DNA from: Dehalogenimonas formicexedens
GTDB lineage: Bacteria > Chloroflexota > Dehalococcoidia > Dehalococcoidales > Dehalococcoidaceae
Direction of reading: 5' to 3'
NCBI RefSeq assembly: GCF_001953175.1
Contig: NZ_CP018258.1
Span: 400,210 to 464,209 of the forward strand
DNA length: 64,000 nt
Position numbers and translations under genes: made by a program. Below, one piece after another: positions 1 through 64,000 of the stretch. The notes under the pieces were generated by a model. The model was given only the letters and a program-made list of their open reading frames with translations. It did not search any database and was not told where the DNA came from. Position 1 is the stretch's first letter. Each line of letters starts with the position of its first letter.

Positions 1-412
1 GCAGAGTGTCGCGGCGGACGGCCAGGGAATGGTACCGGATCGCCGGGAACTTCTTTGGTAATCCCTTAAATACCCCTTTTCCGGTGTGTTCGATAACCGA
101 AGCCTTGCCGTGCATGACCGATTTGGCCGGTATGATCTCCCCGCCGTAAACGTAACCCAGGCACTGGTGGCCGAGGCACACTCCCAGCACCGGCGTTTTA
201 GGGCTGAAGTGCCTGATGACCTCGTTGGAGATACCCGCCCGGGCAGGGGATGAAGGTCCCGGCGAAATGACGATTTTTTTCGGCGACAACGCTTCTATGC
301 CCGCGATGTCGATCTCGTCATTGCGTTTGACCGCTACCTCGGCGCCAAGTTGACATAACACTTGATACAGGTTGTACGTGAATGAGTCGTAATTGTCGAT
401 CAGCAGAATCAT
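1..412 (-). CDS. trpG: Anthranilate synthase component II, glutamine amidotransferase (partial, runs off left edge)
   Basis: The first 137 residues are visible. The protein supplies ammonia from glutamine to TrpE in the first step of tryptophan synthesis. Seen: N-terminal MILLIDNYDSFTYNL, the oxyanion-type motif SPGPSSP, and the nucleophile elbow GVCLGHQCLGY with the catalytic Cys. The C-terminal His/Glu part lies outside the window. The ATG overlaps the trpE stop as ATGA, so the pair is translationally coupled. The PabA role in folate synthesis uses the same family and cannot be excluded, but the T-box ahead of trpE points to tryptophan. Confidence 0.93.
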   Translation of the reverse strand, partial: MILLIDNYDSFTYNLYQVLCQLGAEVAVKRNDEIDIAGIEALSPKKIVISPGPSSPARAGISNEVIRHFSPKTPVLGVCLGHQCLGYVYGGEIIPAKSVMHGKASVIEHTGKGVFKGLPKKFPAIRYHSLAVRRDTL

Positions 413-1857
413 CTCGCCTCCTCCATTCCTGAGGTTTCAGCCTGGTTGACCGCCTTGAACAATGCCTGCGCTTTGTTGAGCGTCTCGAAATATTCGGACT
501 CGGGTTGGCTGTCATAAGTTATGCCGGCGCCGGCCTGGACATACGCCTTGCCTTCTTTGGCGATCATCGTACGGATGGAGATAGCCATGTCCATGTCGCC
601 GGTATAGCTGAAGTAACCCGCCGCCCCGGCGTAGGGACCGCGTTTCTCCGGCTCGTGTTCGGCAATAAGCTGCATCGCCCGGACTTTTGGCGCGCCGGAG
701 ACGGTGCCCGCCGGGAACGCCGCCCGGAGGGCGTCGAAACAAGTCAGCTCGTCCCGCAGTTTCCCCCTGACGTGGCTTACCAGGTGCATCACATGGGAAT
801 ACCGTTCGACGTTCATCAGGTCGGACACCTCGACCGTGCCCGGTTTGGCCACCCGGCCGATGTCGTTACGGCCGAGGTCGACCAGCATGATGTGCTCCGC
901 CCGTTCCTTCGGGTCAGCCTGGAGTTCGGCCTCGAGGGCCAGGTCTTCCGCCGGTGTCGCCCCGCGCCGCCGGGTTCCGGCCAGGGGCCGGGTTGCCACC
1001 TCTCCGTTCTCCACACGAACCAGGATTTCCGGCGAGGCGCCGATGATCTGAAAATCGCCATAGTCGAGATAGAACATGTAGGGGGACGGGTTGATGCTGC
1101 GCAGGGCGCGATAAATATCGAAAGGCTTGGCGCTGGTGGCGCGCGATAATCTTTGTGAAAGGACAACCTGGATGGCTTCGCCGGCGGTGATGGCTTCTTT
1201 GATTTTGATGACGCTGTTTTCGAAGGCCTCTTTGGTGATCAGGGAAGTGAACTCGGCGCCGGCTGTGTGAACGCGGCCGGGTGGAACCGGGATTTCCAGC
1301 GGGGCGGCCAGGCGCCGGCAGAGTTCATCGATCCGGCGGGTAGCTTCAGAGTAAGCGGTGTCCGGATTACCTTCCAGCGATGCCAGCGAAACGACGCTGA
1401 TACGGTGGGCAAGATGGTCGAAGACCAGGAAAGTGTCCACCAGCATGAATACCGCCTCCGGAAGGCCGAGTGAATCGTTTTGCGGCGAAGGCAGTTTTTC
1501 GAACTTGCCGGCGGTTTCGTAGGCGCAATAACCCACCGCCCCCCCGCAGAAACGGGGCAGGGCGGGGTTGGGTACCAGCCGGCGTCCGGCGAGTTCCTTC
1601 TCGAGACGTTTCAGCGGATCGTCGCCGGAACCGCTCTCCGCCGCCAGGAGCGCGCGCGGTTCGGTGCCGATAAAGGAATAACGGGCAATTTTCTGACCGC
1701 CTTCAACACTTTCAAGGAGGAAAGACGGACCGCCGCGGGATATCTTGAGGAAGGCGGATACCGGGGTCTCCAGGTCAGCCATGATCTCCCGGCTGATGGC
1801 CACCAGGTTACCGGAACCGGCCGTTTTCCTAACGTCTTCCAGGGTTGGCCTATACAT
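409..1857 (-). CDS. trpE: Anthranilate synthase component I
   Basis: Converts chorismate and ammonia to anthranilate. About 482 residues, normal for TrpE. The C-terminal chorismate-binding domain shows IGASPEILVR, RPLAGTRRRG, DLGRNDIGR and PAGTVSGAPKVRAMQ. The N-terminal domain carries SFLLESVEGG, close to the usual Trp feedback-site motif. I chose the ATG at 1857 (protein starts MYRPTLEDV) because GGAGG sits five bases upstream; an in-frame TTG at 1875 has no such site. It lies just downstream of the T-box terminator and is coupled to trpG. Expression should therefore follow tRNA-Trp charging. Confidence 0.95.
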   Translation of the reverse strand: MYRPTLEDVRKTAGSGNLVAISREIMADLETPVSAFLKISRGGPSFLLESVEGGQKIARYSFIGTEPRALLAAESGSGDDPLKRLEKELAGRRLVPNPALPRFCGGAVGYCAYETAGKFEKLPSPQNDSLGLPEAVFMLVDTFLVFDHLAHRISVVSLASLEGNPDTAYSEATRRIDELCRRLAAPLEIPVPPGRVHTAGAEFTSLITKEAFENSVIKIKEAITAGEAIQVVLSQRLSRATSAKPFDIYRALRSINPSPYMFYLDYGDFQIIGASPEILVRVENGEVATRPLAGTRRRGATPAEDLALEAELQADPKERAEHIMLVDLGRNDIGRVAKPGTVEVSDLMNVERYSHVMHLVSHVRGKLRDELTCFDALRAAFPAGTVSGAPKVRAMQLIAEHEPEKRGPYAGAAGYFSYTGDMDMAISIRTMIAKEGKAYVQAGAGITYDSQPESEYFETLNKAQALFKAVNQAETSGMEEAR

Positions 1858-1879
1858 CTCTGCCTCCGCGACCAAATAA

Positions 1880-2160
1880 AAAAGCCCTCGCCACTAGGGG
1901 CGAAGGCTCAAATACCTCGCGGTGCCACCCTGGTTCGATTCAAAAGCCTTAGGGCTAAAGAATCAATCTCTTGTCGGGTACGGTCTAAGACGATACCCTG
2001 GGCCGTTTAACGGCGCCCTTCCCGGCGAAGCCTACTCGAATCTCTTTCGGTCCGCAGCTCCCCAGTCCATTCAACCCCCGCGCAACTGCCGGCTCACACC
2101 TAACCCGGCTCTCTGAAGCCCGCCTGACGTTTACTCGTCTGGATCAACGCTTTTAAGTTG
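1880..2160 (-). promoter_or_regulatory. T-box leader with Trp specifier upstream of trpE
   Basis: Read on the minus strand. Stem I begins with an AGTA S-turn element, an AG bulge and a GC-rich distal stem, followed by a specifier-loop segment GAATGGAC whose TGG codon (2067-2069) is tryptophan. The conserved T-box sequence AGGGTGGCACCGCG is at 1918-1931. A terminator hairpin with a T run lies at about 1876-1908, directly before trpE. Known mechanism: uncharged tRNA pairs with the specifier and T-box and stabilises the antiterminator. Confidence 0.93.
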
Positions 2161-2174
2161 TTAAATTACCTTCT

Positions 2175-2204
2175 AAAGTAGCTCATTCCAGGCCGGGTTG
2201 TCAA
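2175..2204 (-). promoter_or_regulatory. Sigma70-type promoter of the trp T-box operon
   Basis: Minus strand -35 TTGACA (2199-2204), an 18-base spacer and -10 TACTTT (2175-2180), placing the start near 2168, just before the T-box leader. Confidence 0.65.
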
Positions 2205-2247
2205 ATCCGACCCAAGGAATTTGATCATTGTTTGCGTTTCCTGTTAT

Positions 2248-2280
2248 CCGTTCTTGGTGAGCTTGTCGAACCATGAACGG
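2248..2280. repeat. Dispersed intergenic palindrome (REP-like), copy 1
   Basis: Imperfect palindrome: CCGTTCTTGGTGAG, then CTTGTCGAAC, then CATGAACGG. Related copies are at 24608-24664 and 25268-25304. The outer arms pair as CCGTTC/GAACGG. Seen only between genes or at their edges here. Confidence 0.7.
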
Positions 2281-2852
2281 AATCGGGATTATGAAGATGA
2301 GACAACATTATGATTTTTGTCCGAAATGATTCTGCAGGCTACAATCTTTGTTGGATATGGAGCGCGCTGATGAATGAGAAAATCAAAACTTCAAAAACAA
2401 CCGCCGCCCGCTGGGAGCGAACTTACAAGACAAATCCGGTTGCCGGTTTGCCGTGGGAAGAAGGGGCGCCGTCGGACAACCTCATCGAACTGATCGAATC
2501 GGGGCAGGTACCACCCGGTCCGGTTCTCGATATCTGCACCGGCTCCGGAATCAACGCTATCTATCTGGCACAGCGGGGCTACGAGTGTCACGCGGTGGAC
2601 ATCTATCCGACGGCTATATCCATTGCCGGGGAAAAAGCGGCTAAAGCGGGCGTTGCCTGCGATTTCAATGTAGGGGATATCCTCGATCTGGCTTTCCCCG
2701 GAAACTTCTTCAACCTTGTTTTTGACCGTGGTTGTTTCCACAACTTCGCTCCGGGGCAGCGTTCAGCCTTCATAAACGAGGTTTACCGGGTATTGAAACC
2801 GGGAGGCCTTTACCAGCTTAATTCCTTGGCATCGTTCCATTTAGGTTGTTCC

Positions 2853-3170
2853 TCATATGGACAATTTCCCTATGACTAGGGATAAAAAGGATGTAAAGGC
2901 GGCTAGATAAAATCCAACCGATGCTATTCTTCTCTCATTTCTATTAGCTTCGTTCAACGTGTCGAGATAACCATTGAAATCTTCAACAAAATCTGTGATA
3001 GGTTGGTCAATATCTTGCCCCATAATTCGAACTTCAAAATGCATATCTTCGCGTTGGGGGCGAGGCGTCTGCCGAAAATGTTCAATCTTTTTACTAGACT
3101 TATTCCATTCATAGTAGCCAAGCACCACAAATACCAATCCTGTTGTCAGCCAAAGGAGTTCAATTGCCAT
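2853..3170 (-). CDS. Small membrane protein, IS passenger
   Basis: 105 residues. An N-terminal hydrophobic segment (about residues 3-20, LLWLTTGLVFVVLGYYEW) and a C-terminal one (about 87-102, VGFYLAAFTSFLSLVIG) flank a charged middle, so both ends are probably membrane-embedded. It starts three bases after the transposase stop with a strong GGGAGG site. I do not recognise a family. It may be cargo or an accessory factor of the IS. Confidence 0.65.
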   Translation of the reverse strand: MAIELLWLTTGLVFVVLGYYEWNKSSKKIEHFRQTPRPQREDMHFEVRIMGQDIDQPITDFVEDFNGYLDTLNEANRNERRIASVGFYLAAFTSFLSLVIGKLSI

Positions 3171-3173
3171 AAA

Positions 3174-4214
3174 TTACCTCCCCATGCCTATTTGTCGTCT
3201 CACTTCACGAGGGATTCTAGGCGTTAATCTCGGTAGCTTTGCTTTTACTTCAACAATCGAAATGCCAGCTTGGGTTAGGCGGCTTGTCTTTGGTGGCTTT
3301 CGAGTTTTCTTGAATGATTCATCAAGCTTGTATCGTCTGCGCGGAATGTCAGGTTCTGCGCGGTCTTTAAGATGTTCCTCTTTGGATATGGGCATCCGGC
3401 AGACATCGCCCCAATTCTTGATTGAGATATCAAGCCCAGCCATTTCAGCAGGTGTCTTGTTATGGAGTGCCTCATGCGGTCTGAAGTGGTTGTAATAGAC
3501 GGCAAAGCCATCGGTGAATGATATTAGAGTCTCAATATCCCGAAAGCCACGCATAACCTTTGTGCGGTCTTTCAGGGTGTTATGGAAACGTTCTATTTTA
3601 TTCGTGCTATCCTCTGCCACAAACGGGCGGCTCTGCCGATGTTCGGTGTCAGCCCCGAAAGCTAATTCGATTCCATCCACGTAAGCCCGATATTTATCGG
3701 TCAATACAACTTTAGGTTGTTTGCCTGCACGTTTAGCGGCGGCTTCCATCAGCATCTGCGCGTCTTTAGTTCCGCGAGTGAATGACGCCCTGGTTGCGAT
3801 TAAATAGCGGGTGTCTGAATCAATGATGTCCCAGAAAAATATCTTGCGCCCATCAACATCCATAAACGTTTCATCGGCGATCCAAGTGTCCCCAACTTTA
3901 GGGTGTTCATTCCGGTAATGTTCAACAGCTTGGTCTGTGTATTTGTTCACCCAGTTATAAAGAACATGCTTTGAGGCTTTGTACTGGTATTCTTGTTCAA
4001 GGAATTTGCTAATGTCGCCGTAGCTCATTCCGGTGTAAAACATGTTCAATGCGCTAGTAACATAATTCGGCGGCTTCTGCATATTGAACAAAGCTGAATC
4101 AGCTTTGAATTTCCGCTTGCAAGATGGACACCAGTAAAGCTGTGTCTCTTTGTATTTACCGAATTTTGAAACATGTTCAGATTGGCAGTATTTACAGGTG
4201 ATTCCGTTATTCAT
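3174..4214 (-). CDS. IS6/IS240-like DDE transposase
   Basis: 346 residues. N-terminal zinc ribbon (CKYCQSEH ... YWCPSCKRKF), a helical DNA-binding stretch, then an RNase H-fold catalytic core with Asp in WIADETFMDVDG, Asp in VVLTDKYRAY and Glu in STNKIERFHNTLKDR, the usual D-D-E order. A C-terminal basic extension of about 70 residues makes it longer than typical IS6 transposases (about 240). Its ATG overlaps the end of the upstream passenger gene. It appears intact, so the element may still move. Confidence 0.92.
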   Translation of the reverse strand: MNNGITCKYCQSEHVSKFGKYKETQLYWCPSCKRKFKADSALFNMQKPPNYVTSALNMFYTGMSYGDISKFLEQEYQYKASKHVLYNWVNKYTDQAVEHYRNEHPKVGDTWIADETFMDVDGRKIFFWDIIDSDTRYLIATRASFTRGTKDAQMLMEAAAKRAGKQPKVVLTDKYRAYVDGIELAFGADTEHRQSRPFVAEDSTNKIERFHNTLKDRTKVMRGFRDIETLISFTDGFAVYYNHFRPHEALHNKTPAEMAGLDISIKNWGDVCRMPISKEEHLKDRAEPDIPRRRYKLDESFKKTRKPPKTSRLTQAGISIVEVKAKLPRLTPRIPREVRRQIGMGR

Positions 4215-4576
4215 TTCATTTTTTCATCCATTTTCTCGACTAACTTATCGATGGACTCTACTAATTTTGTGATATTAGAATTATTGTCATCTAGTTTTTT
4301 ATTTATTTCATCAAGTTTTAATTTCGTTATCTTGCCTGAATTTCTATATAGTAAAAAAGCACAGGCTATTATTGTCCACAAAGCTACCGATGAAATTAAA
4401 CCTAAAATGTCTTTCAATGGGCCCTCCGTTGTAAGGGCAAAGGGAATAATAAACGGAAATATAATACCCGCGATAACAAATAGAATTTGAACGAGATTTT
4501 CCCATTTATCCCATTCCCGTTCGATTCGTTGTATTTGCCTGTCCAAATAATACTGAGGTTCTTTTTGGTCAGCCAT
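4211..4576 (-). CDS. Membrane protein with C-terminal coiled coil, IS passenger
   Basis: 121 residues. A charged N-terminus, two transmembrane segments (about residues 28-48 and 60-78), then a polar heptad-like tail rich in Lys, Leu and Asp (IDKLVEKMDEKMK). It overlaps the transposase start by four bases (ATGA) and is the first gene of the IS operon. No family recognised. Its position inside the inverted repeats shows it moves with the IS. Confidence 0.65.
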   Translation of the reverse strand: MADQKEPQYYLDRQIQRIEREWDKWENLVQILFVIAGIIFPFIIPFALTTEGPLKDILGLISSVALWTIIACAFLLYRNSGKITKLKLDEINKKLDDNNSNITKLVESIDKLVEKMDEKMK

Positions 4577-4858
4577 GCTACTAATCTCCTCTTGCTACTA
4601 TTGGCAAGAGGATACACCTTCGCGGTAAAGCACTCAACTAACATGGAACGATGCCAATTCCTTTAGTAAACGGGGGCATAATTGGGGCGGCCCGCCATAC
4701 GGTTTTTCTCCGGGTGACATACGCAAATTGTTCCACTCTTCATTCGAGATTCTCCGGATCAAGGAGATACCACTCGGCGAGGGAGAATCCCGCCAGTTTT
4801 TCCTATCGGCTTTGATGAAAAAGCCAATTGAATCACCCGCATGTCAGAAAATTAATCA

Positions 4859-4887
4859 TTGACATAAAACAACTGCATTGTTATAAT
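4859..4887 (+). promoter_or_regulatory. Consensus sigma70 promoter of the cobamide operon
   Basis: TTGACA (4859-4864), a 17-base spacer and TATAAT (4882-4887), a perfect match to both hexamers. The -35 box overlaps the stop codon of the broken methyltransferase gene. Transcription should start near 4894, just before the riboswitch. Confidence 0.85.
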
Positions 4888-4899
4888 TCTGAACAATTG

Positions 4900-5095
4900 A
4901 ATATCGCGTGAGTGGTGTCGGCGTCCCGATAGTATCGGGACTTAATTGGGAAACCCTGCGAAAATCAGGTGCGGTCCCGCCGCTGTGACCGGGGACGAAA
5001 CTTGGGATATGCCACTTTCCTGTTGAAACAGGAGGGGAAGGCCTCAAGGAGTAGGACGATCCGGGAGCCAGAAGACCTGCCGGCAATCAAAAACC
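4900..5095 (+). promoter_or_regulatory. Cobalamin riboswitch
   Basis: Shows the conserved core GGTGCGGTCCCGCCGCTGTG (4960s-4980s), the GGGAAGGC segment near 5035 and the B12 box AGCCAGAAGACCTGCC (5066-5081). It sits between a strong promoter and cobS. Two terminator-like hairpins follow, so control is probably by transcription termination when cobamide is bound. Confidence 0.95.
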
Positions 5096-5125
5096 CTCGA
5101 GGAAAAGGGCTTCATGGGAAATGGT

Positions 5126-5212
5126 AAATCCCTGAGCCGATGCTAACGGTTTAGGGATTTTTCTTTTTCCGGCGGAAATCCCTGAACTTAGCTTGAGTTT
5201 GGGGATTTTTTA
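5126..5212 (+). terminator. Two tandem terminators, riboswitch expression platform
   Basis: Two similar hairpins with T tracts, both built on AAATCCCTGA ... GGGATTTTT: the first at about 5126-5162, the second at about 5176-5211. They look like a duplicated terminator and leave only 16 bases before cobS. One or both are likely switched by the riboswitch. Confidence 0.8.
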
Positions 5213-5227
5213 TTTGGCTGAAAATCT

Positions 5228-5983
5228 ATGAAGACGCAATTCATGCTGGCGCTCCAGTTCTTGACCAAGATGCCGTTCGCCCAGGCGCAAACGGTCGAAA
5301 ACCGCACCATGGCCCGGTCGATGTCCTTCTTCTCCTTAATCGGCCTGCTCATAGGCGGCGCATCCGCCGCCCTTTACTGGGGGCTTTATCAGATATTCCC
5401 TCCACTGGTCGCCGCCTTAGGCGCTATGATCTTCGCCGTTTTGGTCACCGGCAACCTCCACGGTGATGGCGTCATGGACACCGCCGACGGCATCTTCAGC
5501 GGCAAACCGCGAGAACAAATGCTGGAGATCATGAAGGACTCCCGCGTCGGCTCCCACGGCGTCATGGCCGGCGTCATAGTTGTCGCGGCTAAGCTCGCGC
5601 TACTGAGCGTCATGGACCTCAGAACGGCGATGATCGCCCTGGTGGCGGCGCCGGTGCTCGGCCGCTGGGCGCAGGTCTACGGCGCCGCCCGTTATACCTA
5701 TATCAGGTCCACCGGCATCGGTGTCTTCACCGACCACGTCGGCTGGCGGGAACTCGGGCTCAACTCTGTCGTCACCGTTGGCGTTGCGGTTGCCTTGCTG
5801 CAACTGAGCGGTTTGATCGCTCTCGGTGTCGCCTTTTTCGGGACGATCTTATTTTTCAAATTTATAAAGGGCAAACTCGGCGGCATCACGGGCGATACCC
5901 TTGGCGCTGCCAATGAAGCGGTCGAAGTGCTGGCGATGCTGGCGATTGTGTTTATAGCCCACAACATTGGGGGTGGCTTGTGA
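5228..5983 (+). CDS. cobS: Adenosylcobinamide-GDP ribazoletransferase (cobalamin synthase)
   Basis: 251 residues, the normal size. Joins adenosylcobinamide-GDP to alpha-ribazole (made by CobT) at the inner membrane. Seen: the N-terminal LQFLTKMPF, the conserved acidic motif GNLHGDGVMDTADGIFSG, KDSRVGSHGVMAG and several hydrophobic helices, with GGITGDTLGAANE near the C-terminus. First gene behind the riboswitch; its stop overlaps the cobT start region. The upstream ribosome site is weak. Confidence 0.95.
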   Translation: MKTQFMLALQFLTKMPFAQAQTVENRTMARSMSFFSLIGLLIGGASAALYWGLYQIFPPLVAALGAMIFAVLVTGNLHGDGVMDTADGIFSGKPREQMLEIMKDSRVGSHGVMAGVIVVAAKLALLSVMDLRTAMIALVAAPVLGRWAQVYGAARYTYIRSTGIGVFTDHVGWRELGLNSVVTVGVAVALLQLSGLIALGVAFFGTILFFKFIKGKLGGITGDTLGAANEAVEVLAMLAIVFIAHNIGGGL

Positions 5984-7071
5984 TGAATACGAACTTAGAT
6001 GAAGTGATCCTAGGCATCAGGCCGGTAGACACTGTCTGGCGGTCGAAGGCCAGGGCCAGGCTCAACGATTTGGCGATCCCCTTGAACAGCCTCGGCAATC
6101 TACTCGATTTGGCTGAGCAACTCGCGGCGATTCAGGAATCGATGACGCCTTCAGTCAAGAGAAAAATGATCGTGACCATGGCCGGAGATCACGGGGTCTG
6201 CGCCGAGGGCGTGAGCGCCTTCCCCCAGGAAGTCACTCCCCAGATGGTCCGCAACTTTGTAGCCGGAGGCGCGGCCATCAACGTCCTGGCTGAAGCGGCC
6301 GGCGCCGGCGTAACCGTGGTGGATATGGGCGTAGCCGCGGACCTGAGCGACCTGGCCGCCCAGAAAAAGATCCTGGGTTATAAAGTCGCTTCCGGCACCG
6401 GCAACATGGCCGTCGGCCCGGCGATGACCCGGGAGCAGGCAATCAAGGCGGTCGAAGCAGGCATCGAGATCGCCACGAGGCTAATCGGCGATGGCGTTGA
6501 ATTGCTCGGCACCGGCGACATGGGCATCGGCAATACGACGCCCTCCGCCGCCCTCCTGTCGGTATTTTCAGGCAAAACGCCCCGGCAGGTCACCGGCAGG
6601 GGCACCGGCATCGGCGACGCGGCGCTTGAAAACAAGATCCGAGTTATCGAGCAGGCCATCGCCTGTAACCAACCCAATCCAAGAGACGCCATCGACGTAC
6701 TTGCTAGGGTCGGAGGGTTCGAGATCGGCGGTATCGCCGGCCTTATCCTGGGCGCGGCCTATCACCGGGTGCCGGTAGTCGTCGACGGTTTCATCTCATC
6801 GGCCGGAGCCCTGGTTGCCAAGAAATTGGCGCCGGCTTCGGTTGACTACATGATCGCCGCTCACCAGTCATTGGAGTTCGGCCACCGTCTGATGCTGGAA
6901 GAACTCAGCCTGCGGCCGATATTGAACCTGAACCTGCGGCTGGGCGAGGGCACCGGGGCAGCCCTGGCTTTCCCCATCGTCGAGGCCGCCTCCCGGGTTA
7001 TTTTCAAGATGCTGACCTTCACCGATGCCGGGGTCACCGGTCCGGGCAAGGAGGACTCCGCGCATGCGTGA
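5983..7071 (+). CDS. cobT: Nicotinate-nucleotide--dimethylbenzimidazole phosphoribosyltransferase
   Basis: 362 residues. Activates the lower-ligand base to its alpha-ribotide. Seen: TMAGDHGVCAEGVSAFPQ, FVAGGAAINVLAEAAG, the GDMGIGNTTPSAAL motif, and the base-binding end HQSLEFGHRLMLEEL followed by LRLGEGTGAALAFP. I chose ATG at 5983, which has GGGGGTGG six bases upstream; the GTG at 5980 is also possible. In Eubacterium-type bza operons cobT sits among the bza genes, as here. Confidence 0.96.
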   Translation: MNTNLDEVILGIRPVDTVWRSKARARLNDLAIPLNSLGNLLDLAEQLAAIQESMTPSVKRKMIVTMAGDHGVCAEGVSAFPQEVTPQMVRNFVAGGAAINVLAEAAGAGVTVVDMGVAADLSDLAAQKKILGYKVASGTGNMAVGPAMTREQAIKAVEAGIEIATRLIGDGVELLGTGDMGIGNTTPSAALLSVFSGKTPRQVTGRGTGIGDAALENKIRVIEQAIACNQPNPRDAIDVLARVGGFEIGGIAGLILGAAYHRVPVVVDGFISSAGALVAKKLAPASVDYMIAAHQSLEFGHRLMLEELSLRPILNLNLRLGEGTGAALAFPIVEAASRVIFKMLTFTDAGVTGPGKEDSAHA

Positions 7072-8593
7072 TCCCCAGGATTTGAGTCCGCAGTACCTGG
7101 AGGACCTGGCGACGGGTTACTGGCAGTCAGAGGTACTGTTCACCGCTGTCGAAAAAGGCGTCTTTAGCCTGCTCGAGCCTGACGGCAAGGTTGTAGTAGA
7201 GCTTGCCGCTGAATTGGGTTACCAGCCCGCGGCTTTCAAGCGGTTCGTACACGCGTTATCCGCGATAGGCCTGGTCTATGAGGCTGACGGATTCTGCGGC
7301 AACACCAAATTAGCCCGCAAGTACCTGGTCAGGGGCGCGCCTGAATATCAGGGCGATTCCATCCTGTGGCGCAAATACCTTACAGAAAATTGGAAGACTC
7401 TCGACCGGTGCCTGGAACAGGGGACCCGGGTCCTTTTCCAGCCGGCGGACGAACCGGAAGCCGCCACCAAAGAGCGCTTCCGAAAATATTGTTTGGCTAT
7501 GGACTCCGTAGCTAAGACCAAGATCGAAGAGATATTGCCCATTTTCGCCGGACTCAATCTTGAGGGGGAAATCCTCGACGTCGGCTCCGGGCCGGGGGCT
7601 TTCTCAGCCGGCTTCCTTAAAACCTTCCCAGACACCCGGGCAACACTATTGGATATGCCCCAGGTGCTGGAGTCTGCGGCCGGATGTCATGCCGGCACTA
7701 ACCTTGAAGGCCGCATCGAATACCGGCCTGCCAATGTGCTTGACCCTTGGAACTTGCCCCACAAATATAACCTGATCATCCTGTCCAATATCCTCCATGC
7801 TTTCGCTGAGGTCGAGGCCGGGCACGTGCTGTCCCAGGCGGCCGCCCACCTGGCTGACGATGGGCTGATCCTCATTCATGATTTCTTTCTTGAGCATTCC
7901 CCTGAGAAGGGCGCCCTGTCCGACCTGAACATGCTGGTCAACACCTACAACGGCAAGGTGTACCCGGCAGCCTGGGCGCGGCAACAGTTGCAACAAGCCG
8001 GGCTTGCCTTAACGGAATTGATCCCGCTTGAGTCGGATACCGCTGTCCTGGCGGCGGCGCGGAAACCGGAAAATCTGGGCAAACTTCAGATCGGCCGAAT
8101 TTCCCAACTGGCAGCCAGGATCAGATCGTTCGGTTTCGAGGAAGTCAAAGAAATCACCCCTGATTTGATCTCGGTTCCGGAGTGGGTGGGTTTGAAGTGC
8201 GAGTTTGGCTGCGAGAGTTTCGGCGAAGCACATTGCCCGCCAAACTGCATCAAGCCCGAAAAAACGCGCCTGATGCTCAAGAACTTTTCAAAATGCCTGC
8301 TGCTCCAGGGAGTCCCGCCGACCCGCCAGTTCCAGGCCAGGGTTTTGAAAGCTGAACACTCGGCCTTCAAAGCGGGGTTTCACAAGGCCTTCTCCCTGTG
8401 GGCCGGACCCTGCAGCATCTGCGCTGACTGCCCGGGCACCGAGGCCTGTACCAATCGTGAAAACGCGCGGCCGTCAATGGAAGCTTCAGGTATCGATGTC
8501 TTCACCACCGTACGGAACGCCGGCCTCGCTGTAAAAACGCTGCCGGAAGCTGATGACTACGTGAAATATTTCGCCGTGCTGCTTTTGGAGTGA
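7064..8593 (+). CDS. bzaC: BzaC-like O-methyltransferase fused to a DUF2284 metal-binding domain
   Basis: 509 residues from the ATG at 7064, which has an excellent AAGGAGG site and overlaps the cobT stop by eight bases. Residues about 1-90 resemble a winged-helix dimerisation domain; about 160-330 are a class I SAM fold with LDVGSGPGAFS and LIHDFFLEHSP, as in plant-type O-methyltransferases. From about residue 345 a second domain holds eight or more cysteines (CEFGCESFGEAHCPPNC, CSICADCPGTEAC), typical of DUF2284, probably an Fe-S or metal site. By place in the operon it should methylate 5-hydroxybenzimidazole. The symbol rests on context and family. Confidence 0.8.
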   Translation: MRDPQDLSPQYLEDLATGYWQSEVLFTAVEKGVFSLLEPDGKVVVELAAELGYQPAAFKRFVHALSAIGLVYEADGFCGNTKLARKYLVRGAPEYQGDSILWRKYLTENWKTLDRCLEQGTRVLFQPADEPEAATKERFRKYCLAMDSVAKTKIEEILPIFAGLNLEGEILDVGSGPGAFSAGFLKTFPDTRATLLDMPQVLESAAGCHAGTNLEGRIEYRPANVLDPWNLPHKYNLIILSNILHAFAEVEAGHVLSQAAAHLADDGLILIHDFFLEHSPEKGALSDLNMLVNTYNGKVYPAAWARQQLQQAGLALTELIPLESDTAVLAAARKPENLGKLQIGRISQLAARIRSFGFEEVKEITPDLISVPEWVGLKCEFGCESFGEAHCPPNCIKPEKTRLMLKNFSKCLLLQGVPPTRQFQARVLKAEHSAFKAGFHKAFSLWAGPCSICADCPGTEACTNRENARPSMEASGIDVFTTVRNAGLAVKTLPEADDYVKYFAVLLLE

Positions 8594-8597
8594 TAAG

Positions 8598-9926
8598 TTG
8601 AAGGTTCTGCTGATACAGGCGCCGTCGGTGGAAAGCGCGACCAACGAAAGGGTTTACCCGATCGGGCTGGTCAGTGTGGCCACCCATTTGAAACGCGCCG
8701 GGCACGACGTCTCGCTGTTCGACATGAACCTCCAATCCGATCAATTCGGCTCGCTCAACGCTAAACTGCTCTCCGAGCGGCCCGATGCCATCGGTCTCGC
8801 GCTTCGCAACATCGACCCGCTGGCTAACAAAACCAGCTCCCTTATCCCGCCCTTCGTCGTCACCGTGCGGATGATCCGGGCGCTTTTGCCCGGTGTCCCG
8901 ATCATCGCCGGGGGTACCGGCTTCACCCTGTTCCCGGAGCGGATCATGCGGGAACTTCCGGAGATCGGCTGGGGTATCAAGGGAGAGGCCGAACTGGGCC
9001 TTCCGGCGCTGCTGGCCGGCAGCCCTCCCGGGGAGATTTCCGGACTATGCCGCCGCCTGAACGAGGACGTCATCGTCAACCCGGCGGCTTCCCTCTATTC
9101 TTTTGACGACTACCTTGTGCCGGACCGGGACCTGTTGCCGCCGGATATCTACAAAGGTATCAACAGCTATGCCCCGGCTTTCGGCATCGAGACCAAGCGC
9201 GGCTGCCCGCTGCAGTGCGCTTACTGCGTCTATCCTCAACTGCAGGGCAAAGTAATGCGCTGCCGCAAGCCCGCTGAAGTCGTCGATGAGATCGCGATGC
9301 TTAATCGCAAGTACGGGTTGACGGACTTCCACTTCAACGACCCGGTCATCAATATGCCCGTCGGCCACCTCGAGGAAATATGCGAGGAGATTCTGCGCCG
9401 GGGTCTGAAAGTGACCTGGACCGGTTTCTTCCGGGAAGACGTGCTGACGAAAGAAAAGGTCCGGCTCTATGAGAAGTCGGGCTGCAGCTGTTTCCTGTTC
9501 TCGCCGGATGGGTTCACCCAGAACTCGCTCGATGTATTGCAAAAGAAGCTCGATGTCGCCGATGTCGTCAAGGCGGCGGAGTTGACCTCCGGGACCGACG
9601 TGCTTTCCGTTTATCACTTCATGACCAACGTGCCCGGCGAGACGTGTGAGAGCATCTCTCAGGCGAAATCGATGATCGATCGGCTATACAAAATACACGG
9701 GCCCAAGCGGAACCTGGGCGCCGTCGTCCTCAACAACATCCGCATTATGCCCGGTACGCCCATCGAGGCCATCGCCCGCGCCGAGGGTGAGATCGATGAC
9801 AGCACCGACCTGCTGTACCCCGTCTATTACAATCCCTCAAAAAACCAGACGATGAGGTACCGGCTGGAGATTCATAACACCACTAAAAATGTATTCATGT
9901 GGCAACAGATCGGGGAGCGGAGATGA
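8598..9926 (+). CDS. bzaD: BzaD-like B12-binding-domain radical SAM methylase
   Basis: 442 residues. An N-terminal cobalamin-binding-like Rossmann part (MKVLLIQAPSVES, about 1-160) is followed by a radical SAM core with TKRGCPLQCAYCVYPQ, the CxxxCxxC cluster motif. Starts at TTG 8598, four bases after the preceding stop, with GGAG upstream. In the known anaerobic pathway BzaD and BzaE are radical SAM enzymes that add methyl groups to the benzimidazole ring. Its stop overlaps the next start (ATGA). Assignment as BzaD rather than BzaE follows gene order only. Confidence 0.78.
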   Translation: MKVLLIQAPSVESATNERVYPIGLVSVATHLKRAGHDVSLFDMNLQSDQFGSLNAKLLSERPDAIGLALRNIDPLANKTSSLIPPFVVTVRMIRALLPGVPIIAGGTGFTLFPERIMRELPEIGWGIKGEAELGLPALLAGSPPGEISGLCRRLNEDVIVNPAASLYSFDDYLVPDRDLLPPDIYKGINSYAPAFGIETKRGCPLQCAYCVYPQLQGKVMRCRKPAEVVDEIAMLNRKYGLTDFHFNDPVINMPVGHLEEICEEILRRGLKVTWTGFFREDVLTKEKVRLYEKSGCSCFLFSPDGFTQNSLDVLQKKLDVADVVKAAELTSGTDVLSVYHFMTNVPGETCESISQAKSMIDRLYKIHGPKRNLGAVVLNNIRIMPGTPIEAIARAEGEIDDSTDLLYPVYYNPSKNQTMRYRLEIHNTTKNVFMWQQIGERR

Positions 9927-11464
9927 AAGTATTTCTGTTGGAACACCCCCGACGCATCGCCCCGGAGCGCTGCAACGACATCGCCAACGCGCCGCTGTCA
10001 TCCAGCCTGGTCACCGGCTGCATTGCCGGAATGGTCCAGAGCCTCGGCCACCGTGTCGAGATCGCCGAGGGGTTTCTCGACCAGCTGACCTACGACGAAA
10101 TTCATCGCCGGGTGGCTGAATTCAAGCCCGAAATCTTGGGAGTTCACCTGGTATATGTCTGGGGCAACAACGAAGAACTGTTCGCCTTCCTGCGGCGTCT
10201 CAAAACCGAAGGCCTGGTTGGAAAGATCGTCGGCTACGGCTACTATCCCACCTTCGCCTACGAGGAAATACTTAAAGCCTGCCCCGAGTTCGATGGGTTG
10301 TTCGTCGGCGAACCCGAGTTATCGGTCGCCGAGTGGTTGGCCGCCGGAAAGCCGGTACCCGGCATGGCCTGGTTGGATGGAAACGCCACGATACAAATCC
10401 GGAGGCGTGACCTCAATAAGGACCTCGATTCCCTGCCGGATCCTGTCCGCACCCCCGCCATGATGCGGATGGCTGAGGTCAACATCGAGGGCAGCCGTGG
10501 CTGCTACGGCAAATGCACTTTCTGTTATATCAACCCGTATTATGGCGAGAACTCCTGCTGGCGGCCTAAAAGCCCGGAGCGGGTGATAGCGGAGATCGAC
10601 CGGATCATCGCCGAATACGGACCCCGGAAATTCTATTTCACCGACCCCAATTTCTTCGGCCCTGGCAACATCGGGCGGGAGCGGGCACTGAAGCTGGCCG
10701 CGATGCTCAAAGAACGAAACATCAAGTTCGGCATCGAAGGCCGGGTCAATGATATACGGCCGGAGGTTATTTCCGCCCTGGTCGATGCCGGTTTTACCGA
10801 GATGCTTATCGGTTTGGAAAGCGGCCGCGACGAGTCTTTAACACGCCTGAACAAGATGACCACCGTCGCCCAGAACGAGGAAGCCCTCAGGGTTTTACGA
10901 GCTAACGGCATCGAACCCAGCGTCGGCTTCATCATGTTCGAGCCGGACTCCAGCCTGGCCGATGTCCGTACCAATTTCGAGTTTTTAAAACGGAATGACC
11001 TGCTGAAAAACATCTTCACCACGGCCAATGTGCTCTACCACCCGCAAATCATCCTGCAAGGGACGTCGGCCTACCGGACGATGCAGCAGGAAGGACGGCT
11101 CATTCTCCGGGACACCACCTATGAGGGGCGGGCCGCCTATTCCAACGCGGCGGTGGCGCGGCTGGCAGAAATCATCGGCCGCATGACCAACCATTTATTT
11201 ATCGCCATGAACCGGGTATGGCAGGGGCAGCTCAACGAACCGTCCAATGCCGCCGAGTTGTATCAAGTGATCACTAAGCTGCTCGTCGAGCGTTTCGAGA
11301 ACACCTTGGCCCGGCTCGAGGCGGGAGAGCGCATCGACGAACCGGCTGCCGACAATATCGTTGCCGGGACCAATTCCAAAATAGAAGCTATTTTCGTCAC
11401 CTTTCCGAAGGGCGAACGCTACAGGATAACCGATCCCGCAATTGGTTGCGGTTGTGGTTCATAG
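9923..11464 (+). CDS. bzaE: BzaE-like B12-binding-domain radical SAM methylase
   Basis: 513 residues from ATG 9923, which overlaps the bzaD stop. Same layout as its neighbour: a B12-binding-like N-terminus (to about 180), then EGSRGCYGKCTFCYIN with CxxxCxxC for the 4Fe-4S cluster, and GFTEMLIGLESG further on. The C-terminus ends in a short Cys-rich tail (GCGCGS) not seen in bzaD. Expected to make the last C-methylation giving 5,6-dimethylbenzimidazole. Only sequence type and context support the exact step. Confidence 0.78.
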   Translation: MKVFLLEHPRRIAPERCNDIANAPLSSSLVTGCIAGMVQSLGHRVEIAEGFLDQLTYDEIHRRVAEFKPEILGVHLVYVWGNNEELFAFLRRLKTEGLVGKIVGYGYYPTFAYEEILKACPEFDGLFVGEPELSVAEWLAAGKPVPGMAWLDGNATIQIRRRDLNKDLDSLPDPVRTPAMMRMAEVNIEGSRGCYGKCTFCYINPYYGENSCWRPKSPERVIAEIDRIIAEYGPRKFYFTDPNFFGPGNIGRERALKLAAMLKERNIKFGIEGRVNDIRPEVISALVDAGFTEMLIGLESGRDESLTRLNKMTTVAQNEEALRVLRANGIEPSVGFIMFEPDSSLADVRTNFEFLKRNDLLKNIFTTANVLYHPQIILQGTSAYRTMQQEGRLILRDTTYEGRAAYSNAAVARLAEIIGRMTNHLFIAMNRVWQGQLNEPSNAAELYQVITKLLVERFENTLARLEAGERIDEPAADNIVAGTNSKIEAIFVTFPKGERYRITDPAIGCGCGS

Positions 11465-11485
11465 AAAAGAGTTCAGGAGGGAAAC

Positions 11486-12784
11486 ATGTTGACCGTTGAA
11501 GAATTGACCAAAGGCCTGACCCCGGAGCAGATCGAAGCCGCCGCGGAGACCGAAGGCGTATCGCCGGAGACAATCCGGAAAGAGGTAGAAGACGGCACCA
11601 TCGTCGTCCCCTGCAATCCGGCGCACCGCGGCCTGAAGCCGGTAGCTATCGGCAAGGGACTGCGGACCAAGGTGTCGGCCTCTATCGGCATCGATTCCTG
11701 GGACGGGACGGTAGCCGGCGAGCTTGAGAAGCTGCGCGTCGCCCTGGACGCCGGCACCCACGCTATTATGGACCTGTCCATCGCCGGGGACATGGACGGC
11801 GCCCGCCGCGCCATCCTTGAGGCCTCGCCGGTTCCGGTAGGCACCCTGCCGATGTACCAGACCATCGCCGAGGCAGCCCAGAAGCATGGCTCTTCACTGG
11901 CCATGACCCCGGAGCAGATGCTCGAGATCATCGAGCGGCAAGCCGCCGACGGCGTTGATTTCCTGGCCCTGCACTGCGCTACCACCATGGCTACCGTGGA
12001 GCGCGCCAAGGCCGAGGGCCGCATCGACCCGCTGGTAAGCTACGGCGGTTCCCATCTCGTCGGCTGGATGATTCACCACAAGAAAGAGAATCCCCTGTAC
12101 GAGAATTACGACCGCATCCTGGAAATCGCTAAAAAATACGGTGTAACTTTAAGCCTCGCCGACGGCATGCGCCCCGGCTGCCTGGCCGATTCACTTGGCG
12201 GCGCCCAGGTGCAGGAACTCGTCATCCTGGGCGAGCTGGTGGCGAGGGCGAGGAATGCCGGAGTCCAGATCATGATCAAGGGCCCCGGCCACATGCCGCT
12301 TAATCACGTCAAGGACACCATCACCCTGCAGAAGAGCCTGTGCAAAGGCGCGCCGTACTTCGTCTTCGGGCCGCTGCTGACCGACCTCGGCGTCGGCTAC
12401 GACCACATCAACGCCGCTATCGGCGGGGCGCTGTCCTCCTGGCACGGGGCGGATTTTCTGTGCTACGTCACCCCGGCGGAGCACATCGGCAACCCGGACG
12501 CTTCGCAGGTGCGCCAGGGCGTCATTGCCGCCCGCGTTGCCGCCCATGCCGGCGACCTGGCCCGCGGCCTGCCGGAAGCCGTCCAATGGGACCTGGACAT
12601 GTCCAACGCCCGCCGCGACCTGAAGTGGAAGGAACAGATCAGGCTCTCCATCGACCCTCAGCACGCCCAGCACATCCGCCTGACCCGGAACGACGGCGAT
12701 ATCGAGACCTGCGCTATGTGCGGCAAATTCTGTGCCATGAAGATCATCGCCGATCACATGCATTTCAAGCGCCACAGTTGTTAG
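11486..12784 (+). CDS. bzaA: ThiC-like 5-hydroxybenzimidazole synthase subunit (BzaA/BzaB type)
   Basis: 432 residues. ThiC superfamily radical SAM enzyme: DAGTHAIMDLSIAGD, AVHCATT-type motif (LALHCATT), GSHLVGWMIHHKKENPLY, LADGMRPG, IKGPGHMPLNHV and a C-terminal CAMCGKFC. Strong AGGAGG site before the ATG. Anaerobic bza operons carry two ThiC paralogues, BzaA and BzaB, which turn the purine intermediate aminoimidazole ribotide into 5-hydroxybenzimidazole. A thiamine role is less likely because of the operon. Which paralogue is A and which is B cannot be told here. The Cys spacing is CX2CX3C, one shorter than in classical ThiC. Confidence 0.82.
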   Translation: MLTVEELTKGLTPEQIEAAAETEGVSPETIRKEVEDGTIVVPCNPAHRGLKPVAIGKGLRTKVSASIGIDSWDGTVAGELEKLRVALDAGTHAIMDLSIAGDMDGARRAILEASPVPVGTLPMYQTIAEAAQKHGSSLAMTPEQMLEIIERQAADGVDFLALHCATTMATVERAKAEGRIDPLVSYGGSHLVGWMIHHKKENPLYENYDRILEIAKKYGVTLSLADGMRPGCLADSLGGAQVQELVILGELVARARNAGVQIMIKGPGHMPLNHVKDTITLQKSLCKGAPYFVFGPLLTDLGVGYDHINAAIGGALSSWHGADFLCYVTPAEHIGNPDASQVRQGVIAARVAAHAGDLARGLPEAVQWDLDMSNARRDLKWKEQIRLSIDPQHAQHIRLTRNDGDIETCAMCGKFCAMKIIADHMHFKRHSC

Positions 12785-12793
12785 ATACGCTTT

Positions 12794-12854
12794 TCCTCTC
12801 CCTTGATGGGAGAGGATAAAGGAGAGGGTGAAGGGGTGGGGTGATGGTGAGGGG
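12794..12854. repeat. Pu/Py-biased intergenic repeat with inverted arms
   Basis: CCTCTCCC and GGGAGAGG form an inverted pair, followed by GGAGAGGGTG and G-rich tracts. A related unit (CCCTCTCC ... GGAGAGGGTCGGGGTGAGG) is found inside the coding region near 29066-29100. Lies in the bzaA-bzaB gap. Confidence 0.55.
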
Positions 12855-12855
12855 T

Positions 12856-12923
12856 GTAGGGGCGAGCGGCGCTCGCCCACCAGGTGAAAGTAGGGGCGAC
12901 CGACCGGTCGCCGCCAGGTGAAA
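12856..12923. repeat. Tandem pair of 34-bp palindromic repeats
   Basis: Two adjacent 34-bp units (12856-12889, 12890-12923), each GTAGGGGCGA + short palindrome + CAGGTGAAA. The inner palindromes differ (AGCGGCGCT versus CCGACCGG), while the frames are nearly identical. A relative sits inside the terminase gene at 23669-23693. The unit may form a hairpin in the bza transcript. Confidence 0.7.
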
Positions 12924-12947
12924 AAAGGATTACTGCGAGGAAATTGA

Positions 12948-14231
12948 ATGACACAGGTACTTAAAGCCCGCGCCGGCAAAATAACTGAGGAAATGGAAGC
13001 CGTCGCCCGCGCCGAGGGGTATGAACCGGAATTCATCCGGGAACGGGTAGCCGATGGCCGTATCGTCATCCCGCGTAACAAGAACCGGAAACCGTTCCGC
13101 TATTGCGGCATCGGCGAAGGCATGCGGGTCAAGGTCAACGCCCTAATCGGCACCTCCTCAAACCGCGACGACATGGCGCTGGAAGCCCGGAAGCTCAAAG
13201 CCGCGCAGGACGCCGGCTGCGACTCCTTCATGGACCTGTCCACCGGTTCCAGTATCGATGCCATGCGGCGGCAGACGCTGGACCTGGCCGATGTCGCCGT
13301 CGGCTGCACTACCATCTACCAGGCCGGGCAGGAAGCCATCGACAAATACGGCTCGGTGGTCGAAATGAGGCCTAATGAGATCCTCGATATCATCGAAAAG
13401 CAGGCGGCCGAGGGCATGGACTTCATGGCCGTGCACTGCGCCTTTAACAACGTCGTCCTTAAAACGATGCAGACCACCGGCCGGGTCACCTGGGTGGTGT
13501 CTCGCGGCGGCGCTTTCATCACCGGCTGGATGCTCCACAATCAGAAAGAAAACCCGCTGTACGAGCATTTCGACCGTATCCTGGAGATCATGAAAGCCCA
13601 TGATGTCACCCTTTCGGTCGGTGACGCCATCCGCCCCGGCGCGACCGCCGATTCCATGGACGGCGCTCAGATCCAGGGTTTGCTGGTCCAGGGCGATCTG
13701 GCGAAAAAAGCCCAGGCCGCCGGAGTGCAGGTGATGATCGAAGGCCCGGGACACGTACCCCTGAACCACGTCGAAACCACCATGCGCCTGGAGAAGCGGC
13801 TGTGCAACAACGCGCCGTACTTCATCCTGGGCACGCTGGCCACCGATGTCGCCCCCGGCTACGATAACATCACCGGGGCCATCGGCGGAGCCTTCGCCGG
13901 TTCCTGCGGCGCTGACTTCCTGTGCTACCTGACGCCCGCCGAGCACCTCGGGCTGCCGCTGGAAGAGGATGTCCGCATCGGCGTGGTCACCACCAAGATG
14001 GCGGCTCACATCGCCGATGTCGCCCGCGGTCATAAAGGCGCCATCGCCCGCGAAGAAGAGATGGCCCGCGCCCGGGTAGCCGGGGATATCGACCGCCAGA
14101 TCAAGGTTGCCCTTTCCCCGGATAGGCTCATCGCCGCTACCAAAGGCAACGGCCACGGTGGGCATCTGTGTGTCTCCTGCGGCGCCGACTGCGCCGTTCA
14201 GGAAGCGGCGAAGTACTTCGGCATCGCTTGA
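12948..14231 (+). CDS. bzaB: ThiC-like 5-hydroxybenzimidazole synthase subunit (BzaA/BzaB type)
   Basis: 427 residues, a clear paralogue of the preceding gene. Seen: DAGCDSFMDLSTGS, MAVHCAFNNVV, GGAFITGWMLHNQKENPLY, VGDAIRPG, EGPGHVPLNHV and C-terminal CVSCGADC, again CX2CX3C. Placed 163 bases after bzaA, a gap filled by repeats, with GAGG upstream of the ATG. The two proteins probably act together. Last gene of the operon on this strand. Confidence 0.82.
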   Translation: MTQVLKARAGKITEEMEAVARAEGYEPEFIRERVADGRIVIPRNKNRKPFRYCGIGEGMRVKVNALIGTSSNRDDMALEARKLKAAQDAGCDSFMDLSTGSSIDAMRRQTLDLADVAVGCTTIYQAGQEAIDKYGSVVEMRPNEILDIIEKQAAEGMDFMAVHCAFNNVVLKTMQTTGRVTWVVSRGGAFITGWMLHNQKENPLYEHFDRILEIMKAHDVTLSVGDAIRPGATADSMDGAQIQGLLVQGDLAKKAQAAGVQVMIEGPGHVPLNHVETTMRLEKRLCNNAPYFILGTLATDVAPGYDNITGAIGGAFAGSCGADFLCYLTPAEHLGLPLEEDVRIGVVTTKMAAHIADVARGHKGAIAREEEMARARVAGDIDRQIKVALSPDRLIAATKGNGHGGHLCVSCGADCAVQEAAKYFGIA

Positions 14232-14261
14232 TTCAGGGTGACCGCTGGGCGTAGGCAAGAA

Positions 14262-14747
14262 TCATTGCTTGGAAAGTCCGGTACTCACCGTCCCGAAACC
14301 AATAGGTTGGTAAGGTTCGTCTGTCTCTATGTCCCAGACCCAAACCTGACCGCCGATCACCGTGGTGCAAAAGACGAAATAAAACTGGTCGGAGATGACT
14401 TCCTGGTCGACCGAGATGACATAGCCGTCTTTGAGCGCCGCCGCCTGCTGGCCCAGCGCCTTTGAATATAGCGCCTCCATGGTGCCGGACGGCGGGAGGT
14501 CGCTGGTCTTGTCAATGGCCAGCCATGCGGTCAGGTCGTTCAAGCTGGCAAACTCTCTTGGAGGGTAAACCTTTGCTATCTGGTCGTATTTGCCCTGGAG
14601 TGTGCCGAGCTGGGAACTCAGATCGGTGACCTGTTGCGAGAGCGCCGTGTTTTTGTCGACTGCCACCTGATAGCGGGAGTTTGAAGTACAACCGGCTAAA
14701 AAGACCGCTGCAGCGCATAAAGCTAAAAGCCATTTCAGAGTTTTCAT
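14262..14747 (-). CDS. Putative lipoprotein
   Basis: 161 residues. The N-terminus is a lipoprotein signal with lipobox LAGC at residues 17-20 (AAVFLAGCTS). A short coiled-coil stretch follows (NTALSQQVTDLSSQLGTLQ). The rest has no family I recognise. AAGGAG lies upstream of the ATG. Convergent with the bza operon. Confidence 0.75.
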   Translation of the reverse strand: MKTLKWLLALCAAAVFLAGCTSNSRYQVAVDKNTALSQQVTDLSSQLGTLQGKYDQIAKVYPPREFASLNDLTAWLAIDKTSDLPPSGTMEALYSKALGQQAAALKDGYVISVDQEVISDQFYFVFCTTVIGGQVWVWDIETDEPYQPIGFGTVSTGLSKQ

Positions 14748-14833
14748 GTCTCTCCTTTGCCACTCCGGAAAAGACTTGGTTCAGGCTCAAATCCAGTTTA
14801 TGGCACAAGGAGGCTTAATACAAGGGGTATTTT

Positions 14834-15694
14834 TCAGGGAATCCCTTCGAAAAGATCGTTTTCCCGCTTATTGTCACCGGTTGGGAAGGCAAGGGTAAAA
14901 GTATCCCGCCGCCCGAAGAGTCTTTGGAAGACCGTCAACATTCCTCCCCTGGGTGGTCCTCCCGCCAGTTGGCTCCGATGGCAGGCCGATGCCGCTTTTT
15001 TGGCTTTCAAGGCTGCCGGATCGAGTTTGATGATCGCGTTTACCGGCATTTCCTCGCCAACCAGGGCGGTCAGATCGATATCTTTGTTGCGGCCGAACTT
15101 CTTCGGGTCTTGTCCGATCAGCGGAAGAACCCTGACAGCGAATTTGAGGAATCGGCGGGGAAATACGTTGAAATAGAGTTTCGACGGCTGGAAGGGGTTG
15201 CCGGCAGTTGGATAGGTTTTTGTTTCTCCGGCGGCATAGAAAGCCATCACCGTTGCTTTATGGGTGGCGATATGGTCGGGGTGGCCGTAATCGCCATGGG
15301 GGTCGTGGGTTAAAACTACCTGAGGTTTGATTTCGCGGATGATCCTGACGATCCTTTCGGCGACCGCCGAGGTGGATGCGTTGCACAATGCCTCGGGATG
15401 TTTGTTGTCCGGGCTCCCGGCCATGCCGGAGTCCCGGTAGCCCAGATGGAAGATGCCCGAGAGTCCCAGGGCTTTGGCGGCGCATTGCATCTCGGCCCAG
15501 CGGACATCTCCGGTGGTGACCAGGCCGGACATGAAGAATTGCGGGTCGATGGTCCCTGCTTCGCCCCGGGTGGCGCAGGCGACATAGACTTTGACGCCTT
15601 GCTGAGCGTAACGGGCCAGGGTTCCGCCGGGTCCGAAACTCTCGTCGTCAGGATGGGCGCCAACGAAAAGCAGCGCGCGGTCGTTAGTCATCAT
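14834..15694 (-). CDS. PIG-L/LmbE family deacetylase
   Basis: 286 residues. Zinc hydrolase that removes N-acetyl groups from sugar-containing small molecules. Seen: the metal/catalytic motif GAHPDDESFGPGGTLARY near the N-terminus, TRGEAG, and the second metal motif LTHDPHGDYGHPDHIATHKA. The substrate is unknown; relatives act in mycothiol, bacillithiol or GlcNAc-PI pathways. The C-terminus has a basic tail. Confidence 0.88.
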   Translation of the reverse strand: MMTNDRALLFVGAHPDDESFGPGGTLARYAQQGVKVYVACATRGEAGTIDPQFFMSGLVTTGDVRWAEMQCAAKALGLSGIFHLGYRDSGMAGSPDNKHPEALCNASTSAVAERIVRIIREIKPQVVLTHDPHGDYGHPDHIATHKATVMAFYAAGETKTYPTAGNPFQPSKLYFNVFPRRFLKFAVRVLPLIGQDPKKFGRNKDIDLTALVGEEMPVNAIIKLDPAALKAKKAASACHRSQLAGGPPRGGMLTVFQRLFGRRDTFTLAFPTGDNKRENDLFEGIP

Positions 15695-15801
15695 GGCTTA
15701 ATTTTACCGCATGCGGAGGCCGGAGACGAAAATCCCCGGGCGGCCAATCCGGTTTGTTCCGGTTCGACCTGCGTAAGGGACGATCTTTGATTTTTGTCGT
15801 C

Positions 15802-17226
15802 TTACTGCGGCTTGGGCCGGTAGAAAATCGTCGACAGCCTTTCGGCCAGGGACTTGTCCCGTTCTTTGATCCTCTGCATGTCCGCCAGCAGGCCGACTTC
15901 CCGGGCTATGAAATCAGTATCGAGCGACCCGGAAACGAAGCGAGGGTTTTCCATGATGGCCTTATGCAGCACGAGGTTGGTATCGACGCCCAGGATGATG
16001 TACTCGTAAAGCGCGCGGCGCATGCGCAGGATGCACTCGTTGCGGTCCCGTCCCCAGGCCACCAGCTTCGAGATCATCGGGTGGTAGCAGTCGGGGATGG
16101 TGTACCCGTTATAAACTCCGGAATCGACACGGATGCCCACGCCGCCCGGTGAGCGGTAGCCGGTCAAGGTGCCCGGCGACGGCATGAAATTTCTCAGCGG
16201 GTTCTCGGCGTTAATCCGGCACTCTATTGCCCAGCCGTTGGGCTTGATATCTTCCTGTTTGACCGACAGGGTCAGCCCGGCGGCGATATTGATCTGCTCC
16301 TTGACCAGGTCGATGCCGGTCACCATCTCGGTCACCGGGTGTTCCACCTGGATGCGGGCGTTGACCTCCAGAAAATAATAGGAACCTTCAGAATAGATAA
16401 ACTCGACAGTGCCGGCCCCGACGTACTTGATGGCCCGTGCCAGCCTGACCGCCTGGTTGCCCATCTCGGCGCGTAGTTCCGGGGTTAGGGCGGTCGACGG
16501 CGATTCTTCGATGACCTTCGAATGGAAGCGCTGGATGGAGCACTCGCGCTCGCCAAGGTGCACCACGTTGCCCTGGGTGTCGGCGAGAATTTGGAATTCG
16601 ATGTGCCGCGGCCGTTCGATATACTTTTCGATATAGACGCTGGCAACGCCGAAGCTCTTCTTGGCCATCTGGGGTGACAGTGTCAGCGCCCGCTGCAGGT
16701 CGGCGTCGCTCCTGGCGATGACCATACCGATACCGCCGCCGCCCCCCGCCGGTTTGACGATAAGGGGATAACCTATCTCACCCAAATCGTCCTGGAGCTG
16801 ACAGAAATCGGCGGGGCATTCGCCGGTACCGGGAACAACCGGGACGCCCGCTTTAACCGCTTCCTCACGGGCGGCGATCTTGTTGCCGGTCACTTCCAGC
16901 ACATTGGCGGGTGGTCCAATGAAGATGATCTTTGCTTTCTCGCAGGCCCGGGCGAACGCGGCGTTCTCGGACAGAAACCCGTAACCGGGATGGATCGCCT
17001 CAGCGCCGCAATGCTTGGCGATCTCGATGATCTTCTCCATGTTCAGGTAAGACAACGATGCCGGGGCAGGCCCAAGGAGATAGGCTTCATCGGCGTACTT
17101 GGTGAAGAAAGCCTCTTTATCCGCCTCGGAATAGACAGCTACGGTATTGATGCCCAGTTCGCGGCAGGCGCGCATTACCCGAATCGCTATTTCGCCGCGG
17201 TTGGCTATGAGAATCTTGCTGATCAT
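15802..17226 (-). CDS. Biotin carboxylase subunit (acetyl-CoA or pyruvate carboxylase)
   Basis: 474 residues. Carboxylates biotin using ATP and bicarbonate. ATP-grasp fold with ANRGEIAIRVMRACREL, EAIHPGYGFLSEN, the Gly-rich loop VKPAGGGGGIGMV, ERECSIQRFHSKVIEESPS and FLEVNARIQVEHPVTEM. No biotin-carrier or transferase gene lies next to it, so accC and pycA cannot be told apart. The tail past residue 440 is like that of archaeal-type pyruvate carboxylase subunit A. GGAG lies upstream of the ATG. Confidence 0.9.
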   Translation of the reverse strand: MISKILIANRGEIAIRVMRACRELGINTVAVYSEADKEAFFTKYADEAYLLGPAPASLSYLNMEKIIEIAKHCGAEAIHPGYGFLSENAAFARACEKAKIIFIGPPANVLEVTGNKIAAREEAVKAGVPVVPGTGECPADFCQLQDDLGEIGYPLIVKPAGGGGGIGMVIARSDADLQRALTLSPQMAKKSFGVASVYIEKYIERPRHIEFQILADTQGNVVHLGERECSIQRFHSKVIEESPSTALTPELRAEMGNQAVRLARAIKYVGAGTVEFIYSEGSYYFLEVNARIQVEHPVTEMVTGIDLVKEQINIAAGLTLSVKQEDIKPNGWAIECRINAENPLRNFMPSPGTLTGYRSPGGVGIRVDSGVYNGYTIPDCYHPMISKLVAWGRDRNECILRMRRALYEYIILGVDTNLVLHKAIMENPRFVSGSLDTDFIAREVGLLADMQRIKERDKSLAERLSTIFYRPKPQ

Positions 17227-17549
17227 GCGGCTATCTCCTTGAATGGTTGTTCAAGTTGATAATATATCATAAATGCTGGTACCGGTTCAGCTTGAGGCCG
17301 TTTTCGGAGTGGTTATTAAAATCAAAATAAACATGAACGCGCATAGGGGGTTCCCGAATGTGATTTACATCTTTCCGGGGGTGTCAGTTTAGCCTCAACC
17401 GGCATCCACAAAGCTGAATCGAACTACGGCGATCGCCTCGGGCTGAAAGTTGTCCGGGATGCCGGTTCTGATGTGGGTGATCCGATTATCAGATTCGGAA
17501 AAATCTGTTTTATTATGATGATTGAAAGCAATTTATAGTGAGGATGAAC
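17227..17549. other. Intergenic stretch without a clear gene
   Basis: About 320 bases between divergent genes. A stretch near 17380-17537 is open on the plus strand and reads plausibly (ESNYGDRLGLKVVRD), but it has a stop upstream and no start codon. Promoters for both sides probably lie here. I see no RNA gene. Confidence 0.4.
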
Positions 17550-18011
17550 ATGGCTTATGTCGTCGATTTCACCAATGTTTCTACCGTAGGGTTGGAGTCT
17601 TCGCCGGTGGCGCAAGCCCTGGCCGGGCTCAGAGCCAACGAAGCCCGGTACTACATGAACAAATACGGGCATCATTTTACGACTGTGCCCGCGGCTGAGA
17701 GCGGGGACACGCTGGAATACGTCAACCGGATATTGAAGCATGAGCGGGGCATTGAGTTCGCCGCCAAGCCCCTCGAGACCTCCCGTTTCCAGGTCGCAAA
17801 TCTCAAGATGGCCTATGTTTTCTACGAGGACGGCCTGGCGGTCAACGTCATGTACGCCGTCGATGACCCGGGGCACCGCGCCGTCGGCTTCAAGCTTTCG
17901 GAGGGCATGGAAGTGCCCGCGGAACTTGGCAAGTTCAAATTCGCCAGGCAGAAGTCAAAGCTGGCGGGTACAATCCGAGGTTCATTTTTCGTGATCAAGG
18001 GAGAATATTGA
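17550..18011 (+). CDS. Conserved-looking hypothetical protein
   Basis: 153 residues from ATG 17550, which has GTGAGGA six bases upstream; two earlier starts (17538, 17544) are possible. Soluble, mixed composition, no signal peptide. Contains TLEYVNRILKHERGIEF and a basic end. Codon use matches the core genes around it. No function recognised. Confidence 0.65.
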   Translation: MAYVVDFTNVSTVGLESSPVAQALAGLRANEARYYMNKYGHHFTTVPAAESGDTLEYVNRILKHERGIEFAAKPLETSRFQVANLKMAYVFYEDGLAVNVMYAVDDPGHRAVGFKLSEGMEVPAELGKFKFARQKSKLAGTIRGSFFVIKGEY

Positions 18012-18043
18012 CCTGATTCAGCCGGTCATCGGTAAGTAGAATA

Positions 18044-18406
18044 ATGTTGCTGCTGATACCTCTTGTCTTGATCGCCATCTCCGCGGTTTGGCAACTCAAA
18101 CCCAGCCGCGGTATGGAAAAATCACGATATTACGCGATATTTGCCGTGGCTGTTCCGGCCATTATTTTGGTTATCGCCGCTCTTATCGCCCAGCTCATGG
18201 AAATCTCATCCGGTGAGGTATCCGATGTCGCTAACGACTTTTTCACCGTCGGATTGTTTTTGATGCCCGTCGCCTTCACGGCGCTCATTATCTTTGCCCT
18301 CCGCCGGCAATGGGAAATCGTGAAAGGGCTCGGATTTAGCCTGGGACTCTCATTCATCGCCCTTACCGTTGAATTGGGATTGCTCGCCTGGTGGTCGACC
18401 ATGTAA
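18044..18406 (+). CDS. Small integral membrane protein
   Basis: 120 residues with about four transmembrane segments (residues 1-16, 28-50, 64-85, 95-115). Short loops with basic residues (KPSRGMEKSR). Family not recognised. Follows the preceding gene closely in the same direction. Confidence 0.6.
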   Translation: MLLLIPLVLIAISAVWQLKPSRGMEKSRYYAIFAVAVPAIILVIAALIAQLMEISSGEVSDVANDFFTVGLFLMPVAFTALIIFALRRQWEIVKGLGFSLGLSFIALTVELGLLAWWSTM

Positions 18407-18424
18407 GCTTAGTCCAACATTCCT

Positions 18425-18805
18425 GTGATCATCGAGGCCCACACCATAAAAGCTACATCAGTTCAGTCGCCTGCCTGGAAACCGGTCCTGGCGGGCGTGC
18501 TCAATTTCATCTCGGCCGTTCTCTGGGCGGGAACGGTAATTTTTATCCTGCTTTTAACCCTCGGTCTGTCGGTCAGTTTCGGTTCGCCCCTTGAAGGCTG
18601 GGGACTCTTGCGGTTGTGGCTATTTTTCGTGGTGTTTATGATCCCGCCGGTGGTTTCGGTGATAGGCGGCGTCTTTGCTTTGCGGAGGCGGCGGTGGCGA
18701 TGGGCTTTTGCCGGGGCTATTTGCGCCTGCCCGGTCCTTTTAGGTTTCGTTTCCGCCTTTTTGTTGATCCTGTCGAAAGACCAGTTCCCCCCTCAAACCC
18801 GATAA
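18425..18805 (+). CDS. Small integral membrane protein
   Basis: 126 residues starting at GTG 18425. Three hydrophobic segments (about 22-47, 61-84, 94-116) with an Arg-rich loop RRRRWRW after the second. Family not recognised. Lies in a run of small membrane genes before an exported protein. Confidence 0.55.
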   Translation: MIIEAHTIKATSVQSPAWKPVLAGVLNFISAVLWAGTVIFILLLTLGLSVSFGSPLEGWGLLRLWLFFVVFMIPPVVSVIGGVFALRRRRWRWAFAGAICACPVLLGFVSAFLLILSKDQFPPQTR

Positions 18806-18902
18806 AAGCATTCTCCCCATCTTCACAATACCTTGCCGCCATCTTCATCGATTCTTCACATGGCTCTGGTATTCTTGAACTATCAAACAAAGGAGGAAAT
18901 CC

Positions 18903-19505
18903 ATGAAAGGCTTCTCAAGAAAATGGTTGGTAGTTCTAGCGGTTCTCCTGGCCGGTGTTTTCGCAATAGGAATACCGGTTCTCGCCTCGGCGGCCAATAA
19001 CCCCGCCGCGCCGGGGGTAACAAACGCCTACGGGCTCGGCTGTGTCGATTCCGGCGCCCTGGCCAGGGTCGCCACCGTGCTGGGGCTGACCCCCACCGAC
19101 CTTGCCACCCAATTACAGTCAGGCAAGACGCTAGGGGCCATCGCCACCGAAAAGAACGTCGCCGCCTCGGTTGTCGTCGACGCGATCATCGCTCCCTTCC
19201 AGGCAAGGGTCAACCTGCAGGTCCAGAATGGTTACCTGACCCAGGCCCAGGCGCAGACCGCGCTTGATGCCGCTCGCCAGGCTGCCCAGAACCTGCTGAC
19301 CCTGAACGTCACTTCAGCCGTCGGATACAACGGCTGGGCAGGGTTCTGCGGTGACTACCTGAACACCAGCGCCGGCCCCGGACCGTTCGGTCCCGGCATG
19401 ATGGGCGGCTGGGGTTACACCGGCGACACCACGGTAACGCCCGGTGCCCCGGCAGCTCCCGGCTTCGGCTGGGGCATGATGGGCGGAGGCTTCGGCTGCC
19501 GCTAG
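18903..19505 (+). CDS. Exported Met/Gly-rich protein
   Basis: 200 residues. Signal peptide with cleavage likely after LASAA (about residue 31). The middle has two helical motifs like DUF2680/SHOCT-type repeats (LGAIATEKNVAASVVVDAI, GYLTQAQAQTAL). The C-terminal 50 residues are Gly/Pro/Met-rich with two MMGG-type motifs (GMMGGWGY, GMMGGGFGCR). Such Met clusters can bind copper or silver, but that is inference. A strong GGAGG site precedes it, and a two-component system follows whose sensor loop carries the same MMG motif. Confidence 0.7.
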   Translation: MKGFSRKWLVVLAVLLAGVFAIGIPVLASAANNPAAPGVTNAYGLGCVDSGALARVATVLGLTPTDLATQLQSGKTLGAIATEKNVAASVVVDAIIAPFQARVNLQVQNGYLTQAQAQTALDAARQAAQNLLTLNVTSAVGYNGWAGFCGDYLNTSAGPGPFGPGMMGGWGYTGDTTVTPGAPAAPGFGWGMMGGGFGCR

Positions 19506-19528
19506 TCTCATCAAATCTATCCCAGGGC

Positions 19529-19560
19529 GAACGGGCGATGGGCCACCATCGCCCGTTTTG
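19529..19560 (+). terminator. Rho-independent terminator
   Basis: AACGGGCGATGG - CCATCGCCCGTT hairpin followed by TTT, directly after the exported Met/Gly-rich protein gene. Confidence 0.85.
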
Positions 19561-19605
19561 CATCCAAAGCTAAATTAGTCATATAGTGGTAGGCGAGGTG
19601 ACGCC

Positions 19606-20313
19606 ATGTCCAAAGCCAAGATTCTTGTCGTCGACGATGAACCCAAGATTGTCAGCACCGTCCGGGCATACCTTGAACGCGACGGCTACGAGGTGGTTAC
19701 CGCCGGCGATGGCAAAACGTCCGTGGAAGTTTTCAAACGGGATAAGCCCGACCTTATCATCCTCGACCTGATGCTGCCGGAGATTGACGGCCTCGAAGTC
19801 TGCCGGACCATCCGCCGCGCTTCCGACGTGCCCATCATCATGCTTACCGCCCGGCAGGAAGACGCGGACAAGCTCATCGGCCTGGAGATCGGTGCCGACG
19901 ATTACGTCACCAAGCCCTTCAGCCCCCGGGAGCTCGTCGCCCGGGTAAAGGTCATCCTGCGCCGGGCGAAACCCAGCCCCTCCGCCGCGGCCTCAGCCCG
20001 GATCGAAGCTGGGGGCATTGTCGTCGATGAGGATAGATTCGAGGCTACCTGTCACGGCCAGCCCATCCCCCTCACCGCCACCGAGTTCAAGATCCTGACG
20101 GCGCTGGTCCGGAACGCCGGGCTGGTCCTTTCACGAAGCAAGCTGCTCGACCTGCTGGGTGAAAATTACGAGGGCTACGAGCGCACCATCGACGTTCACG
20201 TCAAGAACCTGCGCCGCAAACTCGGCGAAGCGAATATCGAGAGCCCATGCTCCATCACCACCGTTCACGGAGTAGGCTACAAATTTCAGGAGCCCGATCA
20301 TGGCAATCAATAG
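19606..20313 (+). CDS. OmpR-family response regulator
   Basis: 235 residues. Receiver domain with ILVVDDEPK, phospho-Asp in [13 protein letters not shown] and Lys in [15 protein letters not shown], then a winged-helix DNA-binding domain ([15 protein letters not shown] ... [14 protein letters not shown] ... VHGVGYKF). Pairs with the overlapping sensor kinase. A likely target is the Met/Gly-rich gene just upstream (inference). Confidence 0.95.
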
Positions 20314-21433
20314 ATTTTTCAACCGGCTTTCGGTGAGATTGATCCTTGGCTTTCTACTTTCGTCGGTCCTCGGCATGGGACTGGTCGCTATACTGGCCTA
20401 TAACGCCACCTCCGGCAGTTTCCACGACTTTGTTATCACCATGCAGGGTATGATGGGCAACGGTCCCGGCGGCCCCGGCGGCATGATGGGCAACGGCAAT
20501 CTTTGGGGCCAGCAGATCACCGTGAATTTCCTTTCGGATTTTGGCCGGACACTGTGGATGGCCGGCCTGCTGGGTGTTCTCCTGGCCATTGTCCTCGGCG
20601 GCTTGTTTACCCGCAATATCGTCGCCCCGGTGGGCAAGGTAGCCGCGGCCGCCAAGAAAGTCGCCGGCGGCGACCTGTCGCAGAAAGTCCGGCTCAAGGG
20701 CTCGAGTGAGCTGGTCGAACTCGGCGAATCATTTAACTCCATGACCCATACCCTTCGCCGGGACCAGGAGTTGCGGCAGAACATGGTGGCCGACGTAGCC
20801 CATGAGCTGCGGACGCCCCTTTCGGTGCTGCGCGCCAACATCGAGGCGATGCAGGACGGCGTCCTGGAGACCAGCCCCGCCAACCTCGAATCCCTCCACC
20901 AGGAAACGGTAAACCTGGGGCGGCTGGTCGAAGACCTGCGGACCATCACCCTGGCTGAAAGCGGCCAGCTCAAGATCCACCGTCAGGAGACCGATGTTTC
21001 GGCGCTGGCTGCGAGGGTTGTTGAGGCGATGAGGACCCAGTTTGATTCGAAAAGCATCGAACTGGCTGTTGAGGCCCTGAGACCGGTTGAGGCTGACGTC
21101 GATTCCGACCGCATCGAGCAGGTGCTCAGGAACCTCCTGGCCAACGCGCTCCACTACTCATCCTCAGGCGGCAGGGTTGTGGTCAAAGTCGAGAGGAACG
21201 ACAGCGGTGCCGTTATTTCGGTGGCCGACACGGGCATCGGCATATCGGCGGAAGACTTGCCGCATATTTTCGACCGTTTCTACCGCGTTGATCGCTCCCG
21301 CGCCCGCGCCACCGGCGGTTCCGGCCTTGGGTTGGCCATCGTCAAGCAGCTGGTGGAAGCGCACGGCGGCAGGGTAAGGGTCGAAAGCGCGCTTGGCAAA
21401 GGCAGCACGTTTTCCTTCTCCTTGCCCGTCTAA
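20300..21433 (+). CDS. Sensor histidine kinase with Met/Gly-rich extracytoplasmic loop
   Basis: 377 residues. Two transmembrane segments (about 11-34 and 85-107) bracket an outside loop holding [19 protein letters not shown]. Then HAMP, the HisKA motif [21 protein letters not shown], and HATPase boxes ([34 protein letters not shown]). BaeS-like layout. Overlaps the response regulator by 14 bases. The Met-rich loop suggests sensing of a soft metal or of the exported partner. Confidence 0.93.
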
Positions 21434-21484
21434 AAAGGCGCTTGCCCCGTTGCTATAAACGGTGGTTGTCTTTAAAATGGGTCG

Positions 21485-22879
21485 ATGAGAAAATCTAAAT
21501 TCTTTATCGCGCCCCTGGCCGGCGCAATAGCCGTATTCGTATTTCTGGCCTGGGCTTTCAGCCAGCATGGCACCCTCGGGCTGTTCCGCGTTAATGGGGA
21601 ATTCCACCAGTATTTTATCGGAGCAGGCGTGCTCGGGCTGGTTATGCTGGTGCTCTCCGGTTTGTACTTGTGGAAAAGGTCGAGGCATAACCCCCGCTTT
21701 CCTACCCTGCTGACGGTCTTCGTCTCGATTCTTTCGCTCTTCTCCATGGTCGTGCCTTCCGCGGCGTTCGTTTACACGGGCGATGTCTTTGCCGCCGGCA
21801 TCGGGGACACCCCGCCCCAACTGCTTATCGCCGACGGTTCGGGTTCCTCCGGCATCCCCAACCTGGCGGTATGTTTCAACACCAGGTCCCCCACCAAAAA
21901 TACCCTCGAATGGGGCCTTGCCGGCGGTGCGCTGGCGCGATCGCAAGAATCCGCCGCTTCGACCAGCCACGTCTTCATGCTGCGGGACCTCGTTCCGGAC
22001 AGCCGCTATGAGTACCGGGTTAACGGCGGCGCCCCGGCTTATTTCAACAGCCTGCCGGCCGGCGGTAAAATCCGTTTCGCCGTGGGCAGCGATGCCCATT
22101 TCGGGGCTGCCGACGCCTCGCGGCAGGCCAGCGACGCCATGCTCGCCCAGATCGCCGACCCGGCCAACGGCTACGGCATGTTCTTTGCCCTGGGGGACCT
22201 CGTCGAATACGGCTTTACCCGCGGCCAGTGGCAGGAGGCTTTCGATTCGATGGCCTCGGCGAGCGCCACTATCCCCACCCGCTACCTCCCCGGCAACCAT
22301 GACACCCTGTTCGCTGGGTTTGGTAATTTCCAGGACTACTGTTACCCGCCGGGGATGGATCTGCAGTCCGGGTCACCGCTGTGGTACCGCGTTGACGCGG
22401 GCAATGTCCATTTCCTGTGTCTTGACATCGAGTGGAGCGCCGAGAGCATCACCGTCGCCCAGGAAGCCTGGCTGAGAGCCCAGCTTGAGAGCATCCCGGC
22501 CGGCGACTGGAAGATCGTGTTGTGCCACGGCTTCTTCTACGCCTCCGGTTCTGTCTCCGAAGGCTGGCCGTGGTACGACAACCAGGAAACGATATCGAGG
22601 CTCGGGCCGTTGTTTGAGGAGTTCAACGTCGACCTGGTGTTTTCCGGGCACGCCCACCAGCTTGAATTGCTGCGGCATGCCGGGGTGACCTACGCCGTCT
22701 GCGGCGCCTTCGGCGGGGCGCCGGATGAGCCGAGGAGCTACACCTCGCCGGCGAGCGTATGGTATGAAAACGGATCGTACGGCTTTGCCGACGTATCTAT
22801 CGACGGCAACGCCTGCACCCTGACCATCAGGGATCCGAACGGGGCGCCGCTCAAGACGATCTCGGTCGTTAAGGGCTAG
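21485..22879 (+). CDS. Membrane-anchored metallophosphoesterase
   Basis: 464 residues. Three hydrophobic segments at the N-terminus (about 7-23, 43-60, 75-92) and then an extracytoplasmic calcineurin-like phosphoesterase: VGSDAHFG, LGDLVEYG, LPGNHD, LCHGFFY and FSGHAHQ supply the usual metal ligands. A fibronectin-like stretch (SRYEYRVNGG) precedes the catalytic domain, as in purple acid phosphatases. Substrate unknown. Confidence 0.88.
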   Translation: MRKSKFFIAPLAGAIAVFVFLAWAFSQHGTLGLFRVNGEFHQYFIGAGVLGLVMLVLSGLYLWKRSRHNPRFPTLLTVFVSILSLFSMVVPSAAFVYTGDVFAAGIGDTPPQLLIADGSGSSGIPNLAVCFNTRSPTKNTLEWGLAGGALARSQESAASTSHVFMLRDLVPDSRYEYRVNGGAPAYFNSLPAGGKIRFAVGSDAHFGAADASRQASDAMLAQIADPANGYGMFFALGDLVEYGFTRGQWQEAFDSMASASATIPTRYLPGNHDTLFAGFGNFQDYCYPPGMDLQSGSPLWYRVDAGNVHFLCLDIEWSAESITVAQEAWLRAQLESIPAGDWKIVLCHGFFYASGSVSEGWPWYDNQETISRLGPLFEEFNVDLVFSGHAHQLELLRHAGVTYAVCGAFGGAPDEPRSYTSPASVWYENGSYGFADVSIDGNACTLTIRDPNGAPLKTISVVKG

Positions 22880-23010
22880 GACAGCCGGTCGAATTGTTCC
22901 AGGTCGGAGGGCTGATATTGCTCTTCCCTGACCCGGATGAGGCGCTCGGTTTTCAGAGACGCGGTCCAGGCGACGGCGCTGACCGCGCACGCCAACAACA
23001 CCATCCACAT
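22876..23010 (-). CDS. Micro-protein, single-pass membrane type
   Basis: 44 residues: an N-terminal hydrophobic segment (MWMVLLACAVSAVAW) and a charged tail (KTERLIRVREEQYQ). GGAGG lies six bases before the ATG. Its stop overlaps the end of the metallophosphoesterase gene tail to tail. No family recognised; the ribosome site and helix-plus-tail layout are the only support. Confidence 0.45.
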   Translation of the reverse strand: MWMVLLACAVSAVAWTASLKTERLIRVREEQYQPSDLEQFDRLS

Positions 23011-23200
23011 ATTCAACCTCCATCGCCCGGATGATATAAGAATAAACGAAAGCCCGGTCCTGGCATATCCGTAATGCTACTGTTTGTTGGGGAAATAGTT
23101 CCTTAAAATCCCCGATTACAGCCCTGAATTCTTTTGTCTTTGCGAGGGCCCGCGATTCATCAGGGCCCGTGGCAATCTTCATCGGATAGTACACCGATTT

Positions 23201-24565
23201 TTACCCAACCCGTCCCACCGCCGTCCGGGGTTCGTATTTGGAGGCGGCTTTGATCACCAGCGCCAGCGACATCAAATAGTCGTCGTGGGAGAGGGAGGGG
23301 TTGCAGTAGAAGTTCAGGCTTTGGTTTGTTTTGTAGTCAGCGGATGCGGTTTCAAGTTCCTTCCAACATTCCTCGCATTCGGGAGAGGCGTCGCGGGAGT
23401 AGAGTTGCAGGCGCCCGGTGCCCGCGGCAGCCAATAGTTCATAGCCAAGCTCGCTCTTGGAGTGGGTGGTAAAAACGACTGGAACGACTCGGTGGCCCAA
23501 AGATGTTTTCAGCGTGGCGCACAGGGGCGCGCCCAGGCCGGTGGCATCGGCGGCGATACGGCGTAATCCCCAGGCCCTGGCGATGTCGACGATCTTTGGC
23601 AGGAGAATGGTGAATGGGAGGCCGGTCCAGGAGTAGTGCCGGACGACGCGGATTAGTCCTGAGTTAGTGTAGGGGCGGGTCTCAGACCCGCCCTCAACGA
23701 TCTCGCCAATAGTCAGCACTGTCGAGTCGCTGGCGGTGTTGCCTTCGCCGCCGAAATCCAGCCCCGCCACATAAACCGCTCGCGGCTGGGCGGTCCGCTC
23801 ACGCGGAAAATCGCCGGTCATTTTCATGAGGTGATCGTCGGAGAAGAAGCCGCCGCTTTTGCCGACCTCGAGCAATTGATACTGAGTCCTGAAGGTGGGG
23901 TGGTTCTCGCCCAGGCGGGCGCGTTCGCCCTCGACATAAAGTCGGTAATCATCGTTATAGAGAGCGACCTCCTGCCAATCGAAGTGAAAATGTCTTTTGA
24001 TGCCGTCGGCTTTCTCCAATTCCAGGTTGTGTGATTTGACCGTGTCGAGCAGATTGCCTTCGCGCCATGGAGTCCCGTAGAGCACTGTCGTGGCGTTACG
24101 GGTGGCGGCCATCGGGCGAAAATCGCGGTCGAACTTCTCTATCGATACGTCCTGGGCTTCATCGATTTCGAGAAGAAGGTGTGCGGTATTTCCCACCACG
24201 TTGGCGTTCTCGCTCCCGGACAGGAAGATCACCCGCGCCTGGCCGAGCCGGACGATGTGACCGGCCTCGATGACGTAATCGCCTCCGAAGCCGATGGAGT
24301 CCAAGCTGGCGCATAACCGCCGGAGGGAGATCATTGCCTGCGGCTCGAAGGTGGGGGCGCACTTCACGATATTGAGCGGCTGTTCGACGTTATGCACCAG
24401 CGCCCAGGTCTCGATCCAGGCCGAAAGCTCATTCTTGCCGCCCTGGCGGGCGATCTCGACGGAAAAGGTGAGGCCGCGATCGTTCACGATGGAATCGGTG
24501 ACGGCGCGGTAGATTTCATGCTGGTAGGGGCGGAGGGAGGCGATGGTATCGGGTGCAAAAGACAT
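23201..24565 (-). CDS. Phage-type terminase large subunit
   Basis: About 454 residues. Packages phage DNA into capsids. Seen: the P-loop variant ARQGGKNE, Walker B LLLEIDEAQD, a nuclease domain with AGLDFGGEG, ADATGLGAP and SHDDYLMSLAL. No portal, capsid or tail genes are nearby, so it is an isolated remnant or a domesticated gene. I chose ATG at 24565; the ribosome site is poor. A palindromic repeat lies inside the gene at 23669-23693 and encodes GSETRPYTNSG. Confidence 0.85.
   Translation of the reverse strand: MSFAPDTIASLRPYQHEIYRAVTDSIVNDRGLTFSVEIARQGGKNELSAWIETWALVHNVEQPLNIVKCAPTFEPQAMISLRRLCASLDSIGFGGDYVIEAGHIVRLGQARVIFLSGSENANVVGNTAHLLLEIDEAQDVSIEKFDRDFRPMAATRNATTVLYGTPWREGNLLDTVKSHNLELEKADGIKRHFHFDWQEVALYNDDYRLYVEGERARLGENHPTFRTQYQLLEVGKSGGFFSDDHLMKMTGDFPRERTAQPRAVYVAGLDFGGEGNTASDSTVLTIGEIVEGGSETRPYTNSGLIRVVRHYSWTGLPFTILLPKIVDIARAWGLRRIAADATGLGAPLCATLKTSLGHRVVPVVFTTHSKSELGYELLAAAGTGRLQLYSRDASPECEECWKELETASADYKTNQSLNFYCNPSLSHDDYLMSLALVIKAASKYEPRTAVGRVG
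23669..23693. repeat. Palindromic repeat inside the terminase gene
   Basis: GTAGGGGCGGGTCT followed by AGACCCGCCC, arms complementary. Same GTAGGGGCG-palindrome design as the 12856-12923 tandem. It keeps the reading frame open and adds about nine residues in the linker between ATPase and nuclease parts. Confidence 0.6.
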
Positions 24566-24607
24566 AAAGACCAAATCCTAATATCTAATTTCTAAATCCT
24601 AGTGATG

Positions 24608-24664
24608 TCCGTTCGTGGTGAGCTAAGCCTGTCCTGAGCTTGACGAAGGAAATCCATGGACGGA
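24608..24664. repeat. Dispersed intergenic palindrome (REP-like), copy 2
   Basis: CCGTTCGTGGTGAGCT ... GCTTGACGAAGG ... CATGGACGG, a variant with an internal duplication of the 2248 and 25268 copies. Between the terminase gene and its small-subunit-like neighbour. Confidence 0.65.
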
Positions 24665-24672
24665 CGTCGCCG

Positions 24673-25125
24673 TCATTCCTTAATGATCTCCGCCACGCCG
24701 CCGGCAACCCCAGCCGCCCCGCCAAGGATGCTGATGATCTTTTTAGCCTTTTCAAAGACAGCGTTTTGTCCTGTGTATTTGCGGCGGACCATTATGAGGG
24801 ACAATTTGCCGATTACTTCCGAGAATAGCTTGATGTTTTCGGGATCGAGTTCTTCCAATAGCTCGATCTTGGAACGCAAAAGAACGATCTCGGCGTCAAG
24901 ACCTTCGAGCTGTGCCGCCTCTTCCATCACCTCCTGCCGGGGAGTGGCGGCATACTTGGAGTAGAACCCGTGGATGCGGGCTTTCTGGTTTCCCGGCTGG
25001 CTGCCTTCGTGTCGCCCGGCCGCGGGAGTTTCGGGTTTCTCGTTTCGAATTTCGGCATTTCGGATTTCGGGCTGGGCCGTATTCTGTTGTGGGGAGGCTT
25101 TAGTAGTACCTGTGTTCTGATTCAT
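24673..25125 (-). CDS. Terminase small-subunit-like protein
   Basis: 150 residues. A low-complexity N-terminus (QPEIRNAEIRNEKPE) is followed by GNQKARIHGFYSKY, a motif common in small phage/terminase-associated DNA-binding proteins, then a Glu/Lys-rich helical region and a Gly-rich hydrophobic end (ILGGAAGVAGGVAEI). It is related to the protein at 28972-29505 (shared GNxxARxHG and the following helices). The -10 box lies only about seven bases before the ATG, so the mRNA is probably leaderless. Confidence 0.7.
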   Translation of the reverse strand: MNQNTGTTKASPQQNTAQPEIRNAEIRNEKPETPAAGRHEGSQPGNQKARIHGFYSKYAATPRQEVMEEAAQLEGLDAEIVLLRSKIELLEELDPENIKLFSEVIGKLSLIMVRRKYTGQNAVFEKAKKIISILGGAAGVAGGVAEIIKE

Positions 25126-25132
25126 ACCGAGA

Positions 25133-25164
25133 ATTATAGCACAGGAGTACTCCTAAGCTGTCAA
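25133..25164 (-). promoter_or_regulatory. Promoter with 20-base spacer and central palindrome
   Basis: Minus strand: TTGACA (25159-25164), a 20-base spacer and TATAAT (25133-25138). The spacer holds the perfect palindrome AGGAGTACTCCT (25143-25154). Long spacers with a central palindrome are typical of MerR-type control. The start site would fall on the start codon. The region upstream matches that of the 28972 gene. Confidence 0.75.
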
Positions 25165-25267
25165 GCGTCTCGTGTCGTTTTTGGTACCATTTTCAAAAAA
25201 TATATTTACCACATAGCTTAACATAAAGAAACCGCCGCGAACCGAGGGTATGCGCCTTTTTCTCGTA

Positions 25268-25304
25268 TCCCGTTCGTCCTGAGCTTGTCGAAGGATGAAC
25301 GGGA
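25268..25304. repeat. Dispersed intergenic palindrome (REP-like), copy 3
   Basis: ATCCCGTTCGTCCTGAGC followed by TTGTCGAAGGATGAACGGGAT; the outer arms ATCCCGTTC and GAACGGGAT are perfect complements. The rest of the 25126-25412 gap shows no gene. Confidence 0.75.
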
Positions 25305-25412
25305 TATTGCTGTTCGTTTGAGATGGTCCCGGCAAAATCTGGGCTTGGGACCTTTGGGCGGGCATCGTTAGTGATCAATTACGGATGGGGCACTCGCCGG
25401 AACGGCGGGTCG

Positions 25413-26561
25413 TTATTCCCTGGGATTGAATATATCCATGTAGGCTTTGTACTCGTACAAGCGCCCGTATTTCTCTGAACCCGCTTTGGGTTGCAGGATG
25501 CCCATTTCGATAAAGCGCTCGATGAGACGGGACGCCCCCCTCCGTGTAAAAAAACCTGCCCATTCTTGAACCTTGGTCACATTGACGATCGGCTGGGCGT
25601 AAAGGTTCACCAGTACCTTCTTCGAACTCTCGATAGCCCGCTTGTCCCCGGCCAGGATCAGCCCCATATCGTGGTTGCTAAGCGCGGAGATCCTGGTGAT
25701 GGTTTCTATGGATTCCCCGGCGATATCGATGACCCCATCCAGGAAGAAGCCGATCCATTCGTCAATCCGGCCGTTATGGTAGGCCTCGAGTTTATCGTAG
25801 TAAAGCGCGCGGTGCCTTTTGAAAAAGGATGAAAGGAATAACACCGGCCTGTCCAGGTAGCCTTTTTCCAGCAGGTAGAAGTTGATCAGCATTCTTCCGG
25901 TTCTGCCATTGCCGTCCTTGAACGGATGGATGGTCTCGAACTGGGAATGGATGATGCCTGCCTTTATCAAAACAGGGATAGCATCATCAGCATTGATGAA
26001 ACCCTCGAGATCGCCGAGGGCGCGTTGCATATCGGCTACCGGCGGCGGTACAAAACGGGCTTCCTCGATATGTCTGCTGCCGAGCCAGACCTGTTCGGTT
26101 CTGAACTCGCCCGGAATGACGTACCCGGAAACCCGCGCCTGGTGAACAAGCTCGCGGTGCAGTTCGCTAATGAACCGGAGCGCAAGCGGGAACTTGTCTT
26201 CGGCAACGCGCTTGATGCCGTAATGCAGCGCTTTAATATAGTGCTGGATGTCGTCGACATCAGGCGGGATTTTGGAACTCATCTGGACCTCAGCCTCGAT
26301 GGCGTCTTCCATGGTGGCCTGCGTTCCCTCGATCTGCGATGATGAGGCGGCGTCCTTGCGCAGGTACATCAATAGGAAGTAATCCATATCCGGCAGGGAT
26401 TTGGTGGCATAATCCAGCTTGCCAATGAGGCGGCTAGCCTCTTCGTTCTTTCGCGCCACCAGGGGGCCAAGATCAAAACCGCTCAGAGGGGGGAAGGGGT
26501 GGGGGATAAAAACCTTGAAGCCCTTTGGCTGCGATTTCAATTCGCCAATAATGTTACTCAT
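25413..26561 (-). CDS. Fic family AMP-transferase-like protein
   Basis: About 382 residues. Fic enzymes transfer AMP or other groups to target hydroxyls. The core motif HPFKDGNGRTGR is intact. An N-terminal inhibitory motif SSSQIEGT is present near residue 80, so activity is probably self-restrained. C-terminal winged-helix-like segment (VTKVQEWAGFFTRRGASRLIERF) suggests DNA binding. I chose ATG 26561 over an upstream GTG. A promoter covered by two palindromes lies just ahead, which fits autoregulation. Confidence 0.93.
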   Translation of the reverse strand: MSNIIGELKSQPKGFKVFIPHPFPPLSGFDLGPLVARKNEEASRLIGKLDYATKSLPDMDYFLLMYLRKDAASSSQIEGTQATMEDAIEAEVQMSSKIPPDVDDIQHYIKALHYGIKRVAEDKFPLALRFISELHRELVHQARVSGYVIPGEFRTEQVWLGSRHIEEARFVPPPVADMQRALGDLEGFINADDAIPVLIKAGIIHSQFETIHPFKDGNGRTGRMLINFYLLEKGYLDRPVLFLSSFFKRHRALYYDKLEAYHNGRIDEWIGFFLDGVIDIAGESIETITRISALSNHDMGLILAGDKRAIESSKKVLVNLYAQPIVNVTKVQEWAGFFTRRGASRLIERFIEMGILQPKAGSEKYGRLYEYKAYMDIFNPRE

Positions 26562-26582
26562 ATTTGGTATACATCCGACAGT

Positions 26583-26624
26583 CACTTAGATACTAAGTGT
26601 AATAGATAGTATCTATTAAGTCAA
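26583..26624 (-). promoter_or_regulatory. Fic promoter with two adjacent palindromic operators
   Basis: Minus strand: TTGACT (26619-26624), 17-base spacer, TACACT (26596-26601). Palindrome 1, AATAGATA-G-TATCTATT, fills the spacer (26601-26617). Palindrome 2, CACTTAG-ATA-CTAAGTG, spans the -10 and start region (26583-26599). They are one base apart. A bound repressor would block RNA polymerase. Confidence 0.75.
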
Positions 26625-26722
26625 GGAATGTGTACCAAAATCCCAGGGAGAGTCAATCGGCTCGTGATATGTGGAGTCTATTTATTGTGATAAGTAGGCA
26701 GCGAGAATTGCCCATTGGAATC

Positions 26723-28696
26723 TTAAATCGTCTGGAACCCAATGTCTTTCAAATATTGGTATGTCGGATCATAAAAATCAGGCTGGCGTGTGGGGTCTGC
26801 GATTTCTCCTTTGGGCACGACCACGACCATACCCTGACGAGCGCGGGTTAATAGGACTCGATATGCGTTTTTGAGGTAATTCATACGTTTTGACATCTTT
26901 ATGTGATACCAACGAGAACCAATAAATGATCGGTGTTCCCAACAAGTCTTTGAATACCTAAAATCAGCATCCCAAGTTACGCAGACCCAATCAAGTTCCA
27001 ACCCTTGAACGTGAAATTCAGTTGCAACATCTTCGAGGTAATACGATGAACGAACGTCCTCTTTCCCTTCAAGAAACCAATGAACTGGATCCATCGGCGA
27101 TTTGATATCTATTGCGTACGGTTTGAGTCTTTCAGCCTGGGAAGACACTACAATCCCGTAACGTTCCGATCCCCTGGCATGGGTACGTAGCCAATTCTTG
27201 GCGATCGAAAGGTCCCGAGTTATTACGATAGGGTAATTCTTAATGACTTTGGCCAATGCTTCCCGACTTTCATCCGGTTTAAGGTCCAACAATTTTTTAA
27301 TCAAGAAAGAAACATTTTCTGCTCTGAATGAACGCATTGATACTGAAAGATGTAAATCATCATCGTACTGAACATTGTCACGGAATTTGATTTTGGACAA
27401 CTCCCTTTCGGTGCAATATTCGCTATCTGTTAGTTTGGAGGAAATATAAATCTTCCAATCCGGAAATGATCTATCCAATGAGTCAACCCACTCACCGATC
27501 CCAGCTTCTCCAGTATTGATTTCTTGCCCACCGCCCACAAGGCAAATGACAACAGCCCAATCACTGTGACGATCAAGACAGGAAATCAGGAATTCAGGTT
27601 CGGATTTCTTAAAATTAGGGTGGCCCTTTTTTTGTTTCATAAATTTTTGAGTTTGATCTAAGTCCCAGGCTCGTTGGGCTTCATCGAATATTGCTACATG
27701 TTCAACCGGAGGCCCAGGTCTGAGTAGACAGTCGTCTCGGAAATTATGAACGTTCTGGATTCTCACTTTAACCGTTCGCATTACAGCGCCTTTGGTGATT
27801 TTCAGTCCACGTTCCTTCTCCTGCCTGACTTTATCTCTGGTTATAGCTTCTCGTAAAACCTGAACGAGTGGTCCATTTCCAGAAAGGAAAACGCTGTAAA
27901 GATCATTGGATTCGTCGGAATGTTTATTGGCAATGTTCAGGCCAACCAATGTTTTGCCTGCTCCCGGCACACCAGTAACAAAGCATATCGACTTTTGATG
28001 TTTTTCCTTGGATATTTGAATTATTTTTGTTATTTTATCGGAGGTTGTTGAAAGGTTAATTGCATTCGCATCACTTCGAGAAATATCTTCCACTGAATGC
28101 CCGTTATACAGAGCTAAAGCAGCCTCGATAATTGTCGGTGTGGGACAGTATCTTCCTTCTTTCCAAACTTTAGGATCGATCAATTTCCCCGTGCTCAGAT
28201 CAAGTATCTGTTTCATGATCCCTTCGAGTGACTTTAGATCGCTGTTAATCGGGGAAAAAATTTTGTCATACGCTGGGGGTATTGGACTACACGGAGACGA
28301 AACTTTGGCTTTAGTTGCTATCAGGATTGGAACAATAAATTGATCGTGGCTCGGCTCGTGGAAGTTTTTTAAATCAAGAGCGTAATCATAAACCTGATCT
28401 ATGTCTTTTGATTTGAATTCTATCTCACCAACTTTGAATTCCAGAACAAAAATTACATGTTTAATTAGAATTACGACATCTATCCGCTTTCCCATACGGG
28501 GAATGGAATATTCAAACAATATTTCTCCATCAATATGCCCTAGTATCGTTTGCAATATGCAAACTTCTTCAAGCCAAGAATCACGTTGTTGCAAACCAAC
28601 ATCGTATTGACTATTTTTAGTTAATATTCCCAAAATCGTTTCAGGAGATGACATCCGAAAGTTCGAAATGGAGTCGGAATAATATTCTCTCTTCAT
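26723..28696 (-). CDS. DUF2075-type DNA/RNA helicase with N-terminal nuclease-like domain
   Basis: 657 residues. N-terminal part has a PD-(D/E)XK-like pattern: Asp in [10 protein letters not shown] and E-x-K in FVLEFKVGE. Then a superfamily 1-like ATPase: Walker [14 protein letters not shown], Walker [13 protein letters not shown], and late motifs [12 protein letters not shown] and [14 protein letters not shown]. Such proteins are common in defence islands and mobile elements; function unproven. Base composition is clearly more AT-rich than the flanks, a sign of transfer. Confidence 0.85.
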
Positions 28697-28971
28697 AATT
28701 CCTTTGTACCATTCAATCGATAAGTTCCAGTGGTACTGTTCATCTTGTATCTGGCGACCACTACCAATAATAGTATACCAGGATCAATCAATGATCATTG
28801 GGTATTTGCAATTAAAGCATCCGCTATCGGTCTGTGGGCGGTGGATGGCGTGGAATCTGGACGTCTGCGCTTAACTCGATGAATGATTGCCGTAAATATA
28901 TTTCGTAATTCCCACCAAAAACGACACCAAACGCTTGACATCCCTGTGAACAGCCGTGCTATAATACCGGC
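28697..28971. other. Intergenic region shared with the 24673 gene upstream region
   Basis: About 275 bases with divergent promoters. The part near 28893-28940 is an inverted copy of 25159-25210, sharing GTCAAGCGT, TGTCGTTTTTGGT and ATATATTTAC blocks. No gene seen. Confidence 0.6.
28935..28965 (+). promoter_or_regulatory. Promoter with 19-base spacer, leaderless start
   Basis: TTGACA (28935-28940), 19-base spacer, TATAAT (28960-28965). Only six bases separate the -10 box from the ATG at 28972, so transcription should start on or next to the start codon. Matches the 25133-25164 promoter in layout and upstream sequence. Confidence 0.75.
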
Positions 28972-29505
28972 ATGACTGAAAATAGAACAAATGTACAAAC
29001 AAATGGTTTAGAAGGTATTCCCAGCCCGCAACCCGAAACGCCAGAAACCGCTCTTCCTTATCACTCCCTCTCCGTTTACGGAGAGGGTCGGGGTGAGGTC
29101 GCGAAACGTGGCCGTGGCGCGCCGAAAGGCAACCTGAACGCCCGCCACCATGGCCTCCGTTCGCCCCGCATCATCGAAGCCCAGCGCAGGATATTAAAGG
29201 AAGAGACGGATTACGGCCGCCTTGACCGGGAGATACTGCTGGCTGTTTTTCAGACCGTGATGGTCAACTCCACCGGCGCCACCACCCACGTTGCCCTCCG
29301 CCTCCAGGCGCGCTTGGCACGGCTGGTGCGGATCAAGTACGGCATCCATCTGGATGATCTGGAAGCTCTGGAGAACGCCACCAGGCGGGTCGCCGTAGAC
29401 CTGCCGCTGACCAAAGAACTTGCCGCCAGGCTCGCCGCGGTTTCCAAGTCACCTCCGGGCGTACTGATAACTGACAACTGTAAACTGTCGACTGTAAACT
29501 GTTAA
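28972..29505 (+). CDS. Terminase small-subunit-like protein
   Basis: 177 residues. Contains KGNLNARHHGLRSPRIIEA, the same GNxxARxHG motif as the 24673 protein, then helices with conserved DREILLAVFQTV. Residues about 30-45 (YHSLSVYGEGRGEV) come from a G/C-rich inverted repeat that also occurs near 12800, and the last residues (CKLSTVNC) come from a run of ACTGT-type repeats, so both ends look repeat-derived. No ribosome site, consistent with a leaderless message. Confidence 0.65.
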   Translation: MTENRTNVQTNGLEGIPSPQPETPETALPYHSLSVYGEGRGEVAKRGRGAPKGNLNARHHGLRSPRIIEAQRRILKEETDYGRLDREILLAVFQTVMVNSTGATTHVALRLQARLARLVRIKYGIHLDDLEALENATRRVAVDLPLTKELAARLAAVSKSPPGVLITDNCKLSTVNC

Positions 29506-29629
29506 CTGTGAACTAGGTATTGTTTGATTTGAATGAATTGATCGAATTGTCCGCGCCAAACAACTCAATCGTGAGTTTCGCCAATTTCAATCGTGTTGTT
29601 TCGGTAACTATTGAAAATCGTGTACGGAC

Positions 29630-29665
29630 AAAAAAGCGAGCGGCTCTTTGGAGCCGCTCGCTTTC
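29630..29665 (-). terminator. Strong terminator after hppA
   Basis: Perfect GCGAGCGGCTC / GAGCCGCTCGC stem with a four-base loop and, on the minus strand, a T6 tail. It ends the hppA transcript. Confidence 0.9.
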
Positions 29666-29683
29666 GAAATCCTCGTGAGAGGG

Positions 29684-31810
<2,127 letters not shown>

Positions 31811-31929
31811 TACTCCTCCTTCTTATTTCCTCTTGCTAACAAAACCGCGATAATATATCACTTTTGTCAAGTGCGGGCAAACGGGGATTGAACCCACGTT
31901 CAACGAATTTGCGGGGAGGCCGGAGGAGG

Positions 31930-32613
31930 TCAGCGGGAGCGGCGGCGGCCGCGCTTGAACAGCCAGCCGAACTGTCGCAGCCAGAAGGGCAGGGGTCTCA
32001 CCGCGGTGCGGTCGAGGATGGCTTTTTCGGCGTCGCCGGGGCGGTGAGCGGAGCCTTTGGCGATAACCGGCAGGCCGAAGCCTTTGATGCCCCACATGAC
32101 CTGGACGCCGAGCTTGGCGGGGGGAGTTTCATCTTCTTCGATAAGGTAATACAGCTCTACCCGGGACTTATCCGGCAGGAAGGTGTGGAAGGCGCCCTTG
32201 TCCAGCTGGGGGCCGAACCGGCGGAGGACGGCCAGGGGCGGGGTGTCCGCCAGGCCGATGTGGTTTATCAAAGAACCCGGGTCAACCTTGAGCTTCTGCG
32301 GCGAACGTTTCAGCCGGTAAACGGCGTTTTTAAGGTAACAGAAATCGTAAAGGGTGTCGCCGTCGAGGGTGACCAGGCGAAGCTCCGGCCGGGGCGTGGA
32401 CAGGCCGGTTACCGCGACCGAAAGGTAGGACGCGGAAAGGCCCCCCGGCATCTCGAGCGCTTTCTCGACCTGCGACCAAACGGCTTGCGGCACGATCACC
32501 CCGCAGAGGGTGCCGTCGACGTTCAGGGCCCAGTAGAGCACCCGTTTCGCCGGAGAGGGCGAAAGCGGCCCGCCCCAGAGCAGAAGATAGGTATCGGTCG
32601 CGCTTTTCATCAC
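31930..32613 (-). CDS. Hypothetical protein
   Basis: 227 residues, soluble, no signal peptide. Contains LYDFCYLKNAVYRLKRSPQ and ends in a very basic tail (FKRGRRRSR) that could bind nucleic acid or membrane. No family recognised. Starts near the divergent rsmD gene. Confidence 0.6.
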   Translation of the reverse strand: MMKSATDTYLLLWGGPLSPSPAKRVLYWALNVDGTLCGVIVPQAVWSQVEKALEMPGGLSASYLSVAVTGLSTPRPELRLVTLDGDTLYDFCYLKNAVYRLKRSPQKLKVDPGSLINHIGLADTPPLAVLRRFGPQLDKGAFHTFLPDKSRVELYYLIEEDETPPAKLGVQVMWGIKGFGLPVIAKGSAHRPGDAEKAILDRTAVRPLPFWLRQFGWLFKRGRRRSR

Positions 32614-32701
32614 GCTATTTTAGTGGCCTTAAGTCGCCTGCGTCAACGTGATTTCACGATTGGAGTTTGACGCCGTACGCTTCTTCATTCAGAATGTCGG
32701 C

Positions 32702-33265
32702 ATGGGTTATTTGAGGGTCATCGCCGGGGAATGCAAGGGCCGGCCGATAAAAGTCCCGGACCGCAAAGCCACACGTCCGGCTACGGAACTGGTGCGCGGC
32801 GCCATTTTCTCGATACTGGCCTCGCTCACCGAAAACTGGGACGAGGTCCTCGATTTGTTTTCCGGGTCAGGGTCGCTGGGCATCGAGGCGCTTTCCAGGG
32901 GGGCCGGGCATGCCGACTTCGTCGAACAGGAACGGGTCTGCTGCGACATCATCAGGGACAACCTGGAAAAATGCGGCCTGTCCGGCCGGGCCCGGGTGAA
33001 CTGCTTGCCCGTCGAACGGTCGCTTTCGATGTTGGACAAAGAGTACGACATCATCCTCATGGACCCGCCGTACCGCCGGGAGGATATCGGGGAATTTCTG
33101 GGCAAACTAGCTTCGACAGCCCTCGTCGGACCGGAAACATGGCTGGTCATCACCCATTCGCCGCGGGTGCCCCTCGACGAAAGCTACGGCCAATTGAAAA
33201 TGATAAAGGAACGGCGCCACGGCGACAGCATCATAACCATCTATCGCAAGGAGATTTCAGTATGA
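32702..33265 (+). CDS. rsmD: 16S rRNA (guanine966-N2)-methyltransferase
   Basis: 187 residues from ATG 32702. Methylates G966 of 16S rRNA. Seen: MGYLRVIAGECKGRPI, TRPATELVRGAIFSIL, the SAM motif VLDLFSGSGSLGIEALSRGA and the catalytic ILMDPPY. An upstream ATG-like start at 32648 would add residues not normal for RsmD. Overlaps coaD by four bases; the rsmD-coaD pair is common in bacteria. Confidence 0.93.
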   Translation: MGYLRVIAGECKGRPIKVPDRKATRPATELVRGAIFSILASLTENWDEVLDLFSGSGSLGIEALSRGAGHADFVEQERVCCDIIRDNLEKCGLSGRARVNCLPVERSLSMLDKEYDIILMDPPYRREDIGEFLGKLASTALVGPETWLVITHSPRVPLDESYGQLKMIKERRHGDSIITIYRKEISV

Positions 33266-33735
33266 AGGTAGCTTTATACCCCGGCTCGTTCGATCCGTTC
33301 ACCTACGGCCATATAGATATCATCCGGCGAACGTCGAAACTGTTCGATAAGGTCATCGTCGGCGTCTACGACACGCCCGAGAAGAAGCTGATGTTCACCA
33401 CCGGCGAAAGGGTGGAACTGGGCCGGGAGGCGGTCAGGGATTTGCCCGATGTCGAGGTCAAGGCTTTTTCCGGGCTCATGGTGGAGTTTGCCCGTAAAGA
33501 GGGTGTCACCACCGTCGTCAGGGGCCTCAGGGTCAACAACGATTTCGAGTTCGAATTCGATATGGCGATGATCAACCGGAAGCTGGCGCCGGAGATCGAG
33601 CTGGTGTGCCTGCTGGCCAGCCCGGAATACCAGTTCCTGTCGTCGAGCATGCTGAAGGAAGTGGCGCGGCTGGGCGGGGACTTTTCCGACCTGGTTCCCC
33701 CGTTCGTCGCCAGGGCGGTTCTGGCCAAGGTTTAG
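33262..33735 (+). CDS. coaD: Phosphopantetheine adenylyltransferase
   Basis: 157 residues. Makes dephospho-CoA from 4'-phosphopantetheine and ATP. Seen: YPGSFDPFTYGHIDIIRR with the TxGH-type motif, VRGLRVNNDFEFEF and the ISxS-like FLSSSMLKEVA. AAGGAG lies upstream; the start overlaps the rsmD stop. Confidence 0.96.
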   Translation: MKVALYPGSFDPFTYGHIDIIRRTSKLFDKVIVGVYDTPEKKLMFTTGERVELGREAVRDLPDVEVKAFSGLMVEFARKEGVTTVVRGLRVNNDFEFEFDMAMINRKLAPEIELVCLLASPEYQFLSSSMLKEVARLGGDFSDLVPPFVARAVLAKV

Positions 33736-33747
33736 CGGTGGATCAGG

Positions 33748-33777
33748 TTTACCGTATCAGGCATTATCAGGTATAAT
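33748..33777 (+). promoter_or_regulatory. Promoter of the ferredoxin gene
   Basis: TTTACC (33748-33753), 18-base spacer, TATAAT (33772-33777), start near 33784, 25 bases before the ferredoxin ATG. Confidence 0.65.
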
Positions 33778-33808
33778 AAGGAAACCATTTTGAGAGGACA
33801 GACGTTAC

Positions 33809-34072
33809 ATGGCTTTTAAGATCACCGACGAATGCATCAGCTGCGGCGCCTGCGAGCCCGAATGCCCTAACGCCGCCATCACCGAGGGCGAAAACATCTA
33901 TGTCATCGATCCCACCAAGTGCACCGAGTGCGTCGGTTCCTTTGCCACCAAGCAATGCGCTGAAATTTGCCCCGTAGACTGCTGCGTACCCGACGAGGCC
34001 CACGTGGAATCACGCGAAGCCCTGCTGGCGAAATGGCGCACCCTTCATCCCGGTAAAGAACCCAAGCTATAA
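33809..34072 (+). CDS. 2[4Fe-4S] ferredoxin
   Basis: 87 residues. Low-potential electron carrier. First cluster motif [12 protein letters not shown]; second is [18 protein letters not shown], with an eight-residue insert between second and third Cys, as in Chromatium/Allochromatium-type ferredoxins. Single gene with its own promoter and terminator. Confidence 0.93.
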
Positions 34073-34092
34073 TCGGTTTTGGGGAAGATCCA

Positions 34093-34120
34093 GGGCGACC
34101 CGGTGCCGGGTCGCCCTTTT
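34093..34120 (+). terminator. Terminator after ferredoxin gene
   Basis: GGGCGACCCGG - CCGGGTCGCCC hairpin and TTTT. Confidence 0.9.
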
Positions 34121-34143
34121 AATTGCCCGTTAACATAGTCCAG

Positions 34144-35763
<1,620 letters not shown>

Positions 35764-35789
35764 ATCTTTTGTCCTCCCTAACCTTTCGC

Positions 35790-36704
35790 CTATGTCCCGA
35801 TCCGCTCACAAATTGAGCAAGTCCCCGGTAGCATGCCTATTGCTGAATATTCGCTGATTAATTCTCTGATTGGCGTTACCCATTCCCCAAGGCTCTTATA
35901 CGTTGTTTCTACTTCTTTAAGTTCAACCGTTTTGGTGAGTTCTTCGTATGCTGCAAGAAGACCGGACCTGCACTTATCCTCGCCTTCGGCATCTACCTCA
36001 GCCAGTTGTTTGCCAAACAGGGTGACCAGGTGCCGCTCCCGATCGACAACCATCCCATTTTTCAACTCAGCATCCGTTTTCCCAGGTTCCCCTGAGAAAC
36101 GTCGTCGAAGCGCGTACTTATAGAGTTCAGCGCAGGCGGTGTGACTGAAAACGAACGGCGGATGAATACCTTTAGTTTCCGAGACCACCGGTAAACCCGT
36201 CTTATTCCTGATGAGTTCAAGCGTCTTCAGTTGGAGGTCGATTCGAGCCAACAAATGGGCTTGATACTCTTTCTGCCACTTGGAAAGAAAGCGCGTAAGC
36301 TTGATTTGGCCCAGGTGCTGCTTGATCGGAGACGGCTTGTTGAGGGCGGCTTTTGGAAATCTCCCGGCGAGGAACTTTTCTTTCAGGCGCTCTTCATCGA
36401 GGAAGACCGACAGTGGCTCGCGCTCGTACCAGGAGACAACCGCCAGTTCAACCGCCGGGACCTCAACGGAACGGGCAGTTTCAGTGAGTTCAGCAAGTAG
36501 TTGTTCCTGATGCCTTTTAAGGGCATCTCGGATCAGGCTCACATTTGCCTCTCGCAAGTCCCGTTCCCGTCGCGCTTGGATGATACCGTCCCTGACCGTG
36601 CGAGGATCAGCCTTGGTATCATTTACGATTTTGGATTCAGTTTTCCCCTCTTCAATTAGTTTGAGCCACCTCGCCCTGTCTTCCGCGCTATATTTCTTCG
36701 GCAT
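35790..36704 (-). CDS. Mobile-element protein with N-terminal helix-turn-helix
   Basis: 304 residues from ATG 36704 (MPKKYSAEDRARW). The first 60 residues look like a homeodomain-type helix-turn-helix (WLKLIEEGKTESKIVNDTKADPRTVRD), the middle is helical and charged, and the end has CSICERIGT, half of a possible metal site. No family recognised. Directly upstream of the serine recombinase, same strand, 26 bases apart; probably part of the integrated element and possibly its regulator. Confidence 0.6.
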   Translation of the reverse strand: MPKKYSAEDRARWLKLIEEGKTESKIVNDTKADPRTVRDGIIQARRERDLREANVSLIRDALKRHQEQLLAELTETARSVEVPAVELAVVSWYEREPLSVFLDEERLKEKFLAGRFPKAALNKPSPIKQHLGQIKLTRFLSKWQKEYQAHLLARIDLQLKTLELIRNKTGLPVVSETKGIHPPFVFSHTACAELYKYALRRRFSGEPGKTDAELKNGMVVDRERHLVTLFGKQLAEVDAEGEDKCRSGLLAAYEELTKTVELKEVETTYKSLGEWVTPIRELISEYSAIGMLPGTCSICERIGT

Positions 36705-36850
36705 GGAAAAATATTCCCCTTTTCTACGATTGATGATTATATTGCAAACGTCATACATGTATTTTATTGCTGTTTAGTGCGGCTGTCAATATTTACGCAT
36801 ACTTAACATTCTGCGGTGACGGGGGACGAAAGGTATGGTACTCTCGTTAC

Positions 36851-37045
36851 ATGCGAAAGCGCAAGCTAATAGATCCGGAAGACCAGGTCGAGGAAGACTT
36901 GCTGTTGTCAGGTCTGCGGATACTTGCTTCGATTATCGCCGATGCCCACCGGAAACAGCAAAAAGCATTGAGGGAAGCAAATCTTAATCTGAATGCACCT
37001 GCCCTAAATGGCGAGCAAAGTAAAGAATATGAAAGCCTACCTTGA
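36851..37045 (+). CDS. Small protein upstream of integrase
   Basis: 64 residues, charged and helical (DQVEEDLLLSGLRILASIIADAHR). Overlaps the next gene. Divergent from the 35790 gene. Likely a small element-encoded accessory factor; no family recognised. Confidence 0.5.
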   Translation: MRKRKLIDPEDQVEEDLLLSGLRILASIIADAHRKQQKALREANLNLNAPALNGEQSKEYESLP

Positions 37046-37730
37046 GTTAGAAGAGATCGACCGCCTGGCCGCGACCGCTGATAACCTCCGCGACATGCTT
37101 CTGGTGACGATGTTGTTCCACCTCGGTTGCCGTGTTTCTGAGGCATTGGGGATCGCGGTCGGCGACATTGATCTCGATGCTGGCACCGTCACCATCAAAC
37201 ATCTGAAATCCCGCGTCAAGCTCAAATGCCCCAAGTGCGGTACTTCTCTTGGTTTGACCTCGGTCTTCTGCCCTAAATGCGGCGATAAGGTCGAGGCCGC
37301 AGTGAAGGAACTCAAGGAACATCGGAAGCAGCGAATTCTCCCATTGGATGATGATCTGATCGCCCTCCTAAAGGAATTCATCTCGCGTGGAGGTCCGATT
37401 AACCGTAACGGCAAGCGACTCCTTTTTGGAATCAACAGGCATCGAGCCTGGCAGATCATTAAAACACTTGGAGAAAAAGCCGGGTTGCCGCGGATCATAA
37501 ATAATGAATCTGGCAAGGTGCATTACGTGTCGCCCCATAAACTGAGGGATGCCTTCGCCATTCGCGCGATGAGACACAACGACTCCGGCGATGGCCTAAG
37601 AATGCTCCAGGAACACCTTGGTCATCAGAGCTTCAACACCACCGCCAAATACCGCAAAGTCGCCGGTGAAGAACACCGCCGCTGGTACGATGATTTGTGG
37701 AAGGGCGATGGGCATTCCATTAAAGCCTAA
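37008..37730 (+). CDS. Compact tyrosine recombinase with embedded zinc ribbon
   Basis: 240 residues. Lacks the usual N-terminal arm/core-binding domain. Catalytic residues: Arg in LGCRVSEAL, Lys region HLKSRVK, HxxR in SPHKLRDAF, His in LQEHLGHQS and Tyr in TAKYRKV. Between strands in the Lys region it carries a zinc ribbon CPKCGTSLG ... CPKCGDKVE, an unusual insertion. The start could also be ATG 37029. Coupled to small genes on both sides. Confidence 0.88.
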   Translation: MASKVKNMKAYLELEEIDRLAATADNLRDMLLVTMLFHLGCRVSEALGIAVGDIDLDAGTVTIKHLKSRVKLKCPKCGTSLGLTSVFCPKCGDKVEAAVKELKEHRKQRILPLDDDLIALLKEFISRGGPINRNGKRLLFGINRHRAWQIIKTLGEKAGLPRIINNESGKVHYVSPHKLRDAFAIRAMRHNDSGDGLRMLQEHLGHQSFNTTAKYRKVAGEEHRRWYDDLWKGDGHSIKA

Positions 37731-38067
37731 GAAGGGCGGCTTCCTCCGGCCGTTCGGTTGCGGTTGGTTCATTCGGGAATATTTGGCTGGTCGAGCGCCT
37801 TATGGCTCACCGGCGATCGATCCCGATGTCGGTGCGCCGCAATCGGAGCTCTTCCAGGAGTACAAACTCGCCCTCATCTCAGAGATTGCCATGGACCGGG
37901 CAACACGGCAGGCAGAGAAAATCGCCCGGAAAGAAGGCAAGCCCATCTCGCCAGACAAGATCGAAGCGCTTTTCGAGGAATACTACTTACACCTTCCTTA
38001 TAAAACCATCGCCTGCCGCTACCATTCGTTTGTTGATATTCCCTGTCTTCTTATCTCACGTGATTGA
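37708..38067 (+). CDS. Small integrase-linked protein
   Basis: 119 residues from ATG 37708, overlapping the recombinase end by 23 bases. Contains RPFGCGWFIREYLAG and a charged helical region (EKIARKEGKPISPDKIEALFEEYY). Family not recognised. Tight overlap suggests it works with the recombinase. Confidence 0.5.
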   Translation: MGIPLKPKKGGFLRPFGCGWFIREYLAGRAPYGSPAIDPDVGAPQSELFQEYKLALISEIAMDRATRQAEKIARKEGKPISPDKIEALFEEYYLHLPYKTIACRYHSFVDIPCLLISRD

Positions 38068-38155
38068 TTGGCAGGGTAAAGCCAATCGCTCTTGATGCTG
38101 GCGCACTTTATAGAAGCGGCCCGTAACCCCTGCCCTGCCGTTTATTCAACCCCCT

Positions 38156-38314
38156 TTAATTTCGATCAGGCATTGTCTGCTCGCAATAGGTAACGTCGAT
38201 GAAAAACCAGAATATAAAGACAATCAGCGCGATGCCCGGCCACCCTGTCAGCCAGCTTCTGGTATCGGCGCTCTGATCGGTAAGGCAGAAACTGAGCGTA
38301 AAGTCGAAAATTGT
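38156..38314 (-). pseudogene. Fragment of a membrane protein
   Basis: An open stretch without a start codon. Reads SADTRSWLTGWPGIALIVF then IFWFFIDVTYCEQTMPD and stop: one transmembrane helix at a C-terminus. Looks like the tail of a longer gene. Confidence 0.35.
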
Positions 38315-38324
38315 TTACTTTTCG

Positions 38325-38483
38325 ATGCTGACAAGGCTCGGCTGGGTCGAGCTCACCGGTCAAACCGAACCATCGGCTTTCCAAGACAACTTCCCGCCCG
38401 GGCAGCCGCGGCGGTTCTACCGCCTGACCAAGGCCGGGCGCGGCGCCGGCGACAGCGCCTGGGCTAACCCACAAAAGGCTTAG
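38325..38483 (+). pseudogene. C-terminal fragment of a PadR-type regulator
   Basis: 52 codons: MLTRLGWVEL ... GQPRRFYRLTKAGRGAG. The RLGWVEL strand and GxPRRFYRLTxAG wing are the hallmark of PadR winged-helix regulators. The recognition helix and N-terminus are missing. Confidence 0.7.
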
Positions 38484-38562
38484 TCTCCAAAAACACCGGC
38501 CGGTAAGGCCGCGGCAATCCAAATACAAAGCCCTGTGGTGCTTAAAGAAACCGCATTAGTCA

Positions 38563-38690
38563 TTCAGTAGGTCAAATCATCGGGCCGCACCTTGCTCACA
38601 TGATCCCCCGCGGATTGCCCGGCGAGGGCAACATTCTGGTTTTCGATAACGGAGGCTGGGCGGGCTTGATGAAGTTCTGGCTTTCGTATC
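38563..38690 (+). pseudogene. Arylsulfotransferase-like fragment
   Basis: Plus-strand reading [18 protein letters not shown] then [16 protein letters not shown] resembles the blade of bacterial arylsulfotransferases (ASST), with the HxAH and NILVFDNG features. No start and no continuation. It abuts the broken end of metX on the opposite strand, so this is a junction of two fragments. Confidence 0.6.
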
Positions 38691-39255
38691 GCTGTTGTTG
38701 TGGCGAGTGTTTGGCCGTCGTGGCGATGGCGATGATTGAGTTGATCTTGTGCGGAAATTTCGCCGCCCAGGCCAGGGCTTGCATGCCGCCCATGCTACCG
38801 CCGGCCACACCGAGCAATTTTTCGATACCCAGATACTCGATGAGTCTGGCCTGGGCGGAGACCATGTCGCCGATGGTGATGATAGGGAAATCCAAGCCAT
38901 AGGGTTCACCAGTAGCCGGGTTGGGGGATAATGGGCCTGTTGAGCCCTGGCAGCCGCCCAGGACGTTGGAGCAGACGACAAAAAGCTCGTCGGTATCGAA
39001 GGCTTTACCCGGCCCGACCATGCTGTCCCACCAACCGTCTTTCCCGGTGGCAGCGTTTATCCCGGCTACATGGGCGTCGCCGGTTAAGGCATGGCAGATT
39101 AACACTGCGTTGGATCGCTCAGCATTGAGGCGGCCATAGGTTTCATATGCCAGCATCACCGGTGCGATCACCTCACCCGACTCAAGCACGAGTCGGTCGA
39201 TGGTGAAGTATTCAGTTCGGACGAGACCGAGTTCCGAGGTTGTCGAATCAGTCAT
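38596..39255 (-). pseudogene. metX: Homoserine O-acetyltransferase, 3'-truncated
   Basis: Starts normally at ATG 39255. Alpha/beta hydrolase features: [32 protein letters not shown] and the nucleophile elbow [12 protein letters not shown]. Homology ends at about TTAKHSPQQ (near 38690). The remaining 30 codons are antisense of the ASST fragment. About 160 residues with the catalytic Asp and His are lost, so it should be inactive. Follows metY by 10 bases. Confidence 0.88.
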
Positions 39256-39265
39256 TGGTATCTCG

Positions 39266-40603
<1,338 letters not shown>

Positions 40604-41041
40604 CTAGATATAGTACATATCGGAATCAGGAGACACTTTGGCCTGTTGACGGCTCACAAGATCGGCCAAGGTGGTTTTCTCCAACACCGACGTCATAGCT
40701 CGCCCCATATCGCCCCAGATATCCCTAGTGGCACAGAATTGGGAACGGTTATCAGGGCTCTGGATGCAATCCACCGGCTCAATAGGACCTTCCAGCAGGC
40801 AAACGACTTCGTTTAACCGGATGTTGTCTGGCGATTTGGCTAGTTTAAGCCCGCCACGGGAACCGCGGACGGATTGAACGAGATGGGCATCAACAAGTGG
40901 ACCTACCAAGTGCTCTAAGTATGGTAGAGAAATCTGCTGCCGCCGGGCGATGTCTTTTATAGGCACGACCTCGTCGCCGTAATGCTGTGCTAGGTCGAGC
41001 ATGGCGCGGGTACCGTAACGGGCTCGAGTGCTAAGTTTCAT
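40604..41041 (-). CDS. Rrf2-family regulator
   Basis: 145 residues. Winged helix MKLSTRARYGTRAMLDLAQ, QQISLPYLEHLVGPL, RGSRGGLKLA wing. Cysteines at VVCLLEG, EPVDCIQ and SQFCATRD could hold an Fe-S cluster as in IscR, though Rrf2 proteins of the CymR type sense cysteine synthesis. First gene of the metY-metX' unit; an inverted repeat lies ahead. Confidence 0.9.
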   Translation of the reverse strand: MKLSTRARYGTRAMLDLAQHYGDEVVPIKDIARRQQISLPYLEHLVGPLVDAHLVQSVRGSRGGLKLAKSPDNIRLNEVVCLLEGPIEPVDCIQSPDNRSQFCATRDIWGDMGRAMTSVLEKTTLADLVSRQQAKVSPDSDMYYI

Positions 41042-41062
41042 TTTTATCTCCCAACTTTAATA

Positions 41063-41081
41063 GTTGATGATTTGAATCAAC
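41063..41081 (-). promoter_or_regulatory. Inverted repeat, probable Rrf2 operator
   Basis: GTTGAT - seven bases - ATCAAC, 22 bases before the Rrf2 start. Position and symmetry fit autoregulation. Confidence 0.55.
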
Positions 41082-41366
41082 ATACTTATATTACCAATAA
41101 ACAAATCGGAGGTCAAGGTCGTTTAGAGTCGTCGATGTTAAATCCCATGATGCACTGGTTATTCAGGACCGAGCAAAGTGAATGCGCTGGGGCAAGATCA
41201 CTGGTTAAGCTGCTCCCGCACGATCAATCCAACATTCTCTGCGAATGTTCACTAGGTAACCAGCCATGACGTTTACGAGAGGCAATTCGACATACTATTG
41301 CCAAACGAGATTCCCGGATGGTACACATGGAGTTACATCTGGATGTAATCATTATTGGAGAACGAA
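41082..41366. other. Intergenic stretch without a clear gene
   Basis: About 285 bases. I see no start-to-stop gene with a ribosome site and no RNA gene. It separates the sulfur genes from the next plus-strand gene. Confidence 0.4.
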
Positions 41367-41747
41367 ATGGGCCGTTACCCAACCGTCGCCTCCAAACTTG
41401 AGATACTAGAGTTCATCGCGAGCAAAGAAACCGCCACGCTCGGCGACCTTGTGAACCAGTTTGGATATACAGCGGGAGCTGCCGCTGTTAGGTTATGCCG
41501 CCTCGAACATCAGCGCCTTATCGAAAAAATGTGGGCAAGCAAAGAAGGTTACTGCCTTACTTCAAGGGCATACGAAAGGCTGGAGTCATTAAGGCGTTCA
41601 CGAGGCAAGACCTATTCCCAACTGCTCAATGAAATCGATGATCTGCGCCGCCAACTGGCCGAAAAAGAATCAGAAAATCAAGGATTGAAGAACGAAAATA
41701 TCAGGCTCAAAACCGAGCTTTCGCAAATCAAGAGCCAGTATTATTGA
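41367..41747 (+). CDS. Winged-helix protein with C-terminal coiled coil
   Basis: 126 residues from ATG 41367 (TTGGAG six bases upstream). N-terminal MarR/wHTH-like region (LEILEFIASKETATLGDLV ... AAVRLCRLEHQRLIEK) and a long heptad-rich end (LLNEIDDLRRQLAEKE ... NENIRLKTELSQI). Probably a dimeric DNA-binding regulator. Target unknown. Confidence 0.65.
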   Translation: MGRYPTVASKLEILEFIASKETATLGDLVNQFGYTAGAAAVRLCRLEHQRLIEKMWASKEGYCLTSRAYERLESLRRSRGKTYSQLLNEIDDLRRQLAEKESENQGLKNENIRLKTELSQIKSQYY

Positions 41748-41770
41748 CCTTCTTAGGCTATCATCCAAAC

Positions 41771-41819
41771 AAAAAAGGCGGCGAGCTCCCGGATTCCCCG
41801 GATGCTTCGCCGCCTTTTT
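41771..41819 (+). terminator. Terminator
   Basis: AAAAAGGCGGCGA ... TCGCCGCCTTTTT stem with a long loop, after the wHTH coiled-coil gene. Confidence 0.8.
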
Positions 41820-42017
41820 GTTGGACACATTAGATAGGTATCAACTTATAGACTTAGCCCGTTCAGCCTCCACAATCCCAATGTCTTTCCCCCCTTTTAG
41901 CTATCCAGTGATTGGGCAATTCCACCGGCTTCGCATAGTAGTAAGACACCCATTAGCCGCCGTTCGCTGGCCTAATGAATGCTCCCACTTATACAACCGC
42001 TAGAAGGGGTCAAAACG

Positions 42018-42533
42018 TTACCCACAGAAGGAAACTTGTTCACGCTTACGGAAGTGGCAAAGATACTTGCGTTCCGCGCCGTCCAAAGTTACGCCGTTCA
42101 CCCGCTTGAAGGCAATCTGGATTAGCCGCTTAGGACAACTTAGCAGGAAAGTACGGGCGTCTATCCAGGCATCGAGGTCGAGCGCCGAGTCGTCGGGCAA
42201 AACGGACGACAAGCCGGTATCATTGTCGGCGTCCTCATCGCCGTCGAGACTTAGCAGGTTAGGGCTACGCTTCTTTTTGCGCCAGTAGTCGGCCACCTCG
42301 AAAGAAGCAATCCGGTACATGGCCGCTTCGGGCAAGGGCAAACCGCCCTTGCGGTTTTGAGCGTCGGCCAGTTCCATCATTATGCTGTGCCTTACGTCCG
42401 GCCTATCTTGCGTCGGTATTTTCCACATGAACCGCTTGGCAACTGCGTAGTATAGAAGCCAATCGCCGGTTAGCCGGTCATAGGACGTTGGCGGATTGTT
42501 TTGATCGTCAGGATAAGATAGGGTCGTTCTCAA
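42018..42533 (-). CDS. Sigma-factor-like mobile-element protein
   Basis: 171 residues. DWLLYYAVAKRFMWKIP and IASFEVADYWRKKKRSPN resemble sigma70 region 2 of ECF-like proteins; the C-terminus (LIQIAFKRVNGVTLDGAER) could be a degenerate region 4. Promoter-recognition role unproven. In an accessory region between fragments. Confidence 0.5.
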   Translation of the reverse strand: MRTTLSYPDDQNNPPTSYDRLTGDWLLYYAVAKRFMWKIPTQDRPDVRHSIMMELADAQNRKGGLPLPEAAMYRIASFEVADYWRKKKRSPNLLSLDGDEDADNDTGLSSVLPDDSALDLDAWIDARTFLLSCPKRLIQIAFKRVNGVTLDGAERKYLCHFRKREQVSFCG

Positions 42534-43716
42534 TACTTGACCCCCCTTTCAAAGAGGGGCAAGCGTTCAGGTCAAGGATTATCGCCTATTCAGTTGGTAA
42601 GGTGCTGGCGGTACAAAACCAGCACCTATCATGTAACAATCTTTGCGTTTGTTCAGCTACAAAATGAACCTATATTTACGACGCTTTCCCCGCCCACGAT
42701 GAAATGATGGACATACCGCTTTAGCTTTGGAGTAAGCCCAGTTGAACAATAAGGAAGCTCTCTATTGCTCAGCAATCCACTCTTTCCGGCTGGTAGTTCG
42801 TCTCATTGGGAGGAGGCATTGCACAATCCGTCTTTGAACGTGGTGATTGTGTGATCGAGAGGCGGCAGATGGAATTACTTTACAGTTAGGCACTCATCCG
42901 CATCCGGGTAGAGAATGATGCCCGGAAGGTGGCCGAAAGTCTGGGTATCCGCCTGGAAGTTTTCGACCTACACGAATGAAACTTCAGGATGCGCTGATCC
43001 GTATCTACATGGCGCGACCGCGAACAACGCTCTCGGTCACCTTTCCAGTTCACTTCGATAATCACGTCATCTAACAACTGTTTGCTGGAAATGGACGGAT
43101 TGTTGACGTTCCGGTGGCAGAGAATAATGGTAGTGCCGCCGTCCACTTCTGGGAAGGCAACGTTGTTTGGAAGTTCGATCGGCACGAGCATATCGTTGAT
43201 CCCGGCGAGGAGCCGCGATGGATGGCTCGGCAACACGACTACCAGCGGGCGGTACCTGGAGGCGATCGTTGGGTTTTCGATATAACGTATGAGAAAGTCT
43301 GGGAATGGCAGTGCAGCGACCATTTCGATGAACTGGGTTTTAGATTTTCCGGATTGAAACGAAGACGCCCAGACGACCAAGGCCCCGATCCAGCCAAATG
43401 TAAAGTCACAGCCTGCTATGAGCAAAGCCGCGGCCATGCAGACTGCCGGCCATCTGCCTCGACTATCTCACCGAAAACCCCGATGGTAGGAAGATGGCAA
43501 GCAGTCCCTAGGCGAGGCACCCGCGCCGTTAGGTTTCATTCAGGGGCACGACATCACCTTTATAAAATACCGCCGCCTGTCCCGGCGCCGGCGCCATCTG
43601 AGATTCGTCGAAAGTAACTCTAACTTGGTTAGTAACGTAAGGTTCGATCCAAGCTGAAACCATGCGACTACCTGAACGGATTTTCGTCATTACCCCCATG
43701 CCACGGTCAAGATGCT
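42534..43716. other. Degraded region with coding remnants
   Basis: About 1.2 kb without a convincing gene. A short plus-strand remnant near 42900-42980 reads DARKVAESLGIRLEVFDLHE and stop. A minus-strand open frame 42886-43437 reads plausibly in its first half (AALLIAGCDFTFGWIGALVV) but no family is recognised and its end is shuffled. Best explained as decayed genes next to the copper-ATPase fragment. Confidence 0.45.
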
Positions 43717-44580
43717 CGATACCCGCTGGGCGAAGCCATCGTCAGGGCATACAGAGCCACGGGTAATGAACCCGAAGACGCCGAAGAGTTCGACTCGGTG
43801 CCGGGACACGGCATTTCGGCTCGGTTTGGCGATCGAAGCATCCTCCTGGGCAATCGCAAACTCATGATCGAAAACAACATCGCCGTCGAAAGCCTCGCCA
43901 AAGAGGCCGAAAGACTCGAAAACGAAGGCAAAACCGCGGTATTCGTCGCGGTCGATGGCAAACTGACCGGCATCATCGCCGTGGCCGATACGATGAAGGA
44001 GACATCGGCACAGGCCGTCGCAGAACTCAAGCGGATGGGACTCCAGGTGCTGATGATCACCGGCGATAACCGCCGCACCGCGGAAGCCATCGCCAGGCAG
44101 GCAGGCATCGACAGAGTCCTGGCCGAGGTGCTGCCGCAGGACAAGGCATTTGAAGTCAAGAAGCTGCAGTCGCAGGGCCTCAAGGTGGCCATGGTCGGCG
44201 ACGGCATCAACGACGCACCCGCCCTGGCCCAGGCCGACGTCGGCATCGCCATAGGATCCGGTACCGATGTCGCCAAGGAGACGGGAAGCGTCATTTTGGT
44301 CAAGGATGACCCGCTCGACGTCGTCGCCGCGGTCCAGGTGGGGAGAGCGACGCTCGGGTTGATAAAGCAGAACCTGTTTTGGGCCTTCGGGTACAACACC
44401 CTTGCCATACCGCTGGGCATGGGCATCCTGTATCCTTTCACCCACCAGATGGTGTCGCCGGAACTGGCGGCGCTCCTAATGGCCACCAGCTCGCTGTCGG
44501 TGACGCTGAACACGCTGAGAATGCGGGGCTTTACGCCGGCGATACGACGAACCTCACCCTCGAATCGAGGTGCGGCATGA
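43717..44580 (+). pseudogene. Copper-type P1B ATPase, 5'-truncated
   Basis: Only the C-terminal part survives: PLGEAIV (HP motif with His replaced by Tyr-Pro context), PGHGISARFG in the nucleotide domain, MITGDNRRTAEAIARQAGI, MVGDGINDAPALAQADVGIA and the last membrane helices (GYNTLAIPLGMGILYP). The metal-binding N-terminus, CPC helix and DKTGT phosphorylation site are missing. Cannot pump. Confidence 0.88.
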
Positions 44581-44766
44581 AGAACACCGCGACCGTCGCC
44601 GTGATCATCTACACCGGCCTGTCGCTGCTGGCAGTGGGAATGTTCCTCATCGCCACCATAAGCGGCGATTTCAGCGCCGTTGCCAGTATCGGCGGGGCGG
44701 TGTGGGTTCATCCTGGCGATGATCATCCTGATGCCGGCGGTCACCGGCGCGGTCAAGAAAAAATGA
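44577..44766 (+). pseudogene. Small membrane protein, frameshifted
   Basis: Starts with ATGA overlap after the ATPase fragment: TATVAVIIYTGLSLLAVG is a membrane helix. After GGAVWV the frame shifts; the +1 frame continues FILAMIILMPAVTGAVKKK and stop, a second helix. One extra base near 44703 explains it. Confidence 0.65.
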
Positions 44767-44890
44767 ATTGTGTAGATTAAACTTGCCGAAGGCGGAATTA
44801 TTGTGATGTCGATACTTGCAGTTCGCTTGAATTCACCCCGTGTCCTCTACTGCGATTGGCACAAAATGACGTTTTGTTGTTTGGTCAGGT

Positions 44891-47800
44891 CTAACCCTCA
44901 ACAAGCGGCATTTGTGTGCTACGCACTTGGACTCTGGTGTTTGGTATTTCTGGTGCTTCACGTTGGGATGCATTTGGTTGCGGCAGATCCGCGGCCAAAA
45001 AGACGCCACCTTGAATCACAGCTTCTAAAAATTCAGCCAAGTCCGACGACATATTGACCGTATGCTCTAACACCCAGAGCAGTTCCAACAGTTCCTCAGT
45101 AAACTCTGCTGGCCATTCACAAGGACGTATCTTATCCAGTGGCGATGATGTTCTACCAGCAGGCTCGAACATACGATAACCAAGCCAAGACTTAACCGGA
45201 CGCAAACCGGACACTTCAAATTCCCAGACCTTTTTTGAAACCGGTGTGAAGGAGCCTTCCCCAACATGGAGTGTTTCGCCGACTTCATCCCAATGGAAAT
45301 CACGAGGATAACCTTCGGCGATCACAGGTACCGGGTGCACCGCACGTGCCCGTCCTGCTGGTATGGTGCTAGATCGCTGACCGGTAGGCACGAAACGCTC
45401 TCCGTACGTCTGTAGCCAAATTAACCGACCTCCGAGTTCTACACCCCGGCGGAATAGATTGGCGTCCGCAGTTATCGGTATCCTTGGTGATGAAGTTGCA
45501 AGTTCTTCAGCAAAGCTGCCCGTGTAACTCGGCCCTGCCAAAGTGGCATGACAATAAGCAAAGAGTTCTTCAGGGGATACAGGTGCTCCGTACACCTGCG
45601 CGAGATGCGCAAGTAGTCCGTTAGTTACGTTAGCCTCTGTGCCTGCTGAATCGCGCCAAAGAGGGATAACATCTTTGCCTCCAAATGACCCACGGAAATG
45701 GTGCAGGTCAGGTACTTGGGCGGCAACTACCGTTGCAGGCCCGGTACCCAGTACCCCAGTCAGTAAGCTGACTAGGTATATTTGCTTTTCAGAATGGGAA
45801 ACCCAAAGGGGCTGGCTAGGCGTCCGAAACAATCTGCCATCGGCGAGGAGCCATTTCCTCTCGAAAGACCGATGGGCATAGCGCACGATTGGAGGCATTG
45901 GGCTGCGCGTTGTAACTTCCAAGATGGGCTGAGGAGAGGCTGGGGGAGGATACATACCTGATGACGGTCTGGTTGTAGTACCCCTTCCAAATCTTCTATC
46001 GGCAAATAATTCTCCACGGGCGGACGGGGGACTAGATGCTAAGCTATGCCACCGCTCTTCGGCTACATCGCGCGTAACTGCAATAGGCCATGTCCGCCCC
46101 ACTTTGACGCCCGGTTGTTGCCATGGGAAAAGGTCGATCAGTAATGGCCAGGTAGAAAAGGGGCTTCGCCCTGTTGGAATAAGTGGAGCTGTCCATTCAT
46201 TGGAACACTCCTGCCAGTTAAGGTCGTTGAAAGAAGATATTGAATCAAGTTCGGCAAGCTTCTCGTCCCGGCTGCCCGTGATTTTCGCATAGTGCACAGC
46301 CGCAGGTGTCTCAGGATTGGGGATGCCGTACCGCACACCTATGGCGATGGCTACCGGCGTTTGGATGGCAAAGACGTTTTCAGTTCTGCGCGCTCCCAGG
46401 CTTCCACCTTCAAGATCGATAATCCAGAGTTCATCGAAAACTCGGCGCATAACCTCTCTCATTCCTATGAATCCGGGACCGTTTAGATAACTAGATGCGG
46501 TGATATACGACACAATACCATTGCCGGGGCATTCTGGAGATTCAAAGACTTTCCAAAGTGCCCAACGCCAAAAATAAACGTAGGTATTGTATAGGCTCGC
46601 GATATGACTGAACCTCGTTCGACCCACAGCCAGATTAATGAAATCTCCCAATAAACGTTCTCGTCTTGCCAATGGGTCATCTGTACCTTCGCTGGCATCG
46701 AAAGCCTGGCGTTCATAGGGAGGATTGCCTATACAAACGAGCACGCGTGTCTCTTTTTTTACTTTCGCTGCTCGCCGGTGTTCGTCTACAAGAGGGCGCA
46801 GGGCCAGTGGCAAACGTCCCGGGGGAGCCACATCGGGCGATTCCAGGGTATCTGTAAGGTACACGTGGACTCCGTCTGCGGGAAGCGTGGCACCGGCTTC
46901 CTGCAGCTTCTGCGTCACACGGAGATGGGCGACGGCGTATGGTCCGACCAACAACTCAAAAGCATGTACGTTTTTCGCCAGCTTGGTGGCCCGTGGGGGT
47001 ACTGCTCCGACACCATACCGGTTTAGCACTCGTTCTAACGCTTCGGTGATAGCCGCTAGAGGGTAAGTTCCTGTACCAGCAGCAGGGTCAAGCAAGACGA
47101 CATCATCATCGGCATATGTCATTGGCTTGCCAAAACGTTGGATCAACAACTGCTCGACCAGCCGCACTTGGCAGTGTACGACTTGCACCGGGGTATAATA
47201 GACACCGCGCTCCTCTCGCATTTTGGGATCGTAGGCCGCTAGAAAGTCCTCATAAAAATACAGCCATGGGTCAGGGTCACGCGCTATTAGCCTAGTTGGA
47301 TCCACGGCTTCAATGACTCTTACCAGAATATCGACACCCGTACCTATTTCAAGTCTTGTTTGTGGGTCTGCTAACAAGGTGAGAACATGTCCAAGCAGCT
47401 TGTGTTTATGACTCAAAGTCTCCGCTGCCCTTGCCGGCCGTAGGTCACTCGCACCGTCGAAACGCGCAAGAAGCAGCGCGTATGTCAGTGTTTGGGCGTA
47501 AGCATCGGCGAAGGCTTCATCTGTGGCATCTGGGAACAGAGTAGTACGCCATTCATAAGCGAGTTGGGCCAAGGCTGATTCAGTATTTGTAACCGCTTGA
47601 AGAACGTCATCACGCAAAAGACGACAAAGTGGTGCAAGTTGTTCGGCCAAGGCACACGGTGACGCTGGAGTAATTGGCTCCCAGCTTAAGAATTCTCGTA
47701 TGACGGTAAAAAATGCTGGAGTTGTTTCAAGGCGTAAGCCACGAGATCCCCGTTGGTCAATATCACCGATATCAACCATTTCCCCAATTCGTTGTCCGTT

Positions 47801-48172
47801 CCGATAGAGCGCCCAGGCATTTCCATCAGTGTAGATAAGGTTAGGTAGTTCTTTGAACTTGCCCCATTGCTGCGCGTTATGACCGGTAAAACGCGTGGGG
47901 TCAACACCGGTTCCAGGCTTTTTAAGTTCGATATGACCAGTCAGGGCTCCACCCACGGCAACGGCCATATCCGGTCGCCCGATGTCTACAGCAGTTGCCT
48001 CAGTAACGACGTTCAGCTCATGACCCAAAACAAACGCGAGGGACCTGATTAGATTCTCGACGGGATTCTTGAGCTGATCTTCAGGCTGACCACCTAGCGG
48101 TGAAGCGAACTTCTCGCGAACACCTGCCGCGAAGGTGATTAAGTGGGAGTTAACCATCTCAGACGCTGGCAT
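44891..48172 (-). CDS. Single-chain restriction-modification enzyme (type IIG/ISP-like)
   Basis: 1093 residues. N-terminal nuclease-like part: IGRPDMAVAV and HIELKKPG supply D and ExK of a PD-(D/E)XK fold. Central N6-adenine methyltransferase: VVLLDPAAGTGTYPLA and the catalytic NPPY in CIGNPPYERQ. No helicase motifs, unlike type I or LlaGI enzymes. The C-terminal 450 residues resemble ISP-type target-recognition domains. Cleaves unmodified DNA and protects its own site in one polypeptide. GAAGGTG lies ahead of the ATG. Confidence 0.82.
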   Translation of the reverse strand: MPASEMVNSHLITFAAGVREKFASPLGGQPEDQLKNPVENLIRSLAFVLGHELNVVTEATAVDIGRPDMAVAVGGALTGHIELKKPGTGVDPTRFTGHNAQQWGKFKELPNLIYTDGNAWALYRNGQRIGEMVDIGDIDQRGSRGLRLETTPAFFTVIREFLSWEPITPASPCALAEQLAPLCRLLRDDVLQAVTNTESALAQLAYEWRTTLFPDATDEAFADAYAQTLTYALLLARFDGASDLRPARAAETLSHKHKLLGHVLTLLADPQTRLEIGTGVDILVRVIEAVDPTRLIARDPDPWLYFYEDFLAAYDPKMREERGVYYTPVQVVHCQVRLVEQLLIQRFGKPMTYADDDVVLLDPAAGTGTYPLAAITEALERVLNRYGVGAVPPRATKLAKNVHAFELLVGPYAVAHLRVTQKLQEAGATLPADGVHVYLTDTLESPDVAPPGRLPLALRPLVDEHRRAAKVKKETRVLVCIGNPPYERQAFDASEGTDDPLARRERLLGDFINLAVGRTRFSHIASLYNTYVYFWRWALWKVFESPECPGNGIVSYITASSYLNGPGFIGMREVMRRVFDELWIIDLEGGSLGARRTENVFAIQTPVAIAIGVRYGIPNPETPAAVHYAKITGSRDEKLAELDSISSFNDLNWQECSNEWTAPLIPTGRSPFSTWPLLIDLFPWQQPGVKVGRTWPIAVTRDVAEERWHSLASSPPSARGELFADRRFGRGTTTRPSSGMYPPPASPQPILEVTTRSPMPPIVRYAHRSFERKWLLADGRLFRTPSQPLWVSHSEKQIYLVSLLTGVLGTGPATVVAAQVPDLHHFRGSFGGKDVIPLWRDSAGTEANVTNGLLAHLAQVYGAPVSPEELFAYCHATLAGPSYTGSFAEELATSSPRIPITADANLFRRGVELGGRLIWLQTYGERFVPTGQRSSTIPAGRARAVHPVPVIAEGYPRDFHWDEVGETLHVGEGSFTPVSKKVWEFEVSGLRPVKSWLGYRMFEPAGRTSSPLDKIRPCEWPAEFTEELLELLWVLEHTVNMSSDLAEFLEAVIQGGVFLAADLPQPNASQREAPEIPNTRVQVRSTQMPLVEG

Positions 48173-48387
48173 GGTTCACCTTCAAGGTTCTCGAATGATC
48201 TATTGTCTTTTGGCCTAGAGTGATGCCGGAATTTTGCCCAGTATAGCACTGGAGAAATCGCCTGACCAATTGGGTTTCGACCATTCGACAATCCTGACTA
48301 ATGTGAAGGGCTGCATTGTATCTAGCCTGAAAAACTTGAGTCACTCCCATATCCGGCTATGTGGGATTGCCCGAAGCACTTGGCCTA

Positions 48388-48864
48388 TTATCTTCTACTA
48401 AATATAAGGTCCCATGCAGACCGACCTAAAAACTGCCAGGCACTTATCTGTTTCTTCAGTATCACTGTTTCTGGAATCGCCATATTTGGTGGGATGACTC
48501 GGAGCGTTACTGTCGAATTCCCGCGCAACGGAGAGTCGACTGTCACAACCCTGCTTTCGCCAGCGAGTATATCCTCCCTCTTTGTGATGGTTCTCGCCTC
48601 GCTCCCGTTATCAAAATTGAAGTTCAGCACGAACGTTCCTTTTTCGAGATCGGCGTTCCTGACAAGGTATTGGCTTTGGGTGACTTCCGTAAACCATGGG
48701 AATACGAATTTCCGGATCTGGGCTTCACGAATCATGGTCTGCTCATATTGATAGGGCTGCAGTTTGATGTCGCTTATTTGCTCTTCAGTCTCAATCAATG
48801 GTAGGGACAAGATGATCAATGTGAGTACTAGACTTATCGCTCCTGTCGGATTCAAGTTAACCAT
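48388..48864 (-). CDS. Membrane-anchored hypothetical protein
   Basis: About 158 residues. N-terminal helix (GAISLVLTLIILSLP) then an outside domain predicted beta-rich (GTFVLNFNFDNGSEARTI), and a short hydrophobic end. The start is unsure: AAGGAGG directly touches the ATG at 48864, so TTG 48855 or GTG 48885 are options. No family recognised. Confidence 0.5.
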   Translation of the reverse strand: MVNLNPTGAISLVLTLIILSLPLIETEEQISDIKLQPYQYEQTMIREAQIRKFVFPWFTEVTQSQYLVRNADLEKGTFVLNFNFDNGSEARTITKREDILAGESRVVTVDSPLRGNSTVTLRVIPPNMAIPETVILKKQISAWQFLGRSAWDLIFSRR

Positions 48865-48965
48865 CCTCCTTGATGTTATTGCCACAAGTTATTTGGAACT
48901 ATTGCCGCATTGGTTAATCATTGCACGATTATGATACACTATTGAAGGTCATATCGCCAGGCATA

Positions 48966-48998
48966 ACCGGCAAATATTCCGGCAAATAATGGCAAAAT
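48966..48998 (+). repeat. Three short direct repeats upstream of the HTH gene
   Basis: CCGGCAAATA at 48966 and 48978 and TGGCAAAATA at 48989, spaced 12 and 11 bases, about one helix turn. They end 11 bases before the ATG at 49010. Iteron-like; probably an operator for the encoded HTH protein. Confidence 0.6.
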
Positions 48999-49009
48999 AA
49001 GGAAAGCAG

Positions 49010-49975
49010 ATGACAATCAAGCTTGAGACAGTTGAAGAAGTTATCAAATTGATGAAGCAAGGTTTCACCCAGGAACAGATAACCGAGAAAACAGGTGTAT
49101 CTGAAAGAACACAGAGACATTGGAAGAAGGAGGGCTATCCTGGATTTCCGGCTTCACCCAGAATTCAACAAGCGCGTGATAAGGTTTCGGATGTCAAAAG
49201 AGTCAATGCTGCAGAATTGGTAAAAGCAGGTTTTGTCGCGGAGAGAGTCCACATTATCCTCGGTGCACAAGATTTAGCAATACAGCGAGGGAACCCACGG
49301 CTCTCTCTTTTTCTTAACCGATATGTTGAAATCGGGCAAAAATGGGACACTATTCCACCCAGTTGGAGAGCATTATTAGCGGGGTTCCCAATAATAGGTA
49401 AGGACATTGGCTCTAATTGCTTGATTGAGTTGGCATCCCTTGTTGAAGAATTGCATCCCTACATTTCCAAAGAACTTAGAAGGACTTACCATAAACGTGC
49501 TAAATCAATCCTGATGGGAGTCCTCGCGGAGCTTCAGGCATTTCTTCAAGATGCCGCTATGGCAGGTGGTCTACCTTTGGTCGTAAGCGGCGGTCCTCCA
49601 CCAGACTGGAGAGATCTATTACCATGGAATACTTCTAATCCCAGGAGCTGGAAGATAGATGAATCATTGGTGCAAGGCTTCTGGGAATACATGGTTCCGT
49701 CTAAGGTAGTTGAAACGAAAATTGATATTAAAGGTACTTGGGCTGGTTTTCTGTTTGATATTGTAAGCCGGCTGCCTGATCCAGACCGACAAAAAGGTAA
49801 ACTTCTGAAAAACTATGATCTGACTGTTCTCTCGTATATTTGGTGTTCTACTGCGCCGCAGGATTTTAAGCCACCACTCCCCGATGTTAAAAGAACAAAC
49901 GTAAGTTCCGGCGAAAATACATTCGCGGGGATTTACAAGCGAATGGTCGAGTATTCAAGAACACATGAGGAATAG
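49010..49975 (+). CDS. Helix-turn-helix protein of unknown function
   Basis: 321 residues. N-terminal HTH (EVIKLMKQGFTQEQITEKTGVSERTQRHW quoted in part: GFTQEQITEKTGVSERTQRH), then a helical 250-residue region with GGPPPDWRDLLPW. AT-rich codon use. Layout is like the 35790 protein (HTH plus long unknown domain). Not recognised as a known family. Sits between two defence genes, so could be a regulator or a defence component. Confidence 0.6.
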   Translation: MTIKLETVEEVIKLMKQGFTQEQITEKTGVSERTQRHWKKEGYPGFPASPRIQQARDKVSDVKRVNAAELVKAGFVAERVHIILGAQDLAIQRGNPRLSLFLNRYVEIGQKWDTIPPSWRALLAGFPIIGKDIGSNCLIELASLVEELHPYISKELRRTYHKRAKSILMGVLAELQAFLQDAAMAGGLPLVVSGGPPPDWRDLLPWNTSNPRSWKIDESLVQGFWEYMVPSKVVETKIDIKGTWAGFLFDIVSRLPDPDRQKGKLLKNYDLTVLSYIWCSTAPQDFKPPLPDVKRTNVSSGENTFAGIYKRMVEYSRTHEE

Positions 49976-50042
49976 AGTGCGGGTTCAGCGCAGCTTACAG
50001 CGTTTGCGCCCTCGATACACGGAAACAGGTCGTTAGCGTTTA

Positions 50043-53000
50043 TTAGTCGTCCCAGGCATCTTCCTTAGCGTGTAACTCAATCTGCCTTGACAAGTATGAG
50101 ATTTGTTTCCTGGCGAATGCCTTAGCTTGCAGGGATGCCTGAGGGTTTGCCAACCAAGCTGCGAAATCAGCTTTACGTTTCTCATAAAGCGGCACAAATG
50201 AACCACAAACTACTTCAAAGGAAGCGACCGTACTGACTAGGCAGGCCTCTATCGCTTTATCATCTGTCACGTTGAGCAGTTTGTTGGCCATCATTAGAAA
50301 GAAGTCACTATACCCCATCTCTCTAAGTGCCCTCGCTACTGCATGCAGCTTGCCTTGTTCCCCCGATGCAATCCATTCTTCCAAGATGTCTTGGACGACA
50401 TTTGGGTTCTTGTCTGAGTAAAGCTTCAGCAGAGTTGTTCCTGTATGCTGATAGGCAAAATCATTTCGTGATGACCATTCAAGAAGAGTACCCAGTACTC
50501 GGAGTTTGTGTGGGCTTGACACAACGTAGTCCGCCTCGGCCGACAAGTGGAATGGAACAGCCAAGTAACTATCTCCCTCTTTTCTCGTAAGTTGCCTTTT
50601 AATGCGTGCCTCCCAAAAAGCCAACCAAGCGTCCGGGTTTAGGAGGAAGAGGCGCATCAGCACATGTTCTATATCAAAATCCAACTCATGGCTATCGTGT
50701 TCTACATAGCTTAAAGCGATATCCAATAGGTCCTTCGCTGTAATCTGACTAATTGAGCCACCTGGTCGCAGTGACTCGGCAATCATATTTAATGCATATT
50801 TGTCTTTTCGTGTAGACACAAGGCGTACGATTTCAACTGCCGCCTTCGGATCACAATCGTCTACTTTTTTTAGGATGCTCCCAAACCAACCGACGACCAA
50901 ACGATCTACCGTTGGGTCATTGAGGGATGTCAAGTATGTAAGGAGTTCAATTTCAGCGGCGGTAAACTGACCTGGCTGAATCCAAAGCATCGCCCTGCAA
51001 GCTTCGGCACGTAAGGCTATATTCCCACACTTGATCCATTCTTTCATGATCATCTTGGCATTTGCTTGGTCCACTGCTAGGAGTTCCCCTAAGAATGCAC
51101 CTGCAAAGCGTTGTAGATTGGGATATTTCCCCGAAATCTCCTTGATTAAGGCGAGCAAAATATCGCGGCTTTCGATGGCTACAGATCTTGCCAGTATTCC
51201 AATATTCGTTTGTATAGCAGAAGATACCTGGTCACCACAAAGGCCAGCCTCCCGAATATGTCTGTCGTACCGAACTAACTCAGCGTCCAAATTCTCAACA
51301 GTAATAGCCCTTGCGCGGGCCTCCCAGTAAGCGCCATGCCTGGCTCCAGCCGTTTTCCAATCGTTGTCATCGCCTCTGATATGTCCCGGCCATTCAACAA
51401 GATGAGCATACTCATCCACCTCGTCACTGAAGAGTTCTCTTTGCAGTTTCTCAAGCCGCTCATCCTTAAGTCGCCCAGTAAATTCCAGGGCTTTCCACAA
51501 CGCATATTTTTCGGCAGCGGAGTCGGCTTGCGAGCGACATTTAAGAGCAGAAATGATATTGAATAAATCGTCGGCGATTGAAGAGCGTAGTTCGTCCGGT
51601 ATTCCCGAGGGAACGCGAGGCATTAAGTGATCAGAAAGCCCTTGGATTAGGCTTATCCTCTGGGCTGGTCCGCACCTTTCATAAGTAGCTACGACGCAAT
51701 TTAAAGCGCCTTCCCGTATCTTTTGGATTGGGTCCGTCAGTTTTATGAACCCGTTCCGTACAGTGAACGACCTTGAGTCGGTAGGTGACGCGTTAGTGGA
51801 TGTCCATGCTAGGGAAAGCAGCGTTAGTAGCGCCGAGATTATGACCTCAAGTTGCTTTTCACTCGTCGCGCCTGATAGCCAGCTTTCTATTTCCTGTTGT
51901 GCAATCTCTTGAATGCGAAGCGGCTTGCCAGGTTCAAAAGGTATTACTTGTTCGTTCAAAACACGAATGGCATCTTCCAAAGGAAAACTGTTGCTTCGCG
52001 AATGGTCTTGCTGGGCACCGATCAAGTATAACAGCGTCATTGTCTCACGAAGGCAGGCTTCACAATGCCATCCTGTGTCCGCGAGTATGCTACATGCCGA
52101 GCGCCAAACATCGACATGGGTGATTGTCATGGTTCCCCATAGAGGAGACTTGATAACCGCAGGATCCGGAACAGGAGCCTCCAACATCGCACGAAGAACC
52201 AAGAGCGCGTCCTCGGGACGGAAGAAGGCGAAGCCCTTCAGCCAGTCTAGTATGGCTTGCCTCGAAGCATTGTTTGCAGTCTTGACAAACTCCCGTGCGT
52301 CAGCCATAAAGCCATCAATGATATTTGTTGCGTCCGAAGAGCCGGACATTTCGGCTTCAGCTAGACTCCTGAATATCTTGCTGCCCTTCTGCGCAAAGAA
52401 AGGAGCCAACACCTTTTCCCTGAAATCAAACGAGTGATTAGCCGCAAAGAACGAGTCTAAAACCAGAGTCTCAGCCAGCAGTTCAGGAGTAACCCTAAGT
52501 CCTCGCCAGCCGCGCATAAGCAGTCCGCCGGCCACTAATTGGTCTATGAGAACGTCAAGTGCTTCAGCGGTAACGCAAACAATACCGGCAAGAAGTTCTC
52601 TAAAGTTACCATACTCGATACCTTTTGTGGCGCTGATAATAGCCAGAATCAGTCTGGCTTTGTCATCCGTAGACTTGGCTGGAAGCGAACTCTGCAGCGA
52701 TCTCATGAAATGTGCCATTATGACTTGATCCCTGGTTAGCCCGGCCAAAGTGCCGGTTTCCCTAAGTAACGATGCCGCCACACAAGCAACCAACGGATTG
52801 CCTTCGGCGATCTTGATGATCGCTCCCCTCTGCCCTTCGTCCTTGATTCCCATCTGCGGTAGTTGAATCAACTGGTCAATGGCTGGATTTGGCAATGGGG
52901 TCAGTTCGATTTCGCTATACTCTATCGCCCGGCTATCGAATTCACCAACAATACGGCCTTTTACACATGGATGGGTGGCCATAACCACATGCAGCTTTTC

Positions 53001-53831
53001 TCCGAGTTCCGGAGAAAGAATCAACGCAAGAAGCTGCCGCAAGTCCTTCAGCTCCTGCGCGTCGTCAATGAAGAGGAGCAAGGGTCTCGACGGGTCGAGC
53101 TCATTTAGGTGCTTCTCTATTGAATCGACTTCCTGCCTGAGAAACTTGACATCTCCTTCAAACTGTATCGACTTTGCACCTTCGAGCATGAATTTTGTCT
53201 TCCCGACTCCAGGCGGAGCACTCAAAACCAGAACTCTTTTTTTGGATTCGGTGAACTCTTTGAAACGGCTGTTTTCAACGTCCCTTCCGAGGAAAACAGG
53301 CAGGTCGGGCGCCCGTAGGCGATCAATGCGTCGAGCGGCGTAATCTGCGAGCGTGATAAATGCAGGCAGCGTACTATCATCTAAGGAGAGATATTGTCTT
53401 CTCACATGTAAGTACTCGGGGTTCTCTAAACGTGCCTGTAGCCAGGATAGATCAAGTATTTCCGGCTTCACGCCGAAAGTTGCCGCAATATCTTCCTGGC
53501 ATTTTGTTTTCGCGCCCGTGCTAATTTCTTGATTTGTGACGAACACGAATGCCAAGGGTTTGAAACCATTCTCAAAGACTTTTTTTAGTTCTGAATCGAG
53601 TTTCTTCCGCCAGCTTTTCTGAAGCGAGAACTGGAAGATTGTTCCCGTCTCGGTACTTTGGTATATGCTTGGGAAAGCCTGTGGCATCACGGCATCACGC
53701 CCCTGATCACCTGAACCTCCCAGCGGAATAATTCGCTTGTAGTCAGCGACAAGCAATGCGCAGCACAGATGCTCGAATTCCGTGCTGTCCGTATATTCAC
53801 GAAGCTTTGTCCTTGTGATGTTGTATGCCAT
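50043..53831 (-). CDS. Nuclease-STAND NTPase, probable antiviral sensor-effector
   Basis: 1262 residues. Residues about 1-150 form a restriction-endonuclease-like fold: PLGGSGDQGRDAVMP and IFQFSLQKSW (Q-x-K type) as in Mrr/Cap4 nucleases. Then a STAND-type NTPase with Walker A SAPPGVGKTKF and Walker B LLLFIDDAQE, and about 800 residues of helical repeats (TPR/HEAT-like). This layout is that of Avs-type defence proteins, which detect phage proteins via the repeats and activate the nuclease. Same strand as the HEPN gene just upstream (10 bases). No direct proof of activity. Confidence 0.78.
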   Translation of the reverse strand: MAYNITRTKLREYTDSTEFEHLCCALLVADYKRIIPLGGSGDQGRDAVMPQAFPSIYQSTETGTIFQFSLQKSWRKKLDSELKKVFENGFKPLAFVFVTNQEISTGAKTKCQEDIAATFGVKPEILDLSWLQARLENPEYLHVRRQYLSLDDSTLPAFITLADYAARRIDRLRAPDLPVFLGRDVENSRFKEFTESKKRVLVLSAPPGVGKTKFMLEGAKSIQFEGDVKFLRQEVDSIEKHLNELDPSRPLLLFIDDAQELKDLRQLLALILSPELGEKLHVVMATHPCVKGRIVGEFDSRAIEYSEIELTPLPNPAIDQLIQLPQMGIKDEGQRGAIIKIAEGNPLVACVAASLLRETGTLAGLTRDQVIMAHFMRSLQSSLPAKSTDDKARLILAIISATKGIEYGNFRELLAGIVCVTAEALDVLIDQLVAGGLLMRGWRGLRVTPELLAETLVLDSFFAANHSFDFREKVLAPFFAQKGSKIFRSLAEAEMSGSSDATNIIDGFMADAREFVKTANNASRQAILDWLKGFAFFRPEDALLVLRAMLEAPVPDPAVIKSPLWGTMTITHVDVWRSACSILADTGWHCEACLRETMTLLYLIGAQQDHSRSNSFPLEDAIRVLNEQVIPFEPGKPLRIQEIAQQEIESWLSGATSEKQLEVIISALLTLLSLAWTSTNASPTDSRSFTVRNGFIKLTDPIQKIREGALNCVVATYERCGPAQRISLIQGLSDHLMPRVPSGIPDELRSSIADDLFNIISALKCRSQADSAAEKYALWKALEFTGRLKDERLEKLQRELFSDEVDEYAHLVEWPGHIRGDDNDWKTAGARHGAYWEARARAITVENLDAELVRYDRHIREAGLCGDQVSSAIQTNIGILARSVAIESRDILLALIKEISGKYPNLQRFAGAFLGELLAVDQANAKMIMKEWIKCGNIALRAEACRAMLWIQPGQFTAAEIELLTYLTSLNDPTVDRLVVGWFGSILKKVDDCDPKAAVEIVRLVSTRKDKYALNMIAESLRPGGSISQITAKDLLDIALSYVEHDSHELDFDIEHVLMRLFLLNPDAWLAFWEARIKRQLTRKEGDSYLAVPFHLSAEADYVVSSPHKLRVLGTLLEWSSRNDFAYQHTGTTLLKLYSDKNPNVVQDILEEWIASGEQGKLHAVARALREMGYSDFFLMMANKLLNVTDDKAIEACLVSTVASFEVVCGSFVPLYEKRKADFAAWLANPQASLQAKAFARKQISYLSRQIELHAKEDAWDD

Positions 53832-53841
53832 ATCGGACTCC

Positions 53842-54525
53842 CTATCCTGTACGGTTAGTGCACCTTTCTAACTCCTCACCGTAAAGTCGAATCTTATCGC
53901 AGGCCATGGGGGACGAAGGCCTTGAGTGCGCTACGTCATTTCTGATTGGCTCCAATTCCCCCAAGCGTGAGTCTATGAAGGACGGAGCCCGGAAGAAGCC
54001 TGCAAAGACCTGCGTCCAATTGGTCGGTTCCAGAATGATTTTACGATAGTCTGAAAAGTCCAAGTAGTCCATCACATTAGTGGAGGAAACGGGATGCCAA
54101 GGCCATACTGCTTCTTGCTTTTGTCTGCGTGATTCCGCCCTCGACCGGATCTCGGAAGGGATTTTCGCCATCCACCAATCAGCTCCAGTCTTGGACAACT
54201 CACGCTCAATGAATTTCCTTAGGATATCTTCCAGCTTATGCAGGGCTTGCGCAGGATCAAACTTGGTCTCTTTAGGAGACGCAATTTGCTTCGGTAACGA
54301 AGCATTAAGTACCAGATCATGAGTGCGAAGCTCTTCGAGTACGGTGATCACATGGCGGATTCGAGTATCCAGCTTCTTGAATGCCTCTGCTCTCTTCACC
54401 CTGCGAAGTAATGGCGCATAGCGCCCAGGAAAAACAAGATTGGATGCGCTAATTGAAATGCCTGATACTAGGCGGCAAGTATCCTGAAACCAAGGAATAT
54501 ATTGCTGATAATAATTGGCCGTCAC
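53842..54525 (-). CDS. HEPN-domain protein (Swt1-like)
   Basis: 227 residues starting at GTG 54525. C-terminal HEPN fold with LGELEPIRNDVAHSRP, where RNDVAH is the RNase-type R-x4-H motif. HEPN proteins often cut RNA in defence or toxin systems. Overlaps the preceding frame (54449-54769); the two may be one gene split by a frameshift near 54545, because the joined reading has no gap. Ten bases upstream of the STAND NTPase gene, so likely the same system. Confidence 0.7.
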   Translation of the reverse strand: MTANYYQQYIPWFQDTCRLVSGISISASNLVFPGRYAPLLRRVKRAEAFKKLDTRIRHVITVLEELRTHDLVLNASLPKQIASPKETKFDPAQALHKLEDILRKFIERELSKTGADWWMAKIPSEIRSRAESRRQKQEAVWPWHPVSSTNVMDYLDFSDYRKIILEPTNWTQVFAGFFRAPSFIDSRLGELEPIRNDVAHSRPSSPMACDKIRLYGEELERCTNRTG

Positions 54526-54769
54526 AGCTTTTATCGCATCCTCTCTTCTTCCCCTCTAGCCAAGTTCTGGTAGCCTTTTTGCCATAACTTTTAGCTTTGC
54601 GAGTCCCGAAGAGTTCCGCAGCAATTTGGCCAGCCGCTTCACCGATGAGGTCCCTCGCGACAGTCGCGCCAGGTGCGTTGAGTCCTCGTAGTTCTGCCTC
54701 GAACCCATTGAGCAGAGATACTCCTCTCCCTATTAGGTTGTCAATCTGATTGGAAATTATAATGTCCAT
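54449..54769 (-). CDS. N-terminal part of the HEPN locus, possibly frameshifted
   Basis: 106 residues: NLIGRGVSLLNGFEAELRGL ... GQIAAELFGTRKAKSYGKKA. The last 20 residues in this frame look random; in the alternative frame the sequence runs REDAIKAVTANYYQQYI and on into the 227-residue protein. The change falls in a purine-rich run GGGGAAGAAGAGAGG. Either two overlapping genes or one gene with a single-base error. Confidence 0.5.
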   Translation of the reverse strand: MDIIISNQIDNLIGRGVSLLNGFEAELRGLNAPGATVARDLIGEAAGQIAAELFGTRKAKSYGKKATRTWLEGKKRGCDKSCDGQLLSAIYSLVSGYLPPSIRHFN

Positions 54770-55321
54770 GGTACTTTAGAGATTGTGCGGACTTTGGTGA
54801 AATCGGTCACCATTTCGGTCCAAATTAACCACCGTCACCCCCCGGGACGCGATCTATTGAGGACACCGGTGCCGAGTTAGGGTCAGTTTAGCCGAGTTTC
54901 ATGTCATCTTTCAATCCGACAGAGCAAGGTGTCCGGGATTTACCGTCATCGGCAATGTGCTCATAGATAAAATTGAACAGTTTGAATAGATAGATAGATG
55001 GATGAATGGATAGGCCAATTGTCTGCTTTGGATGTAGTGAAAATTGAGAATACCGCCAGCAAGCTGGCGGTATGGTTCGCAAAGGTGGGTGGCTTGTTCA
55101 TTTCCTCCCGATGCTCCCCAGCTTGTAGGGGGGTAATTCGCTCTCCCCGAACAACACAACCCCTACAGGTTACAATAGTTGAGCTAGATGACCTTGAATG
55201 AATATAAGTGAGTCAGTTTGTGATGGGCTTAACTCACACCTTCTGTTAATTTGTGACTTGGCCAGGAAAAATAATCCGTCCCTTGGCTTGGCAAATCTCG
55301 CGATCGGTTTTGCAGAAAGAA
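54770..55321. other. Intergenic region with a perfect hairpin
   Basis: About 550 bases. Holds a GATA/GATG-type microsatellite near 54985-55010 and a hairpin at 55050-55073 (ATACCGCCAGC, two bases, GCTGGCGGTAT). No T tract on the plus strand, so it may be a repeat or structured RNA rather than a terminator. No convincing gene. Confidence 0.5.
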
Positions 55322-55717
55322 TCAAAGTTTCCCGAGAGGCTCCAACACCTGTTTCACTTTATCTCTCAACTCTTTGGGCGTAAAGGGTTTTTGCAAGCAC
55401 AACCGTCCAGTATGAGCCAGGAAAGCAGCGACCCCACCGACTGGGATAAGACCCGTCATAAATAACACTCGCCTCGTTAATTCCGGATGCTCGCCCTCAA
55501 GCCAATGATATAGTTCGATGCCCGAAATTTTCGGTATGTTCAGATCAAGGACAATAAGATCATATTCCGTTGCCGAGATCAATCGTTTCGCTGAAAGCCC
55601 ATCAGCCGACACCGTGACATCGTAACCCTCCTTTATCAGGGAGTTTTTACAAACATCAGAAATATTAAATTCGTCTTCTACTACGAGGATCTTGGTCTTA
55701 TTGATCGTTTCTGCCAT
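55322..55717 (-). CDS. Single-domain response regulator
   Basis: 131 residues, receiver domain only: KILVVEDEFNISD, phospho-Asp in LIVLDLNIPKISG, Lys in LCLQKPFTPKEL. No output domain; probably relays phosphate from the hybrid kinase whose stop overlaps just upstream. I chose ATG 55717; GAGG precedes it. Confidence 0.92.
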   Translation of the reverse strand: MAETINKTKILVVEDEFNISDVCKNSLIKEGYDVTVSADGLSAKRLISATEYDLIVLDLNIPKISGIELYHWLEGEHPELTRRVLFMTGLIPVGGVAAFLAHTGRLCLQKPFTPKELRDKVKQVLEPLGKL

Positions 55718-55719
55718 TT

Positions 55720-58700
55720 TCAAACAACCTCGGAGAATTTGGCACCGGTATTTCGGGATATTGCTATTTCAACCGCCTCTTCGATGGTTTTTCGAGTAAA
55801 GGGCTTGGTGACATATGGGATTTCTCTTGATTCCAGGAAATTCTTCGTGATCAAATCCGAAGCATCGCCCGTAATGACGATCACATGATTCGCTCGATCT
55901 GGCCATTTTAGAGAAATCCTCTCTAACAGTTCTATTCCGCTCATCTCAGGCATCCGGATATCAAGCATGATGACATCGTACTCGTTATTTTCAAGTGCTT
56001 CGAGTACCTTGTTTGGCCGATCACATTCATCAACCAAGAAAACATCACTTTTAAGGATTGACTTAATCAATGTCCTGACATATGGCTCATCATCAACGAC
56101 CAGTACCCTAATCGTCTTCTTCATTGTTAGAATAATATTTTGAGTCGTTGGCTCAAAGACGGGCTCGGAAATAAGCTGGCTTAAAGGAAGCTCGATATTG
56201 AATGTTGCGCCGTGACCGGGAATACTCTCGGCTGTTATCTGTCCTCCGTGCTCTTTAATGATGCCAAACGATAAGGATAACCCAAGCCCTGTACCTTCGC
56301 CTGTTTCTTTGGTCGTAAAGAAGGGTTGGAAAAGCTTGGCCATAACCTCTTGTGACATGCCTGGTCCATCATCGCGGAATGATATGCGGATGTGATTCGA
56401 GTGGTTTTCAGTTTTAATTACCAGTCGGCCGCGATCATGGGCTTTTTTCATGGCATATTCAGCATTCACGATGAGGTTTAAAAACACTTGCTGAAGCTGG
56501 CCAGGATCGACCACGACCCACGGCAAATCGGGTTCATATTCTTTGATGACCTCTATATTGGCTGTTCGAAGGACGTAACTTCGAAGTTCGAGCGTATTCT
56601 GTATAAGCTCTGTAATATCAACCGCGCTTTTTTGGGGCTTTGCCTGTCGAGCAAAGGTGAGCATCCGGCTCACGATATCTTTTACTCGCTGACTGCCCTC
56701 ATTGATGATCGCAATGTTTTCCCGAATATTATCGGGGAGGTTTTTCTCTCCGAGAAGAAGCTCGGAGAATCCGATGACTCCTGTCAGAGGGTTGTTGATT
56801 TCATGTGCGATCCCGGCAGCCATTTCACCCACGGCTGCAAGGCGGCTCGACATCTCGGCTTTATCGCTCAACTGTTGTTTTTCGATTTCCTGCTGCTTAC
56901 GATTTGTCGTATCCCTGACAACCGAAAGAATGAGTGTCTTCCCATCATAATTGAGTGAACGGGCATGGACTTCTATTGGAAAAACAGAACCATCCTTACG
57001 CTGATGTATCGACTCGTAAGTTTGTTCCCCATGTTCGATCACCTCGGCACGCCTTCGATCCCAGTCGCCGGCATCTTCGGGGGGGCGAAGGATTTTGATG
57101 TTCTTACCCAGAAGTTCGTCTCGGGAGTATCCACGCGTCTCCCAGGCTTTTTCATTAAGAAACAGGATCGTTCCTCCCGGTTCCGAAAGAAAAACTGAGT
57201 CAGATACGGTATCTAGCACGTGAGCCCGTAACCAAGTCTCCTCTTCGGCTTTTTTACGAGCAGTAGTGTCCTGGACCGTTGAGATCATCAAGTTTTGATC
57301 GAATAAAGGAATGTTTGCAGCAGAAATAAAGCGCCGTTCGCCGGAACTCGTGACAATTCCGAGGTCTTCCCAATGCATTCGCTGGGCATCGCCGGTTGCA
57401 ATGTCGGCAAGTACTCGTTGTTTAATTTCAGTCCGATACGTAGGGTTGGGGTACACTTTGTCAAAGAAGGTTTCGACATCGGTTAGATCTAAACGACTCC
57501 AGCCGTAGATACTCTCGAACTTGTCATTCATAAACAAAGTCTTGCCATCACTGATGGTATTAATAGCCAAACCAATCGGCAGGTTGTCAACCAGCGTTTC
57601 GACATACTCTTTCTGTTTCCGGAGTTCTTCGCGTTTTCGGATCTTTTCCATGCCCAGAGACAGATCGAAGGCGAGTTCCTGCATTAATCGCCGGTCATCT
57701 CCCTGAAACCCATCTTTCGCCTTTGCACAGATATTGAGCACACCGATAACGGTGTCTTCGATCTTTAGTGGCAAAGATATCGATGACGCAAACAGATCGA
57801 AAGCGCAATGATGTTCGGGAGTTGAATCCTTAAGAGCGCATTTTCCGCCGATACATTTGTTGAAATCCAGATTCTCGCCTGACCAGGCCACAGGTTCGGC
57901 TTTACCATTTTCATCGATACGGCCTATCCATGCCATGAGATTTTGATTACTCGCTCCGATACGTTTACAGATCTTAGCGAGAAGCATTTTTTCATCGGTT
58001 TCGGTAACGATAATTTCATTGGCATCTCGTCCGAGTTCAAGCATTGAATTGAGATGATTTATCTGCAACTCGCTCCGCTTGCGTTCTGTGATGTCATAGA
58101 TGAAATGCATGTAGTGGCTGTGGTCGGCAAGGATCCAATGTGCTTCCCACCAGCGGCCATTCCATTCAACTTCGCAGTGTTGTGGTTGGCCGGTCTCCCA
58201 AAGGCGCTGGGACATACACCAAGAACAGGGTGTTTGCTGACCCTCCCAGACGCGATAGCAGTGAGTCCCAGGCGCGGCTCCATTCTTTGAAGCAGCCTCA
58301 TTCGCTGCGACAATTTCAAAAGTATTCGGCTTGATAAGCATGATCGGGTGGGGGAAAGCATCCAGTATAACCTGGTTAAGCCGGAGCTGATCGTTGAACT
58401 TACCGTCGGTCTCCCAATGTTTGCGCCTGATCACCGAATCCGCAATGGCCCTCTGTACTGCTCCCGGCAGCCTGGCTAGGTTATCCTTGGTGAAATAATC
58501 ATCTCCGTTCGCCATTATCGACGGTGGCACCTTTTCCACACTTGAGCTCTCGAGGATAAATATCAGGGGAGTTGCAGGCGAGAGCCTATTACGGATCGCC
58601 ACGATATCGCTTGCAGACATTCCGGGGAATGGATGGTCAACGATAATCACATCCCAATGGTTTTCAGATAAAGCTCGGTGGAATTGCTGGGGATTCTTGA

Positions 58701-58800
58701 TCGATTCATGGAACGTTTTCAGGCCGACAGACCCCAGTGTCCTGATGGTCGATGTGGCATCCTCTTCACCGAGAAGAATTTGAATTGGTTTATCGATCAT
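55720..58800 (-). CDS. Hybrid PAS/GAF sensor histidine kinase
   Basis: 1026 residues, soluble. Order: receiver-like domain (about 1-125, with an Asp in VIIVDHPFPGMS), Cys-bearing PAS (HCYRVWEGQQTPCSWC), GAF (about 265-395), two PAS domains, HisKA (GEMAAGIAHEINNPLTGVIG), HATPase (GTGLGLSLSFG) and a C-terminal receiver (VMLDIRMPEMSG). I chose ATG 58800, with GAGG six bases ahead. Dehalococcoidia keep similar PAS kinases beside reductive dehalogenase genes, but none is visible here. Cys-PAS suggests redox or metal/haem sensing. Confidence 0.92.
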   Translation of the reverse strand: MIDKPIQILLGEEDATSTIRTLGSVGLKTFHESIKNPQQFHRALSENHWDVIIVDHPFPGMSASDIVAIRNRLSPATPLIFILESSSVEKVPPSIMANGDDYFTKDNLARLPGAVQRAIADSVIRRKHWETDGKFNDQLRLNQVILDAFPHPIMLIKPNTFEIVAANEAASKNGAAPGTHCYRVWEGQQTPCSWCMSQRLWETGQPQHCEVEWNGRWWEAHWILADHSHYMHFIYDITERKRSELQINHLNSMLELGRDANEIIVTETDEKMLLAKICKRIGASNQNLMAWIGRIDENGKAEPVAWSGENLDFNKCIGGKCALKDSTPEHHCAFDLFASSISLPLKIEDTVIGVLNICAKAKDGFQGDDRRLMQELAFDLSLGMEKIRKREELRKQKEYVETLVDNLPIGLAINTISDGKTLFMNDKFESIYGWSRLDLTDVETFFDKVYPNPTYRTEIKQRVLADIATGDAQRMHWEDLGIVTSSGERRFISAANIPLFDQNLMISTVQDTTARKKAEEETWLRAHVLDTVSDSVFLSEPGGTILFLNEKAWETRGYSRDELLGKNIKILRPPEDAGDWDRRRAEVIEHGEQTYESIHQRKDGSVFPIEVHARSLNYDGKTLILSVVRDTTNRKQQEIEKQQLSDKAEMSSRLAAVGEMAAGIAHEINNPLTGVIGFSELLLGEKNLPDNIRENIAIINEGSQRVKDIVSRMLTFARQAKPQKSAVDITELIQNTLELRSYVLRTANIEVIKEYEPDLPWVVVDPGQLQQVFLNLIVNAEYAMKKAHDRGRLVIKTENHSNHIRISFRDDGPGMSQEVMAKLFQPFFTTKETGEGTGLGLSLSFGIIKEHGGQITAESIPGHGATFNIELPLSQLISEPVFEPTTQNIILTMKKTIRVLVVDDEPYVRTLIKSILKSDVFLVDECDRPNKVLEALENNEYDVIMLDIRMPEMSGIELLERISLKWPDRANHVIVITGDASDLITKNFLESREIPYVTKPFTRKTIEEAVEIAISRNTGAKFSEVV

Positions 58801-58821
58801 ATCTGTCCTCACGAGACAAAT

Positions 58822-58854
58822 GGTACTAAGTACTAGTATAATAGTCCTAGTACC
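58822..58854 (-). promoter_or_regulatory. Operator/promoter of the hybrid kinase
   Basis: Inverted repeat GGTACTA / TAGTACC with a further AGTACTAGTA inside. Minus-strand -10 TATACT (58835-58840) lies between the arms. The -35 is poor, so an activator or repressor probably acts here. The GTACTA core recurs at 59388-59418. Confidence 0.6.
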
Positions 58855-59037
58855 TTAACCTAGTCTAATAATCTTGTCAATAGATCGAGGAATTGTTCGT
58901 TGGGACTCTGGATCGCGAATTATGTGTGCTCTTAGATAGCCAGATTACGCAGCCAACGTTTCGGCTTATTCTAAGGTCACACACAGAGGAGTACTGGTAC
59001 GGTTCAATCTTTAGACGATCTTCAGCATGAACTTCTC

Positions 59038-59238
59038 TTGTGGTCAAACATCGCGCACAAACTCTGGGAAGCGAAGAATCAGTTGTTACCAAAAACTCAT
59101 GAGAACGCGCAGGATATTCCGCCTGGGGTTTCGTTTTTCACACCAGAGATGTTGGCAGTTTACGATGGATTGGATGCCTTATATAAAGAAGCTGAGGACA
59201 AGAAACGGCAAACCCTCGATCATATTGCGCATCTTTAG
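59038..59238 (+). CDS. Small hypothetical protein, start uncertain
   Basis: 66 residues from TTG 59038: IAHKLWEAKNQLLPKTHENA ... TPEMLAVYDGLDALYKEAED. The frame is open and plausible back to 58975 (QSLDDLQHELLLWSN), but without ATG/GTG. Amphipathic helices; no family recognised. Either a TTG-started gene or a fragment. Confidence 0.4.
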   Translation: MWSNIAHKLWEAKNQLLPKTHENAQDIPPGVSFFTPEMLAVYDGLDALYKEAEDKKRQTLDHIAHL

Positions 59239-59536
59239 ATGGATCGATAGGAAACAACTAGCCTAAAATCCGCAAACGGGCCGATGGCCCCTTTGCTCTT
59301 AAGCAATGATCTACAATGCCAATCCGACCTGATGGGTTGTCGGACCTGAGTAACTTTTAATCCAAACATCAATCTCATTGCTCTTCACATAGTACTATTG
59401 CTTATTTAAAGTACTATGGTTATTCCCCGCATAGCCTGAATGGGTGATTGTTCCGAATACCTCTCAAGACCATAATAGAATCAATCAGTTCCATTCGATG
59501 TCAATCAGGACTATACAGAAGCAGGAGACTACTAGG
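59239..59536. promoter_or_regulatory. Regulatory gap with CATAGTAC inverted repeat
   Basis: Holds a perfect inverted repeat CATAGTAC (59388-59395) / GTACTATG (59411-59418), centre 15 AT-rich bases. Same GTACTA core as in the kinase promoter 570 bases away, so one regulator may control both sides. No gene seen. Confidence 0.55.
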
Positions 59537-59767
59537 ATGCCGGTTGAGATCAACGGTCAAAAATATTATCGAACGGAAGAAGTCTGCGCCCAAACCGGAA
59601 TCAGCCGAACGACTCTTTTCAGATGGCTTCGGCAGCCGGTTCTATCACGTGCGTACAAGGATAATCGGGGCTGGAGGCTTTTCACCGAGAACGATCTGAA
59701 AACTATCCATGCTCATGCATCCAGGATCGAAGTTCGAGAAATTATGATAGAGGACAGGTCAAAGTGA
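59537..59767 (+). CDS. MerR-like excisionase-type DNA-binding protein
   Basis: 76 residues. EINGQKYYRTEEVCAQTGIS is a MerR-type helix-turn-helix start; TTLFRWLRQPVL and RGWRLFTENDLKTI complete the winged domain. No effector domain. Overlaps the HD-GYP gene by four bases. Candidate binder of the GTACTA repeats. Confidence 0.8.
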   Translation: MPVEINGQKYYRTEEVCAQTGISRTTLFRWLRQPVLSRAYKDNRGWRLFTENDLKTIHAHASRIEVREIMIEDRSK

Positions 59768-61374
59768 ATTCAGTTGTTATTCCAACCGAGACCGTTGAAT
59801 CCCTTTCTAAGCGGATGTCCTCCGAAAATGTCGTTGAAAATAGCGCCAAGCGAGGTTGTTCCGGGTGCCTTCTTTCTGGCGATCGATGCTCAAACCGAAC
59901 GACAAAAATGGACGCCCAAGCGATTCTTGATGCCATGCCTGCTTATGCCCTTTTGATAGACAGCACCCACCACATCGTCGGCGCCAACAAGGCATTTTAT
60001 CAAGCCATGAATCTTGACCTGCCTGACGTTATCGGGGCTTATTGTCCCAAGCTGGTTCACGGGCTCAACCATCCATTTCATGGCTGCCCCCTTGAAGAGG
60101 CGGTTGCGATGGGAGGACTTGAGTCAGTCGAACGCGAGCTCTTCGACCCAGCAAGAAGGCACTGGATAAAAACAGCGGTCTATCCGACTGGCCAATTTAC
60201 CGAAGACGGACATCCAATCTTTCTACACACAGCGGAAGACATCACTGCCCAAAAACTCACCGCCAAACGCCTCACCAAGGAACAAAAGCTGCAACACGCG
60301 ATTTCCGAAATCCTGCGGTTGTCTCTAAAGGACATCTCCTTGGACGACATTCTTAAGAAAGCTCTCAACATTATTCTAGCCGCCCCTCAGATCGGATTGG
60401 AAAAGAAAGGGTGTATCTTCCTGGTGGAGGACGACCGTGAAACGCTGGTGATGAAGGTTCAAGTCGGGTTAGAGGAACCTGTAAAACAGTCGTGCGCCAG
60501 GGTGGGTTTTGGCACTTGCTTATGTGGGCAGGCAGCCCTAACTCAATCGATTCAGTATTCGACTACGCTCGATGAGCGCCACAGTATTACCTACCCCGGA
60601 ATTAGTGATCACGGTCACACCTGCCTGCCGCTTGTCTCTGGCGGCCGGACATTGGGTGTGATCAATACCTATCTTAAAAAAGGGCGACGAAGAGATTCTG
60701 AGGGGAAGAAGTTCCTGATTACCGCAGCTAATGTGTTATCAGGGGTGTTGGTCCGCAGGCAGGCGGAGATGGAGTTAAAAGCCAGCATCGGCAGGTTGCA
60801 GAGAACGTTCAAGCAAACAATCCTCACTATTTCGAAGATCAGCGAGGAGATCGATCAGTACACCGCCGGGCATCAAAAACGCGTCGCCCAAATGGCGCGG
60901 GCTATTGCCCAGGAGATGGGCTTAGATCCCGACCGGGTAGAGGGTATCGAGGTAGCCGGGTTAGTCCATGACATTGGTAAAGTGGCGGTGCCGGCGAGCA
61001 TCCTCAGCAAGCCTGGGCGTCTGAATGAGTTTGAGATGGGTCTCGTTCGAACCCATTCGGAAACCGGTTATGACATTCTCAAGGAAGTCGATTTCCCCTG
61101 GCCAATCGCCCAAATCGTTCGGCAACATCACGAACGATTGAACAACTCTGGTTATCCTGACAAGATACCCGGTGAATCCATGCTCATGGAAGCCAAAATC
61201 CTGGCCGTCGCCGATGTTTTTGAAGCCATGTCATCTCATCGACCTTACAGGCCAGGCTTAGGTGTAAGCGCGGCATTAAATGAACTTCTGCAGAAGAAAG
61301 GAACCTTCTTCGACTCAGAGGTCGTTGATACGTGTCTCAAGCTTGTTGTTGAGAAAGGGTTTAAGTTCAATTAG
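59764..61374 (+). CDS. PAS-GAF-HD-GYP cyclic-di-GMP phosphodiesterase
   Basis: 536 residues from GTG 59764. N-terminal Cys cluster (CSGCLLSGDRC), PAS with Cys motif YCPKLVHGLNHPFHGCPL, GAF with CARVGFGTCLCGQ, then HD-GYP: GLVHDIGKVAVPASIL, HSETGYDIL, RQHHERLNNSGYPD. HHExxNxxGYP is close to consensus. Predicted to hydrolyse cyclic di-GMP. Coupled to the MerR-like gene. Confidence 0.92.
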   Translation: MNSVVIPTETVESLSKRMSSENVVENSAKRGCSGCLLSGDRCSNRTTKMDAQAILDAMPAYALLIDSTHHIVGANKAFYQAMNLDLPDVIGAYCPKLVHGLNHPFHGCPLEEAVAMGGLESVERELFDPARRHWIKTAVYPTGQFTEDGHPIFLHTAEDITAQKLTAKRLTKEQKLQHAISEILRLSLKDISLDDILKKALNIILAAPQIGLEKKGCIFLVEDDRETLVMKVQVGLEEPVKQSCARVGFGTCLCGQAALTQSIQYSTTLDERHSITYPGISDHGHTCLPLVSGGRTLGVINTYLKKGRRRDSEGKKFLITAANVLSGVLVRRQAEMELKASIGRLQRTFKQTILTISKISEEIDQYTAGHQKRVAQMARAIAQEMGLDPDRVEGIEVAGLVHDIGKVAVPASILSKPGRLNEFEMGLVRTHSETGYDILKEVDFPWPIAQIVRQHHERLNNSGYPDKIPGESMLMEAKILAVADVFEAMSSHRPYRPGLGVSAALNELLQKKGTFFDSEVVDTCLKLVVEKGFKFN

Positions 61375-61421
61375 ATTTGCGTTGATTCCTCCCAACCGAG
61401 AATTCAGAAGGACAATAAAAC

Positions 61422-61868
61422 GTGAATAAACAACCTGCCAAAACCGATTATTCTCCGGTAATCGACCTTCTCAACCAGGTCCTTACCCTTGAGTACTCCA
61501 TCATTATTCACTTCCCCCGGATTTCGGGGGTGTTCAAGGACCGAGACATCAGGGATAAGGCGTTGTATTTATCCTCTGCTTCAGTGAAACATGCCGGGGT
61601 TGTCTCTGAAGCTATCGAATCCCTGGGTGGTAAAGCTGAATGGAACTTCGAACCCTTCCCTGACGATGGGAATTTGGTGAGGATGTTCGAGGAACAGGTC
61701 GATAAAGAAAAACTCGCGCATCGGTTGCATATGGAATGCGTCAAACTCTTGCCGGAGGGACTGAAACCAAAATTCAGGCAGATTGCCGCTGAGGAAGAAT
61801 GGCATGAGAAGATTGCTAGCGAGGTCCTGCAATACCTAAGGGCTCGGTCTGAAACGATTTCGGGCTGA
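61422..61868 (+). CDS. Ferritin-like domain protein
   Basis: 148 residues from GTG 61422 (AGAAGGA upstream). Four-helix bundle with metal-type Glu/His: LTLEYSIIIHFP, VKHAGVVSEAIESLGG, and AEEEWHEKIASEVLQYL. Like bacterioferritin/rubrerythrin relatives, possibly iron storage or peroxide removal. Some iron ligands differ from classical Bfr. Confidence 0.75.
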   Translation: MNKQPAKTDYSPVIDLLNQVLTLEYSIIIHFPRISGVFKDRDIRDKALYLSSASVKHAGVVSEAIESLGGKAEWNFEPFPDDGNLVRMFEEQVDKEKLAHRLHMECVKLLPEGLKPKFRQIAAEEEWHEKIASEVLQYLRARSETISG

Positions 61869-61892
61869 AGACGGCGCCCGCCTTTTTTAGGG
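61859..61892 (+). terminator. Terminator after ferritin-like gene
   Basis: CGGGC - GCCCG stem, then CCTTTTTT. Also lies at the convergent end of the minus-strand operon. Confidence 0.6.
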
Positions 61893-62261
61893 CGTGGCTG
61901 ATTTGTTTAGGAAAGAAGTTTCCCCCCCAAGCATAGCTTCAAATCTGATTCTGGGGATCAACCATCTCCGACCAAATCTTATACTCGGGATTTGTTTGGT
62001 ATAGACCAGTTCGTAAGCTTTTCCTTTGCTAATTCCTAAACGCTCGGCTACTTCAGGCACTGAAAGCGTCAATTTCTCCGGTGTTGACTGGCTCGGAGTG
62101 TTTTGATCTTGGTTGGGGACAGAGTAGCAGGTCGTCTTTAATTCAATGGCAATTTCCCGCGCGATCATCCTCGCCAGAATCTTAAGCCCTTCACCAAGAT
62201 GTTTGGCTGCCTCCGTAGCTTCATCCAAGCCACTGGGACGGTTGGGTTTAAAATGGTCCAA
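61887..62261 (-). CDS. Helix-turn-helix (excisionase-type) protein
   Basis: 124 residues. N-terminal helical part (AAKHLGEGLKILARMIAREI), then LTLSVPEVAERLGISKGKAY and IRFGRRWLIPRIRFEAML, a MerR/HTH_17 DNA-binding domain. Last gene of a four-gene minus-strand unit. Confidence 0.8.
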   Translation of the reverse strand: MDHFKPNRPSGLDEATEAAKHLGEGLKILARMIAREIAIELKTTCYSVPNQDQNTPSQSTPEKLTLSVPEVAERLGISKGKAYELVYTKQIPSIRFGRRWLIPRIRFEAMLGGETSFLNKSATP

Positions 62262-62273
62262 GGGGTATCCTCT

Positions 62274-62768
62274 CTATGTTAGTTCGCTGCGTAATAAGGC
62301 GGCGATTTCTTCGTCAGCCCACTTGTAGAACGACGCGACAATTGGGGCTAGCTGTAAAACCACCATCGCCACTTCCCAGCATTTATTCTCATCCGGGGTC
62401 CAATCATCCACTGAAGTCTGGAGGTCGAACGCGGTGAGTAATTCAGGGAGGGCGGAGGGCCGATAGAACATCGCAAACGGATTCTGCCAATATTCTCTGA
62501 GGTAATCGCTGTCTGGCTCGAGGGCCGTAAGCTTCTCTTTGTAAAACCATTGCCAAAGATCAAGAAATCGCTCTTCGTGACTAGTGAGCCATTCACGGAG
62601 GAGTTCGTAAGTGGCGGCGTTACTCGCTGAAAAAGGTATCTTATTCTCGGAGGGGCTTTTGTCCCTACGCAGAACGTCGAATAATAGGTCCCCGAGCTGG
62701 AACCACCGGTCTCCCCATTCGCTTACGAATTCACCACAACTCAGTTTGGCCTCATCATTATTATCCAT
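62274..62768 (-). CDS. Hypothetical helical protein
   Basis: 164 residues, acidic and Trp-rich (EFVSEWGDRWFQLGDLLFD, WQWFYKEKLTAL). No family recognised; a TorD-like chaperone was considered but the motif is missing. One base from the upstream gene. Confidence 0.6.
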   Translation of the reverse strand: MDNNDEAKLSCGEFVSEWGDRWFQLGDLLFDVLRRDKSPSENKIPFSASNAATYELLREWLTSHEERFLDLWQWFYKEKLTALEPDSDYLREYWQNPFAMFYRPSALPELLTAFDLQTSVDDWTPDENKCWEVAMVVLQLAPIVASFYKWADEEIAALLRSELT

Positions 62769-62769
62769 A

Positions 62770-63060
62770 TCAGATCGATTCCTCCGATTGCTGTTTCAAA
62801 GAGCGGTCGATCATTGACAGGAGCGCCAAAAAGCTGAAGTGCAACTCTCGGGACAGTTTTTGGTGAAACTCCGGAAACTCCGATTCCAGATCGGGAGCCG
62901 CTGCTTGAAAGACATTATCTTCAAACGCCAGGATAGTGTTTGCCAGCACTTCGTTTGATTGGTTAAGCCGCGTAAATTCAAAATCGAGGGTGGCACGGTC
63001 GAGTTCGAGCATTGTGAGGACAGAGTCTGCTAGTTCAACTTTAGGAATACACTCAAACAC
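62770..63060 (-). CDS. Hypothetical protein
   Basis: 96 residues from GTG 63060, which has GGAGG six bases before it; a longer frame to 63099 is open. Helical (SRELHFSFLALLSMIDRSL). Overlaps the phosphatase stop. No family recognised. Confidence 0.6.
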   Translation of the reverse strand: MFECIPKVELADSVLTMLELDRATLDFEFTRLNQSNEVLANTILAFEDNVFQAAAPDLESEFPEFHQKLSRELHFSFLALLSMIDRSLKQQSEESI

Positions 63061-63550
63061 TAGCCACCTCCGTGGTGAGCCGCCCCTTTTCGATGTCATT
63101 CAACCGACTGGCAATCAGTTTAGTCATATCATCCAATTGCTTGGCGCACCGCTGGTAATCTGCATCGGTGCCGCCAATCGGATCCGGCACCTGGTCGCCG
63201 GAACCGACGAATTCGCCGATGGTGAACACCTTATAGGCCTCCTCTGGGGCAGAGCGTTTTATAGTATGAGACCTGCCGATATCTGTCGTAAGCACTAGGT
63301 CAGCCCATTCCAGCAACCGGTGATTTAAAGCTTGAGACTTGTGATTTCTCAGACTAAGCGGACGGCCAGAATTGCTCTTGTATCTAGCGATCGCCTTGAC
63401 CGACCCGGGGCTGGCTGGGCAGCCGTCCTCGGCACCGGTACCGCACGACTGTACTTCGTCCTGCCGGCTGCCCATGTTGGCTTTGTACAGCGCCTCGGCC
63501 ATTGGGCTGCGGCACATATTGGCGTAGCAGACAAAAAGGATTTTCTTCAA
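63053..63550 (-). CDS. Low-molecular-weight protein tyrosine phosphatase family
   Basis: About 165 residues from TTG 63550; a GTG at 63583 is also possible. P-loop VCYANMCRSPMAEA with C-x5-R, general acid in DPIGGTDADY. Removes phosphate from tyrosine, or acts as arsenate reductase-like enzyme. First gene of the four-gene unit. Confidence 0.85.
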   Translation of the reverse strand: MKKILFVCYANMCRSPMAEALYKANMGSRQDEVQSCGTGAEDGCPASPGSVKAIARYKSNSGRPLSLRNHKSQALNHRLLEWADLVLTTDIGRSHTIKRSAPEEAYKVFTIGEFVGSGDQVPDPIGGTDADYQRCAKQLDDMTKLIASRLNDIEKGRLTTEVASV

Positions 63551-63655
63551 GGACTTCCCACCTCGCTGATAAGAATCGGACACAAGCTATTTCATACACA
63601 GAGTCGCTAATCCGTCAATTTTTGATTGAAATAACGACAGTCCCAAGAGCTATCC

Positions 63656-64000
63656 CTACTTGGCGCCTTGCCACTGGTAAGGCAGGGTTTCACCCCGGTT
63701 CAGTTTGGCGATTTCCGCTTCTAGACGAAGCCCATTGGCGCCGGGAAGCAAGCGGCCGTCAGGGTAAACCGTCCAGTCAGCTTCCTGCCAGGGGACGCAC
63801 ACGAACCTGTATTGCCACCCAATATTCACCCTGCCTTGCTGAGAGTTGCCGGAAATGTCGTACCAGTTGAGGCCATTCCAATAGGTGGAAACGTAGTTCA
63901 TGGCGGATGGGGAGGTAGCCAGCGAAACAAGCCGGGCGTATATGAACTGCGTCCCCTTAAAAGAATAAAAAATCTGCCAGTCGGTGGCGATGTTTGAAGG
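63656..64000 (-). CDS. Hypothetical protein (partial, runs off right edge)
   Basis: The visible 114 residues (from ...IATDWQIFYSFKGTQFIYA to the stop) are rich in Trp and Tyr (YWNGLNWYDISGN, NIGWQYRFVCVPWQEADWT) and look like a beta-rich domain. The N-terminus is outside. No family recognised. Confidence 0.55.
   Translation of the reverse strand, partial: PSNIATDWQIFYSFKGTQFIYARLVSLATSPSAMNYVSTYWNGLNWYDISGNSQQGRVNIGWQYRFVCVPWQEADWTVYPDGRLLPGANGLRLEAEIAKLNRGETLPYQWQGAK

Follow-up and report, generated by a model that had tools for sequence, protein, structure and literature searches.

An IS6-like transposon carrying two predicted membrane protein genes in Dehalogenimonas formicexedens, and its cargo-bearing relatives in the Dehalococcoidia

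The element and the gene that it interrupts

The DNA considered here (referred to as the window) is a stretch of 64,000 nucleotides (positions 400,210-464,209) from the genome of Dehalogenimonas formicexedens, which consists of a single contig of 2,092,789 bp. Within it a mobile element, which carries a transposase gene (tnp) and two passenger genes (A and B), divides a gene for a methyltransferase. The features of this region are as follows (TM, transmembrane):

2370..2827, plus strand: SAM-dependent methyltransferase gene, the portion 5' of the insertion (Methyltransf_25, 5e-22)
2820..2827: left copy of the target-site duplication AATTCCTT (sequence match)
2828..4655, minus strand (that of its genes): whole mobile element, 1,828 bp (inverted ends and 8-bp target duplication)
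2828..2848: inverted repeat of the terminus nearer the 3' end of tnp, with a perfect GGCATCGTTCCAT and then a subterminal GGTTG motif
2853..3170, minus strand: passenger B, 105 aa, with a predicted TM segment at each end; GGGGAGG precedes it, inside the 3' end of tnp
3174..4214, minus strand: transposase, 346 aa, with Zn ribbon C7/C10/C29/C32 and residues D114, D173, E208 and K215
4211..4576, minus strand: passenger A, 121 aa, with two predicted TM helices and a charged C-terminal helix; homologues in the genomes G229, G111 and G380
4587..4612, minus strand: predicted leader hairpin TCCTCTTGC/GCAAGAGGA (folding; z = -3.3 for the window leader)
4609..4637, minus strand: predicted inward promoter TTGAGT-17-TATCCT, its -35 within the inverted repeat (by inspection, weak match)
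4635..4655: inverted repeat of the terminus nearer the 5' end of tnp, with a subterminal GTTGAG motif
4656..4663: right copy of the target-site duplication AATTCCTT (sequence match)
4664..4862, plus strand: 3' part of the interrupted methyltransferase gene (frame rejoining, sister genome)
4859..4887, plus strand: perfect promoter TTGACA-17-TATAAT of the downstream cobamide genes, left untouched by the insertion

The ends of the element are perfect inverted repeats over 13 bp (13/13), starting with GG and having G at position 7, and over 23 bp the terminal repeat is 87% complementary. A boundary scan based upon an 8-bp duplication and an end match of at least 11/14 gave a single solution around the window transposase; since the same scan succeeded at 22 of 39 real loci vs 4 of 195 shuffled controls, a chance origin of these boundaries was rejected. 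When the flanks are joined, they form a methyltransferase frame of 218 aa with its ATG at 2370 and its stop ending at 4862. The corresponding gene is intact in the sister genome G005 (81% amino acid identity over the 5' part), the DNA of which spans the insertion junction in one alignment that is gap-free at that point. The perfect 8-bp duplication, the perfect 13-bp inverted ends and the reconstructible gene, all of which were claimed in the preliminary description of this DNA, are thus confirmed, and the locus represents a simple insertion. The element occurs in a single copy in its genome, which together with the clean duplication is compatible with a resolved cointegrate, IS6 elements in the broad sense moving solely by way of cointegrates. 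Its GC content is 42.1% (33% in passenger A) and that of the whole window is 53.7%. The cobamide promoter, which overlaps the stop codon of the methyltransferase gene and is followed by a cobalamin riboswitch at 4902-5098, starts 204 bp from the end of the element, in agreement with the distance of about 200 bases originally given. An effect of the insertion upon this promoter was considered and rejected, as its -35 and -10 are intact at that distance.

Family placement of the transposase

The window transposase matches DDE_Tnp_IS240 (3.7e-21), its Zn ribbon matches IS1_IS1595_Zn (3.7e-9), and it matches the curated IS6 model NF033587 at 4.2e-36, where its scores of 124.6 and 126.1 bits lie on either side of the cut-off of 125. 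The catalytic spacing is of the DD34E kind (34 residues from D to E) with K at +7. In the 25 transposases of the delineated elements described below (window included), D114, D173, E208 and K215 are kept in 24, 25, 25 and 22, respectively, and each of the zinc cysteines is retained in 22. If IS6 is understood in the broad sense of ISfinder, then the element shows two of its traits, viz. an 8-bp duplication and short perfect ends that start with GG and have G at position 7. It lies outside the IS6/IS26 group as Harmer & Hall define it strictly (some 800 bp in length, with a short transposase that has no additional N-terminal domain), as it is 1,828 bp long and its transposase of 346 aa bears a Zn ribbon. 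The initial designation as IS6-like stands, with the qualification that, judged from its sequence, the transposase is a borderline case for the curated IS6 model and belongs to a long, Zn-ribbon, ISDsp3-like branch. In their treatment of the long zinc-finger group, Harmer & Hall propose its separation from IS6/IS26 and give ISDsp3 of Dehalococcoides as a solo member (PMC6807381). Compared through its published description, ISDsp3 is probably the nearest described kin of the window element. With A and B lying between its ends, and with recurrence in relatives, the element also corresponds to a passenger-bearing insertion sequence (tIS).

Among 294 class genomes, 25 (the host genome counted) contain relatives of the transposase at E <=1e-40, and in a sample of the phylum 10 of 400 genomes gave matches at 1e-30, all of them from the same class. 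No match at 1e-20 was seen in the same-family genomes G001-G003. Among plasmids, 726 records contain a match, in no case reaching 60% identity (23-27% among the matches listed), and the genome contigs yielded one relative of 29% identity, in a Woesearchaeota MAG, beside which no co-directional passenger was seen. Searches of viral contigs with passenger A and with the transposase alignment led to no confirmed match. The window element is an intact and probably autonomous IS6-like transposon of an ISDsp3-like branch that occurs in the Dehalococcoidia.

Passengers A and B

The genes A, tnp and B follow one another in this order in one co-directional block, in which the stop of A overlaps the start of tnp by ATGA and B begins 3 nt past tnp. 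Both passenger frames reported earlier are present, each with two predicted TM segments, and the ORF length of each exceeds that in 200 of 200 shuffles. A profile of passenger A detected three genomes among 393 of the class, and one more strong match (G380) was found among 156 genomes of the order, in addition to marginal matches (E ~0.003) in G339, G387 and G393. Over four genomes the protein sequence of A is conserved and the changes are biased to codon position 3; between the window and G380, identity at positions 1, 2 and 3 is 0.61, 0.65 and 0.36. The G380 homologue lies near a contig end, where neither element ends nor a duplication were found, and it is counted neither way. The preliminary description had looked to other copies with the same three genes. 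No such copy exists in the host genome and the exact pair of A and B was not found again in relatives; however, passenger A itself recurs in one other transposase-bearing element (G229, whose transposase is 58% identical to that of the window) and in one transposase-less element (G111). Its position differs among these elements: it precedes tnp in the window, follows it in G229 and stands alone in G111.

For passenger B no homologue apart from itself was detected in 294 genomes of the class, and for passenger A no match was obtained in plasmids. Neither protein has a convincing match in Pfam, NCBIfam or PADLOC. The lowest E-value for A (MAG1210_fam, 6.5e-5) corresponds to 21.8 bits vs a cut-off of 275, and its best match among the PADLOC defence models (CARF_TM, 0.037) is at chance level. 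In a PADLOC scan of 43 passenger proteins from the whole group (B included), 12 families were matched, with one member each; these proteins were picked by eye and one of them is a fusion frame in G255. An AlphaFold model of A (pLDDT 69) consists of two helices with a best PDB match at E 0.66, and the single PDB match of the A profile (E 0.04) was dismissed as chance.

Passenger cargo in related elements

A total of 26 elements were delineated, of which 22 (from the 39 loci) were recognized by the strict rule and four (G188, G255, G009 and G009b) by a looser rule with end matches of 9-10/14, a level that shuffles reach in 31/195; 25 of the 26 have a transposase. The space on either side of tnp was examined for cargo, excluding slots below 200 bp and the transposase-less G111. 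Counting the window, there are 17 upstream slots; their longest co-directional ORF exceeds 99% of shuffles in 15 and has a predicted TM segment in 14, where 1.1 are expected from shuffles. On the opposite strand of the same slots the corresponding numbers are 2/17 and 7/17 (2.3 expected). Downstream of tnp, 5 of 18 slots beat 99% of shuffles on the coding strand and 8/18 have a TM segment (1.1 expected), and on the opposite strand these values are 4/18 and 5/18 (2.3 expected). The upstream ORF overlaps tnp or is separated from it by a gap of <=26 nt in 15 of the 17 slots. By a stricter count covering all 38 transposases, a close co-directional TM ORF is located upstream in 19 of 37 assessable cases and downstream in 8 of 35. 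In view of the shuffles, an origin of this pattern in mechanical ORF calling was rejected. In several elements tnp is the first gene and an upstream passenger is lacking. Cargo of a non-membrane kind also exists, viz. a GIY-YIG-like ORF in G131 and a DUF2283 gene in G131b. Passengers on such an element had been called unusual; this is correct for the published IS6 family, of which ISDsp3 is named as the single passenger-bearing member in the relevant passage of the 2021 review (PMC7986276), but not for the Dehalococcoidia branch, where the sequences indicate that passengers are the usual condition.

Closely related transposases are found in association with different passengers. The transposases of the pairs G131b/G131c, G188c/G188d, G007/G008 and G103/G103b are 95%, 93%, 87% and 86% identical, respectively, and in each pair the passengers differ, which indicates that cargo has been exchanged between elements. 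In the pairs G131b/G131c, G103/G103b, G007/G008 and G188c/G238b, DNA homology is limited to tnp and to end blocks of 21-57 bp at one or both ends. The homology block often takes in almost all of tnp, beginning at the first codon and stopping just short of the last one, and between the homologous blocks only chance-level pieces are seen. In G188c/G188d the block extends from the start of tnp through to the end of the element. Exchange probably occurs by recombination through tnp. The passengers of G131b/G131c and of G103/G103b gave no blastp match to each other at 0.01. However, in G007/G008 a stretch of 56 aa at the anchor is 37% identical between the two passengers, so that part of the passenger turnover may be due to fast divergence. 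It should also be considered that most of the relatives are fragmented MAGs, in which a repeated tnp gene can yield chimaeric joins. The genomes G007 and G008 each consist of one contig, and all of the named pair members except G188d have matching duplications of their own. The absence of a duplication at the ends of G188d is as expected if its two halves derive from two insertions, or if the MAG is misassembled there. The transposase-less element of G111 measures 510 bp, with ends matching at 13/14 and the duplication TGCTCCAT (8/8), and it contains a homologue of passenger A only; no related transposase was found in this genome, which is 66% complete.

A leader hairpin before the first gene

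In the window element the 5' arm of the hairpin overlaps the predicted -10 of the inward promoter, which scores below the thresholds of a consensus scan, and the 3' arm covers the Shine-Dalgarno sequence (AGGAG) of passenger A. Most elements have a hairpin between the element end and the first start codon. Of 23 leaders entered into a folding test (G255 and G188 left out), four were too short, and 13 of the remaining 19 gave z < -2 against dinucleotide shuffles (mean z -2.7). The mean probability that the Shine-Dalgarno sequence is unpaired was 0.22 in read-through RNA (19 values) vs 0.53 in RNA from the predicted start (17 values, two of the 19 leaders having no usable one), and in 11 leaders the predicted start raised it by more than 0.2. 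A cruder stem test with the 3' arm fixed, for which 6 of 24 leaders did not have sufficient length, was positive in 12/18 vs 4.0 expected, a result less striking than the folding z-scores.

These results suggest that outside-in transcripts would be translationally silent. Protection from outside-in transcription is known for IS10 and IS50, where likewise a leader hairpin hides the ribosome-binding site in read-through RNA alone. Unlike in IS10/IS50, however, the gene directly guarded by the window hairpin would be a passenger, and tnp would come under the same control through its coupling to that passenger. Small RNAs and leader structure are treated in passages of the ISPpu9 paper (PMC8450116), and in the portions of the Tn5 paper PMC4265352 that were consulted no passage on protection from outside-in transcription was found.

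Insertion beside host promoters

If the flanks of the 26 elements are aligned at the tnp-5' end, then a hexamer matching TTGACA in at least 5/6 positions starts 15 bp outward in nine of them. At other offsets on this side such a hexamer is seen in 0-2 elements each, on the tnp-3' side at offset 15 in 2/26, and at random places in the same loci in 984/200,000 (0.49%). In seven of the nine a -10 of at least 4/6 follows at 16-18 nt, vs 14% of chance hexamers. As this rule was noticed after inspection of the flanks, a held-out test was carried out on 13 loci of the same collection that lay outside the rule set, with the ends predicted from end sequence alone (leave-one-out accuracy 22/25 per side; 11 usable sides each for tnp-5' and tnp-3'). 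The hexamer was present at offset 15 on 5 of 11 tnp-5' sides, three of these with a proper -10, and on 0 of 11 tnp-3' sides. Based on the offset-15 counts and this check, many members insert 15 bp upstream of an outward-pointing host -35. However, the window copy and five other delineated elements of its genus do not follow the rule, and it thus depends on lineage; G010, an undelineated locus of the same genus, has a 5/6 hexamer at offset 15 with no fitting -10. Many element ends have the same TTGAC-like motif at their positions 18-23, and there it may act as the -35 of the inward promoter. G at position 7 is seen in 25 of 52 ends of the group.

Interpretation of the passengers

The observations as a whole are best explained by an autonomous IS6-like transposon with a hairpin-guarded A-tnp-B operon and exchangeable cargo, to which we assign a probability of about 0.7. 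In this proposal, the inward promoter with its -35 in the inverted repeat would drive A-tnp-B. The hairpin would leave the first ribosome-binding site open in transcripts started within the element and would hide it in transcripts reading in from outside, so that a newly landed copy would not be activated by host transcription. The transposase would generate the 8-bp target duplications, and the passengers would be cargo that is co-translated with the transposase, exchanged around a constant tnp and able to travel alone between like ends. As to the job of the cargo, a membrane-anchored accessory function of the defence or exclusion kind, maintained by the element, is a tentative suggestion with somewhat less than an even chance. 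It is favoured because the passenger families vary, are anchored in the membrane and can replace one another, and because proteins of three relatives resemble defence-candidate models, viz. a passenger of G114 (PycTM, 2e-5), a downstream protein of G238b (PDC-S42, 5e-7) and the GIY-YIG-like protein of G131 (PDC-S14, 4.6e-4), these matches being weak and involving 2-3 of the 43 proteins scanned.

If the membrane proteins were instead transposition factors, which as anchors would hold the transposase at the membrane or restrain it there and so tune its activity, then the tight coupling to tnp in 15/17 upstream slots would be explained. This would also accord with G255, where by inspection two predicted TM segments are fused in frame ahead of the transposase, and with the clade VIII long transposases, for which Harmer & Hall describe a further N-terminal extension with a signal peptide in their account of that clade (PMC6807381). 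However, a dedicated factor should not be expected where near-identical transposases are paired with unrelated passengers, where A is upstream of tnp in one element and downstream in another, where tnp comes first with no upstream passenger in several elements, or where, as in G111, A occurs with no transposase, and we regard this explanation as unlikely.

The fact that the first ORF, whichever it may be, bears the hairpin-guarded start, and that passenger families are not conserved between close elements, could also be taken to mean that the passenger genes are mere leader ORFs or neutral stowaways, which couple translation of tnp to a regulated start and whose protein product is irrelevant. 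It is quite unlikely that this is so, as TM segments are far above the shuffled expectation, the protein sequence of A is kept in four genomes with position-3-biased change, and the solo element of G111 carries A. That the passengers are membrane toxin/antitoxin-like addiction modules, which punish loss of the element, likewise appears improbable: small proteins with two predicted TM segments, co-expressed with tnp by prediction, would suit such a role, and one relative has a DUF2283 gene beside a 76-aa ORF, but neither A nor B matches a toxin or antitoxin family in Pfam or NCBIfam and there is no consistent gene pair. Lastly, it is scarcely credible that the passenger frames arose by chance within the spacer DNA of an ordinary IS, for although a search of 294 class genomes gave no homologue of B, no shuffle in 200 equals the length of A or B, B has a good Shine-Dalgarno sequence and homologues of A exist.

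Relation to known elements and significance

The window element is of a kind that is already known, viz. a passenger-bearing IS6-like element, and what is new, as judged from openly accessible papers, is the combination of traits. ISDsp3 from Dehalococcoides BAV1 is described, in the passages devoted to it, as having 1,456 bp, a 319-aa transposase and an 8-bp duplication (PMC7986276, PMC6807381). It resembles the window element in its long IS6-like transposase, its 8-bp duplication, its passenger gene and its host of the same family, whereas by description the window element differs in its greater length, in its intact Zn ribbon, which ISDsp3 is said not to have, and in its two membrane passengers. 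The clade VII/h elements of Clostridia, such as ISCpe7, are by their description similar to the window element in having a transposase of the 340-aa class, an N-terminal zinc finger and an 8-bp duplication, but their lengths as given there of 1,226-1,349 bp leave little room for passengers in comparison with 1,828 bp (PMC6807381). Canonical IS6/IS26 elements share with it the DDE_Tnp_IS240 domain, the DD34E-K residues, the 8-bp duplication and the short GG ends with G at position 7; unlike it, they are about 800 bp long, with one gene and no Zn ribbon. The plan of the 510-bp relative in G111 is that of the mobile insertion cassettes, in which cargo lies between IS ends with no transposase. Such cassettes are known from other IS families, and no cassette of the IS6 type was found among the literature matches listed.

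Beyond the individual element, there is in our estimate an even chance that these elements form a distinct lineage of promoter-targeting cargo transposons. In such a lineage the conserved transposase and the leader switch would be the vehicle and the membrane-anchored cargo would be swapped, probably via tnp recombination. Many members would land 15 bp upstream of a host -35 with their own operon pointing away, at a safe site set by a TTGAC motif that is shared with the -35 of their own ends. In place of the single passenger-bearing member of the 2021 review, a whole branch here bears and swaps membrane cargo, and many of its members land at a fixed place beside host promoters. The branch is a small model in which to study the acquisition, protection and exchange of cargo by a minimal transposon, and the role of the cargo becomes testable. 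Promoter-proximal targeting is known mainly from yeast retrotransposons, and these elements provide a bacterial case in which to test it.

Placement of the elements relative to host -35 boxes

In this group, an element frequently lies upstream of a -35 box of the host, at a distance of exactly 15 bp. This spacing, measured from the facing element end on the 5' side of the transposase gene, was seen for 9 of the 26 elements whose boundaries were delineated and also for 5/11 held-out ends, which were predicted from end sequence alone in loci not used for the offset rule, the background being 0.49% of random positions. Loci exemplifying this placement, all from relatives, are L046, L055, L057, L062, L064 and L073.

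Repeated and shared target sites

In the locus L065 (2150-5061), two different elements, G289 and G289b, lie in tandem, and the same 8 bp, GCAAGAAG, is found ahead of, between and behind them, as if the second element had inserted into the duplication of the first. The elements G131 and G131c (in L046 and L064), which are from the same genome, have an identical duplication, GACGAGTA, with AGCTTGAC a few bases further on in the flanks of both, a target pattern common to the two.

Variation in the transposase N-terminus

The transposase frame of G255 (L054:3671-5209, minus strand) is 512 aa long, and since two predicted TM segments are fused ahead of its Zn ribbon, cargo and transposase may here be a single protein. 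The transposases of the sub-branch G188c, G188d and G238b (L057, L058, L063) lack the zinc ribbon and have different N-termini; the ends of the transposase-less element G111 are similar to those of this sub-branch.

Other features of the window

409-1875, anthranilate-synthase-like ORF (named from its sequence)
1893-2156, minus strand, T-box leader ahead of this ORF
5126-5160, terminator-like hairpin after the cobalamin riboswitch
29469-29514, short tandem repeat array, AACTGTA-type

Follow-up and report, generated by a model that had tools for sequence, protein, structure and literature searches.

What are two homologous small-terminase-like genes doing under matching promoters that face outward around a Fic gene and a helicase gene? 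They lie within the 64 000-nt stretch of the Dehalogenimonas formicexedens genome that was analysed here (the window). Promoter A (25133..25166, minus strand; GCTTGACA-N16-GTGCTATAAT) reads in full form GCTTGACA-GCTTAGGAGTACTCCT-GTGCTATAAT, i.e. TTGACA, a 20-nt spacer, TATAAT and an ATG 7 nt later. Promoter B (28933..28965, plus strand; GCTTGACA-N15-GTGCTATAAT) has TTGACA, a 19-nt spacer, TATAAT and an ATG 6 nt later. A stretch of ~45 nt that surrounds each -35 box and extends upstream of it is shared by the two promoters in inverted orientation, with 80% identity. The original prediction described this layout and this sharing of upstream sequence, and both were confirmed. It also proposed that the transcripts are leaderless and that the promoter-gene pair would recur in relatives. 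The spacing, which puts the ATG at the expected start site in both A and B, supports leaderless starts, and the pairing was indeed found: a terS profile detects one to eight genes in each of the 11 family genomes, and in 24 of 30 such genes an in-frame ATG follows a -10-like hexamer at a distance of ~6-9 nt. The leader is longer, and contains a GGAG resembling a ribosome site, in at least four terS genes of two genus members (G005 and G007). Promoter-gene pairing and a leaderless start are therefore general in the family without being universal, and most terS mRNAs in the Dehalococcoidaceae would be leaderless.

Gene A (24673..25125, minus strand, 150 aa) matches the PHROG small-terminase families phrog_370 (E 5.9e-8) and phrog_509 (E 7.4e-6), and lies directly upstream of the large-subunit gene, terL. 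Gene B (28972..29505, plus strand, 177 aa) is an orphan paralog with no terL behind it; its PHROG small-terminase match is weak (E 0.017), and it still joins A in the terS family alignment. The predicted small-terminase identity was thus borne out for A by both the HMM and the terL neighbour, and for B weakly by the HMM. The predicted homology of the two proteins extends across 47 aa with 34% identity. A single-protein scan of genome contigs with B as the query found nothing. The predicted terS structure is all-helical (mean pLDDT 68.6), and a fold search of the PDB gave no match at E 0.001. Comparison with the sister species gave dN/dS values of 0.10 for terS A, 0.11 for B, 0.21 for a third copy, C, at 594 kb, and 0.14 for terL; all four genes are under purifying selection. 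The best explanation is that A and B are small-terminase paralogs under copies of one ancestral promoter. Behind B, a 3' segment reading ...ELSAPNNSIV..FNRVVS.. (29520..29640, plus strand) is common to other dispersed units of this promoter, described below.

The terL gene behind A (23201..24574, minus strand, 457 aa) matches PHROG terL (E 1.1e-6) and, below threshold, Terminase_6C. It went unmentioned in the original prediction. Walker A, Walker B and the nuclease acidic residues are intact, with ARQGGKNE, LLLE(I/V)DEAQD, GLD, DATG and HDDY conserved in the family alignment; the C-terminus is broken in one family member (G010). A search against PDB sequences found no relative. All 11 family genomes carry terL, always behind a terS and in differing neighbourhoods, as do 69 of 119 Dehalococcoidia genomes, nearly always as a single copy. 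At 80 named Dehalococcoidia terL loci, terS lies ahead in 74, a late-activator-like HTH gene is present at 26, a portal gene at 28 and a capsid (major head protein) gene at 15, all in the orientation of terL. In G001 and G006, both genus members, HTH, portal, scaffold-like, capsid, connector and tail genes lie at a distance of 5-11 kb from terS-terL, and the capsid is 77-78% identical to that of another family. In two Dehalococcoides-like genomes (G008 and G009), a portal-tail fusion alone is left, and the stretches read around promoter sites in the window genome contain no portal or capsid head genes. The terS-terL(-HTH-portal-capsid) module is phage-derived and conserved through the class Dehalococcoidia. 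We infer that terS-terL has a GTA-like or domesticated packaging role; a search of the literature on terminases or gene transfer agents in this bacterial group returned nothing relevant.

The promoter itself is not confined to A and B. Searching the 2.09-Mb genome for the pattern GCTTGACAN{13,24}GTGCTATAAT, i.e. GCTTGACA-N13..24-GTGCTATAAT, gives 29 exact matches, and the reversed control gives none. Copy numbers in three further species of the genus are 12, 32 and 10, which brings the total to 83 in four species. Four genus members lack the window-type promoter, and two of those carry a homogenised version of their own, CCAAAA(C/T)CC(C/T)ATTGACA, with 35 copies in G005, 28 in G007 and none elsewhere. 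Near-invariant over the 83 copies are AAAAACG(A/T)CA, C-GCTTGACA, GNAC-N4-GTGC and TATAAT, where the invariance of GCTTGACA and GTGCTATAAT is fixed by the search pattern itself; the spacer is 19-20 nt in every copy. In upstream box A (AAAAACGACACGAGACGC, 25165..25182, minus strand), AAAAACGACA is likewise nearly invariant across the copies. At A, B and C, and in several relatives, a terS-like gene occupies the leaderless frame. Most copies head short decayed frames (dN/dS 0.56-0.94); since these frames also shift between subfamilies, we rejected the idea that they encode a conserved small-protein family. Apart from tRNAs, no known RNA families were found in the units. The promoter has thus been dispersed to ~30 sites per genome, and the copies are mostly deletion or decay derivatives of a terS(-terL) unit.

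Each of the two window promoters carries two dyads. The first (op1) is AGTACTCCTGTGCT in A (25138..25151, minus strand), where it overlaps the -10, and TGAACAGCCGTGCT in B (28947..28960, plus strand). The second (op2) lies inside the first codons, as AGAACACAGGTACT in A (25105..25118, minus strand) and AGAACAAATGTACA in B (28984..28997, plus strand). The dyad conserved over the 83 copies is GNAC-N4-GTGC, overlapping the -10. An op2-type dyad, AGNAC-N4-GTNCT, follows 12-20 nt behind the -10 with at least seven of eight positions in 46 of 83 copies, compared with 0 of 249 control windows. Relatives across the class have a LexA-type box in perfect or nearly perfect form, AGAACATATGTKCT, overlapping the -10 of the terS promoter (an example of the upstream sequence is CGACAAAACCCGGTAGTCATAATAGAACATATGTGCTATTAT). 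AGNACN4GTNCT is exact at 24 of 73 class terS loci and in 5 of 214 control windows, and 32 of the 38 class boxes with a -10 have a GACAAA box at a fixed distance upstream, against 0/38 in the control placement. The textbook Gram-positive-type LexA box is GAACATATGTTC. The lexA gene of the window genome has AGAACACTTGTTCA as its own box, and the lexA promoters of most genus members carry AGAACANNTGTTCA. As LexA boxes, the operators of the window are imperfect (AGTAC/TGAAC-N4-GTGCT). Because the class relatives have the LexA-type box at the same place, op1 and the upstream box of the window appear to have degenerated from a probable SOS promoter. On this comparison of sites the A and B promoters are most likely regulated by LexA, though the window operators would suit a different repressor with a related dyad just as well.

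Comparison of the window genome (G000) with its sister species (G002) shows 80-91% identity along arm A (to 25226) and arm B (from 28917). The 25227..28916 interval between them is a variable cargo pocket in which blastn finds no homology to the pocket of the sister species. In the window this 3.7-kb interior holds a Fic protein gene (25413..26585, minus strand; PADLOC SoFic, E 9e-101) and an SLFN-g3/DUF2075-type helicase gene (26723..28696, minus strand; PADLOC candidate PDC-S41, E 2e-282), which confirms the predicted Fic gene and DUF2075 helicase (now SLFN-g3) between inversely oriented promoters. In G002 they are replaced by unrelated restriction-type genes: a methyltransferase, a helicase and two further genes. 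Pocket genes of both species match defence-gene models. The breakpoints fall at the upstream edges of both promoters, and homology on the B side begins exactly at upstream box B (AAAAACGACACCAAACGC, 28917..28934, plus strand). This exchange of the interior as a block supports the suggestion that the locus is a cassette. An inversion between arms A and B, which the original prediction raised as a test, was not seen in the sister species.

An inversion does occur elsewhere. At the lexA locus, a segment of ~7 kb is inverted between the sister species at two other copies of the element, which in G000 lie at 14970 (plus strand) and 22408 (minus strand) and bracket lexA. At the G002 counterparts the downstream genes are exchanged (gyrA side and ilvE side) and lexA is on the other strand, the outcome of an inversion between inverted copies. 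The two species have ~20 sites in common; at about half of these, the downstream gene is kept and the upstream homology ends 15-42 nt before GCTTGACA. Chromosomal breakpoints, one inversion and a block exchange of cargo therefore occur at promoter copies. These rearrangements are most simply explained by recombination between copies, or with incoming DNA via copies, and homologous recombination between copies would then be the cause of both the breakpoints and the cargo exchange.

Could the dispersed copies instead be functional promoters of the genes behind them, i.e. a regulon with the leaderless ORFs as by-products? Of 80 copies, 63 have a following gene that points the same way (binomial p 1e-7), whilst the strand of the gene before the copy is random. 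This bias may mean that copies drive some of their neighbours, or that insertions against a gene have been selected out. The core from -16 to +35 also remains alignable between the sister species where the flanks do not, although gene conversion among copies could preserve it. Against a regulon, 200-600 nt of decayed sequence separate promoter and gene, and the upstream neighbours change freely. The downstream genes include uvrA, ligA, mutS, dnaE, ruvA and sbcC, but also valS, leuS, argF and accC, and such mixed functions do not make a clean SOS regulon; for the same reason, the proposal that all copies are promoters of SOS genes did not hold up. The uvrA gene has its own, nearer promoter behind the element, at a site occupied in G007 by a diverged element and a terS remnant. 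We regard a regulon as possible, though unlikely.

The units might instead be a genuine miniature mobile element, with inverted end motifs (left AAAAACGACACGAAACG, right GTCGTTTCAGTCGTTTTT) that would be recognised in trans, perhaps by TerS/TerL, and with the short units as internal-deletion derivatives that still move. The 18-nt right motif marks the right side in 38 of 83 window-lineage units; at each of three control placements it is found in none of the 83 (0/249). The short units of G005 share their left end with a full terS-terL unit, and their right end, 63-70 bp long, is found in that unit 18 nt past the terL stop. Families are lineage-specific and homogenised (35 members in G005 and 28 in G007), the C unit of G002 retains a terL C-terminus, and terL remnants are present at two other loci of the window genome. 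The short units accordingly look like derivatives of a terS-terL unit, as judged from their ends. Continuing movement is another matter. About 20 of the 29 sites are common to the sister species, which indicates little recent movement. The flanks have diverged between the available species, and neither a target duplication nor a clean empty/filled pair was established. The end motifs are imperfect, and their left/right co-variation is weak in G005 and G007. The right motif moreover doubles as terL coding sequence: GTCGTTTCAGTCGTTTTT equals the terL stretch encoding RVV(P/S)VVF, a second variant of the motif matches the second terL allele of G002, and CACCGAGTCGTTCCAGTCGTTTTT within the window terL (23471..23494, minus strand; codons for RVVPVVF) is the 24-nt motif with which many short units end. 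No transposase was identified; Y1 transposase is absent in seven of eight genomes, on which ground RAYT/REP-type mobilisation was rejected. A still-mobile miniature element is therefore doubtful. A bolder version, in which TerS-TerL is itself the moving or recombining machinery, with the terminase recognising its own inverted motifs and cutting or packaging DNA at ~30 chromosomal sites, thereby spreading promoter derivatives and reshuffling defence cargo under SOS control, we consider very unlikely.

The perfect palindrome that the original prediction saw in one spacer, and read as a sign of MerR control, is real (AGGAGTACTCCT, 25143-25154), being an overlapping variant of op1 A with a single occurrence in the 2.09-Mb genome. 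MerR-type activation, for which the 19-20-nt spacer of all 83 copies and the palindrome of A would together form the operator, is nevertheless highly improbable, as only one copy has the palindrome, the dyad that is conserved lies over the -10 and is not centred in the spacer, no regulator gene lies between the arms and the class relatives show a LexA-type box at that position.

We therefore favour, as probable though by no means secure, a packaging module, domesticated or GTA-like and under SOS control, with dispersed promoter units that are now recombination sites around a defence-gene pocket. The A and B promoters would belong to the ancestral phage-derived terS-terL(-HTH-portal-capsid) module. 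LexA would repress at the op1 dyad overlapping the -10, aided in this genus by op2 just inside the gene, and DNA damage would release the repression. With the ATG at the expected transcription start, the resulting terS mRNAs in the Dehalococcoidaceae would be mostly leaderless. The promoter units have multiplied to ~30 sites per genome, where they serve as break and exchange points. Across the class, which includes the organohalide-respiring genera Dehalococcoides and Dehalogenimonas, a phage-derived packaging module has been kept, and its switch probably responds to DNA damage. Should the module be a GTA, or should it package host DNA, it would give reductive dehalogenase genes a way to spread, and the dispersed copies are a testable cause of inversions and defence-gene exchange in these small genomes.

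Parts of this arrangement resemble known systems. As in SOS operators of the Gram-positive type (GAACN4GTTC), a dyad of like spacing lies over the -10, class relatives carry AGAACATATGTTCT and the genome's own lexA has a LexA box. The window copies differ in having GTGC or GTAC half-sites, a second dyad within the gene and ~30 dispersed copies. Like MITEs and inversion-promoting repeats, the short multi-copy units derive from a longer gene-bearing unit, have inverted end motifs and show inversion between inverted copies; the parent here carries terminase genes in place of a transposase, and a strong regulated promoter lies inside the left end. With gene transfer agents and domesticated prophages, the class module shares conserved terS, terL, portal, scaffold-like, capsid, connector and tail genes, probable SOS control, no integrase seen beside it and sequence conservation that reaches 78% for the capsid between families. 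It differs in that, of these genes, the stretches read in the window genome gave terS and terL only. Phage satellites of the PICI/P4 type also have an orphan terS adjoining exchangeable defence-type cargo. A and B come without satellite integrase or replication genes; here, the cargo sits between two terS promoters and the distribution is vertical-like.

The 3' part of the units, the dispersed and mostly decayed derivatives of the terS(-terL) unit, contains a hairpin, which in the window lies at 29558-29601 with the arms AAACAAC/GTTGTTT and which has counterparts in other units (L004, L022 and L026). Among the unit copies the arms co-vary between this pair and AAACGAC/GTCGTTT, and the hairpin may be a structural element, either of the RNA or of the DNA.

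Two decayed C-terminal remnants of terL, at 90098-90611 (L035) and 725073-725414 (L224) of the window genome, have no recognisable promoter; one lies upstream of clpC and the other adjoins tRNA genes. In G005, another member of the genus, two G005-type promoters stand in tandem at 188517 and 188746 (L216; spacing 229 bp), ahead of terS-terL.

Arms A and B adjoin hppA in the window genome, and two relatives differ at that place: in G001 (L165) and G006 (L166) it is occupied by accC and an apparent reductive dehalogenase pair. The segment at 34123-36758 of the window carries a serine recombinase gene (34144-35763, minus strand) and then one more gene, and its end is formed by a tRNA-like reading frame (34123-34278); it is probably an island of its own, inserted at a tRNA gene.

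A further island, at 236-252 kb of the window genome (L377), holds small phage-tail-like genes, and the searches made found no relationship between it and the head cluster. In several genomes, the packaging cluster itself encloses a gene for a large secreted or surface-type protein on the opposite strand (L327, 11526-13319; L332, 3177-5753; L379, 8864-10975), and these three proteins have similar signal sequences.
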